From IMG/VR virus record IMGVR_UViG_3300010354_000149, positions 1 through 46,261 of that record: 46,261 nt of DNA; one strand, written 5' to 3'. The stretch comes from a virus. Positions 1-46,261 of this stretch are shown here, one piece after another (within the stretch, counting starts at the first letter, position 1; every line of letters begins with the position of its first letter). The notes under the pieces are model-generated. The model worked only from the letters and a program-made list of their open reading frames with translations. It ran no database searches and was not told the origin of the DNA. Both the position numbers and the translations under genes were made by a program.

Positions 1-34
1 CTAATTGTCTAAATGTTGTATAAGAACGTTTCAT
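1..34 (-). CDS. Start of a gene running off the window edge
   Basis: An ATG at 34-32 opens a frame that continues to the first base of the window (MKRSYTTFRQL...). It begins just after the stop of the upstream minus-strand structural gene, which fits the tight packing here. Only 11 codons are visible, so the product cannot be named; the reading frame itself is plausible from its spacing. Confidence 0.4.
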   Translation of the reverse strand, partial: MKRSYTTFRQL

Positions 35-40
35 AAAATA

Positions 41-409
41 TCAACTCAAATCTTCGTAACTAACAAACATGTCAATATCATTTGCTGCACTTGCTTGTGC
101 TATGATACGAACATTTTCTTCCAAATAAAAACTTGAAGTTTTATCTACTACAATTAGTGAGGAATCTGCTGGAACTGTGATAGTTCTTGCTATCCATTGT
201 GTTGTTGCTGTTCCTACAACGTTCACGCCCACACTGATGTCTGCAGCGTTTGTTCCATCAATATTGGTTGCCCTAATTGTATTGATCTTAAAAACTTTAT
301 TGGAACTATCAGTGTTTGTAAGAATACCAACTTGCGTTGTTCCTGTCAAACTAACAGAAAGACTTTTGCCTACAATTGACGTAAGATTAAGAACATTTGG
401 TGCTGTCAT
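41..409 (-). CDS. Small virion structural protein
   Basis: A 122-residue protein rich in Thr, Ser, Asn and Ile in alternating beta-type patterns, with no signal peptide or membrane segment. It resembles small structural proteins encoded near tail-fibre genes in T4-like cyanophages. The ATG at 409 follows an AGGAG-type ribosome site, and a T4-type late motif (AATAAATAA) lies about 25 bases upstream, which supports late expression. Exact position in the virion is unknown; the virion assignment rests on composition and neighbourhood. Confidence 0.6.
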   Translation of the reverse strand: MTAPNVLNLTSIVGKSLSVSLTGTTQVGILTNTDSSNKVFKINTIRATNIDGTNAADISVGVNVVGTATTQWIARTITVPADSSLIVVDKTSSFYLEENVRIIAQASAANDIDMFVSYEDLS

Positions 410-430
410 TTTTTTAATTAACTCCTATGA

Positions 431-440
431 CTTATTTATT
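431..440 (-). promoter_or_regulatory. T4-type late promoter motif
   Basis: On the minus strand the bases read AATAAATAAG, matching the NATAAATA late motif of T4-like cyanophages. It lies 22 bases upstream of the start at 409. In T4 such motifs are used by gp55/gp33/gp45-directed RNA polymerase. The motif is short and AT-rich, so position is the main support. Confidence 0.45.
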
Positions 441-444
441 TTTA

Positions 445-639
445 TTAAAGACCAAAAATTATACCATAGGCAATAGATTCAGAACCAGCAGATATTCCAG
501 TTAGTTTTGATCCATCTCCATAATAAGTTACAATTCCAGCAGAGGCAGTTATAATGCCGGCATTGATTGTTATATTTCCCGTATCAATAATATTTCTATT
601 ATTATCTATAATGTCATTTCCGCTAATTTTGATTGCCAT
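445..639 (-). CDS. Short fibre-like structural protein
   Basis: A 64-residue protein with beta-repeat phrases (ITINAGIITASAGIVTYYG, then GDGSKLTGISAG). The GDGSKLTGI phrase is common in cyanophage tail-fibre and structural proteins. A strong ribosome site (AAGGAG) lies 8 bases upstream, inside the end of the broken GIY-YIG gene. It may be a standalone fibre module or a truncated fibre; no catalytic motif is seen. Confidence 0.55.
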   Translation of the reverse strand: MAIKISGNDIIDNNRNIIDTGNITINAGIITASAGIVTYYGDGSKLTGISAGSESIAYGIIFGL

Positions 640-641
640 TT

Positions 642-924
642 TTAAATCTCCTTAACTGATTTTACTTTACCAAGTTTCCAACCAGATTCTAAATAGATTT
701 TAACTTCTTCTTTTTGAATCCATTTCCACTAACAATTCTCTGTTATCACAGTATTTGAGAATAGTTTTTGTAAAATTATTTTTTTTATATTTTTCAATCG
801 CCTTTACTATTAGACTACCGGAACCCATATATCCATCATTTATGTTTTCTGTTGAATGGATTCCAATATAAATTTTTCCATTAAGTTTATTTTTTATCTT
901 ATAAAGATAATGAATTTGTGCCAT
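642..924 (-). pseudogene. Broken GIY-YIG homing endonuclease
   Basis: The open frame (700-924, 74 residues) starts with a GIY-YIG catalytic module: YLYKIKNKLNGKIYIGIHST, then GYMGSGSLIVKAIEKY and NFTKTIL, as in Seg-like phage endonucleases. It stops early at MDSKRRS. In a different frame, bases 722-642 encode WIQKEEVKIYLESGWKLGK..., the typical C-terminal tail of such proteins (EEV..YL.SGWKLG). The conserved middle, including the downstream catalytic Glu region, is missing. This looks like an internal deletion with frame loss. Such endonucleases are mobile, so this is probably the scar of a past invasion between structural genes. Confidence 0.75.
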
Positions 925-945
925 CGTCGTGTCTCCACTCGGCTT

Positions 946-2250
946 TTAGTTATTTAGTTGTTTCTTAAGTTCTTCTATTTCCTTTTTAAGTTCCTTTACC
1001 GCTTCAATCAAAACTCCGATTAAACCATTATAATTAACTGTTTTAAGTTCTTTTGTGATTACAAGATCCGGTAAAACTTCTTCCAGTTCCTGTGCTATAA
1101 CTCCATAAGACGCTTTATGATTTTCTTTCCAATCAAATTTAACACCACGAAGAGAGGTTACAATTTCCAAAGAATTTTCAACAGTTTCAATATTTTCTTT
1201 TAGATTAATATCAGAAGTTGAATTAAAGTCAGTAGCTGTAATTGTAGCAGCACTAAAATTTCCTAGAGAATCACGAACTACAACAGTATCGGAAGTGTTT
1301 ATAGAAGTTCCCGCAATAGAAATAGTAACCGATGAAGAACCATTATAAGTTGTTCCGGAACTATAGTTAATGAAAGATCCTGCAGTTAAATTACTTAAAG
1401 TGCTACCAAGAGAAACACCTGAAATTGTAGAATTTGCTAATTTTCCATTTGTAATTGCTGCACCAACAGCAATATCAGCATTTGTAATAGAATTTGTGAG
1501 ACTTAATTTACTATAAGCAATTGCTGCGGAAGTTGAAACATCTGCGTTAGTGATACTTAGATCGGCAATCATTCCGGAAGTAATAACACCAACAGCACCT
1601 GTAGTCACAAAGGTTTGAATTCCAGTAACTGACGGAATTTCAACAATTCCAAATGCTATAGCAGCAGATCTTATAGTTGAAACACCCGAAGTTGAACCAT
1701 TAAATCTTACTCCACTATTGCCAAAAGTAGGTAATGTTAAAGTTTTATTAGTAAGTGTTTGAGAATCTGATGTTCCAACAATGTCACCTGTTGGTGCTGT
1801 TTTTCCATTTAAACGAGCAGCATTTAAGTTAGCAACAACAGTGTCTGATAAAACTTGAAAGGGTGCAGTTCCTGATGCCACTGTTGAAATAAATCTTGAT
1901 CCTTGTATGTTTCCAGAAACAGTTAAATTACCGGATCCTTTTATATTTCCAGATACATCTAATTTTTCTGTTGGAGTATTTGTAGAAATTCCAACATTTC
2001 CACTTAATCTATAGATATCACCACCACTAATTGACCAAGTTTCTGTAGAAGCGTCTACTAAAGGAGATCCATTTAAATATAAATTACCTTGAAAATTTGC
2101 ATCACCAACAACTTCCAATTTGTATCCAGGATTTGTTGTTCCAATTCCAACATATGGAGTTGACGTTGTTGCAATTCCTATATTCTTAGTTATATTGTCA
2201 ACTTCTAAGAAAGAACCAAATTGGGAAAGTTCTCTATTTTTCTGTGCCAT
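946..2250 (-). CDS. Tail fibre-like protein with C-terminal S74 chaperone
   Basis: 434 residues. The N-terminal and central parts are beta-rich repeats (VGIGTTNPGYKLEVVGD, LSGNVGISTNTPTEKLDVSG, GTSDSQTLTNKTLTLP) of a trimeric fibre. From about residue 346 it carries an endosialidase-type intramolecular chaperone (peptidase S74): SDINLKENI, then YGVIAQELEEVLPD, and a terminal coiled coil (EAVKELKKEIEELKKQL). In this family the Ser-Asp start with the nearby Lys (Ser346, Asp347, Lys351) performs self-cleavage after trimer folding. It probably forms a distal fibre or appendage; the receptor is unknown. Confidence 0.82.
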   Translation of the reverse strand: MAQKNRELSQFGSFLEVDNITKNIGIATTSTPYVGIGTTNPGYKLEVVGDANFQGNLYLNGSPLVDASTETWSISGGDIYRLSGNVGISTNTPTEKLDVSGNIKGSGNLTVSGNIQGSRFISTVASGTAPFQVLSDTVVANLNAARLNGKTAPTGDIVGTSDSQTLTNKTLTLPTFGNSGVRFNGSTSGVSTIRSAAIAFGIVEIPSVTGIQTFVTTGAVGVITSGMIADLSITNADVSTSAAIAYSKLSLTNSITNADIAVGAAITNGKLANSTISGVSLGSTLSNLTAGSFINYSSGTTYNGSSSVTISIAGTSINTSDTVVVRDSLGNFSAATITATDFNSTSDINLKENIETVENSLEIVTSLRGVKFDWKENHKASYGVIAQELEEVLPDLVITKELKTVNYNGLIGVLIEAVKELKKEIEELKKQLNN

Positions 2251-2262
2251 TTTAGTTTCCTC

Positions 2263-2763
2263 TTATAATTGATTATAAACAACAAGTTCTACAATCTCAC
2301 CACCGAAACAAGGATCGTTCAAATAAACATTCGAACCATCTGGTGCAGTAAATTCGGAAAATGCTGATGGCGGAGGAACTAAACGAACACCATTAATATA
2401 AACGTCAATTAATCCAGTCTCATATGTTGCAGAAAAAGCAGTTGATCCAATACCAGCAGAATAAACTGTTGAAGTTCTTGGTGATACCACATTTTTCCAA
2501 GTAACTCCGGTTCCAATTGAAGCTAAATATTGATCTACAGATCCTACAGAAGATCCGATACTTAAAGTTCCATTTATAACAATATTATTAACAGTCGTGA
2601 TACCAGATATTATTATACTGGTTGCTCCTATACCACCATTAACTGTTAATTTTTCACTTACTACAGTGGTTCCGATTCCCACAAGATTTGTATCTTGATC
2701 TGCAAAAATAAGATTACTATTTACTTCTAATCCGTGTTTGACTACGAAGTTTTTGTTTGCCAT
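2263..2763 (-). CDS. Virion structural protein, fibre-associated
   Basis: 166 residues starting MANKNFVVKHGLEVNSNLIF, a beginning shared by many cyanophage structural proteins (FVVKHGLEV). It continues with beta repeats (NLVGIGTTVVSEKLTVNGGIG, SIIISGITTVNNIVINGTL). A late motif lies about 35 bases upstream. It is probably a short fibre or fibre adaptor in the same late unit as the genes downstream; no enzyme motif is visible. Confidence 0.65.
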   Translation of the reverse strand: MANKNFVVKHGLEVNSNLIFADQDTNLVGIGTTVVSEKLTVNGGIGATSIIISGITTVNNIVINGTLSIGSSVGSVDQYLASIGTGVTWKNVVSPRTSTVYSAGIGSTAFSATYETGLIDVYINGVRLVPPPSAFSEFTAPDGSNVYLNDPCFGGEIVELVVYNQL

Positions 2764-2793
2764 TCGGTTTCCCTATCCACCGATTTGTTTCTA

Positions 2794-2802
2794 TTATTTA
2801 TG
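2794..2802 (-). promoter_or_regulatory. Late promoter motif, leftward
   Basis: Minus strand reads CATAAATAA, a T4-type late motif, 31 bases upstream of the start at 2763. It is back-to-back with a rightward motif at 2807, so this small gap looks like a divergent late promoter pair. Confidence 0.5.
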
Positions 2803-2806
2803 TGTT

Positions 2807-2814
2807 CTAAATAA
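2807..2814 (+). promoter_or_regulatory. Late promoter motif, rightward
   Basis: Plus strand reads CTAAATAA, a cyanophage late-type motif, 28 bases upstream of the ATG at 2842. It is paired with a leftward motif five bases away and would drive the lone plus-strand structural gene here. Confidence 0.5.
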
Positions 2815-2841
2815 TAGAAAGACAACCATAATGAAATAAAA

Positions 2842-3480
2842 ATGGCAACTGAAGTACTTACTGGATACTTTGCAAAAGCAGAAGATTTTACACTATATTC
2901 AAATAATACAGGTCAAAACGTAAGACTTATATTTAACTATTTGTCAATTGAAGGAAGTGGTACAAATGAAGTCAGAGTTACCACACCAGCTCAAACAAAT
3001 CAAACTCCTTCGTTTGATGATGAAGGAAACGCTATTCTATTAGAAACTGTTGTTCCTGCATCTTATGTTCAATTACCGAACCTACCAGACACTGATAGAG
3101 ATTGGATAGAAGGAATCGTTGGAAAGCAACTCAGCTCTTCTTCTCTAAATTATGATTGGTATTACAGACAATATTGGAAATTCGATAGAAGAAAAGACTG
3201 GGGTGGTGATAATCAATATGGATACATGTTTTTAACTTCATCAAAAGATCTTGGGGGGAGAGGTTTTGAATTTTTTGGTGAAGATAGGAACTGGTGGAAA
3301 AAGTATGGAAGAACTATGGAAATACCTTTTCCAATCGAATATTATCTTAAACCAAATCAATCTTTAGTTTTTGTTGGAAGAAAAAGACAGGCAAGAGGAA
3401 AAAGAAAAAATCAATTAGTGCCATTATCCCCTCAGCAAATTACATATAACGTTTTAGTTATGACTGAGGGTGGTTGCTAA
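2842..3480 (+). CDS. Conserved cyanophage structural protein
   Basis: 212 residues, rich in Tyr, Trp and Arg in the second half (DWYYRQYWKFDRRKDWGG, DRNWWKKYGRTMEIPFPIEYYLKP), ending ITYNVLVMTEGGC. Soluble, with no signal peptide or membrane segment. It is the only plus-strand gene in the first 25 kb, flanked by a late motif and a bidirectional terminator, so it is an independent late unit. I believe homologues occur among T4-like cyanophage virion genes, but I cannot give a precise role. Confidence 0.55.
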   Translation: MATEVLTGYFAKAEDFTLYSNNTGQNVRLIFNYLSIEGSGTNEVRVTTPAQTNQTPSFDDEGNAILLETVVPASYVQLPNLPDTDRDWIEGIVGKQLSSSSLNYDWYYRQYWKFDRRKDWGGDNQYGYMFLTSSKDLGGRGFEFFGEDRNWWKKYGRTMEIPFPIEYYLKPNQSLVFVGRKRQARGKRKNQLVPLSPQQITYNVLVMTEGGC

Positions 3481-3502
3481 TAAATTAATAAAAAAATAAT
3501 TT

Positions 3503-3526
3503 ATCCGATGGATAAAACCATCGGAT
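3503..3526. terminator. Bidirectional terminator between convergent genes
   Basis: A perfect 9-bp stem (ATCCGATGG / CCATCGGAT) with a 6-base loop, followed by seven Ts on the plus strand and an AT-rich run on the minus strand. It sits between the stop codons of the 212-residue plus-strand gene and the 1978-residue minus-strand gene. Confidence 0.85.
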
Positions 3527-3536
3527 TTTTTTATTG

Positions 3537-6500
3537 TCAGATTGGGAGGGCAAATCCCCGAGTTGAGAATGGGAAAGGAGAATAGTCTTGACCAACAATC
3601 ACTTCATAATCAATTTTGTTAGTTGCAATATTATAAGTAACGTTAATTCCGCATTGATCACCAATCATATTTTTTACTACATCTATAACTCTTGATGTAG
3701 TATGATAAAGATTAGTTGTTCCCTCAGGAAGATCATCAGTTGTTGCTAAAGAAAGAGCCTTATTAATTGAAGACCATCCAAGAACTCCAGGTGATATTGA
3801 ATAAAGAATGCTATTTGCAGCGCCAACTACATTTGGAAGAGACCACACAACATTTGATGCAATAGAATCCGGTGCCTTAAATGCAACATAATTTGCTCTA
3901 GATGCGTTATAAAAACGAATTTCTCCAGTAAAACCAGCATTTCCTACATTATCAAAAGAAATGCCAGATAAAATAGTTGCGGTATTAATACCAACACTAC
4001 CATCAATATCAATAATAAATGGAGTTGTATCTCCGGAAGAATTTTCAATTCTTACAATCTCTCCGGAACCAGTTGTTGAATTAACATAAATTGATCTTTC
4101 TGTTGTTGAATAAATTTCAAATTTGGATAAAGGATCTGTTGATCCAATACTCATTCGACCGGAACGAGTGAAATTAATATCGGAAATTTGAACGTTATCA
4201 ACCGTGCTGTTATATATGAAGTAATCTAACCCCGCAAAAGTATCATTATCTTCATGATATTGGAATGTATTGTAATTGCCATCAGGACCCAATCCATCAA
4301 GACTTACTTTTTCCATACTGATAGTTACAATTCCTGTCGGATCAATTCCACTAACTGTAATACCAGCACCAACAAAGTTTAATTGTTTTGCAGATCCAAG
4401 AAGAGTATTAAATGATCCAGTAGAAATTGCAATAGTTGGATTGCCGTCAATTGTAATTGTTGTGATACCGTTAATTGTATTATTTGTTTCTACATTTATA
4501 GAAATTCCAATGCCAATATAGTCAATTAGAGTTGAGAAACCAATATATTCTTTATTAGAAGCAATTCCAACACCAATGCCCGGTTCTGATCCATTTTTAC
4601 CGATGACACCGAATTTTTCCCATCTATTACTTGTAGTATAGACCCAACCAAGATATCTTCCACTTTCCGGCATCGTGTAAGTTACAACATCTCCGGGATT
4701 ACCTGCATCTATAGGAGTAGAAATACCAACAGTTAGATTTCTAGAAACTGTGGCATCGCCTTGAAGATACAATGAGTTTGCTTCAATACCTTTATTTGAA
4801 TTTGACGTGATCTTATTATTAAAGACCACTGGTCCATCAAATTCAGAAATAAATGTTGATTCTGGTCCACCTTCAACTCGAATAGATCTACTAACGGAAA
4901 CTTCGAGAGGTGACAAAACATCAAAACCAACGTTGATTGAACCTATATCGGGTTCTTCTCCAGTAACTGTAGGAACTGGAGTATCAAAAGTTTCTTCTTC
5001 CCCAGTAGTAGAACTAACTTTCTTGTTTGCAGTGTAAAAGTCTCCATGATTATTCATTCCACTAAAAACACTCACTCCTCCATTAATTTTTGTGCATTGT
5101 GCAAGAATCTCTTCTTGTTCAGTGACAATACGATCTTGTTTTTCTGGGAGTGTTGTTGAGTAATTTCCAGCTCCAAATCCAACAAATTCAAAGGAGTGGG
5201 AAGAAGCACGAATAGATGAATTTTTGCGGAATTCAATTGGAATTGTTTCAACTTTCCTAACAATTGAATTATCTAAATGAGTTTGTTTTTGAGTTCCAAG
5301 AACTGCTCTAAAAACGTAAACCTGATCGCTTGTTACTGCAGAACGAATTCTAAAGATTTCATTATCAATTTGAATATAGTCACCTATCTTTAATCCAGAA
5401 GTAACAGCATTCTGAATTGTTAGTGGATCATTATTTGTAGAAGTGATATCAATGAGTGTTGTAGAAACTGCAGTAATACCAGCATACTTTGTAATCAATC
5501 TAGATGAATTCTTTTCATTTTCTTCTGATAGATTGCCACCATAAGAACTCAGGAACAATGGATAAACAGTTAATGATCCAGCAAAAGTAGGAGAAGCATT
5601 TTTTACTCCAGTATCAATTGTAATCTGCGTTGAAGCTGTTGCAACTGCCGGAGTGGTTTTTACAATAAAATCATTTTGGAAGAGTGAATCTATCGCGCCA
5701 CCAAGTTTGATTTTGTCATTAACTTTTAACCCATGAGCGGAAGAAAAAGTGATTGTAGAAATTCCTGTAGATGAATTATATGAAATAGTAGAAATACCAA
5801 GAGATTTGCCACTTACAACGACACTTGCGGAAGAAGTTGCAGTGACTCCAATTCCAGTTGTTGATGCATTTGAAATTGAATTTGCAGATCCAACCTTAAT
5901 TGCGTTTACGGATCCTACTGGAATTTCAGTAATTCTGTAAGCAGTGTTGTATTCTGTAGAAGTAGAACCAGAAACTATTAAACTATCCCCAATGTTATTT
6001 TGGATATTATTAACAGTTACATATGCAGTGATAGAACCAGCATTTCTTGGAATTCCGGGAATAGATAAAGTATTTCCAATTCCATATGCACTGCCTGGAT
6101 TCATAATTATAACTTTACTTATAGTTCCAGCAGCACTTACAGTAACTGCAGCAGTTGCATAGTTTCCTGTTGTTGACCCAGCAGATCCAACAAGAGGAAC
6201 ATTGTAGTAAGTGCCTGTTACATAAGTTGATCCAGTTCCAGTAATACTTACTGAAGTAATACCAGCAAATCCATGATTATAAGTTGTAAAAATAGTATGG
6301 GCACTTCCAACTGAATCGGAAATAATATTAGTAATACCAAATCCAACGTTGATGTCATAAACAAATTCTTCTAAAGTTTCTTTTGTAAGACTCTTTTGTT
6401 GATCATTAACAACAACTTTACCAATTACATCCGGAACTGCAAAGGAAATCGTTGAATCTGGATCTGATTTTGGATTATCACGATTAAGTTGTGGATAAAG

Positions 6501-9473
6501 ATTTTGAATAGGTTGAGAGAATCTTAAATTTGTAAATGGAGATACTGTAGGAGAATTTGATGAATTAACTAACAGAAGATGATAAACCCCATCTTGAACA
6601 TTTTGAATATATTCTTGAATTTCTTGACTTCTGTAAACTTGATATGTTCCGTTTAAAGTTTTTCTTGAAAATCTTGGTAAATTACCATCTCTGGTTGAAG
6701 TATTGTTTATAAAAGTTCCAGGATCGCCATTTAATTGATAGGTGAATTCTGTGGTATTATTGATATTGGATACTACAAATGTTCCGTTGAATCCAGTGTT
6801 TGCAATTCCAGTAGTATTATATGGAGAACTTTGAACATTTAAAATTTCTACCGTGTTTCCAATTCTTAAATTATGCGGGAGTTCTGTTCGAACAGTAGCA
6901 ATACCACTAGACCAAGTGCAGGTTGATATAAATTTAGGATTACGAAGTTCATTTTCATTTGAAAGAGATAATGTCTGTGTTATATCAAAATATTTTGCAA
7001 TTTCATTTGCTCCGGTTCCAATTCCAGAACTTGAATCTTGAATTACAAATGATTCTAAAGGTGGTCTTGCTGTAACCGAAGATGACTTGGGAATGACGTA
7101 ACGAACTTTGTATAATTTGTCAGAAATATTTCTTGTATCAGATTTTCTCTTAATATAAGTTCTTGGTGTAGCATACCCTAAAGCAGTGGTTCCTAAACCA
7201 ACTATAGTATTGTAGATTGTGTTTTCAGTTGATGCCGTAGCAACATTGATATACCACCTACTCTGAGATGAATCCCATTGAATTGGGTGTCCAATATCTC
7301 CAGAATTTTTATCAGATACTCTACTGACTATAGTTAAATTTCCACCTTTTGTGTTTGGCGAAATCGCGATATCTTGGAAGGCATCGGAATATGTTTGAGC
7401 AACTTTAATTTGAGTTGATCCAATACCTACTCCAGAGAGGTCATTTGCAATTGCATAATAAAGTTTGGATGGAAAAATAGAGCTTGGTAGATTTCCATTA
7501 TCACTTAAAATGCGAATAGATTCACCGGTTTTAATTGAGTGTGGTTCAGTTAAAGTGACAACTTTATCAGCGATACTATTTTCGTTTGAAATATTTTTTG
7601 CTACTAAAAATGCCTTTTCCTGAGAAGTTTCCTTTGCAGTAAATTCAGTTTTCGGCATAATGATACGAGCCGAATATTCAGATGAAATTCCACTTGAAAC
7701 AATTTGAACGAATAATTCATCTTCAATTTTTGCTCCAATTCTAAACCCATCTATTACATTGCTAGGAGGATTACTTTCTTCATCATAACCATACAAATAA
7801 ATTTTATTTGTAGTTCCAACTCCTACTGTTTTTTCAATATCAATTGCAACGAATTCGATTGATTTTTCTTCGCCTTCGATTTCTTGTGGTGTGATAATAT
7901 GACTAATACATCCAACATTATCTCTTTCAAAAGAATTCTTTTTAAATCCGGAAGAAACTAATGATTTTGCTCCGAATGTTGAATTAGAACTTTGAATCGA
8001 TATATCGCCACCACTTTCTGCAATAAAATGATTAGCAAATCCAATAGCGAAAACAGATGCTATCTGGATATATGCATCATTAGATGCCTTAATGTGGAAA
8101 TTTTCATACTCTGGTTTGTATCTAGACTGAGAGTCTGCAAAAAGATTAGTGAAGTTTGAATTGGAATCCTTATATGTTCCTGTAGTGCTGTCATAACGAA
8201 CAAAAGCGTTATCATCTTTTTGCAATCCAATTCCAGTGAATTCGGAAACAAGCATACTCTTAAATCCAGTTGCTTTATTGCCATCTGCAAGCAACCCACA
8301 CATTCCATAAACAGATCTCAAAGAAACTTTAGAAATGTAAGGAGAAGCAGAAGACACAGTATCGACAGATAAACTTACTATAGCATCTGCAGTTGATCCA
8401 GTTGCACTAGCAGGAGTAACTGAGGATTGGTAAGTAAATTGTTTATCGTTAATTACAGATTTAATTACAAATTGCCCATCATAACCAACTTCACTCACCC
8501 CTTGAATTTGAATTGGGGTGTCAATGGAAATTCCTTCCAGAGAGTCATTCAAATAAACAGTAATCGTGCTCGATGAAACAACCCCATCACCAGCAATAAT
8601 TGTTGCAATTCCAACTTGAGAACCTCTTGATCCTACAATACGATATTCATCTATCGTTGGTTCTATATCAATTTCACTTGAAAGTGGAAAGTCATTGGAA
8701 ATTTCTCTACCAGATGATTGTCCATAAACTAATCCTACCTTTTCATAATACATTTCTAGATCTGTACGATCTGTAATTAAATTCGAAATAAAATCATCAT
8801 CAATTGTAACGTTATTCACACCATCTGCATATTCAAATGCAGTAAGTTTGTGATGAGAAAAATTGGGAACAAAAGTATTGCGGGTATAATCTTTGTAACA
8901 AATTCCGTTTGGATCTGCATCAAAAACTGAAAATTGTTCTAGATAACATCCTCCAGTCAAACGAAAAATAGTAGATCTTTCTATTTCATCGTTTTCTGGA
9001 TTTGGAACGTATGTGGGGCGAATTTTAGTTTTACGAAGATCCATACCAATTATGGATGTTCCCCTAGGAACAATCACTCCCCCATAAACACTGTTTAGTT
9101 TATATAAGGCATTATTTTCTGCCGCTAAATCAAAAGTAGTTGATAAATCCCATTCAGAATAATCATTGGATATTTCGCTACTTCTTAATTGAAAAGTTCC
9201 ACTACCGATTGGGATCCAACCAGGACGATTATCTACAATATGATCTCCTGGATAAAGCAAAATAGTTGTTTTGCCGAATCTATCGTTATTTTTTCCTCTT
9301 TGATATGAAAATCTTGCTGCCTCTACAAGAGCTCTTTGGATTGTTTTAAATGGTCTTGTAAGAGAATTTCCTTGATTTTCAATACTATCTGTCGAATCCA
9401 GTGCGTTTGGATCAACATATATAATTGTTCCTCTTACTGACTTCAGAAAATTATCCAGACGTGAGAGACCCAT
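3537..9473 (-). CDS. Giant virion structural protein, baseplate/tail fibre
   Basis: 1978 residues. The N-terminus (RLDNFLKSVRGTIIYVDPNA, NSLTRPFKTIQRALVEAARF, then TILLYPGDH) is the pectate-lyase-like start seen in very large structural proteins of T4-like cyanophages. The body holds many beta repeats, including glycine-rich phrases such as VIIMNPGSAYGIGNTLSIPG that recur in the 384-residue hub gene at 13.7 kb. The C-terminal third is fibre-like (MSIGSTDPLSKFEIYSTTERS, VGINTATILSG). No S74 chaperone is present. It is preceded by a late motif. Probably a baseplate-attached fibre or whisker; adhesion specificity cannot be inferred. Confidence 0.75.
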   Translation of the reverse strand: MGLSRLDNFLKSVRGTIIYVDPNALDSTDSIENQGNSLTRPFKTIQRALVEAARFSYQRGKNNDRFGKTTILLYPGDHIVDNRPGWIPIGSGTFQLRSSEISNDYSEWDLSTTFDLAAENNALYKLNSVYGGVIVPRGTSIIGMDLRKTKIRPTYVPNPENDEIERSTIFRLTGGCYLEQFSVFDADPNGICYKDYTRNTFVPNFSHHKLTAFEYADGVNNVTIDDDFISNLITDRTDLEMYYEKVGLVYGQSSGREISNDFPLSSEIDIEPTIDEYRIVGSRGSQVGIATIIAGDGVVSSSTITVYLNDSLEGISIDTPIQIQGVSEVGYDGQFVIKSVINDKQFTYQSSVTPASATGSTADAIVSLSVDTVSSASPYISKVSLRSVYGMCGLLADGNKATGFKSMLVSEFTGIGLQKDDNAFVRYDSTTGTYKDSNSNFTNLFADSQSRYKPEYENFHIKASNDAYIQIASVFAIGFANHFIAESGGDISIQSSNSTFGAKSLVSSGFKKNSFERDNVGCISHIITPQEIEGEEKSIEFVAIDIEKTVGVGTTNKIYLYGYDEESNPPSNVIDGFRIGAKIEDELFVQIVSSGISSEYSARIIMPKTEFTAKETSQEKAFLVAKNISNENSIADKVVTLTEPHSIKTGESIRILSDNGNLPSSIFPSKLYYAIANDLSGVGIGSTQIKVAQTYSDAFQDIAISPNTKGGNLTIVSRVSDKNSGDIGHPIQWDSSQSRWYINVATASTENTIYNTIVGLGTTALGYATPRTYIKRKSDTRNISDKLYKVRYVIPKSSSVTARPPLESFVIQDSSSGIGTGANEIAKYFDITQTLSLSNENELRNPKFISTCTWSSGIATVRTELPHNLRIGNTVEILNVQSSPYNTTGIANTGFNGTFVVSNINNTTEFTYQLNGDPGTFINNTSTRDGNLPRFSRKTLNGTYQVYRSQEIQEYIQNVQDGVYHLLLVNSSNSPTVSPFTNLRFSQPIQNLYPQLNRDNPKSDPDSTISFAVPDVIGKVVVNDQQKSLTKETLEEFVYDINVGFGITNIISDSVGSAHTIFTTYNHGFAGITSVSITGTGSTYVTGTYYNVPLVGSAGSTTGNYATAAVTVSAAGTISKVIIMNPGSAYGIGNTLSIPGIPRNAGSITAYVTVNNIQNNIGDSLIVSGSTSTEYNTAYRITEIPVGSVNAIKVGSANSISNASTTGIGVTATSSASVVVSGKSLGISTISYNSSTGISTITFSSAHGLKVNDKIKLGGAIDSLFQNDFIVKTTPAVATASTQITIDTGVKNASPTFAGSLTVYPLFLSSYGGNLSEENEKNSSRLITKYAGITAVSTTLIDITSTNNDPLTIQNAVTSGLKIGDYIQIDNEIFRIRSAVTSDQVYVFRAVLGTQKQTHLDNSIVRKVETIPIEFRKNSSIRASSHSFEFVGFGAGNYSTTLPEKQDRIVTEQEEILAQCTKINGGVSVFSGMNNHGDFYTANKKVSSTTGEEETFDTPVPTVTGEEPDIGSINVGFDVLSPLEVSVSRSIRVEGGPESTFISEFDGPVVFNNKITSNSNKGIEANSLYLQGDATVSRNLTVGISTPIDAGNPGDVVTYTMPESGRYLGWVYTTSNRWEKFGVIGKNGSEPGIGVGIASNKEYIGFSTLIDYIGIGISINVETNNTINGITTITIDGNPTIAISTGSFNTLLGSAKQLNFVGAGITVSGIDPTGIVTISMEKVSLDGLGPDGNYNTFQYHEDNDTFAGLDYFIYNSTVDNVQISDINFTRSGRMSIGSTDPLSKFEIYSTTERSIYVNSTTGSGEIVRIENSSGDTTPFIIDIDGSVGINTATILSGISFDNVGNAGFTGEIRFYNASRANYVAFKAPDSIASNVVWSLPNVVGAANSILYSISPGVLGWSSINKALSLATTDDLPEGTTNLYHTTSRVIDVVKNMIGDQCGINVTYNIATNKIDYEVIVGQDYSPFPFSTRGFALPI

Positions 9474-9503
9474 CTTATTAATACTTATAGTTTCCGTTAT
9501 AAG

Positions 9504-9512
9504 TTATTTATC
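9504..9512 (-). promoter_or_regulatory. Late promoter motif before the giant structural gene
   Basis: Minus strand reads GATAAATAA, 31 bases upstream of the start at 9473 and just past the terminator of the preceding minus-strand unit. The order terminator, late motif, gene marks a change from an early-type island to late virion genes. Confidence 0.55.
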
Positions 9513-9514
9513 AA

Positions 9515-9549
9515 ACGAAAAAAGAGACCAGGATTCCCCTGGTCTCTTT
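9515..9549 (-). terminator. Rho-independent terminator after the Mom-like gene
   Basis: A perfect 12-bp stem (AAAGAGACCAGG / CCTGGTCTCTTT) with a 5-base loop; on the minus strand it is followed by a T tract. It ends transcription from the unit whose last gene stops at 9561. Confidence 0.85.
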
Positions 9550-9560
9550 CAGCACTTCTT

Positions 9561-10184
9561 TCACAATTTATTATTATACCATTTCTCTTCTTTCCATGTC
9601 AAGCGTTTTTTGAGTTCCTTGTCAAATACCATCAGGTATCTATGCTTTCTACTACGATCTTTCCACTCACCACTAATACCTTTGACACTACCTCGTGAAT
9701 GTTTGGTTCCATCAGCATAATAAAAATCTTTTTTAGGATCTGTTAACCCATAGTAAGTAAAATTACAAGCTCTGTATATAATTCCAGAGTGGTGATTAGC
9801 ATCAGCGTAACTAAGAATACAACGAACGTGTGCATCTTTTCGAAACCTCTTTATACAACGACTGACGAACCAAGAAGTGATATTGTATTCTTCTTTCTGC
9901 AAATCAGGATGAACACAAAGTCTTGATAGTTCATAAAGACCGTCTTGTTCATGTCTTTTTAATCCAAAAGCACCAACTGCTATTTCTGGAACGGGGATCT
10001 TAGTAAAGACACAAGCAGCGAGACAGTTGCCAATATGCAAAAAATCAGAAACACTGGATTGGTATAAACCGTAGTTGTAACCACTTTTAAAATCCTTTGA
10101 CTCGTTTTTGAGATAGTGATAATTGTAAAGGAGATTTTTGATTTCTTCTTTACTTACTTTATCTATAAAATAGTCAGATTTCAT
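9561..10184 (-). CDS. Mom-like DNA-modification protein (GNAT-fold family)
   Basis: 207 residues. It matches the general pattern of phage Mu Mom and related phage proteins: GLYELSRLCVHPDL (residues 82-95), a SWFVSR helix, ILSYADANHHSGIIYRACNF (123-142), YYGLTD, an HSRG segment near 162 and a closing KHRYLMVFD. Mu Mom modifies adenine in phage DNA and protects it from restriction; whether this protein does the same is inference. It may instead be a GNAT-like enzyme on another substrate. It is the last gene of an island with two tRNAs behind a sigma70-type promoter, and is followed by a terminator. The start overlaps no other gene and lies 10 bases from the previous stop. Confidence 0.65.
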   Translation of the reverse strand: MKSDYFIDKVSKEEIKNLLYNYHYLKNESKDFKSGYNYGLYQSSVSDFLHIGNCLAACVFTKIPVPEIAVGAFGLKRHEQDGLYELSRLCVHPDLQKEEYNITSWFVSRCIKRFRKDAHVRCILSYADANHHSGIIYRACNFTYYGLTDPKKDFYYADGTKHSRGSVKGISGEWKDRSRKHRYLMVFDKELKKRLTWKEEKWYNNKL

Positions 10185-10193
10185 TAAATATTT

Positions 10194-10367
10194 TTATTCA
10201 CTTTGTTTGCATTTTAACATATATTCTACTGTATTTGCCACATCATTCATTGCATTATGAAGAAGTGGTTGTTGCCCAGATTCTTGTTTTACAATAGGTC
10301 TCGAATCGTCGGTAAGAATCCAACGCCACTGCTTCATAGATTCACAATACCAAAGTTGAATTTTCAT
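10194..10367 (-). CDS. Small conserved phage protein
   Basis: A 57-residue frame, MKIQLWYCESMKQWRWILTD..., ending NAMNDVANTVEYMLKCKQSE. The Trp-rich start and the amphipathic AMNDVANTVEYML helix look constrained, and I believe similar small proteins are frequent in T4-like cyanophages. It fills the gap between tRNA-Thr and the Mom-like gene in the same direction. Function unknown. Confidence 0.65.
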   Translation of the reverse strand: MKIQLWYCESMKQWRWILTDDSRPIVKQESGQQPLLHNAMNDVANTVEYMLKCKQSE

Positions 10368-10388
10368 TTATAGTTTTATGAGAACTAA

Positions 10389-10461
10389 AGCCCCCATTCG
10401 GAATCGAACCGAAAATCTTCCGCTTACAAGGCGGATGCAGTAACCGTTATGCTATAAGGGC
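10389..10461 (-). tRNA. tRNA-Thr (anticodon UGU)
   Basis: 73 bases that fold as a full cloverleaf: acceptor GCCCTTA / TGGGGGC (two G-U pairs), anticodon stem TCCGC/GCGGA around loop CTTGTAA, and T-loop GGTTCGATTCC. The CCA end is not encoded. UGU reads ACA and ACN codons, common in AT-rich phage genes, so it probably offsets codon-use differences from the host. Confidence 0.93.
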
Positions 10462-10462
10462 A

Positions 10463-10732
10463 TCAATCAGCAGGCATTATTTCTGGATTTTCCAGTTCAA
10501 CTTCAAACATAAGAGGATGGCATTCTTCACACATCAAATAATATGATGCCTGATATAGATGTTCTGGTTCAAAGCGTTTTTCTTTGTCTGCTAATTCTAT
10601 GAGTTCCAAATCATACATAAGACTATCTGGAACGTCATCAAAAGTAAATGGTATATTCTGAATGAAATACATTAAGACCAATTGAGATCCTTTATTATAC
10701 CAAACATATTTGGCATCAATTCGGTATTTCAT
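10463..10732 (-). CDS. Hypothetical protein between two tRNAs
   Basis: 89 residues, acidic, starting MKYRIDAKYVWYNKGSQLVLMYFIQN and ending PLMFEVELENPEIMPAD; a CEEC pair lies near residue 70. Soluble. The stop is one base from tRNA-Thr, so gene and tRNA are surely co-transcribed. I do not recognise the family beyond its small, acidic cyanophage type. Confidence 0.6.
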   Translation of the reverse strand: MKYRIDAKYVWYNKGSQLVLMYFIQNIPFTFDDVPDSLMYDLELIELADKEKRFEPEHLYQASYYLMCEECHPLMFEVELENPEIMPAD

Positions 10733-10779
10733 AGGAAATTTCCTACTTTTGTTTATTTAGAGAGTATTTATTTCTCTAA

Positions 10780-10854
10780 TACTGGTGGTGAGATTCGAAC
10801 TCACACTGTTCAGATTTTGAGTCTGCTGCCTCCTGCCAATTGGGCTACACCAGC
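10780..10854 (-). tRNA. tRNA-Leu (anticodon CAA), short variable loop
   Basis: 75 bases with acceptor GCTGGTG / CACCAGT (first pair G-U), D stem GCC/GGC, anticodon loop CTCAAAA giving CAA, and T arm GTGAG-TTCGAAT-CTCAC. The anticodon reads UUG (Leu). The variable region is only about five bases (ACAGT), whereas bacterial tRNA-Leu normally has a long variable arm. The first anticodon-stem pair is a G-A mismatch. CCA is not encoded. Confidence 0.85.
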
Positions 10855-10859
10855 AAAAA

Positions 10860-11069
10860 CTAAGGGTTTTTGTATATTGGTGGATTATACTTTAAATACT
10901 CAAAAAAAGTCAATCGCATTTCTTTTTGTGACATTCCACAGTGTTTTGCTGCCTCAGGAAGGTTCATTTTAGAATGAAATAAACCTTCATTCGATTCTTT
11001 TACATTTTGAGGTGTTGTTTTGACTGGAGTATCTCTTAATTTAGAATATATAATTTTGTAAGAATTCAT
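10860..11069 (-). CDS. Small protein, possible DNA-binding helix
   Basis: 69 residues. The C-terminal part (LPEAAKHCGMSQKEMRLTFFEYLKYNPP) resembles a helix-turn-helix-like pattern and looks conserved; the first half is basic and polar. It lies directly upstream of tRNA-Leu on the same strand in the promoter-driven island. Function is unknown; a regulatory role is a guess from the helix pattern. Confidence 0.6.
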   Translation of the reverse strand: MNSYKIIYSKLRDTPVKTTPQNVKESNEGLFHSKMNLPEAAKHCGMSQKEMRLTFFEYLKYNPPIYKNP

Positions 11070-11104
11070 ACTTTTTTAAGTAAATTTTGGAAATATGATA
11101 AAAT

Positions 11105-11287
11105 TTAGAGGGGATTTGCGTATGAGAGAGTATTTTCATCTAAAGTAGCACGAACAAAGGAAAGTACATTCATAAATTCTTCCACTGTTTCGCATACTAC
11201 TTCTTTAGTTGCTCCTTCATCTGAATAAAGATAAACTGTTCGTTTAATGGGATCTACGACGCAACGTGTAAGATATTCATCGTTCAT
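11105..11287 (-). CDS. Small hypothetical protein, first gene of the tRNA/Mom-like island
   Basis: 60 residues: MNDEYLTRCVVDPIKRTVYLYSDEG, then VVCETVEEFMNVLSFVRATL. Compact alpha/beta pattern, no recognised motif. It is the first gene after a strong sigma70-type promoter (TTGACA-17-TATGAT), with its start about 20 bases from the predicted transcription start, so it is probably an early gene. Confidence 0.6.
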   Translation of the reverse strand: MNDEYLTRCVVDPIKRTVYLYSDEGATKEVVCETVEEFMNVLSFVRATLDENTLSYANPL

Positions 11288-11313
11288 TTAGATCTTTTCG
11301 TGATTACCCATGT

Positions 11314-11342
11314 ATCATAGCAGATTTTAGAGAGGGTGTCAA
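11314..11342 (-). promoter_or_regulatory. Sigma70-type promoter of the tRNA/Mom-like island
   Basis: Minus strand has TTGACA, a 17-base spacer, then TATGAT, close to the bacterial consensus. It lies directly after the stop of a late fibre gene (11349) and 27 bases before the first gene of the island. This suggests early transcription by the unmodified host polymerase. Confidence 0.75.
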
Positions 11343-11348
11343 GTAACA

Positions 11349-12047
11349 TTAGTAACTTCCAACTATAGTGCCGTTCATATTAAAAATACTTATCAGTAAT
11401 CCACTGACAGTGGTAATGGTTATTGTTCCATTCGTAATTGTTCCTGCCGAATGAACTATTGTTGGAACTGCGGCGTGACCAGTTGTTGTCGTGCTTGTTC
11501 TAATGATTAGCGATCTACTCCCACCCCCTACGTTTCTAGCAACAATATCAAATTTTTTGCCAGGAGTAAAATTTGATATATTCACCGCAGTTGAGTTTGT
11601 ATCATAAGTAATATAATGAAATGAAGTTGTGTTTGAATCGACAGTTGAAGTATTTGACCCGGCATAAACTGCAGTAGTTCCCGTAGAAACATAAGCAGAT
11701 GCGGTAACAATACCAGAAACGTTAAGTTGTTGTGATATCAGAGTTGTTGTACTAGTAATACCAAGGGTAGAGATTCCAGTTACCGTTAATTGAGTAACTG
11801 ATGAAATACCACCTATAACATTTTCTGAAGTTGTTGAAGTTCCATTAATTTGTGGTGCAGTTAATATTCCAGTAACATTAACATTTGTTCCATTAATTTG
11901 TGGTGCAGTTAATATTCCAGTAACATTAACATTTGTTCCATTAATTTGTGGTGCAGTTAATATTCCAGTAACATTAACATTTAACGCTTCCAAGTCATTA
12001 ATTTCTTGTGGATTGGAATCACTAAAATAAAGTTTTGCTTTTGTCAT
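11349..12047 (-). CDS. Fibre-like structural protein with triple 16-residue repeat
   Basis: 232 residues. Residues 23-70 are three identical copies of NVNVTGILTAPQINGT, followed by beta-rich sequence (LTVTGISTLGITSTTTLISQ, FDIVARNVGGGSRSLIIRTS). The repeat is of the beta-helix/fibre type seen across cyanophage fibres. A ribosome site GGAG lies just upstream of ATG 12047, four bases after the stop of the upstream gene. Probably an appendage of tail or baseplate. Confidence 0.65.
   Translation of the reverse strand: MTKAKLYFSDSNPQEINDLEALNVNVTGILTAPQINGTNVNVTGILTAPQINGTNVNVTGILTAPQINGTSTTSENVIGGISSVTQLTVTGISTLGITSTTTLISQQLNVSGIVTASAYVSTGTTAVYAGSNTSTVDSNTTSFHYITYDTNSTAVNISNFTPGKKFDIVARNVGGGSRSLIIRTSTTTTGHAAVPTIVHSAGTITNGTITITTVSGLLISIFNMNGTIVGSY
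11838..11981 (-). repeat. Three 48-bp tandem repeats inside a fibre gene
   Basis: The three copies encode identical 16-residue units and are nearly identical in DNA, which suggests recent duplication. Copy number could change by slippage or recombination and alter fibre length. Confidence 0.9.
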
Positions 12048-12051
12048 TTAT

Positions 12052-13131
12052 TTACTCCTTTACATCGTAATGATATCCGGCGATTGATCTTTCGGAATTA
12101 TTGCCGGGATAATCATCAATTGTTCCCTCGTATTCGGGAATTAATTTTTCCGTATCTTTTCTTTCTGCCATTATGTAGTAAAAACAGTCAATTGGCATTC
12201 CTCCTTTTGCTTGAAGATATACTTTGTTGTAATCCCATCTCTTAACTATTACATCTTGATGAGCACCAATTGATGTTAAATTAACTGTAATAGTATCAAT
12301 ATCCACTAGACCTTTCCAATAATTGGGGAGAAGGATTTCGGTTTTATTTTTAATTCTTCCGCGAATATAAACTGAAGCCTCTGGACCTTCTACACAGGCA
12401 TGAGTTAATCTCCAATTTTCTTTTGTTGGATGGGGAATATCAAAGTTTTTCTTTGCGGAAAGAATATGAGCTCCGCACTGAGATTTTACTTCTCCTTCAG
12501 CAGTAATATTTCCAGTAGCAACAACGTCTGATCCTACAATTACATTTTGTCTAATTACAATATCATCGTTAAAATCTGCTTTTCCAACTACAGATAACCG
12601 ATCTTTAATCCTATGATATCCATAAACATCAACATCTCCAATAAAAATAGCAGCAGATTCGGAATATGTCACAATAACGTCAGTAGTTCCCGCACCACAC
12701 GCTTTGTTTTGTGTAGTCCAATATCCGTAAGAACCGGTATCAGTAACTTCAACACCAGCTCTTACCACGAAAGGATATGGGTGTGCTAGTTCTTCTTCAT
12801 ATTTTTCCGCCCCTATTCCAGTAACACCACAAGGACTAATTTCCCATTCTGGAATATATTTAATCCTTTCGTCACATATAAATGGAAGTGGAGAGTCTGT
12901 ATTTTTTAAAGGACCAATCATCACAGCTCCTTCTGGTTTGGGAGTGGGAGATGTAAATGGTTCAACTATATCTGGATGAAATATTTTATCATCACCAAAT
13001 TGAACTGGGCTCTGAAAATAAGCAGAACCATTAATACTATTTTTTTGTCTACCTAGTGCTTCTGGCGTTGTAGGGTCTTTCGTTACATGCAGCTGACCAG
13101 TAATTAATTCAAAATCACTTGAACTTGACAT
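12052..13131 (-). CDS. Tail fibre-like protein with conserved C-terminal domain
   Basis: 359 residues. The N-terminal half mixes short beta stretches; the middle has fibre repeats (RLSVVGKADFNDDIVIRQNV, then VGSDVVATGNITAEGEV). The C-terminal 140 residues (FDIPHPTKENWRLTHACVEG, VYIRGRIKNKTEILLPNYWK) form a conserved module found at the end of several cyanophage structural proteins. That placement recalls a fibre-tip or folding domain, but I see no catalytic dyad. It sits at the end of the hub cluster, so attachment to the baseplate is likely. Confidence 0.65.
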   Translation of the reverse strand: MSSSSDFELITGQLHVTKDPTTPEALGRQKNSINGSAYFQSPVQFGDDKIFHPDIVEPFTSPTPKPEGAVMIGPLKNTDSPLPFICDERIKYIPEWEISPCGVTGIGAEKYEEELAHPYPFVVRAGVEVTDTGSYGYWTTQNKACGAGTTDVIVTYSESAAIFIGDVDVYGYHRIKDRLSVVGKADFNDDIVIRQNVIVGSDVVATGNITAEGEVKSQCGAHILSAKKNFDIPHPTKENWRLTHACVEGPEASVYIRGRIKNKTEILLPNYWKGLVDIDTITVNLTSIGAHQDVIVKRWDYNKVYLQAKGGMPIDCFYYIMAERKDTEKLIPEYEGTIDDYPGNNSERSIAGYHYDVKE

Positions 13132-13135
13132 AAGA

Positions 13136-13714
13136 TTATAATGGGAATTTTTGTGACAGTTGGGCTAAATTATCTAAAATTGGAAGAGTTGGTGGTTTAA
13201 TCGCACTGGTTGAAGTCATCTTCTGGATACTCCCGCCAAAAATCTTCATAATATTTATCGCACTTTGAGTCATTTCTCCATCAGAAAACATCGCAATTGT
13301 TTCACTTGCGTTTGCTGTGAATTTTTTTGTTTCAATATTTACACTTTCATTAGAAATAATATTAACAACTCCCGTTGTTGAATCTGGACCTCGGGCAATA
13401 ATATCAATATTTTCTGCTTCTAGTCTTAGTCTTCCCTTAGTTTGGATTAAAATGTCACTTCGATCTGCATTTAACCACATTCCAATCTGATCTTTTTCAA
13501 TATCGTCACCGCATTTGACTTGATACCGACCTCTACATCTTGAAGTTATCCATCGTTTTCTTGGTTCTGTTTGGTCAATTGAAATATACTCCAGAGACTC
13601 TTGCCCCTGAATCATTATAGAAGACTTAACTTGGTCATTGTGAATGTGACCGTATGATAATTGACCATCCGGTGTTCCTAGTCTTTTAGTGTTTCGATTT
13701 TCTGATAAACTCAT
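13136..13714 (-). CDS. Baseplate spike/beta-helix protein, gp5 C-terminus-like
   Basis: 192 residues. The centre has short repeating beta strands (ADRSDILIQTKGRLRLEAEN, VVNIISNESVNIETKKFTAN) like the triple-stranded beta-helix that forms the T4 gp5 needle. It overlaps the upstream hub gene by four bases and lies five genes after the gp27-like gene. I infer it builds all or part of the membrane-puncturing spike, with the OB-fold part encoded separately at 15.9-16.6 kb. Confidence 0.55.
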   Translation of the reverse strand: MSLSENRNTKRLGTPDGQLSYGHIHNDQVKSSIMIQGQESLEYISIDQTEPRKRWITSRCRGRYQVKCGDDIEKDQIGMWLNADRSDILIQTKGRLRLEAENIDIIARGPDSTTGVVNIISNESVNIETKKFTANASETIAMFSDGEMTQSAINIMKIFGGSIQKMTSTSAIKPPTLPILDNLAQLSQKFPL

Positions 13715-14865
13715 TGTGGTACTCTAAAGAAAGGCCTGGGGGTTGTTATTTTTCCTACGCAATCAACAACGGAAATAAGTTGAGTTCCTGAAGGAATGAC
13801 TGCTAGGTTTGGGATATCAGCAATCGGTATAATTTTAAGAACAGGAATTAATTTAGCGTTGTATCCCCTAGGAGAATTTATAATAATTTTTGGGAGGTCT
13901 ATAAATCCAATACCGGGATTAACTACGTTAATTTTTGCTATTTCTCCTCTTTGATTAATCACTGGTTCCAAAATTGCACCATTATTGGGAACAACTTCCA
14001 GTGTATCTCCTGGTTCATATCCAAACCCAGGATCAAGAATATATATCTCATCAATTTGAGTTACTACTGGGTAAGTAACTGGTTTTGGGGGAGGTTTTGG
14101 TGGGAAAAGGATGTCTCCTGGTTGTAAATTTATGGTATTGCCCTCGGGATCAGGAACAATATAATATCTTCCATCTGCTTTTTTTACATAATATTCATTT
14201 GGATATTTCCAAATTCTTCCATTACCACCTAAAGATCCATCTGGCGCTGACAAATATCCATTGCCGGGAGACAAAACAACAATATTTTTAATTCTTAATT
14301 TAGTTTTCTTTGGTTCTCTTGAGGATCTTTCTGTTGATGTTTGCTGATATGGATCCATTTGAACTAATAATTTACTTCCAGAACCAACTCCACCCTCGTC
14401 TACAAGACTTGCTGTTGGTGCTGTGTCATAATTAAAACCGGAATTTATTATATCAAAACCTATCACTGAACTTGAAACAGGACTAATGACAGCATTTGCC
14501 ATTGCACCCAATCCACTTCCCCCGAATATTTGAACTCTTGGGGGACCAAGAGGTTGAGGATCTGTGGGGCAATTAGGGGCGCCACTTCCGCCAGAAGGAG
14601 CACTTGGAAGAGTATCAACAATTGTTAATTTATTTACATCCGAAATTAACAATTCTCTTAGATATCCATTTCCATCCTGAAAATAAAATATCTGATCCGA
14701 TTTAATATTAGCAATAGAATTTGCTTCTTTGCGAGTAATATCGTTAACTTTTACTCCATCCAGATCATAAAAAGAAAGACGAATTGGATCATTTGAATTT
14801 CCCCTAAATTCCTTTCTTTTTTTATTTTGCCTATCTACACCAAGATCTCTAAGTTGTTCTTCCAT
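13711..14865 (-). CDS. Baseplate-hub-associated protein with glycine-loop repeats
   Basis: 384 residues from the ATG at 14865 (a GTG at 14874 is an alternative). At least four repeats share the pattern [S/P]-G-x-G/N-Y/F: NSGFNYDTAP, SPGNGYLSAPDG, DPGFGYEPGDTLEV, NPGIGFIDLPKI. The same motif recurs in the 1978-residue structural protein. The ATG is two bases from the upstream stop, and the end overlaps the spike-like gene. Probably a beta-sandwich virion component near the hub; function unknown. Confidence 0.6.
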   Translation of the reverse strand: MEEQLRDLGVDRQNKKRKEFRGNSNDPIRLSFYDLDGVKVNDITRKEANSIANIKSDQIFYFQDGNGYLRELLISDVNKLTIVDTLPSAPSGGSGAPNCPTDPQPLGPPRVQIFGGSGLGAMANAVISPVSSSVIGFDIINSGFNYDTAPTASLVDEGGVGSGSKLLVQMDPYQQTSTERSSREPKKTKLRIKNIVVLSPGNGYLSAPDGSLGGNGRIWKYPNEYYVKKADGRYYIVPDPEGNTINLQPGDILFPPKPPPKPVTYPVVTQIDEIYILDPGFGYEPGDTLEVVPNNGAILEPVINQRGEIAKINVVNPGIGFIDLPKIIINSPRGYNAKLIPVLKIIPIADIPNLAVIPSGTQLISVVDCVGKITTPRPFFRVPQ

Positions 14866-14867
14866 AG

Positions 14868-15899
14868 TTACCACAATGTTAAATCATTTTTGCCAGGTGG
14901 AATATTTGCTTTAGAATCAGCAAGAGCCTGATCAATTCCAGTATTATCTGCAGATGCTACTCTAGAATCCTGAGACGCTGATGATTCTCCCTGACTAACA
15001 CCGGAAGTGTATTGTCCAGATTGAGCAGTACCTTCATCTGATGGAGATGCATATTCAGTTGCTGAGTTAGGAGCCGCTGGATCTCCTCCTTGCGGGTTAT
15101 TTTGTCCTGCTCCAGAAAGTGTAATCTCCTGAACTGATGGGCAAGCTTTGTCATCATCACATTTAAAAAAATTAAGAACTCCCGTAGCAAAATCTAAAGC
15201 ACTAAAAATACTACTGGCAATTCCTTGAACACTAGAAAAAACTCCTCCAAGAATTCCTGCAGCAAAATTTACTGCTGCAGTAATAGGACCTAAAATATTA
15301 TCCAACAAATTACTCACAAAATTTTCCACTAGGCACATTGGACCATTAACAAATTTATCCAACATTTGAAGTAGCAATTCTCCAACTATTCCAACAAGAC
15401 CTCTTATGATTTTCGCAAAAGCACAAGAAACCGCATTTAATCCTTTATTAAGATTATCAATAAAAGATGGCATTTCTCCTGGAAATAAAAATGGCAATCT
15501 TTTCTTTGCTTCATTTTGAATAGAATTTAAAGTCCAACCACGAACACGACTCATTATGTTTTTGACATAACCAGAAATGTCAATTGCAGAAAAGTTTATG
15601 ACTTTTTTAATAGATTTCCAAGGTTCTTCATTTTCATTTGTCAGAGCATCAAAAGCAGAATTGACACTTGAAAATCTTTTAATTCTTTCAATATCATTTT
15701 GAAGATTTTTAATCGTTCTTTGTATGCCCTTCATATCACTATTATCAGTTTTACAGGGGCTTTGAATATGAATAACTTTTTCAAGATCCAATTTTTGATC
15801 CCAAGCTGCTCTAGTGATTTCTTGGAAATCAACTGCTCTTGCTACAGGAATTGATGAGTGATTGACTCCTATTGATGGTGGTGCTCCAGGTGATGTCAT
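14868..15899 (-). CDS. Baseplate-hub cluster protein with hydrophobic centre
   Basis: 343 residues. The centre (about 130-240) is a run of amphipathic and hydrophobic helices (AFAKIIRGLVGIVGELLLQM, ITAAVNFAAGILGGVFSS) that could insert in membrane or pack in the tail lumen. A CDDDKAC segment and a Ser/Gly/Gln-rich low-complexity tail follow. The gene lies between the OB-fold hub gene and the glycine-loop-repeat gene. It may be a tail-ejected or membrane-interacting hub component; I do not recognise a named family. Confidence 0.55.
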   Translation of the reverse strand: MTSPGAPPSIGVNHSSIPVARAVDFQEITRAAWDQKLDLEKVIHIQSPCKTDNSDMKGIQRTIKNLQNDIERIKRFSSVNSAFDALTNENEEPWKSIKKVINFSAIDISGYVKNIMSRVRGWTLNSIQNEAKKRLPFLFPGEMPSFIDNLNKGLNAVSCAFAKIIRGLVGIVGELLLQMLDKFVNGPMCLVENFVSNLLDNILGPITAAVNFAAGILGGVFSSVQGIASSIFSALDFATGVLNFFKCDDDKACPSVQEITLSGAGQNNPQGGDPAAPNSATEYASPSDEGTAQSGQYTSGVSQGESSASQDSRVASADNTGIDQALADSKANIPPGKNDLTLW

Positions 15900-15911
15900 A
15901 GTATTATCTCC

Positions 15912-16595
15912 TTATCCGGGTGGAAGTTCTCCAGTTAATCCTATATAGTTCTCTTGGGCAATCAATGCTTGAGTTTCTGCATCTGCTGCTATGCTACCAA
16001 GTTGAGAACCTGCTGCTTCTCTTTCTGCTGTTCTTTGTCTTAGTTGATCTATTGTTAATGGGGTTTGTTGTTGAGGAACAGTTGTTGGAGCAGCATTAGA
16101 TGGTCGTTCAATTGGTTTGATTGTTTGTAAATAATCTGGAACAAAACATGATTGATATGTGTCATTAAATAATTGATGTGCTCCTATTGGCCCTTTGGGT
16201 TGTTGTTTAGGAACGTCATTATTTGTATTAGGTAAGATTCCAATAATATAAGGTTCTTGTCCTGCCATTCCATCACGATAAAATCCCCAAACAAGAGTTC
16301 CTGCCGAAAGTGTTGGGGTATCTGTAAATCCACCAAGACCACTTCCAGCAGTGGTTGGCAAAGATACAAATGCCATTGGTAATTGATCATCTGGAAGTTC
16401 TTCAGAATCTCCGCTGTGATAATTAAAAATTCTAATACGAACGCGACAAGGTCCTCCCCATCCTTTCTGATCTTTAGGATCAAGATGAGAAGCCTCAATA
16501 TTACCATGCCAAGAATCGCTACTTGCAACTCTACCAAACCATATTGGTAAAGATGTCGCTAAATTGGAATCATAATTTCCAGAATATTCATTCAT
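15912..16595 (-). CDS. Baseplate hub OB-fold protein, gp5 N-terminus-like
   Basis: 227 residues. The first 120 fit the gp5/VgrG OB-fold: WFGRVASSDSWHG, CRVRIRIFNYHSGDSEELPD, LPMAFVSLPTT, GTLVWGFYRDGMAGQEPYII, GILPNTN. No lysozyme domain follows, unlike T4 gp5, which has OB-fold, lysozyme and needle in one chain. The C-terminal part is Gln/Ala-rich. It overlaps the upstream gene by one base. Probably the hub ring that sits on the gp27-like trimer. Confidence 0.72.
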   Translation of the reverse strand: MNEYSGNYDSNLATSLPIWFGRVASSDSWHGNIEASHLDPKDQKGWGGPCRVRIRIFNYHSGDSEELPDDQLPMAFVSLPTTAGSGLGGFTDTPTLSAGTLVWGFYRDGMAGQEPYIIGILPNTNNDVPKQQPKGPIGAHQLFNDTYQSCFVPDYLQTIKPIERPSNAAPTTVPQQQTPLTIDQLRQRTAEREAAGSQLGSIAADAETQALIAQENYIGLTGELPPG

Positions 16596-16810
16596 TAGTC
16601 TTCATAAATTCTACATTCTAAAGAATCTGGATTAGCATCGCAATAAAGCTCAAGTGAAGTTGGATCATGATCATCATCTGGATGTTTAGATTGATATTGT
16701 TCAAGTGAGTCTAACTCATCTTCTAAGTGCCGCCGCCTTTGGGCACTTGTATTGGGGTTGTCAAGTTCATCCCGATCATCATTGATATGTTGCTGTAGTG
16801 TTCTTTCCAT
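16595..16810 (-). CDS. Small acidic protein between hub genes
   Basis: 71 residues, highly charged: MERTLQQHINDDRDELDNPN, a helical RRRHLEDELDSLEQYQSKHP and a Cys-bearing end (YCDANPDSLECRIYED). It lies one base after the gp27-like gene and overlaps the OB-fold gene by one base, so it belongs to the same unit. It could be an assembly chaperone or small virion part; function unknown. Confidence 0.6.
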   Translation of the reverse strand: MERTLQQHINDDRDELDNPNTSAQRRRHLEDELDSLEQYQSKHPDDDHDPTSLELYCDANPDSLECRIYED

Positions 16811-16811
16811 A

Positions 16812-18134
16812 TTAAGCAGGTTTTCTACCGATGGATTCTCTGACTAAATGGAGTCTTGTATAACAATTATTTTTAGTTATACGATGACATACATCTATTA
16901 TCATATATATGCCACTTTTTTTCTGACTATAAGATTTTGTTTCATTTGAAGATATTTCGGGAAAATCGCAATGAAGCAAATCACCAGCTCTTAAATTCAT
17001 ATCACCAGCAATCGCAATTGAAAGTTTTGTGCTAAAAAGATTATTATATCTCATTGATGACTGCCTTAAAATTTCATCATTATTATAATTAGTAAATGTT
17101 GATTTTTTAAGTTGTTCTTCTAATGTATTTCCTTCCGAAAGAAATCCTTGATCATCCCAACTATAAAATATTCTACATGATTCTCCTTGTAAATTTATGT
17201 CGGAAGCAATTATTGGTTGTTCTGTTCCTCCAATATTTTCTTCACTCATTTGTTGAGATGCTGCAAAATCACTTTCTCTGTATGAACTGTCAAAAGAATT
17301 AATTACTTTTGCTTTAGATGCTGTTTGAGATCCTGTTGGAAGAATATGCTCCAAATCCATTGTGCTATCAAAAGCATATTCTAAAATTTTTCCATCATAT
17401 CCATCAGGAACTTCGCCAATCAAATTATTAAAAATTAATTTTTTCTTAGGTTCTTGTTGAAAAAGTTTATCTATTGATTTAAATTTATATCCATCATAAG
17501 TTTCATAAAAGAAATATCCTGCTAAGATTCCTTTTGCGTTTTGAATATCGGGAACTGATCTGGAAGCCAACCAAATGATTTGATAAAAAGGTTTTGTAGT
17601 ATTTCCAACAAAACTTAATTCATTTAGTGTCGAATCAATATCAGATTCTTTTACGGTTTGTAAATTTTCAGATAGAATCTTTCCAACGTGATCCGATACT
17701 TTTCCATCAAATCTTGTCTTAACTCTAGTTTTTTCCAATTCATTATCAATACATTCTTTTGAATAGAGATCTATTGTAAATATTGTATTATTAGTACTTT
17801 CTTGTATATCTTTGACTTCCTTAATCCTGAGGTGTTTGGATCCGGTTAGATCAAGCACAAAACCATTACCATCAGTAAGTTTGATATGAACTTTTTCTCC
17901 CGCCGTTAATTTCAAATCATTCTCTTCAAGAGCTGCTGATCCATCTTTAGAATCTCTAAATCCAGTATCAGCAAAAGTTGCTGTAGCTCTTACTGTACTG
18001 TCTAATAAACTTTCATAGTAATCAAGTTCTATGATACCGTTAGAAACATTAACTGGATCCCCGTAGTTTGAAAAAATATCAAATGCCGTTATCTGGGCTT
18101 CACCTGCTCTGGCGGCAACGTTTGCTGCTGGCAT
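16812..18134 (-). CDS. Baseplate hub protein, gp27-like
   Basis: 440 residues. Starts with an Ala-rich stretch, then FDIFSNYGDPVNVSNGIIEL, EKVHIKLTDGNGF and LYSKECIDNELEKTRVKTRF, a phage hub pattern in which tube-like beta domains are joined by a FxGKVSDHV.KIL segment; the end has AGDMNLRAGDLLHCDFPE and a GIYMIIDVCHRI strand. This matches the length and style of T4 gp27-type hub proteins, which form the trimer between tube and spike. Its position directly before the OB-fold gene supports that. Confidence 0.7.
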   Translation of the reverse strand: MPAANVAARAGEAQITAFDIFSNYGDPVNVSNGIIELDYYESLLDSTVRATATFADTGFRDSKDGSAALEENDLKLTAGEKVHIKLTDGNGFVLDLTGSKHLRIKEVKDIQESTNNTIFTIDLYSKECIDNELEKTRVKTRFDGKVSDHVGKILSENLQTVKESDIDSTLNELSFVGNTTKPFYQIIWLASRSVPDIQNAKGILAGYFFYETYDGYKFKSIDKLFQQEPKKKLIFNNLIGEVPDGYDGKILEYAFDSTMDLEHILPTGSQTASKAKVINSFDSSYRESDFAASQQMSEENIGGTEQPIIASDINLQGESCRIFYSWDDQGFLSEGNTLEEQLKKSTFTNYNNDEILRQSSMRYNNLFSTKLSIAIAGDMNLRAGDLLHCDFPEISSNETKSYSQKKSGIYMIIDVCHRITKNNCYTRLHLVRESIGRKPA

Positions 18135-18135
18135 C

Positions 18136-21100
18136 TTATCCTCGCATTAAACCTGTATTGGTATTATTATTTACCCCACCAGAGACTCTAAATGAGGTTA
18201 GTTTATTTCCTCCCATTGGAATTGGAACAGGAACCATCTTTTCTTGAATTATTGGTTGAACTGCCATCTTTCTTCCACCCTCTACCGAATAAGATGGATA
18301 CTTGGTAAGTGATGATGCTTTATCTTTTGGTGGTTGTTTTTGAATATATGAATCACTTGAAGGTGTCAGCAATCCACCTTTATTAGCTTTTTTTACTCTT
18401 GCTGAAGTTAACGCTTTTTTAACTTCTTCTACGGTATGAGAACTTATATTTGCCGGAGGATAAGCAGATCTTCCAGTATCTGGATGTGGAACAGATGCCC
18501 ATTCTTCAGCTAAATCAACCATAGCACCACGTAGATCATCACTTTTTCCTTGTAAATAAGAAGAAAGTCGTGGTCTTTGACCGTTGTAAATTAGTGCCAA
18601 TCCCAATCTATCTTGAACGGAGGAACTAAATTTATCACTTCTTGATACTCCAGATCTACTCACAGCAAGTTTCATTGTTCCTGGTATTATTTGATATCTT
18701 CCAGCGGCAAAAAGTTTTCCTGACGCTTGTAAATCCATAATTTCACCAACTGTCATATCAGTTAAATTTTTTCCTAAAATAGTTGATGCATTATGAGTCG
18801 ATCCCACTATTCTTCCACCACTAGTTCCTTGATTCATTGAGTTATATCCACCTTCACCAGATGAAATAAAATCTAAAAGTGCCGAATTGGCGCTACTTTT
18901 ACCCATTGAAGAAGTTTGTTCTGCTTTATCTGGCGATATTCTTGCGGATTGTGTTTGATCTAATGGTGGTTGCTGTTGTGTTTTCTGTTTTTCGGCAAGT
19001 TCTTTTATTTTTTCTGGGTTACTTGGACCACCAGATAAATGTCCTAATAAATATTTTCTTCCAGATGAATCTGATACAATAAGAGAGTTTCCATAACCAG
19101 CATTATAACCTTCAGCATATTCAACAAATTTAAGACCACCTTTAAGAGTTATTGGTGCTCCACTTCTAATCGGATAATCAAATCCCCGATGACCTCTTCC
19201 CGCGCCAAGACCATCTCCCTTTGGATGTGATGATAGGGGTTTTCCATCAACAATTATATTATTCAAAACATAATCAGGCACAGTTCCTCCCGCACCAGAA
19301 TACCCATCTCCAGTTTCTATGTGAATATGAGGACCACTGCTACGACCAGTGCTTCCCACATATCCAACTACCATCCCACCAATATCAGTTCCGGATGCAG
19401 CAATATCTGCTGATGGTGAAGGTTGGCGTATTGCTGTAGAAGTATCATCTTTTAGTTCTTTCTCTTCTTTAGGAGTTTCTTTACCCAAAGAAAGTTCTCT
19501 TCTAACAGTTTCTATTACTTGCCCAACAGCAGATTCAATGTAAGGAATAATTAATTTTTTGGGATTAAATTCTGGAGTTGCTACTATTCCTCCGGTTCTT
19601 TCTACAACCCCACCAGAAGCCATCGCAGGAATTTCATTTTTTTTACTAAACATTTTTTCATAATATCCATAATTTTCACTATTAATATTTTCAAAAAGAC
19701 TCTCAAGACCTGTTGCTATACTGTTTAATGTTCCTTCACTTATCTTTTGCCCAAGAGCAGCATCAATCGCTCCTCCCATTAAGGCACCAATTCCATATGG
19801 AATTCTTTTGAAAGTATTAGCGACTGTTTCGAGAGTTCTAAATGGGTTAGTAATTGTAAGTCTCTCTCTTCCAAGAATCGCTGTAATCCAAGGATTTCCC
19901 TTTTCTGGCTTTACAGAATCTGGATATAATCTTTGAATTTCCTTTTCCCCACCAACATCTTTACCTGGTTGAGTTTGTTGAGGTAAAATATTGGAAGGAG
20001 TTTTCTTTTGTAATCTTAGAGTTCTTCCTTCTCTACCTATAACTTGTCCACCAGAAGCATACCTTCTAATATTGATAACCTTTCCGCCACTTTGTTGCCT
20101 TTGAACTGATTGTGGTGGTTTTTTATTTTGAAATAAAATTTCATACAATTTACCACCCAACTCTCCGCCGACAATCCCCCCAACTGCCGCCCCAATAGGT
20201 CCACCAATGGCTAATCCAACTGCACCAACTAATAAATTTCCAACTCCCCTAAACGCTGCTTTGCTAACAGAATCTCCAAGTGCCCAAGAAATGCCAAATT
20301 CAATTAATGATCCGACAATAGGTAATTTTGATAAAGGTGCTTTGATGATTCGAAATAAATTTTTACCAGCCTGTTTTTTTGCTGCGCCTGATAAGACTTC
20401 TCCGCCAGAAGTTGTAATAGTTGGTCTTTGTCTTAAAGGACTTCTAACATCTAATCCTTGGGCAGGTCTTCCTCCAGAAGTTGTAACTCTTGGTCTTCCA
20501 CCAGATCCGGAAGAGGGTCTAGATGTAGGTGTAGGTGGTTTATAATTTCTTACGTTTGTAGCAAAAGCTTCAATGGCACCAGTAAGTGCCATTCCCCCAA
20601 TAAGAACATAGTTAATGTATTTGTTTAGATTTGATGATACTTGGTCAAATGTTTTTTGAGCTCCTTCTCCTCCAATAATTTTAACGGTTTCTCTAACCTT
20701 ATCATAAAGCCCATAAGCTTTGTCAATAAAACCAACTATAGATTCTAAAATAAATTTAAATATTGTTTCTGCTACATTATAAACTTTTCCTATTGCTACA
20801 AAAATTTTTTTTAGTCTTGGAAGTTGATTTTGGAAAGTATTGAATAAAAATCCAAGAGAAGTAAAAAATAAGAATTTTTTAATTCTATCAAGAAAACTTG
20901 TTCCTGGGATAGAAATTGTAGGTAAATTAAATTTTTTTCTTTCTTGAGGTGCTTCTAATTTAGTTTCTACTTCATCTCTTTGCTTTCTTTCTTTTTTTAA
21001 TCTTTCACTTCTTTCGGATTGTTGGTCATTTGTTAAAAGAGATTTTATTAAAGCATCAATATCAAGTAAAGATTTTCTAACAAGATTAACATTTTGCTCA

Positions 21101-21234
21101 TTGTATTGTTTTGACATTGATACAAGTTTATTTCCATCATACTCTTTATTTGTGAGAGATGGAGTAACGTTTGCCTTTACAATTGCTGATGTTGTTTTTG
21201 CTTGAGGAAGGAACTTTTGAACATTAATTGCCAT
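18136..21234 (-). CDS. Large hub/tape-measure-like protein with permuted M23 and lysozyme-like domains
   Basis: 1032 residues. Residues 1-100 are coiled and charged; 111-135 (DRIKKFLFFTSLGFLFNTF) match a module in the adjacent 773-residue protein; 300-365 are hydrophobic Gly/Ala-rich (LLVGAVGLAIGGPIGAAVGG). At 625-740 an M23-like peptidase appears with its motifs in rotated order: GSTGRSSGPHIHIE (His636, His638), then HRGFD (His682, Asp686), then YGN...GHL (His732). At 783-945 a lysozyme-like domain follows (FISSGEGGYNS, Glu794; AAGRYQIIPGTMK). This is a tail protein likely to open peptidoglycan during DNA entry. Whether it is also the tape measure is inference from size, hydrophobic stretches and position. 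Confidence 0.72.
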   Translation of the reverse strand: MAINVQKFLPQAKTTSAIVKANVTPSLTNKEYDGNKLVSMSKQYNEQNVNLVRKSLLDIDALIKSLLTNDQQSERSERLKKERKQRDEVETKLEAPQERKKFNLPTISIPGTSFLDRIKKFLFFTSLGFLFNTFQNQLPRLKKIFVAIGKVYNVAETIFKFILESIVGFIDKAYGLYDKVRETVKIIGGEGAQKTFDQVSSNLNKYINYVLIGGMALTGAIEAFATNVRNYKPPTPTSRPSSGSGGRPRVTTSGGRPAQGLDVRSPLRQRPTITTSGGEVLSGAAKKQAGKNLFRIIKAPLSKLPIVGSLIEFGISWALGDSVSKAAFRGVGNLLVGAVGLAIGGPIGAAVGGIVGGELGGKLYEILFQNKKPPQSVQRQQSGGKVINIRRYASGGQVIGREGRTLRLQKKTPSNILPQQTQPGKDVGGEKEIQRLYPDSVKPEKGNPWITAILGRERLTITNPFRTLETVANTFKRIPYGIGALMGGAIDAALGQKISEGTLNSIATGLESLFENINSENYGYYEKMFSKKNEIPAMASGGVVERTGGIVATPEFNPKKLIIPYIESAVGQVIETVRRELSLGKETPKEEKELKDDTSTAIRQPSPSADIAASGTDIGGMVVGYVGSTGRSSGPHIHIETGDGYSGAGGTVPDYVLNNIIVDGKPLSSHPKGDGLGAGRGHRGFDYPIRSGAPITLKGGLKFVEYAEGYNAGYGNSLIVSDSSGRKYLLGHLSGGPSNPEKIKELAEKQKTQQQPPLDQTQSARISPDKAEQTSSMGKSSANSALLDFISSGEGGYNSMNQGTSGGRIVGSTHNASTILGKNLTDMTVGEIMDLQASGKLFAAGRYQIIPGTMKLAVSRSGVSRSDKFSSSVQDRLGLALIYNGQRPRLSSYLQGKSDDLRGAMVDLAEEWASVPHPDTGRSAYPPANISSHTVEEVKKALTSARVKKANKGGLLTPSSDSYIQKQPPKDKASSLTKYPSYSVEGGRKMAVQPIIQEKMVPVPIPMGGNKLTSFRVSGGVNNNTNTGLMRG

Positions 21235-21236
21235 CT

Positions 21237-23558
21237 TTATCCAATCCCATATAGACTTGCATTATTGGCACTTGAGTGTCTGGCAAAAAAAACAGGAACT
21301 TGAGGACCGCCAGTTCCACCTCCAATTGACCCACCAGATGAAGTAGATTGAGTAATCGGGGAAAGCATTTCTATACTATTTGACATTGTTGATGGATGTG
21401 GAGGTATATTGGGAGGAGTTTTAATTTTTTTTGCAAATGCTGCATTAGAGTCACCATCAAATCCAGCTTGTAAAGATTCAGCAACAGAAAGAAGAACATT
21501 TCCCAAACCTTTATTTGCCGAATCCTTTGTTAAGACATAATTAAATATTTTTTCTCCTGGTTGAAGTGCAGTATTTGTTGTTGGGTCATATTGAGTATCA
21601 ACTCCCATTCCTTTAATTGAAATTCCAAAATCATTTGTAATGGGAATAAGAGATCCCCCACCCTGTTTCTTTTCTGGTTTTGTTTTTTTTCCAGAAAATA
21701 ATCCTAGTGGATCCCACCACGCCTTCTCCTGTTCTTTTTCTTTTGATTTTGGTTTTGGTTTGGTGGTTGTTTTTATTGGACTTGGTAAATTTGGTTCAAC
21801 ACCATATTCTCTCAATCTTTGGACAATTTTTGTTGGATATTCTGCGTGAGGATTGTATCCAGCAGCAGCAATATTTTTAATAGCCTCTTCTGGGGTTTTG
21901 GCAGATCCATAAAATTTTCTCCACTTTTGAACTCTATATCTAACAGATTCTTCAATTGATTTAAACACCATTGCATTGTGAGTTCTTTTTTCAATTGGAT
22001 CAAAATATTCATATCCTTTCGTTCCCGAAGGAGCATCTTGTCCAAATAAATTATTTGCCGCTTTAGCAACTTCAGATTTTCCAAATCCACTTTCCTCTAC
22101 AGCCTGAGCTGCAGTTACTTCTGGGAAAGGATCGCCAAATGCTTTAGCAAGTCTATAAATTTTAGAGAAAAACTGCCCATATGAATCTTTTGGAGATGCA
22201 TAATTTGGATATCCTTGAATTGGACTTCTAAATTTTAATGTTGATCCATAAGGTTGTTTACCAACCTGCCCTCCACTGTTAAATAACTCTATTGAAGTAT
22301 TATTAAATATTGAATTCTTAAGTAAAGGAGATAATGTAATCAAACCTCCACTATTAAATAATTTACTTATTTTGGGTTTATTTGCTCCAGGTCCTCCATA
22401 TTGCCGATTTAAATAAAGAAAAGGTTCTGCCCCCACAGCATCTACAGTTTCTTTATTAATTACAATTTCTCCAGGGCGGGCAGCAATTAACTGAGTATCA
22501 ACCCCAAATCCAGAAATTCTTTGACCTGTGTTATTAAAAATTCCACCATATCCAGTCATTCCTCCACTTGCCATAGGAACAATGTATGGCATTAATGGCA
22601 AAATTGACCCTCCTTTAGCTGCCCCCTGAATGGGCATAGAAGTTTGTTCCTCAGGCGATGGTTCTTTGTTGTTTATTTGACTAATTGCATATGCTGTTCC
22701 AGCTACAGCAGCAGCACCTGCAGCAAGCCAAGGATTTCTTAAAAATGCTAAACTTAAACTTTTTGTTGCGTTGAATATTCTTGGAATTTGAGAGAGTAAC
22801 TTTCCAGTCAATCCCCCAATCATTCTTAAAGTGCCTCTTACAAAAGCACCAAAAGGAGTTAAAAATAAGATAGCAGCACCAACAAAAGTTGGCCACCAGT
22901 CTTTAAAGAATCTTGTTAAAGTTTGAACCTTTGATTTGTTTTGGGGATCACTTAACCAACTCACCAAATCATTAAATGCTTTACCCAACAAGGTAAAGAA
23001 AATGAACTTCATTATATTATCAATAATATTTTGAAAAGGATCTATAAACTTTTTAATAGCGTTTTGTACTGTTCCAAATCCTTTTTTTACACTTTCTAAC
23101 CCCTCTTCACGCTTTCTTCTATTTTCATTTTCATAATCTTTTCTATTTTGTTCCTCTGTTTTTTTTCTTAAAGAAAGTAAAGATGCTAAAGTGGTTTGAA
23201 TTGATTGAAGCGGTTGTTGCAGAGGAGTCAAATCGACAGGGTTTACTGTCGGCTGTTGTATTTGTGAAGGAACTATAGGAGATGATATTGGTTGAACAAC
23301 GGGATTTAAGAATTTAGTTGTCGCTAAACTACTTGCAGTAATTGGTTTTGATCTTGGTTTGAATCTACCCTTTTTACCTCTAACTCTTTTTCTTTCGTTT
23401 GAAAGGAGTGCTAGTTCTTCTTGTGGTAAACTATTTGCTTTTGAAACTATTACCTCTCTAAGTAGAGTTTCATAAGTTCCATAATCTAAATCAAAAACTT
23501 GCTGAAGACCCAGTAGCCTTAAAATTCTTTCATCAATTTGTTCGGATACTGAGTTCAT
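21237..23558 (-). CDS. Hub/tape-measure-like protein with glucosaminidase domain
   Basis: 773 residues. An N-terminal helical part and a basic linker lead to KFIFFTLLGKAFNDLVSWL (184-202), similar to the neighbour's module, then two hydrophobic stretches (224-243, 277-293). Residues 465-590 form a FlgJ-like (GH73) glucosaminidase: AAQAVEESGFGKSEVAKAAN with Glu489 as likely acid, NNLFGQDAP, YRVQKWRKFYG. Two repeats (FGVDTQLIAARPGEIVINKE and MGVDTQYDPTTNTALQPGEK) flank this domain. It probably cleaves glycan strands at infection. It abuts the 1032-residue gene by two bases. Confidence 0.72.
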   Translation of the reverse strand: MNSVSEQIDERILRLLGLQQVFDLDYGTYETLLREVIVSKANSLPQEELALLSNERKRVRGKKGRFKPRSKPITASSLATTKFLNPVVQPISSPIVPSQIQQPTVNPVDLTPLQQPLQSIQTTLASLLSLRKKTEEQNRKDYENENRRKREEGLESVKKGFGTVQNAIKKFIDPFQNIIDNIMKFIFFTLLGKAFNDLVSWLSDPQNKSKVQTLTRFFKDWWPTFVGAAILFLTPFGAFVRGTLRMIGGLTGKLLSQIPRIFNATKSLSLAFLRNPWLAAGAAAVAGTAYAISQINNKEPSPEEQTSMPIQGAAKGGSILPLMPYIVPMASGGMTGYGGIFNNTGQRISGFGVDTQLIAARPGEIVINKETVDAVGAEPFLYLNRQYGGPGANKPKISKLFNSGGLITLSPLLKNSIFNNTSIELFNSGGQVGKQPYGSTLKFRSPIQGYPNYASPKDSYGQFFSKIYRLAKAFGDPFPEVTAAQAVEESGFGKSEVAKAANNLFGQDAPSGTKGYEYFDPIEKRTHNAMVFKSIEESVRYRVQKWRKFYGSAKTPEEAIKNIAAAGYNPHAEYPTKIVQRLREYGVEPNLPSPIKTTTKPKPKSKEKEQEKAWWDPLGLFSGKKTKPEKKQGGGSLIPITNDFGISIKGMGVDTQYDPTTNTALQPGEKIFNYVLTKDSANKGLGNVLLSVAESLQAGFDGDSNAAFAKKIKTPPNIPPHPSTMSNSIEMLSPITQSTSSGGSIGGGTGGPQVPVFFARHSSANNASLYGIG

Positions 23559-23560
23559 CT

Positions 23561-23740
23561 TTAACGCTGTTGATTTTGTTTTTGCTTAAGTTCTTCTTCT
23601 TCTAGGTGTTGCTTGAGAAGACCAACATAAATGTCTCTTTCCCAAGGAATCATATTTTCAATCTCTGTTAATGAGTATTTATGAAACTGTATGAGAGCAA
23701 AATTAAGTCGAAAATAATTCTCAAGATTCATATATGACAT
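23561..23740 (-). CDS. Small baseplate-hub cluster protein
   Basis: 59 residues from the ATG at 23740; a GTG at 23743 overlapping the previous stop is an alternative. MSYMNLENYFRLNFALIQFH...MIPWERDIYVGLLKQHLEEE: the IPWERDIYV.LL phrase is typical of short proteins encoded after baseplate hub assembly genes or tail-assembly chaperone genes in myoviruses. It lies between the gp26-like gene and the glucosaminidase protein. Probably an assembly chaperone. Confidence 0.6.
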   Translation of the reverse strand: MSYMNLENYFRLNFALIQFHKYSLTEIENMIPWERDIYVGLLKQHLEEEELKQKQNQQR

Positions 23741-23742
23741 CA

Positions 23743-24462
23743 CTACGCGAAAAAACTTGATAACCCTTCCAGAACAACTTCACTCTCAACTTTTGTTTCA
23801 GGATTTTTAACTTTAATTTTATGAGAAAGTTTAGGCATTGTTTCGAAAAACCTTTCAATTTCTTTGAATTGAGAAGTATTCATTTGTTCTAAAAATTCTA
23901 TTAATTCTTTTTTAGTTACGTCTGCTGCAACCCAAACTTCTTCCTCAGTAAAAATTTTATCAATACATGAAGAAATTAATTCAAATGATTGATCAATTGT
24001 ACTGTCAGATGAGAATTCAAAATTACTTTTAATAAATTGTTCAAGTGATGGATATTTCATTTCCATCATAATATAATCATCAACTTTAATTTGTGTTGAA
24101 TGATTTTCATTTTTTTGAACTTTAATATCATCAACATTAAGTTTTATAGGAACTATAGTTTCTCCGTCATCAGGACAAATAATATTAACTTCTATTTCTT
24201 CACCAACAGACTTTCCACGAATATTAAGAAACAGGTACTCGATATCAAAAGTAGGAAGTAATTCTACTTTAATTCCCTTTGTTTCAATACAACTTTTGAT
24301 TACTGTTTTGATTGCTGTTGTGATTTGTTTTGTGTCTTCTGATTCCAATGCAAGAACCAAAAGTTTTTCTTCCCTCACAAGAAAAGGTCTATACTTAATT
24401 GTTTGCCCATTTGAAGGCAATTCAAGATCATATGTTGGGGTGCTAATCTTTGGTAAAGGCAT
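23743..24462 (-). CDS. gp26: Baseplate hub assembly protein, gp26-like
   Basis: 239 residues. MPLPKISTPTYDLELPSNGQ, then IKYRPFLVREEKLLVLALES and a central IDIEYLF-type strand (FDIEYLFLNIRGKSVGEEI) followed by CPDDGETIVPIKLNVDD match the T4 baseplate hub family (gp26 type). The family takes part in hub assembly. A late motif lies 25 bases upstream of the start, and the gene begins the hub unit that runs to about 11.3 kb. Confidence 0.72.
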   Translation of the reverse strand: MPLPKISTPTYDLELPSNGQTIKYRPFLVREEKLLVLALESEDTKQITTAIKTVIKSCIETKGIKVELLPTFDIEYLFLNIRGKSVGEEIEVNIICPDDGETIVPIKLNVDDIKVQKNENHSTQIKVDDYIMMEMKYPSLEQFIKSNFEFSSDSTIDQSFELISSCIDKIFTEEEVWVAADVTKKELIEFLEQMNTSQFKEIERFFETMPKLSHKIKVKNPETKVESEVVLEGLSSFFA

Positions 24463-24486
24463 AATCTCCTATACAACTCAGTTACT

Positions 24487-24495
24487 TTATTTATT
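24487..24495 (-). promoter_or_regulatory. Late promoter motif before the hub operon
   Basis: Minus strand reads AATAAATAA, 25 bases upstream of the gp26-like start at 24462, in a 127-base gap. It is probably a main late promoter for the hub genes that follow on the same strand. Confidence 0.5.
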
Positions 24496-24589
24496 ACACT
24501 ATGTCAGTGTTAATATTACACGAAGATTGTGTGGAAAAGATTTGGTTTCTTTTTTTTCTTACCTCGGAGCAGTGTTAAACGTGTTAGTG

Positions 24590-25528
24590 TTAGAAACCAA
24601 GATTCAAATTTGCTGCTTTTGCAAAATCAATTTGAGGAAAATTATTTCCTTTAGGATCCCAATAACTTGATGTATCTCCAACATTTGGAACTCCTTTTGA
24701 TGGTTGTTGTCCAGGAATTTGTGGAGAAACATTTCCTTTTCTAGTAATAATGTAACGATTATAAGTAAAAGATACTTGACACCTTAGTAATTGCGAAGAT
24801 TCGTATGATATTGGTATTGATGCTATATTAATAGGATATGCTCTTACGAAGGTATATTCGAAATAATTTGATTGGAAATCTCTTTCAAATTTTTGAACAT
24901 AGATTTCAGTTCTATATCCACTAGGACCATCTGCAAATTTTGCTCTCGAAAAAAAGTTTCCATCGGGTGCGGTGCTAGTATCTCCAGCAACATATCTTAT
25001 CCATTCTTCAAAAAAACTAATTACATTATAACTTCCATTTTGTCTTCCGTGATCTACAAAAAAAGTAAAATCAATTTGATTGTCATATGATCTTCGATAA
25101 CCAAGTCTTTCAGTAACCCCAGTATAATCATCGTTCATTTCTGTTGTGAGAATTGATGATCCCGGAAGAGAAGCATCTGAGCAAAGTAATGAAATTAATT
25201 CTCCACCATCCAAATAATATTGACCAGCAGGGCTGCTTCTTATTGCATCTGGAGGATTAAACCAGCATTGAAAGTGTGAAGTTAATGCTGGCCTTAGTAA
25301 CTTTTGTTTTATTTCAAAATTTTGATATCGTCTTGGTGCTGGACCACCTCCACCAGAACTGTTTGGCGATCCATTACCAGAACTTTTTCCAGTTCCAGAT
25401 GTAGAAATTTTTGATGGATTTGGAACTCCTGGAGCTAGAGTTTGATCAAAAGTTCCCACAGTATCAAATGAATTTGGTCCAGTAGGAAGTTCATATACAG
25501 GTGTCGTAAATGGATTTACTGATGCCAT
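24590..25528 (-). CDS. Baseplate/tail-tube-like protein (gp54-type candidate)
   Basis: 312 residues from the ATG at 25528 (MASVNPFTTPVYELPTGPN), preferred over an in-frame upstream ATG that would overlap the divergent gp4 gene. The core FEIKQKLLRPALTSHFQCWF, LISLLCSDASLPGSSILTTE, FVRAYPINIASIPISYESSQ and VSFTYNRYIITR fits the tail-tube fold shared by gp19, gp48 and gp54. By that fold it is a tube initiator or tube-like baseplate protein. A separate tail tube gene is not in the window, so gp19 itself cannot be excluded, though length and position favour gp54. Confidence 0.6.
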   Translation of the reverse strand: MASVNPFTTPVYELPTGPNSFDTVGTFDQTLAPGVPNPSKISTSGTGKSSGNGSPNSSGGGGPAPRRYQNFEIKQKLLRPALTSHFQCWFNPPDAIRSSPAGQYYLDGGELISLLCSDASLPGSSILTTEMNDDYTGVTERLGYRRSYDNQIDFTFFVDHGRQNGSYNVISFFEEWIRYVAGDTSTAPDGNFFSRAKFADGPSGYRTEIYVQKFERDFQSNYFEYTFVRAYPINIASIPISYESSQLLRCQVSFTYNRYIITRKGNVSPQIPGQQPSKGVPNVGDTSSYWDPKGNNFPQIDFAKAANLNLGF

Positions 25529-25532
25529 TTCT

Positions 25533-25539
25533 ATAAATA
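25533..25539 (+). promoter_or_regulatory. Late promoter motif, rightward, before gp4
   Basis: Plus strand reads ATAAATA within CTATAAATAC, 24 bases upstream of the gp4 start. It lies in a 35-base divergent gap, so it starts the plus-strand virion block. Confidence 0.5.
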
Positions 25540-25563
25540 CTTCTTGAATCTTATATATTATGT

Positions 25564-26013
25564 ATGAAGGAAAACAAATATCATCAAGGATATTTTCATC
25601 CAAGAAATCCAGAAAAATATATTGGAGATCCTAAAAACATAGTATATCGTAGTGGATGGGAACTTAAGTTCATGCAATGGTGTGACAGGTCTCCTAATAT
25701 TTTAAAATATGGTTCAGAAGAATTTTGTATTCCTTATTATAATCCGGTAAAACAAAAAGTTTGTAGATATTTTCCGGATTTTATTATCGAAATATTAGAA
25801 AGTAATGGAAAAATACAAAAATACGTTATAGAAATAAAACCAAAAAAACAAACTGTTCCTCCTATTCAGGGAAAAAAGAAAACAAAAACATATATTAATG
25901 AAGTAAATACGTATGCTATCAATCAATCTAAATGGAATTCCATTCAAGAATGGTGTGATGACAGAATGATTAAGTTTCGTATAATCACTGAATCGGAGCT
26001 AGGTATAAAATAA
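25564..26013 (+). CDS. gp4: Head completion protein gp4
   Basis: 149 residues. GYFHPRNPEKYIGDPKNIVY, RSGWELKFMQWCDRSPNILK and CIPYYNPVKQKVCRYFPDFI are characteristic of T4 gp4 head-completion proteins. A PD-(D/E)XK-like nuclease pattern is visible: Asp72 in YFPDF, then Glu90-Ile-Lys92 in VIEIKPK. In T4, gp4 acts late in capsid completion with gp50/gp65-type factors; the nuclease role is inferred from the fold. The final base overlaps the next gene. Confidence 0.82.
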   Translation: MKENKYHQGYFHPRNPEKYIGDPKNIVYRSGWELKFMQWCDRSPNILKYGSEEFCIPYYNPVKQKVCRYFPDFIIEILESNGKIQKYVIEIKPKKQTVPPIQGKKKTKTYINEVNTYAINQSKWNSIQEWCDDRMIKFRIITESELGIK

Positions 26014-26399
26014 TGGCAGAAGGTTTCGGTCAATATTCTAATATTCCACCAAGAATGAGAGAATTAAGAAAAAAAATTAATACAACAAACGCAAATGATC
26101 CAGAAGACTTGATGATGATTATTATGGAAGTTTTAAAGGAAGAAGTATTATACCCAGAACCCGGAAAGTTTTATACGTTTGTTTATAATCCAAAGACTCC
26201 TGATATTGAATATGATCAACATCCATTAATTGCTTGCACTTCTTTAGAAAAATGGGGATTTAAGGCAATCAATTTTCACTGGAGAGAATCACGACAATAC
26301 ACTTGGGGAGAGATTGCTGGAAAACTTCACGTTATTAAGTATGAAGAATTGGATGAAATGCTTTCCGTACCCTATGCAAAATTTCGTCTAAATAAATAA
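26013..26399 (+). CDS. Conserved protein between gp4 and gp48
   Basis: 128 residues, soluble. N-terminal helix (RMRELRKKINTTNANDPEDL), then beta sequence (GKFYTFVYNPKTPDIEYDQH) and a Trp-rich end (KWGFKAINFHWRESRQYTWG). Starts on the last base of gp4 and is followed by gp48, so it is co-expressed with baseplate genes. I do not recognise a T4 counterpart with certainty; a baseplate or head-completion role is inferred from position. Confidence 0.6.
   Translation: MAEGFGQYSNIPPRMRELRKKINTTNANDPEDLMMIIMEVLKEEVLYPEPGKFYTFVYNPKTPDIEYDQHPLIACTSLEKWGFKAINFHWRESRQYTWGEIAGKLHVIKYEELDEMLSVPYAKFRLNK
26388..26398 (+). promoter_or_regulatory. Late promoter motif before gp48
   Basis: Plus strand reads CTAAATAAATA, overlapping the last codons of the preceding gene and 77 bases upstream of the gp48 start. 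It could give gp48-gp53 their own late transcript. Confidence 0.4.
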
Positions 26400-26474
26400 A
26401 AACTCCTTATCAATGTCTCTTATCACACAAACAACTGAGATATTCACTCCTCTTGTAAGTAAGGAGAAGTTTTG

Positions 26475-27695
26475 ATGGCAACAGTTAAAAGCGGAATTAA
26501 TAAAGTAGGAAATAATTACTATCAGTCAATTACACAAGATAATCCAGATGGAAGTGTAGGAACTACTTTTTATCGCGTTAATGCTGATGGAAGTGGAGGA
26601 GTTCCCATTTACGATGTAGATAAATCTGCAGATTCAACTTCTCCAGTAAAATCATTTGATTCAAATGCAACAGCAGAAGAAAGAAGACTTCTTTCCGATC
26701 CAAACTCTCAATTAAGTCAAGTTAGATCTCAACAAGTCACGTCATCAAATCCATATTCAACACCAAACCAACAAGTTGCAGGAGGTGGAAGTGGAAATGT
26801 TGCAAACACGGGAGAATCAATACCTCAACAAGAAGGAGGAAGTTCTTCCTCTTCCCCCTCTCAGCAAACATCAAAACCAGCACCAAGTTCTTTGATCTAT
26901 CCCATTAATATGAGATCAGATCAAGACAGAATTAAATTTACTGCAGTAACTTACGCTGCAACAGGAAATTTAAACAGCGGAAGTCTATCTCCACAAAATA
27001 GAAAAACTCCAAGATCTTCAACTGGCCCTGTAGTGTTTTTACCAGTTCAAGCATCAATACAAGATTTTAATTCTGTTGATTGGCAAAGTGATACTTTAAA
27101 TCCTATGCAACAGCAAGTGGTAAATCTTTCTTCTGGAGTTATAAATTCAGGAGGAGATGTTACAGCCGCTGTTGACCAAGAAATTGGAAAAGCATTTGAA
27201 AATCTTGGAAAAAGCAATAAAGAAATAAAGATAGCAGCCGCCGGAGCGGCTGCTGGAGTTCAAAATCTTCTTGGAAGATACGGTGCCGTTCTAAATCCCA
27301 ATTTAGAACTTCTTTTTGCAGGACCTCAACTCAGACCTTTTAGTTTTACGTTTAGACTTTCTGCCAGAGAACAAGATGAAGCAAATAATATCAAACAAAT
27401 TATCAACTTTTTTAAAAAGAATATGGCAGCAAAACAAGATAGTTCAAGACTCTTTTTAAGATCCCCCAATACATTTTTTATTGAGTATCTATTTAAAGGA
27501 AATCAAAAACATCCTGGTATCAATCAAATCAAAGAGTGTGCTTTAACCAGTTGTAGTGTTGATTATACTCCAAATCAAACTTATATGACCTTTGAAGATG
27601 GAACTATGGTTTCATATACTGTTTCATTAACATTTCAAGAACTAGAACCAATTTATGATGTGGATTATGAAGACGGTCATCCAATAGGGTATTAA
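26475..27695 (+). CDS. gp48: Baseplate tail-tube cap gp48
   Basis: 406 residues from the ATG at 26475, which has AAGGAG eight bases upstream; the TTG just before it is not needed. The C-terminal half is the gp48 signature: NPNLELLFAGPQLRPFSFTF, LRSPNTFFIEYLFKG, CALTSCSVDYTPNQTYMTFE and SLTFQELEPIYDVDY. The first 130 residues are Ser/Gln/Pro-rich low complexity. In T4, gp48 with gp54 caps the baseplate and starts tube growth. gp53 follows three bases after the stop. Confidence 0.85.
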   Translation: MATVKSGINKVGNNYYQSITQDNPDGSVGTTFYRVNADGSGGVPIYDVDKSADSTSPVKSFDSNATAEERRLLSDPNSQLSQVRSQQVTSSNPYSTPNQQVAGGGSGNVANTGESIPQQEGGSSSSSPSQQTSKPAPSSLIYPINMRSDQDRIKFTAVTYAATGNLNSGSLSPQNRKTPRSSTGPVVFLPVQASIQDFNSVDWQSDTLNPMQQQVVNLSSGVINSGGDVTAAVDQEIGKAFENLGKSNKEIKIAAAGAAAGVQNLLGRYGAVLNPNLELLFAGPQLRPFSFTFRLSAREQDEANNIKQIINFFKKNMAAKQDSSRLFLRSPNTFFIEYLFKGNQKHPGINQIKECALTSCSVDYTPNQTYMTFEDGTMVSYTVSLTFQELEPIYDVDYEDGHPIGY

Positions 27696-27698
27696 AAA

Positions 27699-28601
27699 AT
27701 GGCAAAACCATACTTTAGACAAGTTCCAAACTTTGAATATGTTTCCAGAAATCAGGGAGAGCAATACAGTTCGGAATATGTTGCCGTAAAAAATCTTTTT
27801 AAAAGAGCAAAATTGCGTGATGATATTTTTCAAAATTTAGCATTTTTTGAAAAATACCAAATTGTTGGAGATGAAAGACCGGATAACGTTGCATTTAAAA
27901 TTTATGGTGATTCAACTCTAGACTGGATAATTCTTTTATCTAATAATATGTTAAATGTTCAAACAGAATGGCCATTAAGTCAAGTTTCTTTTGACAAGTA
28001 TGTTTTGGATAAGTATGGTAGTTACGAAAATTTATATAGAGAAATTCACCATTGGGAAACCATTGAGGTAAAAGATAATTCAGGAATAACAATCGTTCCA
28101 GCAAAACTTGTTGTTCCTGAAAACTTTTCTATTGAATATTATGACGCAAGATCTCCGAATAGAATCACACTTGGTTACTTCGACGCAAATAATAAAGTTA
28201 CTGATTATGAAATTGGAGAAGAAATTAAAGGAATTAATTCCGGATCTTTAGCAAAAGTTATAGAAATAGATATAGAAAATAATAGTATTATATTTGAACC
28301 ACTTAATAGTTCTTTCTTTTATGCCGGAGATACTATTATAGGAAATACCTCTCAAACAAGATCAGTCGTTCTTGAAGTAAATTCAAAAATGACTATAAGA
28401 GGAAATATTACAGTTCCAGTTACAAACTACGAATATGAAATTGAGTTAGAAAATAAAAAAAGAAATATTTTTATTCTAAAACCAAAATATCTGAATATTG
28501 TATTTAATGATATGGATGAAATTATGCCTTATAAAAAAGGTTCTCAACAATACATTGCTAAGAACCTTAAGCGTGGTGATAATATTAGACTCTATGAATA
28601 A
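27699..28601 (+). CDS. gp53: Baseplate wedge protein gp53
   Basis: 300 residues. KNLFKRAKLRDDIFQNLAFF, DERPDNVAFKIYGDSTLDWI and ILLSNNMLN are the conserved core of the gp53 wedge family (plus the LysM-type C-terminal region seen in T4). The later part (GEEIKGINSGSLAKVIEIDI) is a beta-rich extension. In T4 gp53 joins adjacent wedges around the hub. It is the last gene of the plus-strand block and faces gp32 convergently. Confidence 0.82.
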   Translation: MAKPYFRQVPNFEYVSRNQGEQYSSEYVAVKNLFKRAKLRDDIFQNLAFFEKYQIVGDERPDNVAFKIYGDSTLDWIILLSNNMLNVQTEWPLSQVSFDKYVLDKYGSYENLYREIHHWETIEVKDNSGITIVPAKLVVPENFSIEYYDARSPNRITLGYFDANNKVTDYEIGEEIKGINSGSLAKVIEIDIENNSIIFEPLNSSFFYAGDTIIGNTSQTRSVVLEVNSKMTIRGNITVPVTNYEYEIELENKKRNIFILKPKYLNIVFNDMDEIMPYKKGSQQYIAKNLKRGDNIRLYE

Positions 28602-28629
28602 TTTTTTTCAATCTAAGCAATAATATTTA

Positions 28630-29595
28630 TCAATCGTTGGCAAGCTTAGAAAAATAGGCTAGAGCATCATCTTCATCCTCATCACCAGAGGTAACACCAG
28701 AGGTAGTCTTCGGAAGAGAAGAAGACTTACTACGATTGTAAGACTCTTCCAATTCTTCCATTACTTTTTCTTCACGACTCACTGGAATATTGTAAGATTC
28801 ATACTCATCTTCTTGTTCAACTACATCACGAGAACGTGAAGGGGAAGAAGTTTTATTTAGACCAAGAACGTAGTTCATACGACGCTCAAGTTCTTCATAA
28901 GTTTTAAACTGGTCTGGGGCACTGATGGCAGTTAGAGAATACTCCTTCTTCCATAGTGCTTCCAGAGCATCGTCATCATCTAGAAGAGGAGCAACACGAT
29001 CAAACTCAGACTTATCATAGTTCCAATAACCATCCTTTTTCACGATCTTGATCTTGAAGTTTGCACCTTGCCAGAAATCAAAAGGATTGATTGGATCTTC
29101 ATCATCAAACTCAGGTTGCATAGCATTCAGAATCTTATCAAAGATTTTCTTACCATACTTAAAGAGGAATACTTTACCCTCGTTGGAAGGATTAGCAGGA
29201 TCCTTTACAACATAGATGTTTGAATAGTAAGACAGTTTACGCTTTTGCTTACGAACAGTCTCTTTATCTTTTTCACTACCACTATTCCAAAGACCGCGAT
29301 TAAGTTCTGTTACGGGATCTTTTTGACCTACGGTAGTGAGAGAGTTTTCAATATACCAACCACCAGGGCCTTGAAATGCATGAGAATACATTTTTGCCCA
29401 TGGAAGTTCTTCTCCATCAGGAGCGGGTAGAAAGCGAATCACTGCCGAACCTACTCCAGTTTTATCCATTTCTGGTTTCCAGAAACGCTCATCGGCACCA
29501 CCAGAAGTGGTATTCATTTTTTCTACTTGCTTCACCAATTTTTCAGTAAGTGAACCAAGAGAAGATTGTTTTTTTAGATTTGCAAAATTAGACAT
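28630..29595 (-). CDS. gp32: Single-stranded DNA-binding protein gp32
   Basis: 321 residues. N-terminal LAST-like basic segment (NFANLKKQSSLGSLTEKL), a core OB-fold region (RFWKPEMDKTGVGSAVIRFL, MYSHAFQGPGGWYIENSLTT, LSYYSNIYVVKDPANPSNEG) and an acidic C-terminal tail (SGDEDEDDALAYFSKL), as in T4 gp32. The stretch where T4 gp32 has its Cys zinc ligands contains no Cys here, so the zinc site appears lost. gp32 coats ssDNA and binds gp59, UvsY and polymerase; uvsY and gp59 lie directly upstream in the same direction. Confidence 0.87.
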   Translation of the reverse strand: MSNFANLKKQSSLGSLTEKLVKQVEKMNTTSGGADERFWKPEMDKTGVGSAVIRFLPAPDGEELPWAKMYSHAFQGPGGWYIENSLTTVGQKDPVTELNRGLWNSGSEKDKETVRKQKRKLSYYSNIYVVKDPANPSNEGKVFLFKYGKKIFDKILNAMQPEFDDEDPINPFDFWQGANFKIKIVKKDGYWNYDKSEFDRVAPLLDDDDALEALWKKEYSLTAISAPDQFKTYEELERRMNYVLGLNKTSSPSRSRDVVEQEDEYESYNIPVSREEKVMEELEESYNRSKSSSLPKTTSGVTSGDEDEDDALAYFSKLAND

Positions 29596-29642
29596 TTATA
29601 CCTCGGATTTGTTAGGATTTGGCTTTTGTGTGCTTTCTTATT

Positions 29643-29987
29643 CTACAGGTCGGAACCCGTTTTGTCAATCTGCTGTTTCATAGACTCAAGCATTTTAGAC
29701 ATATTATTGAAAATAATGTTCATGTCAACATTCGCAGGAAGACCCATTAACTGAGCAGAATCAGCAATACGTTGCTTCATCTCCTTTGCTTCTGGATCAT
29801 CAGACAAACTTAAACGAGTATAAAGAATCTGCTGTTTATTTAAAAGTTTTTCGAGCAGATCAACGTGTTTAATTTTATCCTCTTTTGTCATTGAAGAAAA
29901 TTCAAATATACTTCTGTAAATTTTTTCTTGCAATTCTGAAATTTCTGTTATTTCAGCAATAACAACTTCGGAATTAAAAAAACTCAT
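29643..29987 (-). CDS. uvsY: Recombination mediator UvsY
   Basis: 114 residues. MTKEDKIKHVDLLEKLLNKQ and ILYTRLSLSDDPEAKEMKQR are typical of T4-like UvsY, which loads UvsX recombinase on gp32-coated DNA. Mostly helical and of family length. Its start overlaps the gp59 stop by four bases, and gp32 follows after 47 bases, a typical recombination cluster. Confidence 0.82.
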   Translation of the reverse strand: MSFFNSEVVIAEITEISELQEKIYRSIFEFSSMTKEDKIKHVDLLEKLLNKQQILYTRLSLSDDPEAKEMKQRIADSAQLMGLPANVDMNIIFNNMSKMLESMKQQIDKTGSDL

Positions 29988-30580
29988 TGATCCTCCAAAA
30001 TAATTTCTTTTAAAATTTTACGAATAAGAAATACGTCAGTATTTAGGAATGGACTATACTTTTTAACTCTGCGACTGACGGTTTCCCAGACTGGATCTTG
30101 GAGTTTTTTATCAAAGTTTTTTGAATATGAAAAGACTTTATCCAAAAGAACCATTGTTTCAAGAGATACTTGACCACACAAATGGTTTTTCAAAAGTACA
30201 GGATGTCCCTTTGAACATTTAAATATATCTTGAAACTTATTTTCGCCAAATAGTGTTTGACTTTCTTCTTTAAAAAAATAGGAAAGAGATTGAATTTTCT
30301 TTTGCCAATGTTGATACCTTCCTTCTCCTTCTTTGATCATTTCACCAATCCAAAGTGTTTCTGGATCTGAGCAAGACACAAAGTTTGCGACAAAAAAATT
30401 TATAACTTCCTGATCTGATTTTTGTCTTGAAATTTTTTCAAACCACATTCTATCTTTACGTTTATAAAAAGATTGAACAGTTGCTCTTGATTTACCACAG
30501 TACTTGAAGTAATCGTAGTTATCTTTTGTAAAATGATTTTTTAGCGAAAGATAACATTTATAAACATCGAAAGGCATCAT
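29984..30580 (-). CDS. gp59: Helicase loader gp59
   Basis: 198 residues. DVYKCYLSLKNHFTKDNYDY and FKYCGKSRATVQSFYKRKDR match the N-terminus of T4 gp59, with the later RVKKYSPFL region also of the right type. gp59 loads gp41 helicase on gp32-covered forks. Two adjacent ATG codons (30580 and 30577) can start it. No clear ribosome site is seen; instead an inverted-repeat cluster lies just upstream (30597-30627). Confidence 0.82.
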   Translation of the reverse strand: MMPFDVYKCYLSLKNHFTKDNYDYFKYCGKSRATVQSFYKRKDRMWFEKISRQKSDQEVINFFVANFVSCSDPETLWIGEMIKEGEGRYQHWQKKIQSLSYFFKEESQTLFGENKFQDIFKCSKGHPVLLKNHLCGQVSLETMVLLDKVFSYSKNFDKKLQDPVWETVSRRVKKYSPFLNTDVFLIRKILKEIILEDQ

Positions 30581-30596
30581 TCAAAAAAAGTAATAT

Positions 30597-30627
30597 GGGA
30601 ATTTTTTTCCGGGAAAAAAATTTCCCG
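30597..30627 (-). promoter_or_regulatory. Overlapping inverted repeats before gp59
   Basis: Two competing hairpins share the same bases on the minus strand: CGGGAAA...TTTCCCG (7 bp) and GGGAAATTTTTTTCC paired with GGAAAAAAATTCCC (one-base bulge). They lie 17 bases before the gp59 start, which lacks a clear ribosome site. The second form resembles no standard terminator because it lacks a final U run. Could tune gp59 translation; inference only. Confidence 0.45.
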
Positions 30628-30636
30628 AAAAATGAG

Positions 30637-30894
30637 TTAAAAGATCAATTTTGCTCTGGAAGTCTTTTTTAGAAAGTTAAGTTCCATTGCTTCATACTTA
30701 ATCTTTTCTTTCAAAGGTTTTGAAATAAGTTTTGGAACAGATTCCAAATCAATGTTGTTTTGTTCACAGAAATGAACAATGGCATCAATATAACTCATTT
30801 CATCATTAAGTTGAACAAGATTTTCAATCTCTTGAGCAAATCGTGATTGGCAAAAGAACTTGCTTTCTAATACTTTTTCTAATTCATTCTCCAT
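30637..30894 (-). CDS. gp33: Late transcription co-activator gp33
   Basis: 85 residues from the ATG at 30894. ELNDEMSYIDAIVHFCEQNN-type sequence (LNDEMSYIDAIVHFCEQNNI) and KPLKEKIKYEAMELNFLKK match the small gp33 family of T4-like phages. In T4, gp33 binds the RNA polymerase beta flap and links it to the sliding clamp for late transcription. This agrees with the late motifs seen before virion genes. The start overlaps the nuclease stop by 11 bases. Confidence 0.72.
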   Translation of the reverse strand: MENELEKVLESKFFCQSRFAQEIENLVQLNDEMSYIDAIVHFCEQNNIDLESVPKLISKPLKEKIKYEAMELNFLKKTSRAKLIF

Positions 30895-31564
30895 CTGGCC
30901 TAGTATTGTGATGTACAAATTCTTTAATATAACGAACTAATAATTTAATATAATCGCTTTTGTTTCTTTTGTCAAATACTTTTACTTCTCCACCAGGGGT
31001 TACCATTAAAGTAATTAATTTAATCGGAGGAATATCAGTAAGTTCATAATATGCAGCAGCATAAAACATTTCTTGAACGAAATAATTTTGAATCCATTCC
31101 TCCGGTTTAATTTTTTCAGATGTCTTAAAATCAATAACTGCCAATTCTCCTTCGTATTCAGCAATACAATCAACTCTTCCTGCAAGACCAAGATATTCTG
31201 AATACAATGTTCTTTCAATTGCATGTATGTTATTTATTTTATCAAGATATGGTTTTGCATGATAAAACATAATCTTTGTTATGGGTTGATAATTTTCCCA
31301 AACAAGTTTTTTGTTTTCAAGATAATCTTGGCAGACTTGGTGAAAATCGGTTCCTCTTGCTGTTGCTTTTTTTGTAATTCTATTTGCTTCTTCCAGACCC
31401 ACACGATTTCTCCAGTCGATAAAGATCTGGCGATTATAGAAAGAAGTCACAGAAGTAATTGAAGGAACCCATTTACCATCTGGAAGATGATACAAACGCA
31501 TACCGTTAGTTTCTTTTTTTTCTAATTCAAGATCACCCAAATAATTATGATGAATAAATGTCAT
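30884..31564 (-). CDS. PD-(D/E)XK nuclease, RecB-like exonuclease
   Basis: 226 residues. The motif GLAGRVDCIAEYEGELAVID followed by FKTSEK is a PD-(D/E)XK active site (Asp, then Asp-x-Lys), preceded by an ARGTDFHQVCQDYL helix, as in RecB/Cas4-type phage nucleases. Cyanophages of this group usually carry such a gene beside phoH and gp33. It could degrade host DNA or process recombination ends. It overlaps phoH by four bases and gp33 by 11. Confidence 0.78.
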   Translation of the reverse strand: MTFIHHNYLGDLELEKKETNGMRLYHLPDGKWVPSITSVTSFYNRQIFIDWRNRVGLEEANRITKKATARGTDFHQVCQDYLENKKLVWENYQPITKIMFYHAKPYLDKINNIHAIERTLYSEYLGLAGRVDCIAEYEGELAVIDFKTSEKIKPEEWIQNYFVQEMFYAAAYYELTDIPPIKLITLMVTPGGEVKVFDKRNKSDYIKLLVRYIKEFVHHNTRPDGE

Positions 31565-32316
31565 AGGTTTAATTCATGTTTTGCAATAAGATATTCTTTG
31601 ACTAATCCGCTACGGCAAACGTCTTCGATATTAAATTCAATAATATCAAAAGACGGCATTACGCGCAAAATTTTCATAAAATCTATAATACCATTTTTTT
31701 CATTTGTTTTAATCAAGTCAGTTTGAGTTGCATCACCACAAAACATAATTTTACTATTTTCACCAACACGAGTAATAATAGAATCACTCTCATGAAAATT
31801 TAGGTTTTGAAATTCATCTACAATAATAATGGCATTATCCAAAGTAGTTCCACGAATAAAAGAAGTAGACCAAAAACTAATAGTTCCTTGAGTTTTAAGG
31901 TTTCCATAGAGCATTTCGAATGATGCATCATCTGGCATTTCAAACATATACTTTACCATATTCTTATATGGAATTTGATAAAGTGATGATTTATCCTCGT
32001 GATCACCAGGAAGAAAACCAATTTCACGAGTAGCAACAAGAGATCTTACAATGTATATTTTGTCATATGGAGTTCTTTCATCTAATACATCTCGGAGAGC
32101 GTTATAAAGGGTAATAAAAGTTTTTCCAGTTCCAGAGCAACCATAAGCAACTAAATTTTTATTGTCTTTATAAGCATTAAAAAGTTTTTTTTGATTATCT
32201 GTAAGAGGTTCAATCTCCCTCATTAAATCGATATTGATTGGTTTTCTGCGTTTCATTTGTTTTGCAGTCATTCCAACGCCAATTGGTTGATCTTCTAATC
32301 TTTTTCTTCTTGCCAT
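31561..32316 (-). CDS. phoH: PhoH-like ATPase
   Basis: 251 residues. Walker A at 59-66 (GCSGTGKT), Walker B IIIVDEFQN, and the surrounding PhoH family phrases (LTDNQKKLFNAYKDNKNLVA, YIVRSLVATREIGFLPGDHE, KIMFCGDATQTDL). phoH is near-universal in marine myoviruses; its biochemical role is uncertain, with RNA helicase/nuclease-like activity shown for some relatives. Co-linear with the nuclease gene. Confidence 0.88.
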   Translation of the reverse strand: MARRKRLEDQPIGVGMTAKQMKRRKPINIDLMREIEPLTDNQKKLFNAYKDNKNLVAYGCSGTGKTFITLYNALRDVLDERTPYDKIYIVRSLVATREIGFLPGDHEDKSSLYQIPYKNMVKYMFEMPDDASFEMLYGNLKTQGTISFWSTSFIRGTTLDNAIIIVDEFQNLNFHESDSIITRVGENSKIMFCGDATQTDLIKTNEKNGIIDFMKILRVMPSFDIIEFNIEDVCRSGLVKEYLIAKHELNL

Positions 32317-32323
32317 AGAATAA

Positions 32324-32566
32324 TTAAATTGGTTTTACTTTTGATCCCGGTGCTTTTGATGCGGATTTTAGAACATCGTTCCAACCAGGATGTTTAGACA
32401 CAAGCTTATTTTGCCAGTCTCCGACTTCACCGGGAGTTGCACATCCTTCAGACCAATCACGTTTCCATTCTGGATTGTCTTTATACCATTGTTGAATTTC
32501 ATGAACACTCATTTCTATGACTTTTTTTTCACCAGTTTCTTTATGAATGATTGGATAAATTGCCAA
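32324..32566 (-). CDS. Conserved cyanophage small protein
   Basis: 80 residues: MAIYPIIHKETGEKKVIEMS, VHEIQQWYKDNPEWKRDWSE, then WQNKLVSKHPGWNDVLKSAS. The start resembles FmdB-type regulators (I-x-x-TGE-x-x-x-x-x-MS), but the Cys zinc ribbon is absent. Similar proteins occur beside phoH in other T4-like cyanophages as I recall. Function unknown. Confidence 0.65.
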   Translation of the reverse strand: MAIYPIIHKETGEKKVIEMSVHEIQQWYKDNPEWKRDWSEGCATPGEVGDWQNKLVSKHPGWNDVLKSASKAPGSKVKPI

Positions 32567-32595
32567 GGTTACTCCTCCATTGTATATAAGGATAT

Positions 32596-32754
32596 TTATT
32601 CAATAATAATAGAAGGTGCATCGTCACATTCTACGCAATTAATACACTCTTCAATATCTGGATTTTTTTCAAGATACTTACTAAGTTCTTCCTTAGTCAG
32701 AAAAACTTTAAAAATATTTCCAGTTAGATTATCCTTTAAACACCAGTTTTTCAT
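32596..32754 (-). CDS. Small acidic protein with Cys pair
   Basis: A 52-residue frame, MKNWCLKDNLTGNIFKVFLT..., ending CINCVECDDAPSIIIE. It has a strong ribosome site (GGGAGG) at proper spacing and the direction of its neighbours, so it is likely real. CINCVEC could bind metal, but with one further Cys only. Function unknown. Confidence 0.6.
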   Translation of the reverse strand: MKNWCLKDNLTGNIFKVFLTKEELSKYLEKNPDIEECINCVECDDAPSIIIE

Positions 32755-32808
32755 AAAGACCTCCCAATTACCTTTTTAATACATATTCTCTACATTTTAA
32801 ACTCGTAG

Positions 32809-33561
32809 TTATGGGCTTAGTCGAGCTCGGTGTAACCTTTTCTCTTCATAATATTTCCAAACATTCGGTGCCCATAGTTTCAGTTCTGGAATAAATGCAT
32901 CGCAGAGTGCTTGAATCTCAATCTGAGCATCAAGTTTAGAACGGAGATCCATAAAATGAAGAACAGAACGGAGGTTAAACGAAACCACAAAGTTTTGACG
33001 AATTGCCTGGGGTAGATAATCACGAATATGTTCCTCGCACATACCCTGCTCATAGTAATCAGCATACTCCTCACACTCACTCAAAATGCGATCCAACTTA
33101 CGTTGACGATGCTCTTCGTTCCATTCATACTTTTTACCTTTACGGTTAGTGTAGAACCCCACAGGGCGCACGTAGAAGACCTCTTCAACATCAAGTTCAC
33201 GCTTGGCAACTTTAACTACACGCTTTCCAGTATAACGTTGAGATTGAACATCCCAAGAAGTTCCAATACGATGAGTTCTTGCTTGAACCATTACATTATG
33301 AACAAATCCTGCTACCGAGAAAGTAATGCCAGGATGTTCCAGTGGTCCCCAATGTCCACGATCATTTGCAAGAAGTTGATCTACAATCCACTCACCACAT
33401 TTTTGTGAAGACGGAACTTCAACTTCATGAATAGGAACCTCAGAATAATCACCCTTTCCTGCTTGCCAAATAACTTGTTCTGGGATTGGATAACATTGAA
33501 GTTTTACAACTTGAAGTCTTTTGTCAAGTTCCAATAGATCTTTTGATTTGATAGGTTTCAT
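32809..33561 (-). CDS. thyX: Flavin-dependent thymidylate synthase ThyX
   Basis: 250 residues from the ATG at 33561 (GAAGAG ribosome site; an upstream in-frame ATG at 33600 overlaps the previous gene). The signature reads RTHRIGTSWDVQSQRYTGKR, the cyanobacteria/cyanophage form of the ThyX motif, followed by EYADYYEQGMCEEHIRDYLP and NLRSVLHFMDLRSKLDAQIE, with LRSKLDAQ as substrate-binding segment. It makes dTMP from dUMP using FAD, NADPH and methylene-tetrahydrofolate, feeding phage DNA synthesis. Confidence 0.9.
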   Translation of the reverse strand: MKPIKSKDLLELDKRLQVVKLQCYPIPEQVIWQAGKGDYSEVPIHEVEVPSSQKCGEWIVDQLLANDRGHWGPLEHPGITFSVAGFVHNVMVQARTHRIGTSWDVQSQRYTGKRVVKVAKRELDVEEVFYVRPVGFYTNRKGKKYEWNEEHRQRKLDRILSECEEYADYYEQGMCEEHIRDYLPQAIRQNFVVSFNLRSVLHFMDLRSKLDAQIEIQALCDAFIPELKLWAPNVWKYYEEKRLHRARLSP

Positions 33562-33571
33562 TTTTTTCTCT

Positions 33572-33745
33572 TCAGTTTGCGTATGCATCTTCATCTTCAT
33601 AAAATACTTCGTCGTAATCTTCTAGATAAGGAGTAATTTGTTCATAGTTAAGATTTGATTTTTCATCAAATTCCAACTCCGACTTTAGACAATTTACTAA
33701 AGACTCAAGGTTTTTCACAATTAACTTAAGTTTTTCTTGATTCAT
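33572..33745 (-). CDS. Small acidic protein upstream of thyX
   Basis: 57 residues from the ATG at 33745: MNQEKLKLIVKNLESLVNCL, then KSELEFDEKSN and a very acidic end (YEDEDAYAN). One amphipathic helix plus acidic tail. It is the first gene after a sigma70-type promoter and its end lies 11 bases before the chosen thyX start. Function unknown; I believe similar proteins precede thyX in related phages. Confidence 0.62.
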   Translation of the reverse strand: MNQEKLKLIVKNLESLVNCLKSELEFDEKSNLNYEQITPYLEDYDEVFYEDEDAYAN

Positions 33746-33767
33746 TTTTATCAATTTACATAAAATA

Positions 33768-33796
33768 ATCATAGACAAAAAAAGAGGGTAAGTCAA
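33768..33796 (-). promoter_or_regulatory. Sigma70-type promoter of the thyX unit
   Basis: Minus strand has TTGACT, 17 bases, then TATGAT. The -35 element lies in the loop of the terminator for the upstream speD unit (33774-33807), so the two elements occupy the same DNA. Confidence 0.68.
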
Positions 33797-33807
33797 GTCT
33801 CCCTCTT
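33774..33807 (-). terminator. Terminator after speD
   Basis: Minus strand has AAGAGGG, a 12-base loop, CCCTCTT and then a run of seven Ts. It is about 50 bases after the speD stop. The thyX promoter begins within it. Confidence 0.7.
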
Positions 33808-33856
33808 GAATAATTTTATTACTACCAGAGTAGAAAAAGATTCTTTATAAAAAAGA

Positions 33857-34183
33857 CTACCTTTCGATATAACTTAATGTGTGATTTTCTGCAGAAAGTT
33901 GATGGATAATAATATCACAACCAATTTTAGGATTGCAATCACCACAGGTGTAAACATCTACTGCTGCCTTACCTTCTTCTGGCCAAGTATGAATGCTGAT
34001 ATGACTTTCCGATAACAAGCAAAGAACCGTAACTCCCTGAGGTTCAAATTTTTTTGAGATTGTTTGAACGACTGTTGCTCCACTTGCTGCTGCTGCGTTT
34101 TCTAATAAGTCTATAAGACAACGCTCATCATCTAAAAGAACGAACGAACATCCATACAAATTTAGTAGATAGTGTTTACCCAT
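33857..34183 (-). CDS. speD: S-adenosylmethionine decarboxylase SpeD
   Basis: 108 residues, prokaryotic class. The self-processing site is visible: LLSESHISIHTWPEEGKAAV, with Glu59/Ser60 as cleavage site giving the pyruvoyl group, plus His65 and Cys80 (VDVYTCG). It makes decarboxylated SAM for spermidine synthesis. speD is a known cyanophage auxiliary gene. It lies three bases after a small basic protein gene and is followed by a terminator. Confidence 0.9.
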   Translation of the reverse strand: MGKHYLLNLYGCSFVLLDDERCLIDLLENAAAASGATVVQTISKKFEPQGVTVLCLLSESHISIHTWPEEGKAAVDVYTCGDCNPKIGCDIIIHQLSAENHTLSYIER

Positions 34184-34186
34184 TTA

Positions 34187-34372
34187 TCAAGATCCTTCCT
34201 CTACCTCTCTAATTAATTTGCTCACATAATTTTCAGTTCCATCCATAGTTTTAACTTCAAAGATAGATGACCTCTGATATTTTTTAATCTTTTTATATTT
34301 TTTTAAAAGTTTTTTAACTTCATCTTTATAAATTTTTACTTCAATTTTTTCTTGACTAAAACCTTCACTCAT
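34187..34372 (-). CDS. Small basic protein
   Basis: 61 residues from the ATG at 34372, overlapping the previous gene by four bases. Lys-rich helix (YKDEVKKLLKKYKKIKKYQR) and an acidic end. Could bind nucleic acid by charge, but no motif supports a precise role. Confidence 0.55.
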   Translation of the reverse strand: MSEGFSQEKIEVKIYKDEVKKLLKKYKKIKKYQRSSIFEVKTMDGTENYVSKLIREVEEGS

Positions 34373-34674
34373 TTTTTTTTCTTTTTTTCTGGTTGTTTTT
34401 GTCCCCAAAGTTTGGGATTTGTTCTCCCATATCCAAAATCAATTTTTTGAATCGAATTTGCCCCAAGTCTATCATAATACATATCAAAAATATTAACTCT
34501 AGATCCCCTCACAAGATCAATAAAATTTTCCCCATTTAGGATATACCAAATTAAATAAGCATCATTTGGAAAAGATTTATCATTTGCTTTTTCAAGAGTA
34601 GTTTTTTCCAAAAGAATTTCACATCCATATTCGGAAGGCAAAACTTGATTATCGATTTTTTTATTTTCTGACAT
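34369..34674 (-). CDS. Hypothetical cyanophage protein
   Basis: 101 residues from the ATG at 34674. Core phrase AYLIWYILNGENFIDLVRGS, then RVNIFDMYYDRLGANSIQKI and a conserved-looking FGYGRTNPKLWG before a Lys-rich tail. The AYLIWY...DL.RG...NIFD pattern looks constrained. Overlap of four bases with the next gene. Role unknown. Confidence 0.6.
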   Translation of the reverse strand: MSENKKIDNQVLPSEYGCEILLEKTTLEKANDKSFPNDAYLIWYILNGENFIDLVRGSRVNIFDMYYDRLGANSIQKIDFGYGRTNPKLWGQKQPEKKKKK

Positions 34675-34700
34675 TGTTCTTTCTTTTTCTAAAATAATAG

Positions 34701-35261
34701 TCACGAACGACCGCCCCAAATAATGTCAGAATAAGCTTCTTTCACATTTTCAAAAGATATTTTATATTTATCTGTTAGTTTTTTGTCCTTTACTAGAATA
34801 AGTAATTCGGATTCTTTTGGATGAAGTCCTTGAAGAAGGTTAATAAACATCATTTCCCTACGAATTGTCGTAAGAGTATTATTACCACCTTTCACATAAT
34901 GATAAAGATTTGCATACTCCCTACGAAGTGATGTTTTACCTCTCCCATCAAGATCTTGACCAGTGGCAGATTCTCCACCATATGCTTCTCTTTTCAAATT
35001 CTCAGATAAAGTTCCAGAATAAACAGATTGCTCATCCGCATTAGCATAAGGAACTTCTCCCTCGGGAAGAAGAGAAATTACAGTTTCATCAAAATTCCAA
35101 ATAAAAATTGTTTTTAACGAGTCATGCTCATATGTTTTAAGAACTTCTACTTTTTTTGCATTACTTCTTTGTTTTGAAGCAAGTTCCAAAATCTCAAACA
35201 CAAAAGGATTTGTTGGAAGAGTTTCTAATGGTTTTTCAGCCTTTATTTTTGTTGCAGACAT
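34701..35261 (-). CDS. Conserved cyanophage protein of unknown function
   Basis: 186 residues, soluble. Phrases NPFVFEILELASKQRSNAKK, DLDGRGKTSLRREYANLYHY and MMFINLLQGLHPKESELLIL are typical of a protein I recall as widespread in T4-like cyanophages, with no assigned role. It is the first gene after a sigma70-type promoter (35284-35312) and leads the unit that ends with speD. Confidence 0.65.
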   Translation of the reverse strand: MSATKIKAEKPLETLPTNPFVFEILELASKQRSNAKKVEVLKTYEHDSLKTIFIWNFDETVISLLPEGEVPYANADEQSVYSGTLSENLKREAYGGESATGQDLDGRGKTSLRREYANLYHYVKGGNNTLTTIRREMMFINLLQGLHPKESELLILVKDKKLTDKYKISFENVKEAYSDIIWGGRS

Positions 35262-35283
35262 AATCTTTTATACAATTCAGGTT

Positions 35284-35312
35284 ATTATAATATTATTTTG
35301 TTTATTTATCAA
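35284..35312 (-). promoter_or_regulatory. Sigma70-type promoter before the 186-residue gene
   Basis: Minus strand has TTGATA, a 17-base spacer and TATAAT. It overlaps the last bases of the upstream gene and lies 23 bases before the start at 35261. Confidence 0.65.
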
Positions 35313-35548
35313 TTATCTTCATCTTCTTCAAGATCTTCGTTATCAAAAAATCCCTCTTCAAAACGAACAGCAAGAACTTCATCTGGAACTATATTTCCAT
35401 TATTATCAAGAAATTCTGGATGAATATTATGAATTCCATATATTCTTTCAACTTGGTATTGCTTAAAAATCCATCCCCCAACAAGACCAATAAAAAGAAA
35501 CATCACACAAAACAAAATTGTGAATGTAAGAACAATAGATAGTTCCAT
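35309..35548 (-). CDS. Small membrane protein with acidic tail
   Basis: 79 residues. One clear transmembrane helix (VLTFTILFCVMFLFIGLVGG, about residues 6-28), then a polar part ending in FFDNEDLEEDEDN. N-terminal anchor with a cytoplasmic acidic tail is the likely arrangement. Function unknown. Confidence 0.6.
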   Translation of the reverse strand: MELSIVLTFTILFCVMFLFIGLVGGWIFKQYQVERIYGIHNIHPEFLDNNGNIVPDEVLAVRFEEGFFDNEDLEEDEDN

Positions 35549-35566
35549 TTGTTTTCTCCAGAGAAT

Positions 35567-35773
35567 TTACTTTTTTCTGATATCAAAATAAAATTCTATA
35601 AAAAAATGAAATTCTCTTTTTAAAAAAGAAATCATTTTACCAAATTTCAATTGAAAAACTTTTGGTTTTAATTCTCTCCTCCGTTTATTCCTAAGTAATA
35701 GTTCAATTCCCCTGTTAATATGGGGATCTGACTTATTTAGTTGTTTTTTTTCGTCTTCCTGGTCTTCTATCAT
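35567..35773 (-). CDS. Small basic conserved protein
   Basis: 68 residues from the ATG at 35773. NKSDPHINRGIELLLRNKRR, then KVFQLKFGKMISFLKREFHF and FFIEFYFDIRKK. A basic middle and aromatic C-terminus. The start lies within the end of the upstream gene (41-base overlap), a sign of translational coupling. Role unknown. Confidence 0.58.
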   Translation of the reverse strand: MIEDQEDEKKQLNKSDPHINRGIELLLRNKRRRELKPKVFQLKFGKMISFLKREFHFFIEFYFDIRKK

Positions 35774-36092
35774 AACTATATCTCCAAGCATCTTCAAGAA
35801 TACCATAAAGGTAATCTTTTATTTTTCTTGCTTCTGGTTTTGAAATATGGCCATATCCTTCGCGAAGTTGTTTATGAATTTCATCAGAACCTCCCTCAAG
35901 ATAATCATTTAAATCCATTACAAGATTACTGATTTCATTTGCTGTTGCACTTTGAATAAATTGTTCGACTTCAATTTTTTTAGTTCCGCGAACTTTGAGA
36001 TAATCATAAAATTTCAATACAAACTTACCTTTAAAGGCATAGTCAATTGCCTTTTCCACATCACCATAAACTTCATGAATTGTAGTTTCCAT
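35733..36092 (-). CDS. Hypothetical helical protein after glutaredoxin
   Basis: 119 residues, mostly helical: HEVYGDVEKAIDYAFKGKFV, FIQSATANEISNLVMDLNDY, then a basic end (RRPGRRKKTTK). It shares one base with the glutaredoxin stop (TAATGG-type junction), so the two are translated together. The basic tail suggests nucleic-acid contact, unproven. Confidence 0.6.
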   Translation of the reverse strand: METTIHEVYGDVEKAIDYAFKGKFVLKFYDYLKVRGTKKIEVEQFIQSATANEISNLVMDLNDYLEGGSDEIHKQLREGYGHISKPEARKIKDYLYGILEDAWRYSYDRRPGRRKKTTK

Positions 36093-36328
36093 TAAACCAA
36101 ATTTTGCTCCTTAAGGTATTGAACAGTATCGATACATCCACCGATGTGGTTATCATCAACAATGACTTGGGGAAATGTAGATCCTTGACCAAATTCTGCG
36201 TAGAATTCTTCCCGTGTAAAGTCTTTATTCAAATTATAAACAACATATTGTAGTTTTGCTAACTGTAATACCTCCCGAACTTTTGTGCAATAGGGGCAAC
36301 CATCTTTAGAATAAATTGTGAACTTCAT
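36092..36328 (-). CDS. nrdC: Glutaredoxin
   Basis: 78 residues. Active site CPYC at 11-14, then TFPQVIVDDNHIGGCIDTVQ with the cis-Pro loop (TFPQV) and GG motif of glutaredoxins. It reduces ribonucleotide reductase or other disulfides using glutathione; T4-like phages encode one (nrdC) for dNTP synthesis. A sigma70-type promoter lies upstream (36369-36397). Confidence 0.88.
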   Translation of the reverse strand: MKFTIYSKDGCPYCTKVREVLQLAKLQYVVYNLNKDFTREEFYAEFGQGSTFPQVIVDDNHIGGCIDTVQYLKEQNLV

Positions 36329-36368
36329 AATTCCTTACAGAGTTTTGTGGAATATTTATAGAGTCTTT

Positions 36369-36397
36369 ATTATATAATTGTTTTGATAATGTGTAAA
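36369..36397 (-). promoter_or_regulatory. Sigma70-type promoter of the glutaredoxin unit
   Basis: Minus strand has TTTACA, a 17-base spacer and TATAAT, with TATAAATA (late-like) a few bases downstream. Predicted start of transcription is about 35 bases before the gene. The gap 36329-36445 holds nothing else I can identify. Confidence 0.68.
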
Positions 36398-36445
36398 GTT
36401 TATTTCATTGAATTTTATAAGTTTTTTGTTAAAAGGCAAAGAAAA

Positions 36446-36898
36446 TCAACCAGCATCCAAATAAACAACGGTAGAATCAGTAGTTCCTACAAACTTACTG
36501 TTTTCTACCGTTGTGTGAGTTGTTCCAGGACCAAAATACATCGGAATTCTAGTAACACCCTCAATAGTCATATTTGAAATCGTCACATAAGAAGGTGCTG
36601 CATTTTGCAATCTTTCCGTATGCCCGTGAAGATGAGAAGATTCTTTTACATTCTCATCTTCACCATTCATACCTAGACCAACTGTGCGAATAGAACCTTT
36701 TAGAGTGCAATTTTCAATTTTAACATTTGATGCTTTGATTCTAATTTCAGTGGTCTTTCCATTATTGAAAAGACCATTTCTACAATTGATTACTGTACCA
36801 TCTTTTTTAATTTGATAAATCTCATAAGGAACATCTTTCGGACTTTCGCAAGACATTAATAGAATTGGTAGAAATCCCAGAAGATACTTTAGTTTCAT
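36446..36898 (-). CDS. Lipoprotein with right-handed beta-helix, probably truncated
   Basis: 150 residues. A lipoprotein signal (KLKYLLGFLPILLMSC, Cys17) precedes beta-helix repeats: GTVINCRNGLFNNGKTTEIR, ASNVKIENCTLKGSIRTVGL, YVTISNMTIEGVTRI, TTVENSKFVGTTDSTVVYLD. The chain stops at VVYLDAG in mid-repeat with no cap, so the C-terminal part seems lost. It would be anchored in a host membrane. Ribosome site AAGG lies just upstream. Sugar-binding or polysaccharide-cleaving activity is possible for such folds but not shown. Confidence 0.55.
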   Translation of the reverse strand: MKLKYLLGFLPILLMSCESPKDVPYEIYQIKKDGTVINCRNGLFNNGKTTEIRIKASNVKIENCTLKGSIRTVGLGMNGEDENVKESSHLHGHTERLQNAAPSYVTISNMTIEGVTRIPMYFGPGTTHTTVENSKFVGTTDSTVVYLDAG

Positions 36899-36986
36899 TT
36901 TCCTTAGAGGGTAATTCTTTATATAGGTTGGGCCAAGTATCTCTGATGATTTCTGCTAACTTGTATGGTGTATCAGAACTAATCAT
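36822..36986 (-). CDS. Small protein coupled to talC
   Basis: 54-residue frame whose ATG overlaps the talC stop. The first half ([29 protein letters not shown]) looks like real protein; the second half is low-complexity and overlaps the lipoprotein gene by 77 bases in another frame. The original stop may have been lost, extending it into the next gene. Role unknown. Confidence 0.5.
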   Translation of the reverse strand: MISSDTPYKLAEIIRDTWPNLYKELPSKENETKVSSGISTNSINVLRKSERCSL

Positions 36987-37653
36987 TCTTAAACTTAAGT
37001 GCTTCTTCCCAATCCTTTTGGAAAATCTCAAGACCTTTATCAGTCATAACGTTCTTATACATTTTCCAATAAACGAGTGGTGGAATTGTAACAATATCAG
37101 CACCAGCAATCGCACACTGCTCAACTTGCCTTACTTCACGAATTGAAGCAGCAAGAATTTGCGGAGTAACTTTTTTCCACCAACAAGAATTATCAAATGC
37201 TTTTCGGATATTCTTGATGAGTTCAATTCCATCTACAGAATTATCAATCCATCGTCCAACGAATGGTGAGATGTATGTTGCCCCTGCTTTACCAGCAAGA
37301 ATTGCTTGGGCAACAGAGAACACAAGAGTTACGTTTGTCTTTACTCCAATCTCAGATAGGTGCTTACATGCCTTAAGACCCTCTACGGTACAAGGAACCT
37401 TAATCGTAATTGATGGAGCAATGGAGTAATACTTCTGTGCCTGAGAAAGCATTTCTTCGGCAGTATCAGCAACTACTTCACAAGAAATACTTTCAAGTTC
37501 TGAACACTGCGTATAGATTTCGTTTGCTACTTCTAGCAGTTCCTTTCCATTCTTGAGAATAAGTGAGGGATTAGTTGTTACACCATCAATAACTCCATTT
37601 TTATATGCTGGAACAATCTGGTCAATATCAGCAGTATCAAGAAAAATTTTCAA
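36979..37653 (-). CDS. talC: Transaldolase-like TalC
   Basis: 224 residues from a TTG start at 37653 ([10 protein letters not shown]), which has GGAGG nine bases upstream and overlaps the ferredoxin stop (TTGA). No ATG fits the conserved N-terminus. Family marks: [30 protein letters not shown] with the Schiff-base Lys in [24 protein letters not shown]. Phage TalC shifts carbon through the pentose phosphate pathway during infection, providing NADPH and ribose phosphate. A known cyanophage auxiliary gene. Confidence 0.9.
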
Positions 37654-37940
37654 AGGTTTTCCTCCTGTTCGGTTAGAATTACACAATCGGATTTTGGATA
37701 TGCTACACAAAGCATTGTGAAACCAGCAGCAAGTTGTTCATCATCAAGGAATGATTGTTCATCATTATCAACTTCTCCACTAATTACTTTGCCCGCACAA
37801 GATGAGCAAGCACCAGCACGACAAGAATAAGGAAGATCAATTCCAGCTTCGTCTGCTGCTTCAAGAATATATTGGTCTTCATGACATTGAATAACTTGTT
37901 CGGTATCATCGGGAGAACGAAGAGTAATAGAATAGGTCAT
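37650..37940 (-). CDS. petF: 2Fe-2S plant-type ferredoxin
   Basis: 96 residues. Cluster ligands Cys40, Cys45, Cys48 ([13 protein letters not shown]) and Cys78 (TMLCVAYP) in standard spacing; the acidic surface suits reductase binding. It carries electrons from photosystem I to host or phage reductases, for example ribonucleotide reductase or biosynthetic enzymes. It overlaps talC by four bases, so carbon and electron rerouting genes are made together. Confidence 0.92.
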
Positions 37941-37967
37941 AATAGTTTTAATAAGTGTAAATGAAAA

Positions 37968-38318
37968 TTAGGAATCACCTAGAGTGAAATTTTGAAGTGA
38001 AGCAGAAACATTATCAATATACTCATCAAATGCTTCCTTCACAGTTTCTTTAATCGTGCTACGAGGAATGAATACATCAGTTTCTGGTTTGTACTCTGGA
38101 TGTTTCCTCTCAAATGCTTCAGTTGTATTATACATTACTTCTGTAGTAATCTCACGAAGAACTCGTAGAATTCTTCCGTCAAGATGCTCATAAGAATAAC
38201 CAGGAAAAAATTGCTCTTTTGTTAGATGAAACAATCTCCAATAAGTGGCAACTTGCTGTTCAAAAAGTTCAGCATATTCCGATTGGTCTTCGGGAGAATT
38301 AAAATTGGGTAGGTCCAT
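37968..38318 (-). CDS. Hypothetical protein upstream of ferredoxin
   Basis: 116 residues, acidic and helical: PEDQSEYAELFEQQVATYWR, FFPGYSYEHLDGRILRVLRE, KETVKEAFDEYIDNVSASLQ. No motif I can name; no membrane segment. It shares direction and short spacing with ferredoxin and talC. Confidence 0.6.
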   Translation of the reverse strand: MDLPNFNSPEDQSEYAELFEQQVATYWRLFHLTKEQFFPGYSYEHLDGRILRVLREITTEVMYNTTEAFERKHPEYKPETDVFIPRSTIKETVKEAFDEYIDNVSASLQNFTLGDS

Positions 38319-38383
38319 AAGTTTCTTATTGACTAATTTAGTTTAGCATAATGAGTATAAGATCCAAAGCATCTGTTTGGAAA

Positions 38384-38935
38384 TTAAGACAAAAGACCTT
38401 TGAGTAGATGTGTTGCTTCGGAAAATCTATCCACATAATGAATGAGTTTCATTTCTTCATTATTGAGAAATCCATTCTCAACCATCTCTTCCTCAATCCA
38501 AGTTCTTAATGTTCTCCACATTCTTCCAACACAAATCACAGGTTTCTTATCCATATGTTTTGCTTGAATGAGTTGGTAAATCATTGCCATCTCAAGAACT
38601 GTACCAATACCACCTGGAGTTACGATAAAGGCATCACAATCAGAGAAGGTCTTAAGTCGTGAATAGAAAGTTTCGTGCTGTTCGTATTCTTGAACATAAG
38701 AATTTACACCATCCTCAAAGGGAAGATAGATTGCTTGAGCAATAGAGCACAGGTGTCCGTCACCTTTACAGACACTCATAGCACCTCTGTTTGCTGCCTC
38801 CATTGCTCCTGGGCCACCACCAGTGACCACAACCCATCCATTCTCTGCAATATTTCTTCCAAGTTTTTCTACTGCCTTATAAAGGTTTGATTCTGGGTCT
38901 GTCCTTGCTGAACCAAAAATTGCTACCTTCTTCAT
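38384..38935 (-). CDS. LOG-family nucleotide-binding protein
   Basis: 183 residues with the LOG/TIGR00730 Rossmann pattern: AIFGSARTDPESNLYKAVEK, VVTGGGPGAMEAANRGA and the catalytic-type TPGGIGTVLEM (PGGxGTxxE). Family members release nucleobases or adenine from nucleoside monophosphates (cytokinin-activating phosphoribohydrolases) or serve as nucleotide-sensing proteins. In a phage it may salvage or regulate nucleotides. Overlaps the 54-residue gene by four bases. Confidence 0.75.
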   Translation of the reverse strand: MKKVAIFGSARTDPESNLYKAVEKLGRNIAENGWVVVTGGGPGAMEAANRGAMSVCKGDGHLCSIAQAIYLPFEDGVNSYVQEYEQHETFYSRLKTFSDCDAFIVTPGGIGTVLEMAMIYQLIQAKHMDKKPVICVGRMWRTLRTWIEEEMVENGFLNNEEMKLIHYVDRFSEATHLLKGLLS

Positions 38936-39096
38936 TTAAACTCTCTCATACCAGTACATTCTACACCATTCTTCATCATTTTAACAAGTGCTTCTTGTGC
39001 AGATTCCATTTGAAAATAAACTGCCGATTTCTTTTTACCAAGATAAATGTAATCTACACAATAAAATCCAGTCTTAAGTGGGTCAACCAGTTTCAT
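38932..39096 (-). CDS. Small protein coupled to the LOG-family gene
   Basis: 54-residue frame MKLVDPLKTGFYCVDYIYLG..., ending VKMMKNGVECTGMREFK. ATGA overlap with the LOG-family start shows translational coupling. Looks like a compact beta-beta-alpha unit. It is downstream of psbA and its terminator. Function unknown. Confidence 0.58.
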   Translation of the reverse strand: MKLVDPLKTGFYCVDYIYLGKKKSAVYFQMESAQEALVKMMKNGVECTGMREFK

Positions 39097-39164
39097 AAGA
39101 TTATATCAGAGATAATACAAAAAGAAAAATACCGAATGCTATGAATAATGTGATAGTTCCAAGC

Positions 39165-39191
39165 ATAAAAAAGAGGGTTTAGAACCCCCTT
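39165..39191 (-). terminator. Terminator after psbA
   Basis: Minus strand has AAGGGGGTT, a 3-base loop and AACCCTCTT (one G-U pair) followed by a T run. It begins 26 bases past the psbA stop. A 21-codon frame starts inside it (see rejected items). Confidence 0.7.
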
Positions 39192-39216
39192 ATTTATTAT
39201 TCAGTTTTCAGGAAAC

Positions 39217-40299
39217 TCAACCGATGGATGGTGCAGTGAGAGCAACGGGAGTTGCTTCGGCAGCAGCCAGGTCCAGTGGGAAATTATGAGCATTTCGTTC
39301 ATGCATAACTTCCATACCAAGACCAGCACGGTTGAGCACATCTGCCCAAGTGTTAATCACATGACCCTGACCATCTTGAATAGACTGGTTGAAGTTGAAA
39401 CCGTTCAGGTTGAATGCCATAGTGCTAACACCAAGAGAAGTGAACCAGATGCCAACTACAGGCCAGGCAGCAAGGAAGAAGTGCAGTGAACGTGAGTTAT
39501 TGAATGACGCATATTGGAAAATAAGACGACCAAAATAACCATGAGCAGCAACGATGTTGTAGGTCTCTTCTTCTTGACCGAACTTGTAACCATAGTTCTG
39601 TGACTCATTCTCAGTGGTTTCACGAACCAGTGAGGAAGTAACCAGAGAACCGTGCATTGCGGAGAACAGTGAACCACCGAAGACACCAGCAACTCCAAGC
39701 ATGTGGAAGGGGTGCATCAGGATGTTGTGTTCTGCTTGGAATACAAGCATGTAGTTGAAAGTACCAGAGATGCCAAGAGGCATTGCATCAGAGAAAGAAC
39801 CTTGACCGAAAGGATAGACCAGGAATACAGCAGAAGCAGCAGCAACAGGTGCGCTGTAGGCAACCATAATCCAAGGACGCATACCTAGACGGTATGAGAG
39901 TTCCCATTCACGACCCATATAGCAATAGATACCAATGAGGAAGTGAAATACAACAAGTTGGAAAGGACCACCGTTGTAGAGCCATTCATCGAGGGAAGCA
40001 GCTTCCCAGATGGGATAGAAGTGTAGACCGATAGCATTTGAACTAGGAACAACAGCACCAGAGATGATGTTGTTACCGTAGAGAAGAGAACCAGCAACGG
40101 GTTCACGAATACCATCAATATCTACTGGGGGTGCAGCGATGAAGGCGACGATGAAGCATACAGTTGCAGCAAGCAGTGTTGGAACCATCAATACACCAAA
40201 CCACCCCACATAGAGACGATTATTAGTAGATGTAATCCAAGAACAAAACTGTTCCCAAAGTGAAATATTTGATTGTTTTGTTGAAATTGTAGCAGTCAT
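39217..40299 (-). CDS. psbA: Photosystem II D1 protein
   Basis: 360 residues from the ATG at 40299 ([19 protein letters not shown]). Contains all D1 helices, the chlorophyll and manganese ligand regions, and the C-terminal processing site near residue 345 ([16 protein letters not shown]). At the position equivalent to 130 the sequence is GREWELSYR, so Glu rather than Gln, the high-light D1 form of cyanobacteria. The gene replaces damaged host D1 during infection. DNA here is visibly more GC-rich than the flanking phage genes, matching host-derived origin. Its own promoter and a terminator make it a single-gene unit. Confidence 0.97.
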
Positions 40300-40322
40300 T
40301 TTTGAAAAAGGGTTAGGTAAAA

Positions 40323-40338
40323 GTTCGTGGGGACGAAC
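40323..40338 (-). promoter_or_regulatory. Hairpin in the psbA leader RNA
   Basis: On the minus strand GTTCGT-CCCC-ACGAAC is a perfect 6-bp stem with a 4-base loop followed by TTTT, 24 bases before the psbA start. It could be a weak attenuator or a stabiliser of the mRNA start. An alternative stem with the flanking AACGAACCTGTTCG is also possible. Confidence 0.45.
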
Positions 40339-40457
40339 AGGTTCGTTATTTCTTCTCACCCCTAGAGAAGATATGAAAGACGTATTTACCCTCCCATAGG
40401 TCTTGGTTATCGGGAGCACAAAGGTTTCGGATTTGTTACATTCCTTAACTTGTTGAT

Positions 40458-40492
40458 GTATTTATCATACTACGGTTTCCCGTCTCCGTCAA
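40458..40492 (-). promoter_or_regulatory. Composite psbA promoter
   Basis: Minus strand has TTGACG, a 17-base spacer, TATGAT, and directly after it the late motif GATAAATAC overlapping the -10 box. Two polymerase forms could therefore read psbA early and late. The leader is about 155 bases. Confidence 0.7.
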
Positions 40493-40517
40493 TCCCCCAC
40501 CCCCTGCGACAAGTGAC

Positions 40518-40547
40518 TTGACTTACCCATAAGATTATTATTATAAT
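40518..40547 (+). promoter_or_regulatory. Sigma70-type promoter, rightward
   Basis: Plus strand has TTGACT, an 18-base spacer and TATAAT, about 107 bases before the first gene of the small plus-strand operon (40654-41215). Its TTGACTTACCC stretch equals the one at the thyX promoter. Confidence 0.6.
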
Positions 40548-40653
40548 ACCTTTGTTGGGTTTAAAGAAATAACTTAATTATTTAAAGAATATTAAATATA
40601 GAAAAGATCATTTATTTTATTGCATCTGTATAAATATCAATATCATATCAAAA

Positions 40654-40851
40654 ATGCCCAGAGAGTGGAACACTCCTATAAGGGAACCTTGGAACGCACC
40701 TATACATAATATTCTAAAAGCAATTGATAATCACACTCAAGAATACTTCAAGAGTGGTGATACTTGGCATCTACAAAAAGCACAACTACTCCGAGAGTAT
40801 GTTTCAGAATTAAAAACTTGGATACACCTTGAAGAGAAAAAAAATAAATAA
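40654..40851 (+). CDS. Small conserved cyanophage protein
   Basis: 65 residues: MPREWNTPIREPWNAPIHNI, then LKAIDNHTQEYFKSGDTWHL and a charged helix LLREYVSELKTWIHLEEKK. The Trp-Asn repeat at the start and the helix look conserved. First gene of a three-gene plus-strand operon with two membrane proteins. Function unknown. Confidence 0.6.
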   Translation: MPREWNTPIREPWNAPIHNILKAIDNHTQEYFKSGDTWHLQKAQLLREYVSELKTWIHLEEKKNK

Positions 40852-40859
40852 TTTAAAAA

Positions 40860-41075
40860 ATGGAATTTAAAATCAATATGGGAACTATTATAACTTCAGT
40901 ATTTGGTGCTGCTATTATTGGTGGTTTCACAGGATTTTGGACGGTATCTCAAAATACTTTAGTTAATACTAAAGATGTTGAAAAAGTTAAAGAAGATGTA
41001 AAAGAACTTAAAGATAGTCAAAAAGAAGATAGACAACTTCTATATCAGATTTTAAGGGAGATTAAAAATAAATGA
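40860..41075 (+). CDS. Small membrane protein with coiled coil, holin candidate
   Basis: 71 residues. One N-terminal transmembrane segment (GTIITSVFGAAIIGGFTGFW) followed by a charged heptad helix (VEKVKEDVKELKDSQKEDRQ). Small size, one membrane helix, a charged tail and nearness to the lysozyme operon fit a holin or holin partner. No direct proof; could also be a superinfection or membrane-stress factor. Overlaps the next gene by ATGA. Confidence 0.5.
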   Translation: MEFKINMGTIITSVFGAAIIGGFTGFWTVSQNTLVNTKDVEKVKEDVKELKDSQKEDRQLLYQILREIKNK

Positions 41076-41215
41076 CTAATGCAGTATGGAGTGTAAATAT
41101 ATTATTAGGTATTGGACTTATCGGGGTTGCCTGGGTCATCTATAAAGTTCTTATCTGGGATAATGAGGAAAACAATTCTACCACTACTCATCATTCTCCG
41201 ACTGATGACAAATGA
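41072..41215 (+). CDS. 47-residue membrane protein, holin/spanin candidate
   Basis: Frame MTNAVWSVNILLGIGLIGVA..., one transmembrane helix (about 8-28) and a hydrophilic tail ending HHSPTDDK. ATGA overlap with the upstream membrane protein shows coupled translation, as in holin/antiholin or membrane-protein pairs. No lipobox, so not a standard outer spanin. Confidence 0.55.
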   Translation: MTNAVWSVNILLGIGLIGVAWVIYKVLIWDNEENNSTTTHHSPTDDK

Positions 41216-41425
41216 TGGATTATTTTTAGAAAACAGAAGACCTCTGCCAAAAAGACAACCGGCAGAAGTCTTTAGGTTTACTTTCTCAGAAAGAGAATTG
41301 ATTTTCTCAAAGTTATTAAGAAACTTATCATATGTTTCGGTAAGCTGAAGAGATATTTCTGGATTTTCAAAAACTCCAGAAATTTTTTTTCTATTCAACA
41401 ACTCTGATGGTTTTTTAAATGCCAC
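41105..41425 (-). pseudogene. Remnant of a structural gene, read through a terminator
   Basis: The first 55 codons (MAFKKPSELLNRKKISGVFE..., then LQLTETYDKFLNNFEKINSL) look like the start of a larger phage protein. The frame then enters a hairpin (41237-41272) and overlaps the plus-strand membrane gene, where the composition turns unprotein-like. I infer that the middle and end of the gene were deleted, leaving the start fused to an old terminator. The sigma70-type promoter upstream is intact, so it may still be expressed as a short peptide. Confidence 0.45.
41235..41273. terminator. Hairpin between convergent units
   Basis: AAGACCTCTGCC pairs with GGCAGAAGTCTT over 12 positions with one mismatch (a G-U pair on one strand), around a 12-base loop. 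It lies 20 bases after the plus-strand operon and inside the minus-strand remnant. T runs on both sides are short. Confidence 0.5.
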
Positions 41426-41457
41426 TATTACAACAACTTTTTATTATAAGAATATTT

Positions 41458-41486
41458 ATTATACCTTAAAATCTTAAAATTATCAA
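41458..41486 (-). promoter_or_regulatory. Sigma70-type promoter with late-like extension
   Basis: Minus strand has TTGATA, a 17-base spacer and TATAAT, directly followed by AAATA, so TATAATAAATA also contains a late motif. It lies 33 bases before the remnant gene and close behind the lysozyme stop. Confidence 0.6.
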
Positions 41487-41494
41487 CCTTTTAG

Positions 41495-42118
41495 TTAAAC
41501 CAACCCAGACTTCCATAAGGCACCCTCAGCTTTCCTTCTTCTCAACAATCCTGCTTCAACAGTTGAACCTGGATTACGATAAAGTTCTAGTGCCTTTGGA
41601 ACCTCATCCCACTTCTTCTCTTTAAGAACTCTGGTGATAGTAGTATATCTAGGATGACCATAAAAATCAGCACCATTATTATAAGCAAATGATAGAAGTG
41701 CTCCTTGTTGATTCTCATTCATCTCATTCCAGTGAGGAATTTTTGTAAGTGGTGGGAGATATTCCTTTTTAAGTTGATCATATAAAAGATTATCTGCTTC
41801 ATGTTGAGATATTTTTTCAGTGATGCTAAAAGGTGCCCCATTTGTATTTCTTGTAGAACCCCACCCAATTGTAACTGGAAGTCCTCCAGTAAGAGGGTCA
41901 TAATATGCGAATAGATGACACCCCTCAAACTCTTTAATAAGTTTTACACCTTCTTCTGGAAGAGTATTCTTTGCCGTGGTAGTTGGTTTGTTTCTGTATC
42001 TTCGTGCAAATTCTTTCACAACTTCTGGTGGAGTATTTGCTTGAAGATATTCGAAGGCATCTATTTGTTGTGGTTCACCTACAAAATACTCTGCTGCATC
42101 TGTAAATTTTATAGTCAT
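41495..42118 (-). CDS. T4-type lysozyme (GH24) endolysin
   Basis: 207 residues. The GH24 active site is present: FEGCHLFAYYDPLTGGLPVT with Glu65, Asp74 and Thr83, then IGWGST, and later NQQGALLSFAYNNG. A 50-residue N-terminal module precedes it (YFVGEPQQIDAFEYLQANTP, ending RRYRNKP) and resembles the start of the neighbouring C39-like protein. It cleaves the glycan backbone at lysis. ATGA overlap with that gene shows coupled expression. Annotated as lysis enzyme rather than tail lysozyme because it is far from the hub genes. Confidence 0.82.
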   Translation of the reverse strand: MTIKFTDAAEYFVGEPQQIDAFEYLQANTPPEVVKEFARRYRNKPTTTAKNTLPEEGVKLIKEFEGCHLFAYYDPLTGGLPVTIGWGSTRNTNGAPFSITEKISQHEADNLLYDQLKKEYLPPLTKIPHWNEMNENQQGALLSFAYNNGADFYGHPRYTTITRVLKEKKWDEVPKALELYRNPGSTVEAGLLRRRKAEGALWKSGLV

Positions 42119-42801
42119 TTAAATACTCTTCCCCAACCAGTTTTATCACGACCTTTTGTTAACCAACGATACTGTAAATCACTTTTCTTATATACAGCAC
42201 CTTTACCATTTGTAGCAGGTCCAGTGTATCCATCATTCAAAGAACCATAAGGGTCATTCACAATATAATCATCACCTTTTTTACCAATTACGACGCACAT
42301 ATGGCCCCCAGTAGGATGAGACAAGCTACCTCTATGTAAAATGCCAATAACAACTGGCCTTCTAGCAGCAAGCTCAGCATCAAGATCTGCAAACCCAAGA
42401 TTGTAACGAAACTCAGAACGGACACCATATCCGTCAAGTACTTTTGTTTGAACTGAATGATCGGTTGTATCACCGATAGCAAAAACTTTCTGAACGTAGG
42501 CATCGTCTCCTTTTGCCCCTTTTAATGTGCCTGGTTTAAAATACTCTAAGCACATCGCACAAGCAGAAGAATTACAAGTTCTGTGGGCATCTCTGTAATT
42601 ATCTGTTTGTGGAAAATATGGAACATTTAGAACACCAGCATTAGTTGGCTTTGTTCTATAAATCCTTACCCAATTTGCTTCGTCCCGAACTAAATCAGGT
42701 TCTTTAGATAATAAATCTACCTCAAGTTGCTCAACAGCAGCAAGATGCTTTGGATTGTTTTTATCAAAATATATGAAGAAATTGAGAAGATCTATTTGCA
42801 T
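42115..42801 (-). CDS. C39-like cysteine peptidase, lysis candidate
   Basis: 228 residues. Catalytic triad candidates: Cys76 (AHRTCNSSACAM, preceded by Gln65 in YFPQ), His167 (TGGHMCVVIG) and Asp183 (VNDPYG), as in C39-like/papain-fold peptidases. The N-terminal 55 residues (AAVEQLEVDLLSKEPDLVRD, ending IYRTKP) resemble the start of the downstream lysozyme. Joined to it by ATGA. Probably cuts peptide bonds of peptidoglycan, pairing with the glycan-cutting lysozyme; substrate not proven. Confidence 0.72.
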   Translation of the reverse strand: MQIDLLNFFIYFDKNNPKHLAAVEQLEVDLLSKEPDLVRDEANWVRIYRTKPTNAGVLNVPYFPQTDNYRDAHRTCNSSACAMCLEYFKPGTLKGAKGDDAYVQKVFAIGDTTDHSVQTKVLDGYGVRSEFRYNLGFADLDAELAARRPVVIGILHRGSLSHPTGGHMCVVIGKKGDDYIVNDPYGSLNDGYTGPATNGKGAVYKKSDLQYRWLTKGRDKTGWGRVFK

Positions 42802-42810
42802 TTTAATTAC

Positions 42811-42843
42811 AAAAAAACTCTGCTCCCTTATTTAGGAGCAGAG
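42811..42843 (-). terminator. Terminator between hli unit and lysis unit
   Basis: A perfect 9-bp stem (CTCTGCTCC / GGAGCAGAG) with an 8-base loop, then seven Ts on the minus strand, 23 bases past the stop of the 28-residue peptide and 10 bases before the C39-like gene. Confidence 0.85.
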
Positions 42844-42865
42844 TAAAAATTATTTTATAGTTTTA

Positions 42866-42952
42866 TCAGTAAGTTTCACTAAGTTTATTAATCGAATGAA
42901 AAAGAAGCACTAGAAATCCAATGCTTGTTACGGTGAAAAACAGTTCAGTCAT
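42866..42952 (-). CDS. 28-residue membrane peptide coupled to HLI
   Basis: Frame MTELFFTVTSIGFLVLLFHS, then INKLSETY. One transmembrane helix fills most of it. The ATG starts one base after the HLI stop (TGAATG), and a terminator follows, so it is the last gene of the hli unit. Size and shape resemble low-molecular-weight photosystem subunits, but I cannot match it to a named one. Confidence 0.55.
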   Translation of the reverse strand: MTELFFTVTSIGFLVLLFHSINKLSETY

Positions 42953-43072
42953 TCACCATACTCCTGGAATTACCTGACCAGTCACAAGATAAGCACCAAC
43001 GGCAGCGACGAACCCAATCATCGCAGCGCGACCATTTAGACGTTCTGCTGCTTCAGTAAAAATTTTATTCAT
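42953..43072 (-). CDS. hli: High-light-inducible protein, short form
   Basis: 39 residues: MNKIFTEAAERLNGRAAMIG, then FVAAVGAYLVTGQVIPGVW. The chlorophyll-binding helix mark AERLNGRAAMIGF is present (Glu, Asn, Arg in ExxNxR). Such proteins protect photosystem II by binding pigment during stress. A GGAGG ribosome site lies upstream. Second of two hli genes in this unit. Confidence 0.9.
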   Translation of the reverse strand: MNKIFTEAAERLNGRAAMIGFVAAVGAYLVTGQVIPGVW

Positions 43073-43087
43073 TTTAGTTACCTCCTA

Positions 43088-43285
43088 TCAGAAAATACCG
43101 AAGAAAAATTTGCCAGTAATGGCATAAGAAATGAAACCAGCAATAATTCCCATCATTGCCCAACGACCGTTAGTCGTTTCACGAATTTCATTTGGGGTGT
43201 AGATACCATAGTTCTCATCATAATGCATTACTGGTTCTTTGGCAAACATATTTTGTTGCCCAAACTCATTAGTTGTTACAGTCAT
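43088..43285 (-). CDS. hli: High-light-inducible protein, long form
   Basis: 65 residues from the ATG at 43285. Polar N-terminus (EPVMHYDENYGIYTPNEIRE) and the chlorophyll-binding helix ETTNGRWAMMGIIAGFISYA, closing AITGKFFFGIF. Expected to act in thylakoid membranes with photosystem II. Directly behind a perfect-consensus sigma70 promoter, and followed by a second hli after 15 bases. Confidence 0.93.
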   Translation of the reverse strand: MTVTTNEFGQQNMFAKEPVMHYDENYGIYTPNEIRETTNGRWAMMGIIAGFISYAITGKFFFGIF

Positions 43286-43312
43286 TTTCGTTTTATTACG
43301 AATTGTTACTTT

Positions 43313-43341
43313 ATTATATAGTAAAACTGATTCCATGTCAA
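43313..43341 (-). promoter_or_regulatory. Perfect-consensus sigma70 promoter of the hli unit
   Basis: Minus strand has TTGACA, a 17-base spacer and TATAAT, all twelve positions matching the bacterial consensus. Predicted start of transcription lies about 20 bases before the first hli gene, so expression should be immediate and strong. Confidence 0.8.
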
Positions 43342-43388
43342 ACACCTTTAGTAGTCACTTATACTTATTTTGTCAGGATTTCCCAATT

Positions 43389-44681
<1,293 letters not shown>

Positions 44682-44700
44682 TTAATATACTTTCAGATTA

Positions 44701-46179
44701 TCAGAAAGTAAACTTTGTCTGAACAACACCACCCCAGCTATCAGAATCTTGATAACCTTGATTGTTATCAACATAGAAGAGAGCAGGAGTAATGCTGATG
44801 TTGTCAGTTACTTGGAACTTGTAGAAGAACTCAAGCATTGTAGCATCACTTACGCCACGGGTTTCGGCAGAAGGTGCTTGACCAATGGCAACACCAGCAG
44901 CGTTACCAGCGATGAACGCATCATTCCACTGAAGACCAACGAACCAGGAATCTGAATCGGTAGCATCAGTGACACCAGTAGAACCACTCACGAAGTTATA
45001 ACCATAACCAGCAGAGATGGAAGGAACCCAACGACTCTCAGAAGGTTGCCAGTAAGCATTCACAGCAATGCTGTTTGATTCTTGACCATCTACGAGAGCA
45101 CCATTGGCACCCAGGAGACCATTGTAGGTGCGAGGACGAGTGCCCTCAGAACCATAACGATAACCAACACCAATACCCCAGTTGGTATCACGATAACCTG
45201 CCTGTGCCATAAAGTTTAGAGCACCATCAGAGTCAAACACACCAGAACTAGAATCATCGCCATTTTGAGCAACATAATTTAAACCAGCAACAAAACCCTT
45301 CCTACCACCATACTGAAGACCCACACCAGCACCAACTGCCTTGTTATAGACACCAGGAGCACCAGCAGTAGTAAAGAAGTCAAGAATTTCCGACTTATAG
45401 GCAGAAGGAATCCATGCCATTTCAGTATTACGAACCAGAGGACCAGCAGTGACAGTCAGTTCGGAACCAGCAAGAGTGACAGGGAACTGATAGTAAAGAC
45501 GATCAATCTCTACACTATTGTCAGTGGTTTCTGCTTTGTCAAGTTTAAATAGAGAAGAACTAGAACCGAAAGGTTGATCACTGAAGTTACCAGCACGAAG
45601 ACGAGTGCGAAGCAGATCCCTACCAGTGAACGAAGTATCAAAGTTCAGACGGAGATCATAGTTGAATGCGGTGTTGCCAACGTTTCCACCATCATTCGTA
45701 TCAAGACCAGGAACTCCACCAAGAACGAAGGATGCTTCACCCTTGAGTTTGGTAGTAGTAGAGAATTGCTGAGATTCCAGAACACCAACTTTAGATTCTA
45801 GACCATCAACACGACCACGAAGAACAATCAGTTCTGCTTTGAATTCTTCTTGAAGTTTACGAAGTTCATCAGTAACTTCAGTTACGCGATCCAGGCAAGC
45901 ATTCAGCAGTGCTGCTGCCTCGTAACGGGTCATAGCACGACCACCACGATAAGTGCCATCAGGATATCCTGCGACACAACCATAACGCTCAATCAAATTG
46001 GAAAGAGCTTGATATGCCCAATCAGTAGGTTGAACATCAGAGAATTGAGAGATACTTGTAACTTGTTCAGAAGAAGCATACTGATTCACATCAGTAAGAT
46101 TCAATTCTGCAGCAGTTGCAGCGGGAGCAACAAGACCCAGAGCAACTGGAGCAAGCATCAGTTGTTTAAGAAAATTCAT
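44701..46179 (-). CDS. Cyanobacterial-type outer-membrane porin (SLH + OprB)
   Basis: 492 residues. Signal peptide (MNFLKQLMLAPVALGLVAPA, cut near AATAAE), an SLH domain at about 45-105 (FSDVQPTDWAYQALSNLIER, CVAGYPDGTYRGGRAMTRYE), a coiled coil (VTDELRKLQEEFKAELIVLR) and an OprB-type beta barrel to the end (VVQTKFTF, terminal Phe). This is the SomA/SomB layout of marine Synechococcus porins. The gene is complete and more GC-rich than most of the window. A phage copy could alter outer-membrane permeability or the receptor surface of infected cells; that is inference. Confidence 0.88.
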   Translation of the reverse strand: MNFLKQLMLAPVALGLVAPAATAAELNLTDVNQYASSEQVTSISQFSDVQPTDWAYQALSNLIERYGCVAGYPDGTYRGGRAMTRYEAAALLNACLDRVTEVTDELRKLQEEFKAELIVLRGRVDGLESKVGVLESQQFSTTTKLKGEASFVLGGVPGLDTNDGGNVGNTAFNYDLRLNFDTSFTGRDLLRTRLRAGNFSDQPFGSSSSLFKLDKAETTDNSVEIDRLYYQFPVTLAGSELTVTAGPLVRNTEMAWIPSAYKSEILDFFTTAGAPGVYNKAVGAGVGLQYGGRKGFVAGLNYVAQNGDDSSSGVFDSDGALNFMAQAGYRDTNWGIGVGYRYGSEGTRPRTYNGLLGANGALVDGQESNSIAVNAYWQPSESRWVPSISAGYGYNFVSGSTGVTDATDSDSWFVGLQWNDAFIAGNAAGVAIGQAPSAETRGVSDATMLEFFYKFQVTDNISITPALFYVDNNQGYQDSDSWGGVVQTKFTF

Positions 46180-46261
46180 AAATTTTATTTTTGTTTGTAC
46201 TATAGAACAACTATTAAGAATTATAACAAAATTCTTAACTCAATATTTAGTATAAATGACC
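46180..46261 (-). promoter_or_regulatory. Porin upstream region, promoter not clear
   Basis: The 82 bases before the porin hold TATAAT within TTGTTATAATTC and a CTAAATA late-like motif, but no good -35 box at 17 bases. I cannot assign one promoter with confidence; the upstream gene is outside the window. Confidence 0.35.

Follow-up and report, generated by a model that had tools for sequence, protein, structure and literature searches.

Domain order in P0001

In canonical peptidases of the M23 family, the chain order of the ligand and catalytic motifs is HxxxD, YxHL and HxH. A virion-type protein, P0001, encoded on a viral contig raised the question of whether the same domain can occur in nature with its two halves exchanged. 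The window, that is, the whole stretch of DNA that was analysed, is a 46261-base virus record from IMG/VR. It looks like a fragment of a T4-like cyanophage, on the basis of its psbA, baseplate hub, tail-tube cap, gp5-like, gp32 and PhoH genes.

The motifs of P0001 were located by recomputation. The HxxxD motif, which supplies two zinc ligands in M23 (H682/D686), the HxH motif within GxTGxSxGPHxHxE (H636/H638), and the catalytic His of YxHL following YGN (H732, after Y714 G715 N716) were all present. On the other hand, the canonical chain order was absent, with HxH coming first, and the domain was therefore filed as a permuted variant and not as an ordinary member of M23. A sequence-only reading had placed GPHIHIE before HRGFD and YGN...GHL with every ligand motif retained; its residue numbers proved exact, and the order was kept in about 30 other viral contigs. 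The interval it had assigned, 19030-19386, pointed to the right domain, which is slightly longer (about 19018-19386). The five ligand and catalytic residues, including the HxxxD and HxH pairs, were invariant across 24 sequences (the window and 23 others of its clade, clade I). The domain is under purifying selection, dN/dS being about 0.1-0.4 for most pairs in this clade.

The linker of about 30 residues that joins the old C-terminus to the old N-terminus was present in the alignments of all permuted clades. At the new termini the canonical VxxGxxV hairpin was missing or replaced. The canonical positions absent between the halves (approximately 77-88) correspond to the hairpin after YxHL, which is the site of the new chain ends.

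Table 1. Coordinates in the window of the P0001 domains, the M23 motifs and neighbouring genes
Feature	Position	Strand	Basis or remark
P0001, 1032 aa, virion hub/tape-measure-like, bearing the permuted M23 domain	18136..21234	-	ORF; phrog matches
P0001 N-terminal region	20557..21234	-	Kept in the same slot of the T4-like cyanophages S-SM2, Bellamy, S-SCSM1 and SynMITS9220M01
Circularly permuted M23 domain, aa 617-739	19018..19386	-	Profile, rotation and half-order tests; AlphaFold model
Half A (canonical M23 C-terminal half), VVGYVGSTGRSSGPHIHIETG, aa 620-642, with H636 and H638	19309..19377	-	Pfam M23 profile 66-87/96
GPHIHIE, from aa 634 (H636, H638)	19315-19335	-	Motif positions recomputed
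Linker, old C-terminus to old N-terminus, GDGYSGAGGTVPDYVLNNIIVDGKPLSSHP, short predicted helix	19222..19311	-	Alignments; DSSP helix 47-52 of the model
Half B (canonical M23 N-terminal half), aa 672-739	19018..19221	-	Canonical HMM positions 19-76; 3slu/6muk matched in swapped order
HRGFD, from aa 682 (H682, D686)	19177-19191	-	Motif positions recomputed; in half B
YGN, aa 714 (Y714 G715 N716)	19087-19095	-	Motif positions recomputed; in half B
GHL, from aa 731 (H732)	19036-19044	-	Motif positions recomputed; in half B
Lambda-lysozyme-like (transglycosylase/muramidase) domain, aa 785-946, EGGYNSMNQG...GRYQIIPGT	18397..18882	-	phrog_1200, phrog_90 endolysin
Tail protein downstream of P0001	16812..18134	-	phrog_350; syntenic with SfCH8_13
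Glucosaminidase domain	21804..22130	-	PF01832, 2.9e-14; in ORF 21237-23558 upstream of P0001
Baseplate hub	23743..24462	-	phrog_150; sets the P0001 slot in the baseplate hub operon; order kept in relatives

Rotation of the domain restores a continuous M23 match

When the whole of P0001 was searched, the Pfam M23 profile scored only the HxH part, at 25.7 bits against a cut-off of 28.7, whereas the isolated domain (32.8) and the rotated domain (34.2) both exceeded the cut-off. In its native order, the isolated domain gave two Pfam M23 stretches in swapped positions; after it was cut in the linker and the pieces were exchanged, a single continuous stretch was obtained (profile 2-87/96). The same change from two stretches to one was seen with the relatives L011, L015 and L021. 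When the family profile was compared with the PDB, the solved M23 structures 3slu and 6muk came first (E 5e-14), again as two stretches in swapped order.

A rotation scan was performed with an HMM made from ten canonical M23s, the canonical controls being scored with leave-one-out models. A cut in the linker raised the score by approximately 10 to 30 bits in 30 of the 33 permuted sequences, all except L052, S-EIVl and S-CBP1. For every one of the ten controls, the best score lay at zero rotation or a few residues from it. In hhalign comparisons, clade I aligned with the canonical profile as separate pieces (68.8 and 61.8) and, after rotation, as a single alignment (120.9); the pieces of clades II and III likewise merged into one. 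Both halves were also recognized as M23 by an independent canonical HMM. The possibility that the segment consists of two half domains from different folds is unsupported, since both halves match the same M23 profiles.

Predicted structure

The structure prediction proposed at the outset as a check gave one confident, compact domain for the window sequence modelled by AlphaFold with 24 relatives (pLDDT 87, pTM 0.84), with the strands placed as in a rotated M23. The model of the relative L021 was of similar quality (pLDDT 85.8, pTM 0.81). Foldseek retrieved four phage proteins from BFVD with alignments spanning almost all of the domain (prob 1.0, E 3e-7 to 2e-5); S-TIM5 H6WFX6 (E 1.6e-6) and P60 L0CQF1 are two of them. 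The significant structural neighbours were only phage proteins with the same permuted order. Against the PDB, neither the window-domain model nor the L021 model had a match at E<1e-3. For L021 the best M23 was ShyA 6u2a, at rank 3 (E 0.81, TMq 0.36), and its probability of 0.47 was the highest among the PDB matches listed for that model. A sequential aligner may do poorly on a permuted fold; for these models, the PDB result is compatible with such a fold and is not proof of it. Rotation, the single A-B copy, the AlphaFold domain and the structural neighbours of the same order together support the circular permutation that the sequence-only reading had claimed.

Distribution and origin of the permuted order

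The permuted order was found in about 30 cyanophage-like IMG/VR contigs of clade I. Among cultured phages, it was found in S-TIM5, S-TIM66, Moraxella Mcat20, the cyanopodoviruses S-CBP1 and P60, and Acinetobacter tape measures; S-EIVl is a weaker case. The earlier description of the arrangement as rare has to be revised: several phage lineages carry it. The occurrence of the same swapped order in unrelated phages indicates a real variant of the M23 family. An assembly artefact or an oddity of a single contig was ruled out, as the order is seen in independent contigs and also in cultured phages.

A tblastn search of cultured phages with the window domain found nothing at 1e-5, and L021 and L015, relatives closer to the canonical form, did give matches when used as queries. 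In bacterial species genomes, no relative was retrieved with the clade I profile; the Acinetobacter/Moraxella profile retrieved Acinetobacter loci together with canonical M23s. No relative was found when IMG/VR was scanned with the S-TIM66 domain. Within the bacterial family to which one Acinetobacter genome belongs, a match over most of the model was seen in 16 of 299 genomes, always in ORFs of >1000 aa. The permuted form, if confirmed, also suggests that many Acinetobacter prophage tape measures hold an unannotated peptidase-like domain.

HLD often replaces HLH in the Acinetobacter and Moraxella members, and intact HxH is present in the clade III members L164, L165 and L186-L188. Across the prophage tape measures of the Acinetobacter family (L157-L165 and L171-L188), HLH and HLD are mixed, and thus the third zinc ligand has changed within the clade. 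In P60, SFGVD stands in place of HxGxD and the His is lost. A further ORF of 4458 aa (L189) showed a weak, partial match without clear M23 ligands and may hold a permuted domain that has degenerated.

The tree built from rotated sequences placed the canonical M23s on one side with support of 75/86 and contained long branches; a single origin is therefore possible but not established. Profiles of clades I, II and III in their native order can be aligned to each other across the linker, which favours a common origin. On these sequence comparisons, descent of all permuted clades from one event is possible, being neither shown nor rejected. We consider the chances evenly balanced that one ancient permutation gave rise to a distinct phage-tail M23 lineage across myo-, sipho- and podovirus-like phages, in which it replaced the canonical M23 in the same slot and its new termini permitted the domain to be inserted within hub and tape-measure proteins.

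P0001 and its gene neighbourhood

P0001 matched phrog_35997 at its N-terminus (1e-27), the tape measure phrog_167 in its middle (7e-8) and endolysin phrogs at its C-terminus. Its lysozyme-like domain shares 52% identity with an S-SZBM1 protein annotated as lambda lysozyme. In the relative L035 (4813-6600), the lambda-lysozyme-like region comes ahead of the permuted M23 domain, whereas in the window it follows it, which indicates that the domains of this slot have been shuffled.

The P0001 slot is flanked by baseplate hub genes on one side and by the tail protein and gp5-like genes on the other. The order baseplate hub, glucosaminidase-containing ORF, P0001, tail protein, 71-aa protein and gp5-like hub is kept in relatives. 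Proteins related to P0001 carry annotations as virion structural or tape-measure proteins. NCBIfam assigned no family to P0001. For two relatives the nearest NCBIfam families were the DD-endopeptidases MepM and ShyA/ShyC; these matches were weak and partial, so that the substrate they suggest is a lead only.

The gp5-like baseplate hub/tail lysozyme gene (13711-16595, minus strand) consists in the window of three ORFs of 227, 343 and 387 aa, which match successive parts of one Sf-CH8 protein. It is also split in the relatives L025 and L031 and unsplit in L024 and L039. Elsewhere in the window, a phage-encoded OprB-type porin with an SLH domain (44701-46179, minus strand) shows 69% identity to the porin of Synechococcus phage S-SRM01, and a phage-encoded S-adenosyl-L-homocysteine hydrolase (Pfam PF05221/PF00670) occupies 43389-44642 (minus strand).

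Proposed role of the permuted domain

The P0001 segment is very probably a natural circular permutation of an M23 (LytM/lysostaphin-type) zinc metallopeptidase that serves as a putative virion-associated peptidoglycan endopeptidase. Along the chain, the canonical C-terminal half (GxTGxSxGPHxHIE) is followed by the linker and then by the canonical N-terminal half (HxGxD...YGN...YxxGHL), with the new chain ends in the hairpin that normally comes after YxHL. Such a domain would most likely fold like an ordinary M23. H682, D686 and H638 would most likely hold one zinc, and H636 and H732 would be the catalytic histidines. The enzyme would then cut peptide cross-links of the host peptidoglycan when DNA is delivered through the tail, and two glycan-cutting domains, the lambda-type lysozyme domain of P0001 and the glucosaminidase domain of the upstream gene, may act alongside it.

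M23 domains are known to occur in tandem, and permutations usually arise by duplication and subsequent truncation; the swapped order might accordingly be only the junction between the end of one canonical copy and the start of the next. However, in all 58 permuted ORFs in which both halves scored, the window included, one A half was followed by one B half. No third M23 half, in a BAB or an ABA pattern, occurred among the ORFs read in the fetched loci, and no M23 piece was found in P0001 upstream of aa 617 or downstream of aa 739. Since none of these ORFs holds more than a single A and a single B half, a tandem junction is extremely improbable. It is very unlikely, though less so, that the half domains complete each other between subunits by domain swapping and not within one chain. 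The hub proteins of tails form oligomers, and an exchange between copies would fit the order of the halves, but the single-chain model is confident and all clades have the linker.

A permuted fold that is inactive and has a structural or scaffold role, as in the LytM pseudo-enzymes EnvC and NlpD, is somewhat easier to envisage but still unlikely. The relatives with altered ligands, HxD for HxH in Acinetobacter and Moraxella and SFGVD in P60, speak for it. Against it stand the invariance of the five residues throughout the clade I set, the intact HxH members of clade III, and the position of the permuted domain among other wall-cutting domains.

Few wall-cutting enzymes have been studied as much as the M23 peptidases, which are also antibacterial leads. 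If confirmed, a permuted M23 would be a natural experiment on the tolerance of the fold, and the permutation would explain why profile matches of these phage proteins fall below cut-offs or cover fragments only.

Comparison with known systems

A search of the open literature found no description of a permuted M23, LytM or lysostaphin domain, the single co-occurrence of the terms relating to NlpC/P60; the circularly permuted M23 apparently represents a form, so far undescribed, of an enzyme family that is very common. Among wall-peptidase superfamilies, circular permutation has a precedent in the permuted NlpC/P60 peptidases (LRAT-like, YaeF; PMC6403190), which, unlike M23, are cysteine peptidases of an unrelated fold.

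The P0001 domain shares with canonical M23 (PF01551; LytM, lysostaphin, MepM, ShyA and NMB0315 3slu) both halves, the five ligand and catalytic motifs and, inside each half, the strand order; after rotation it matches the family end to end. It differs in that the halves are exchanged, the old termini are joined by the linker, and the VxxGxxV hairpin is opened to form new termini.

The S-TIM5 virion structural protein (YP_007006114) and its S-TIM66 counterpart (UYE96869) have the permuted order with HxH and HxGxD, but they are only about 30% identical to P0001, belong to another phage lineage (Aurunvirus) and have other flanking domains. The tape measures of Acinetobacter (Vieuvirus) and Moraxella phages and prophages carry the permuted order in ORFs of 1000-1700 aa, and their native-order profile matches that of the window's clade with a score of 116.8 (hhalign). 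They differ from P0001 in that they often have HLD for HLH and are siphophage tape measures, in contrast to a T4-like hub.

In the corresponding slot of S-SM2, Bellamy, S-SCSM1 and SynMITS9220M01, no M23 was found. Gene 12 of Sf-CH8, gene 14 of Sf-CH3 and gene 12 of S-RIM44, all from cyanomyoviruses, occupy the same slot of the baseplate hub operon as P0001, and in Sf-CH8 the genes downstream of it are homologous to those of the window. Unlike P0001, these three proteins carry a canonical M23 with the order HxGxD...YxHL...GPHLH. If the permutation is confirmed, the canonical form of Sf-CH8 and the permuted form of the window, present in one syntenic slot, would allow a test of what the permutation buys a tail protein.
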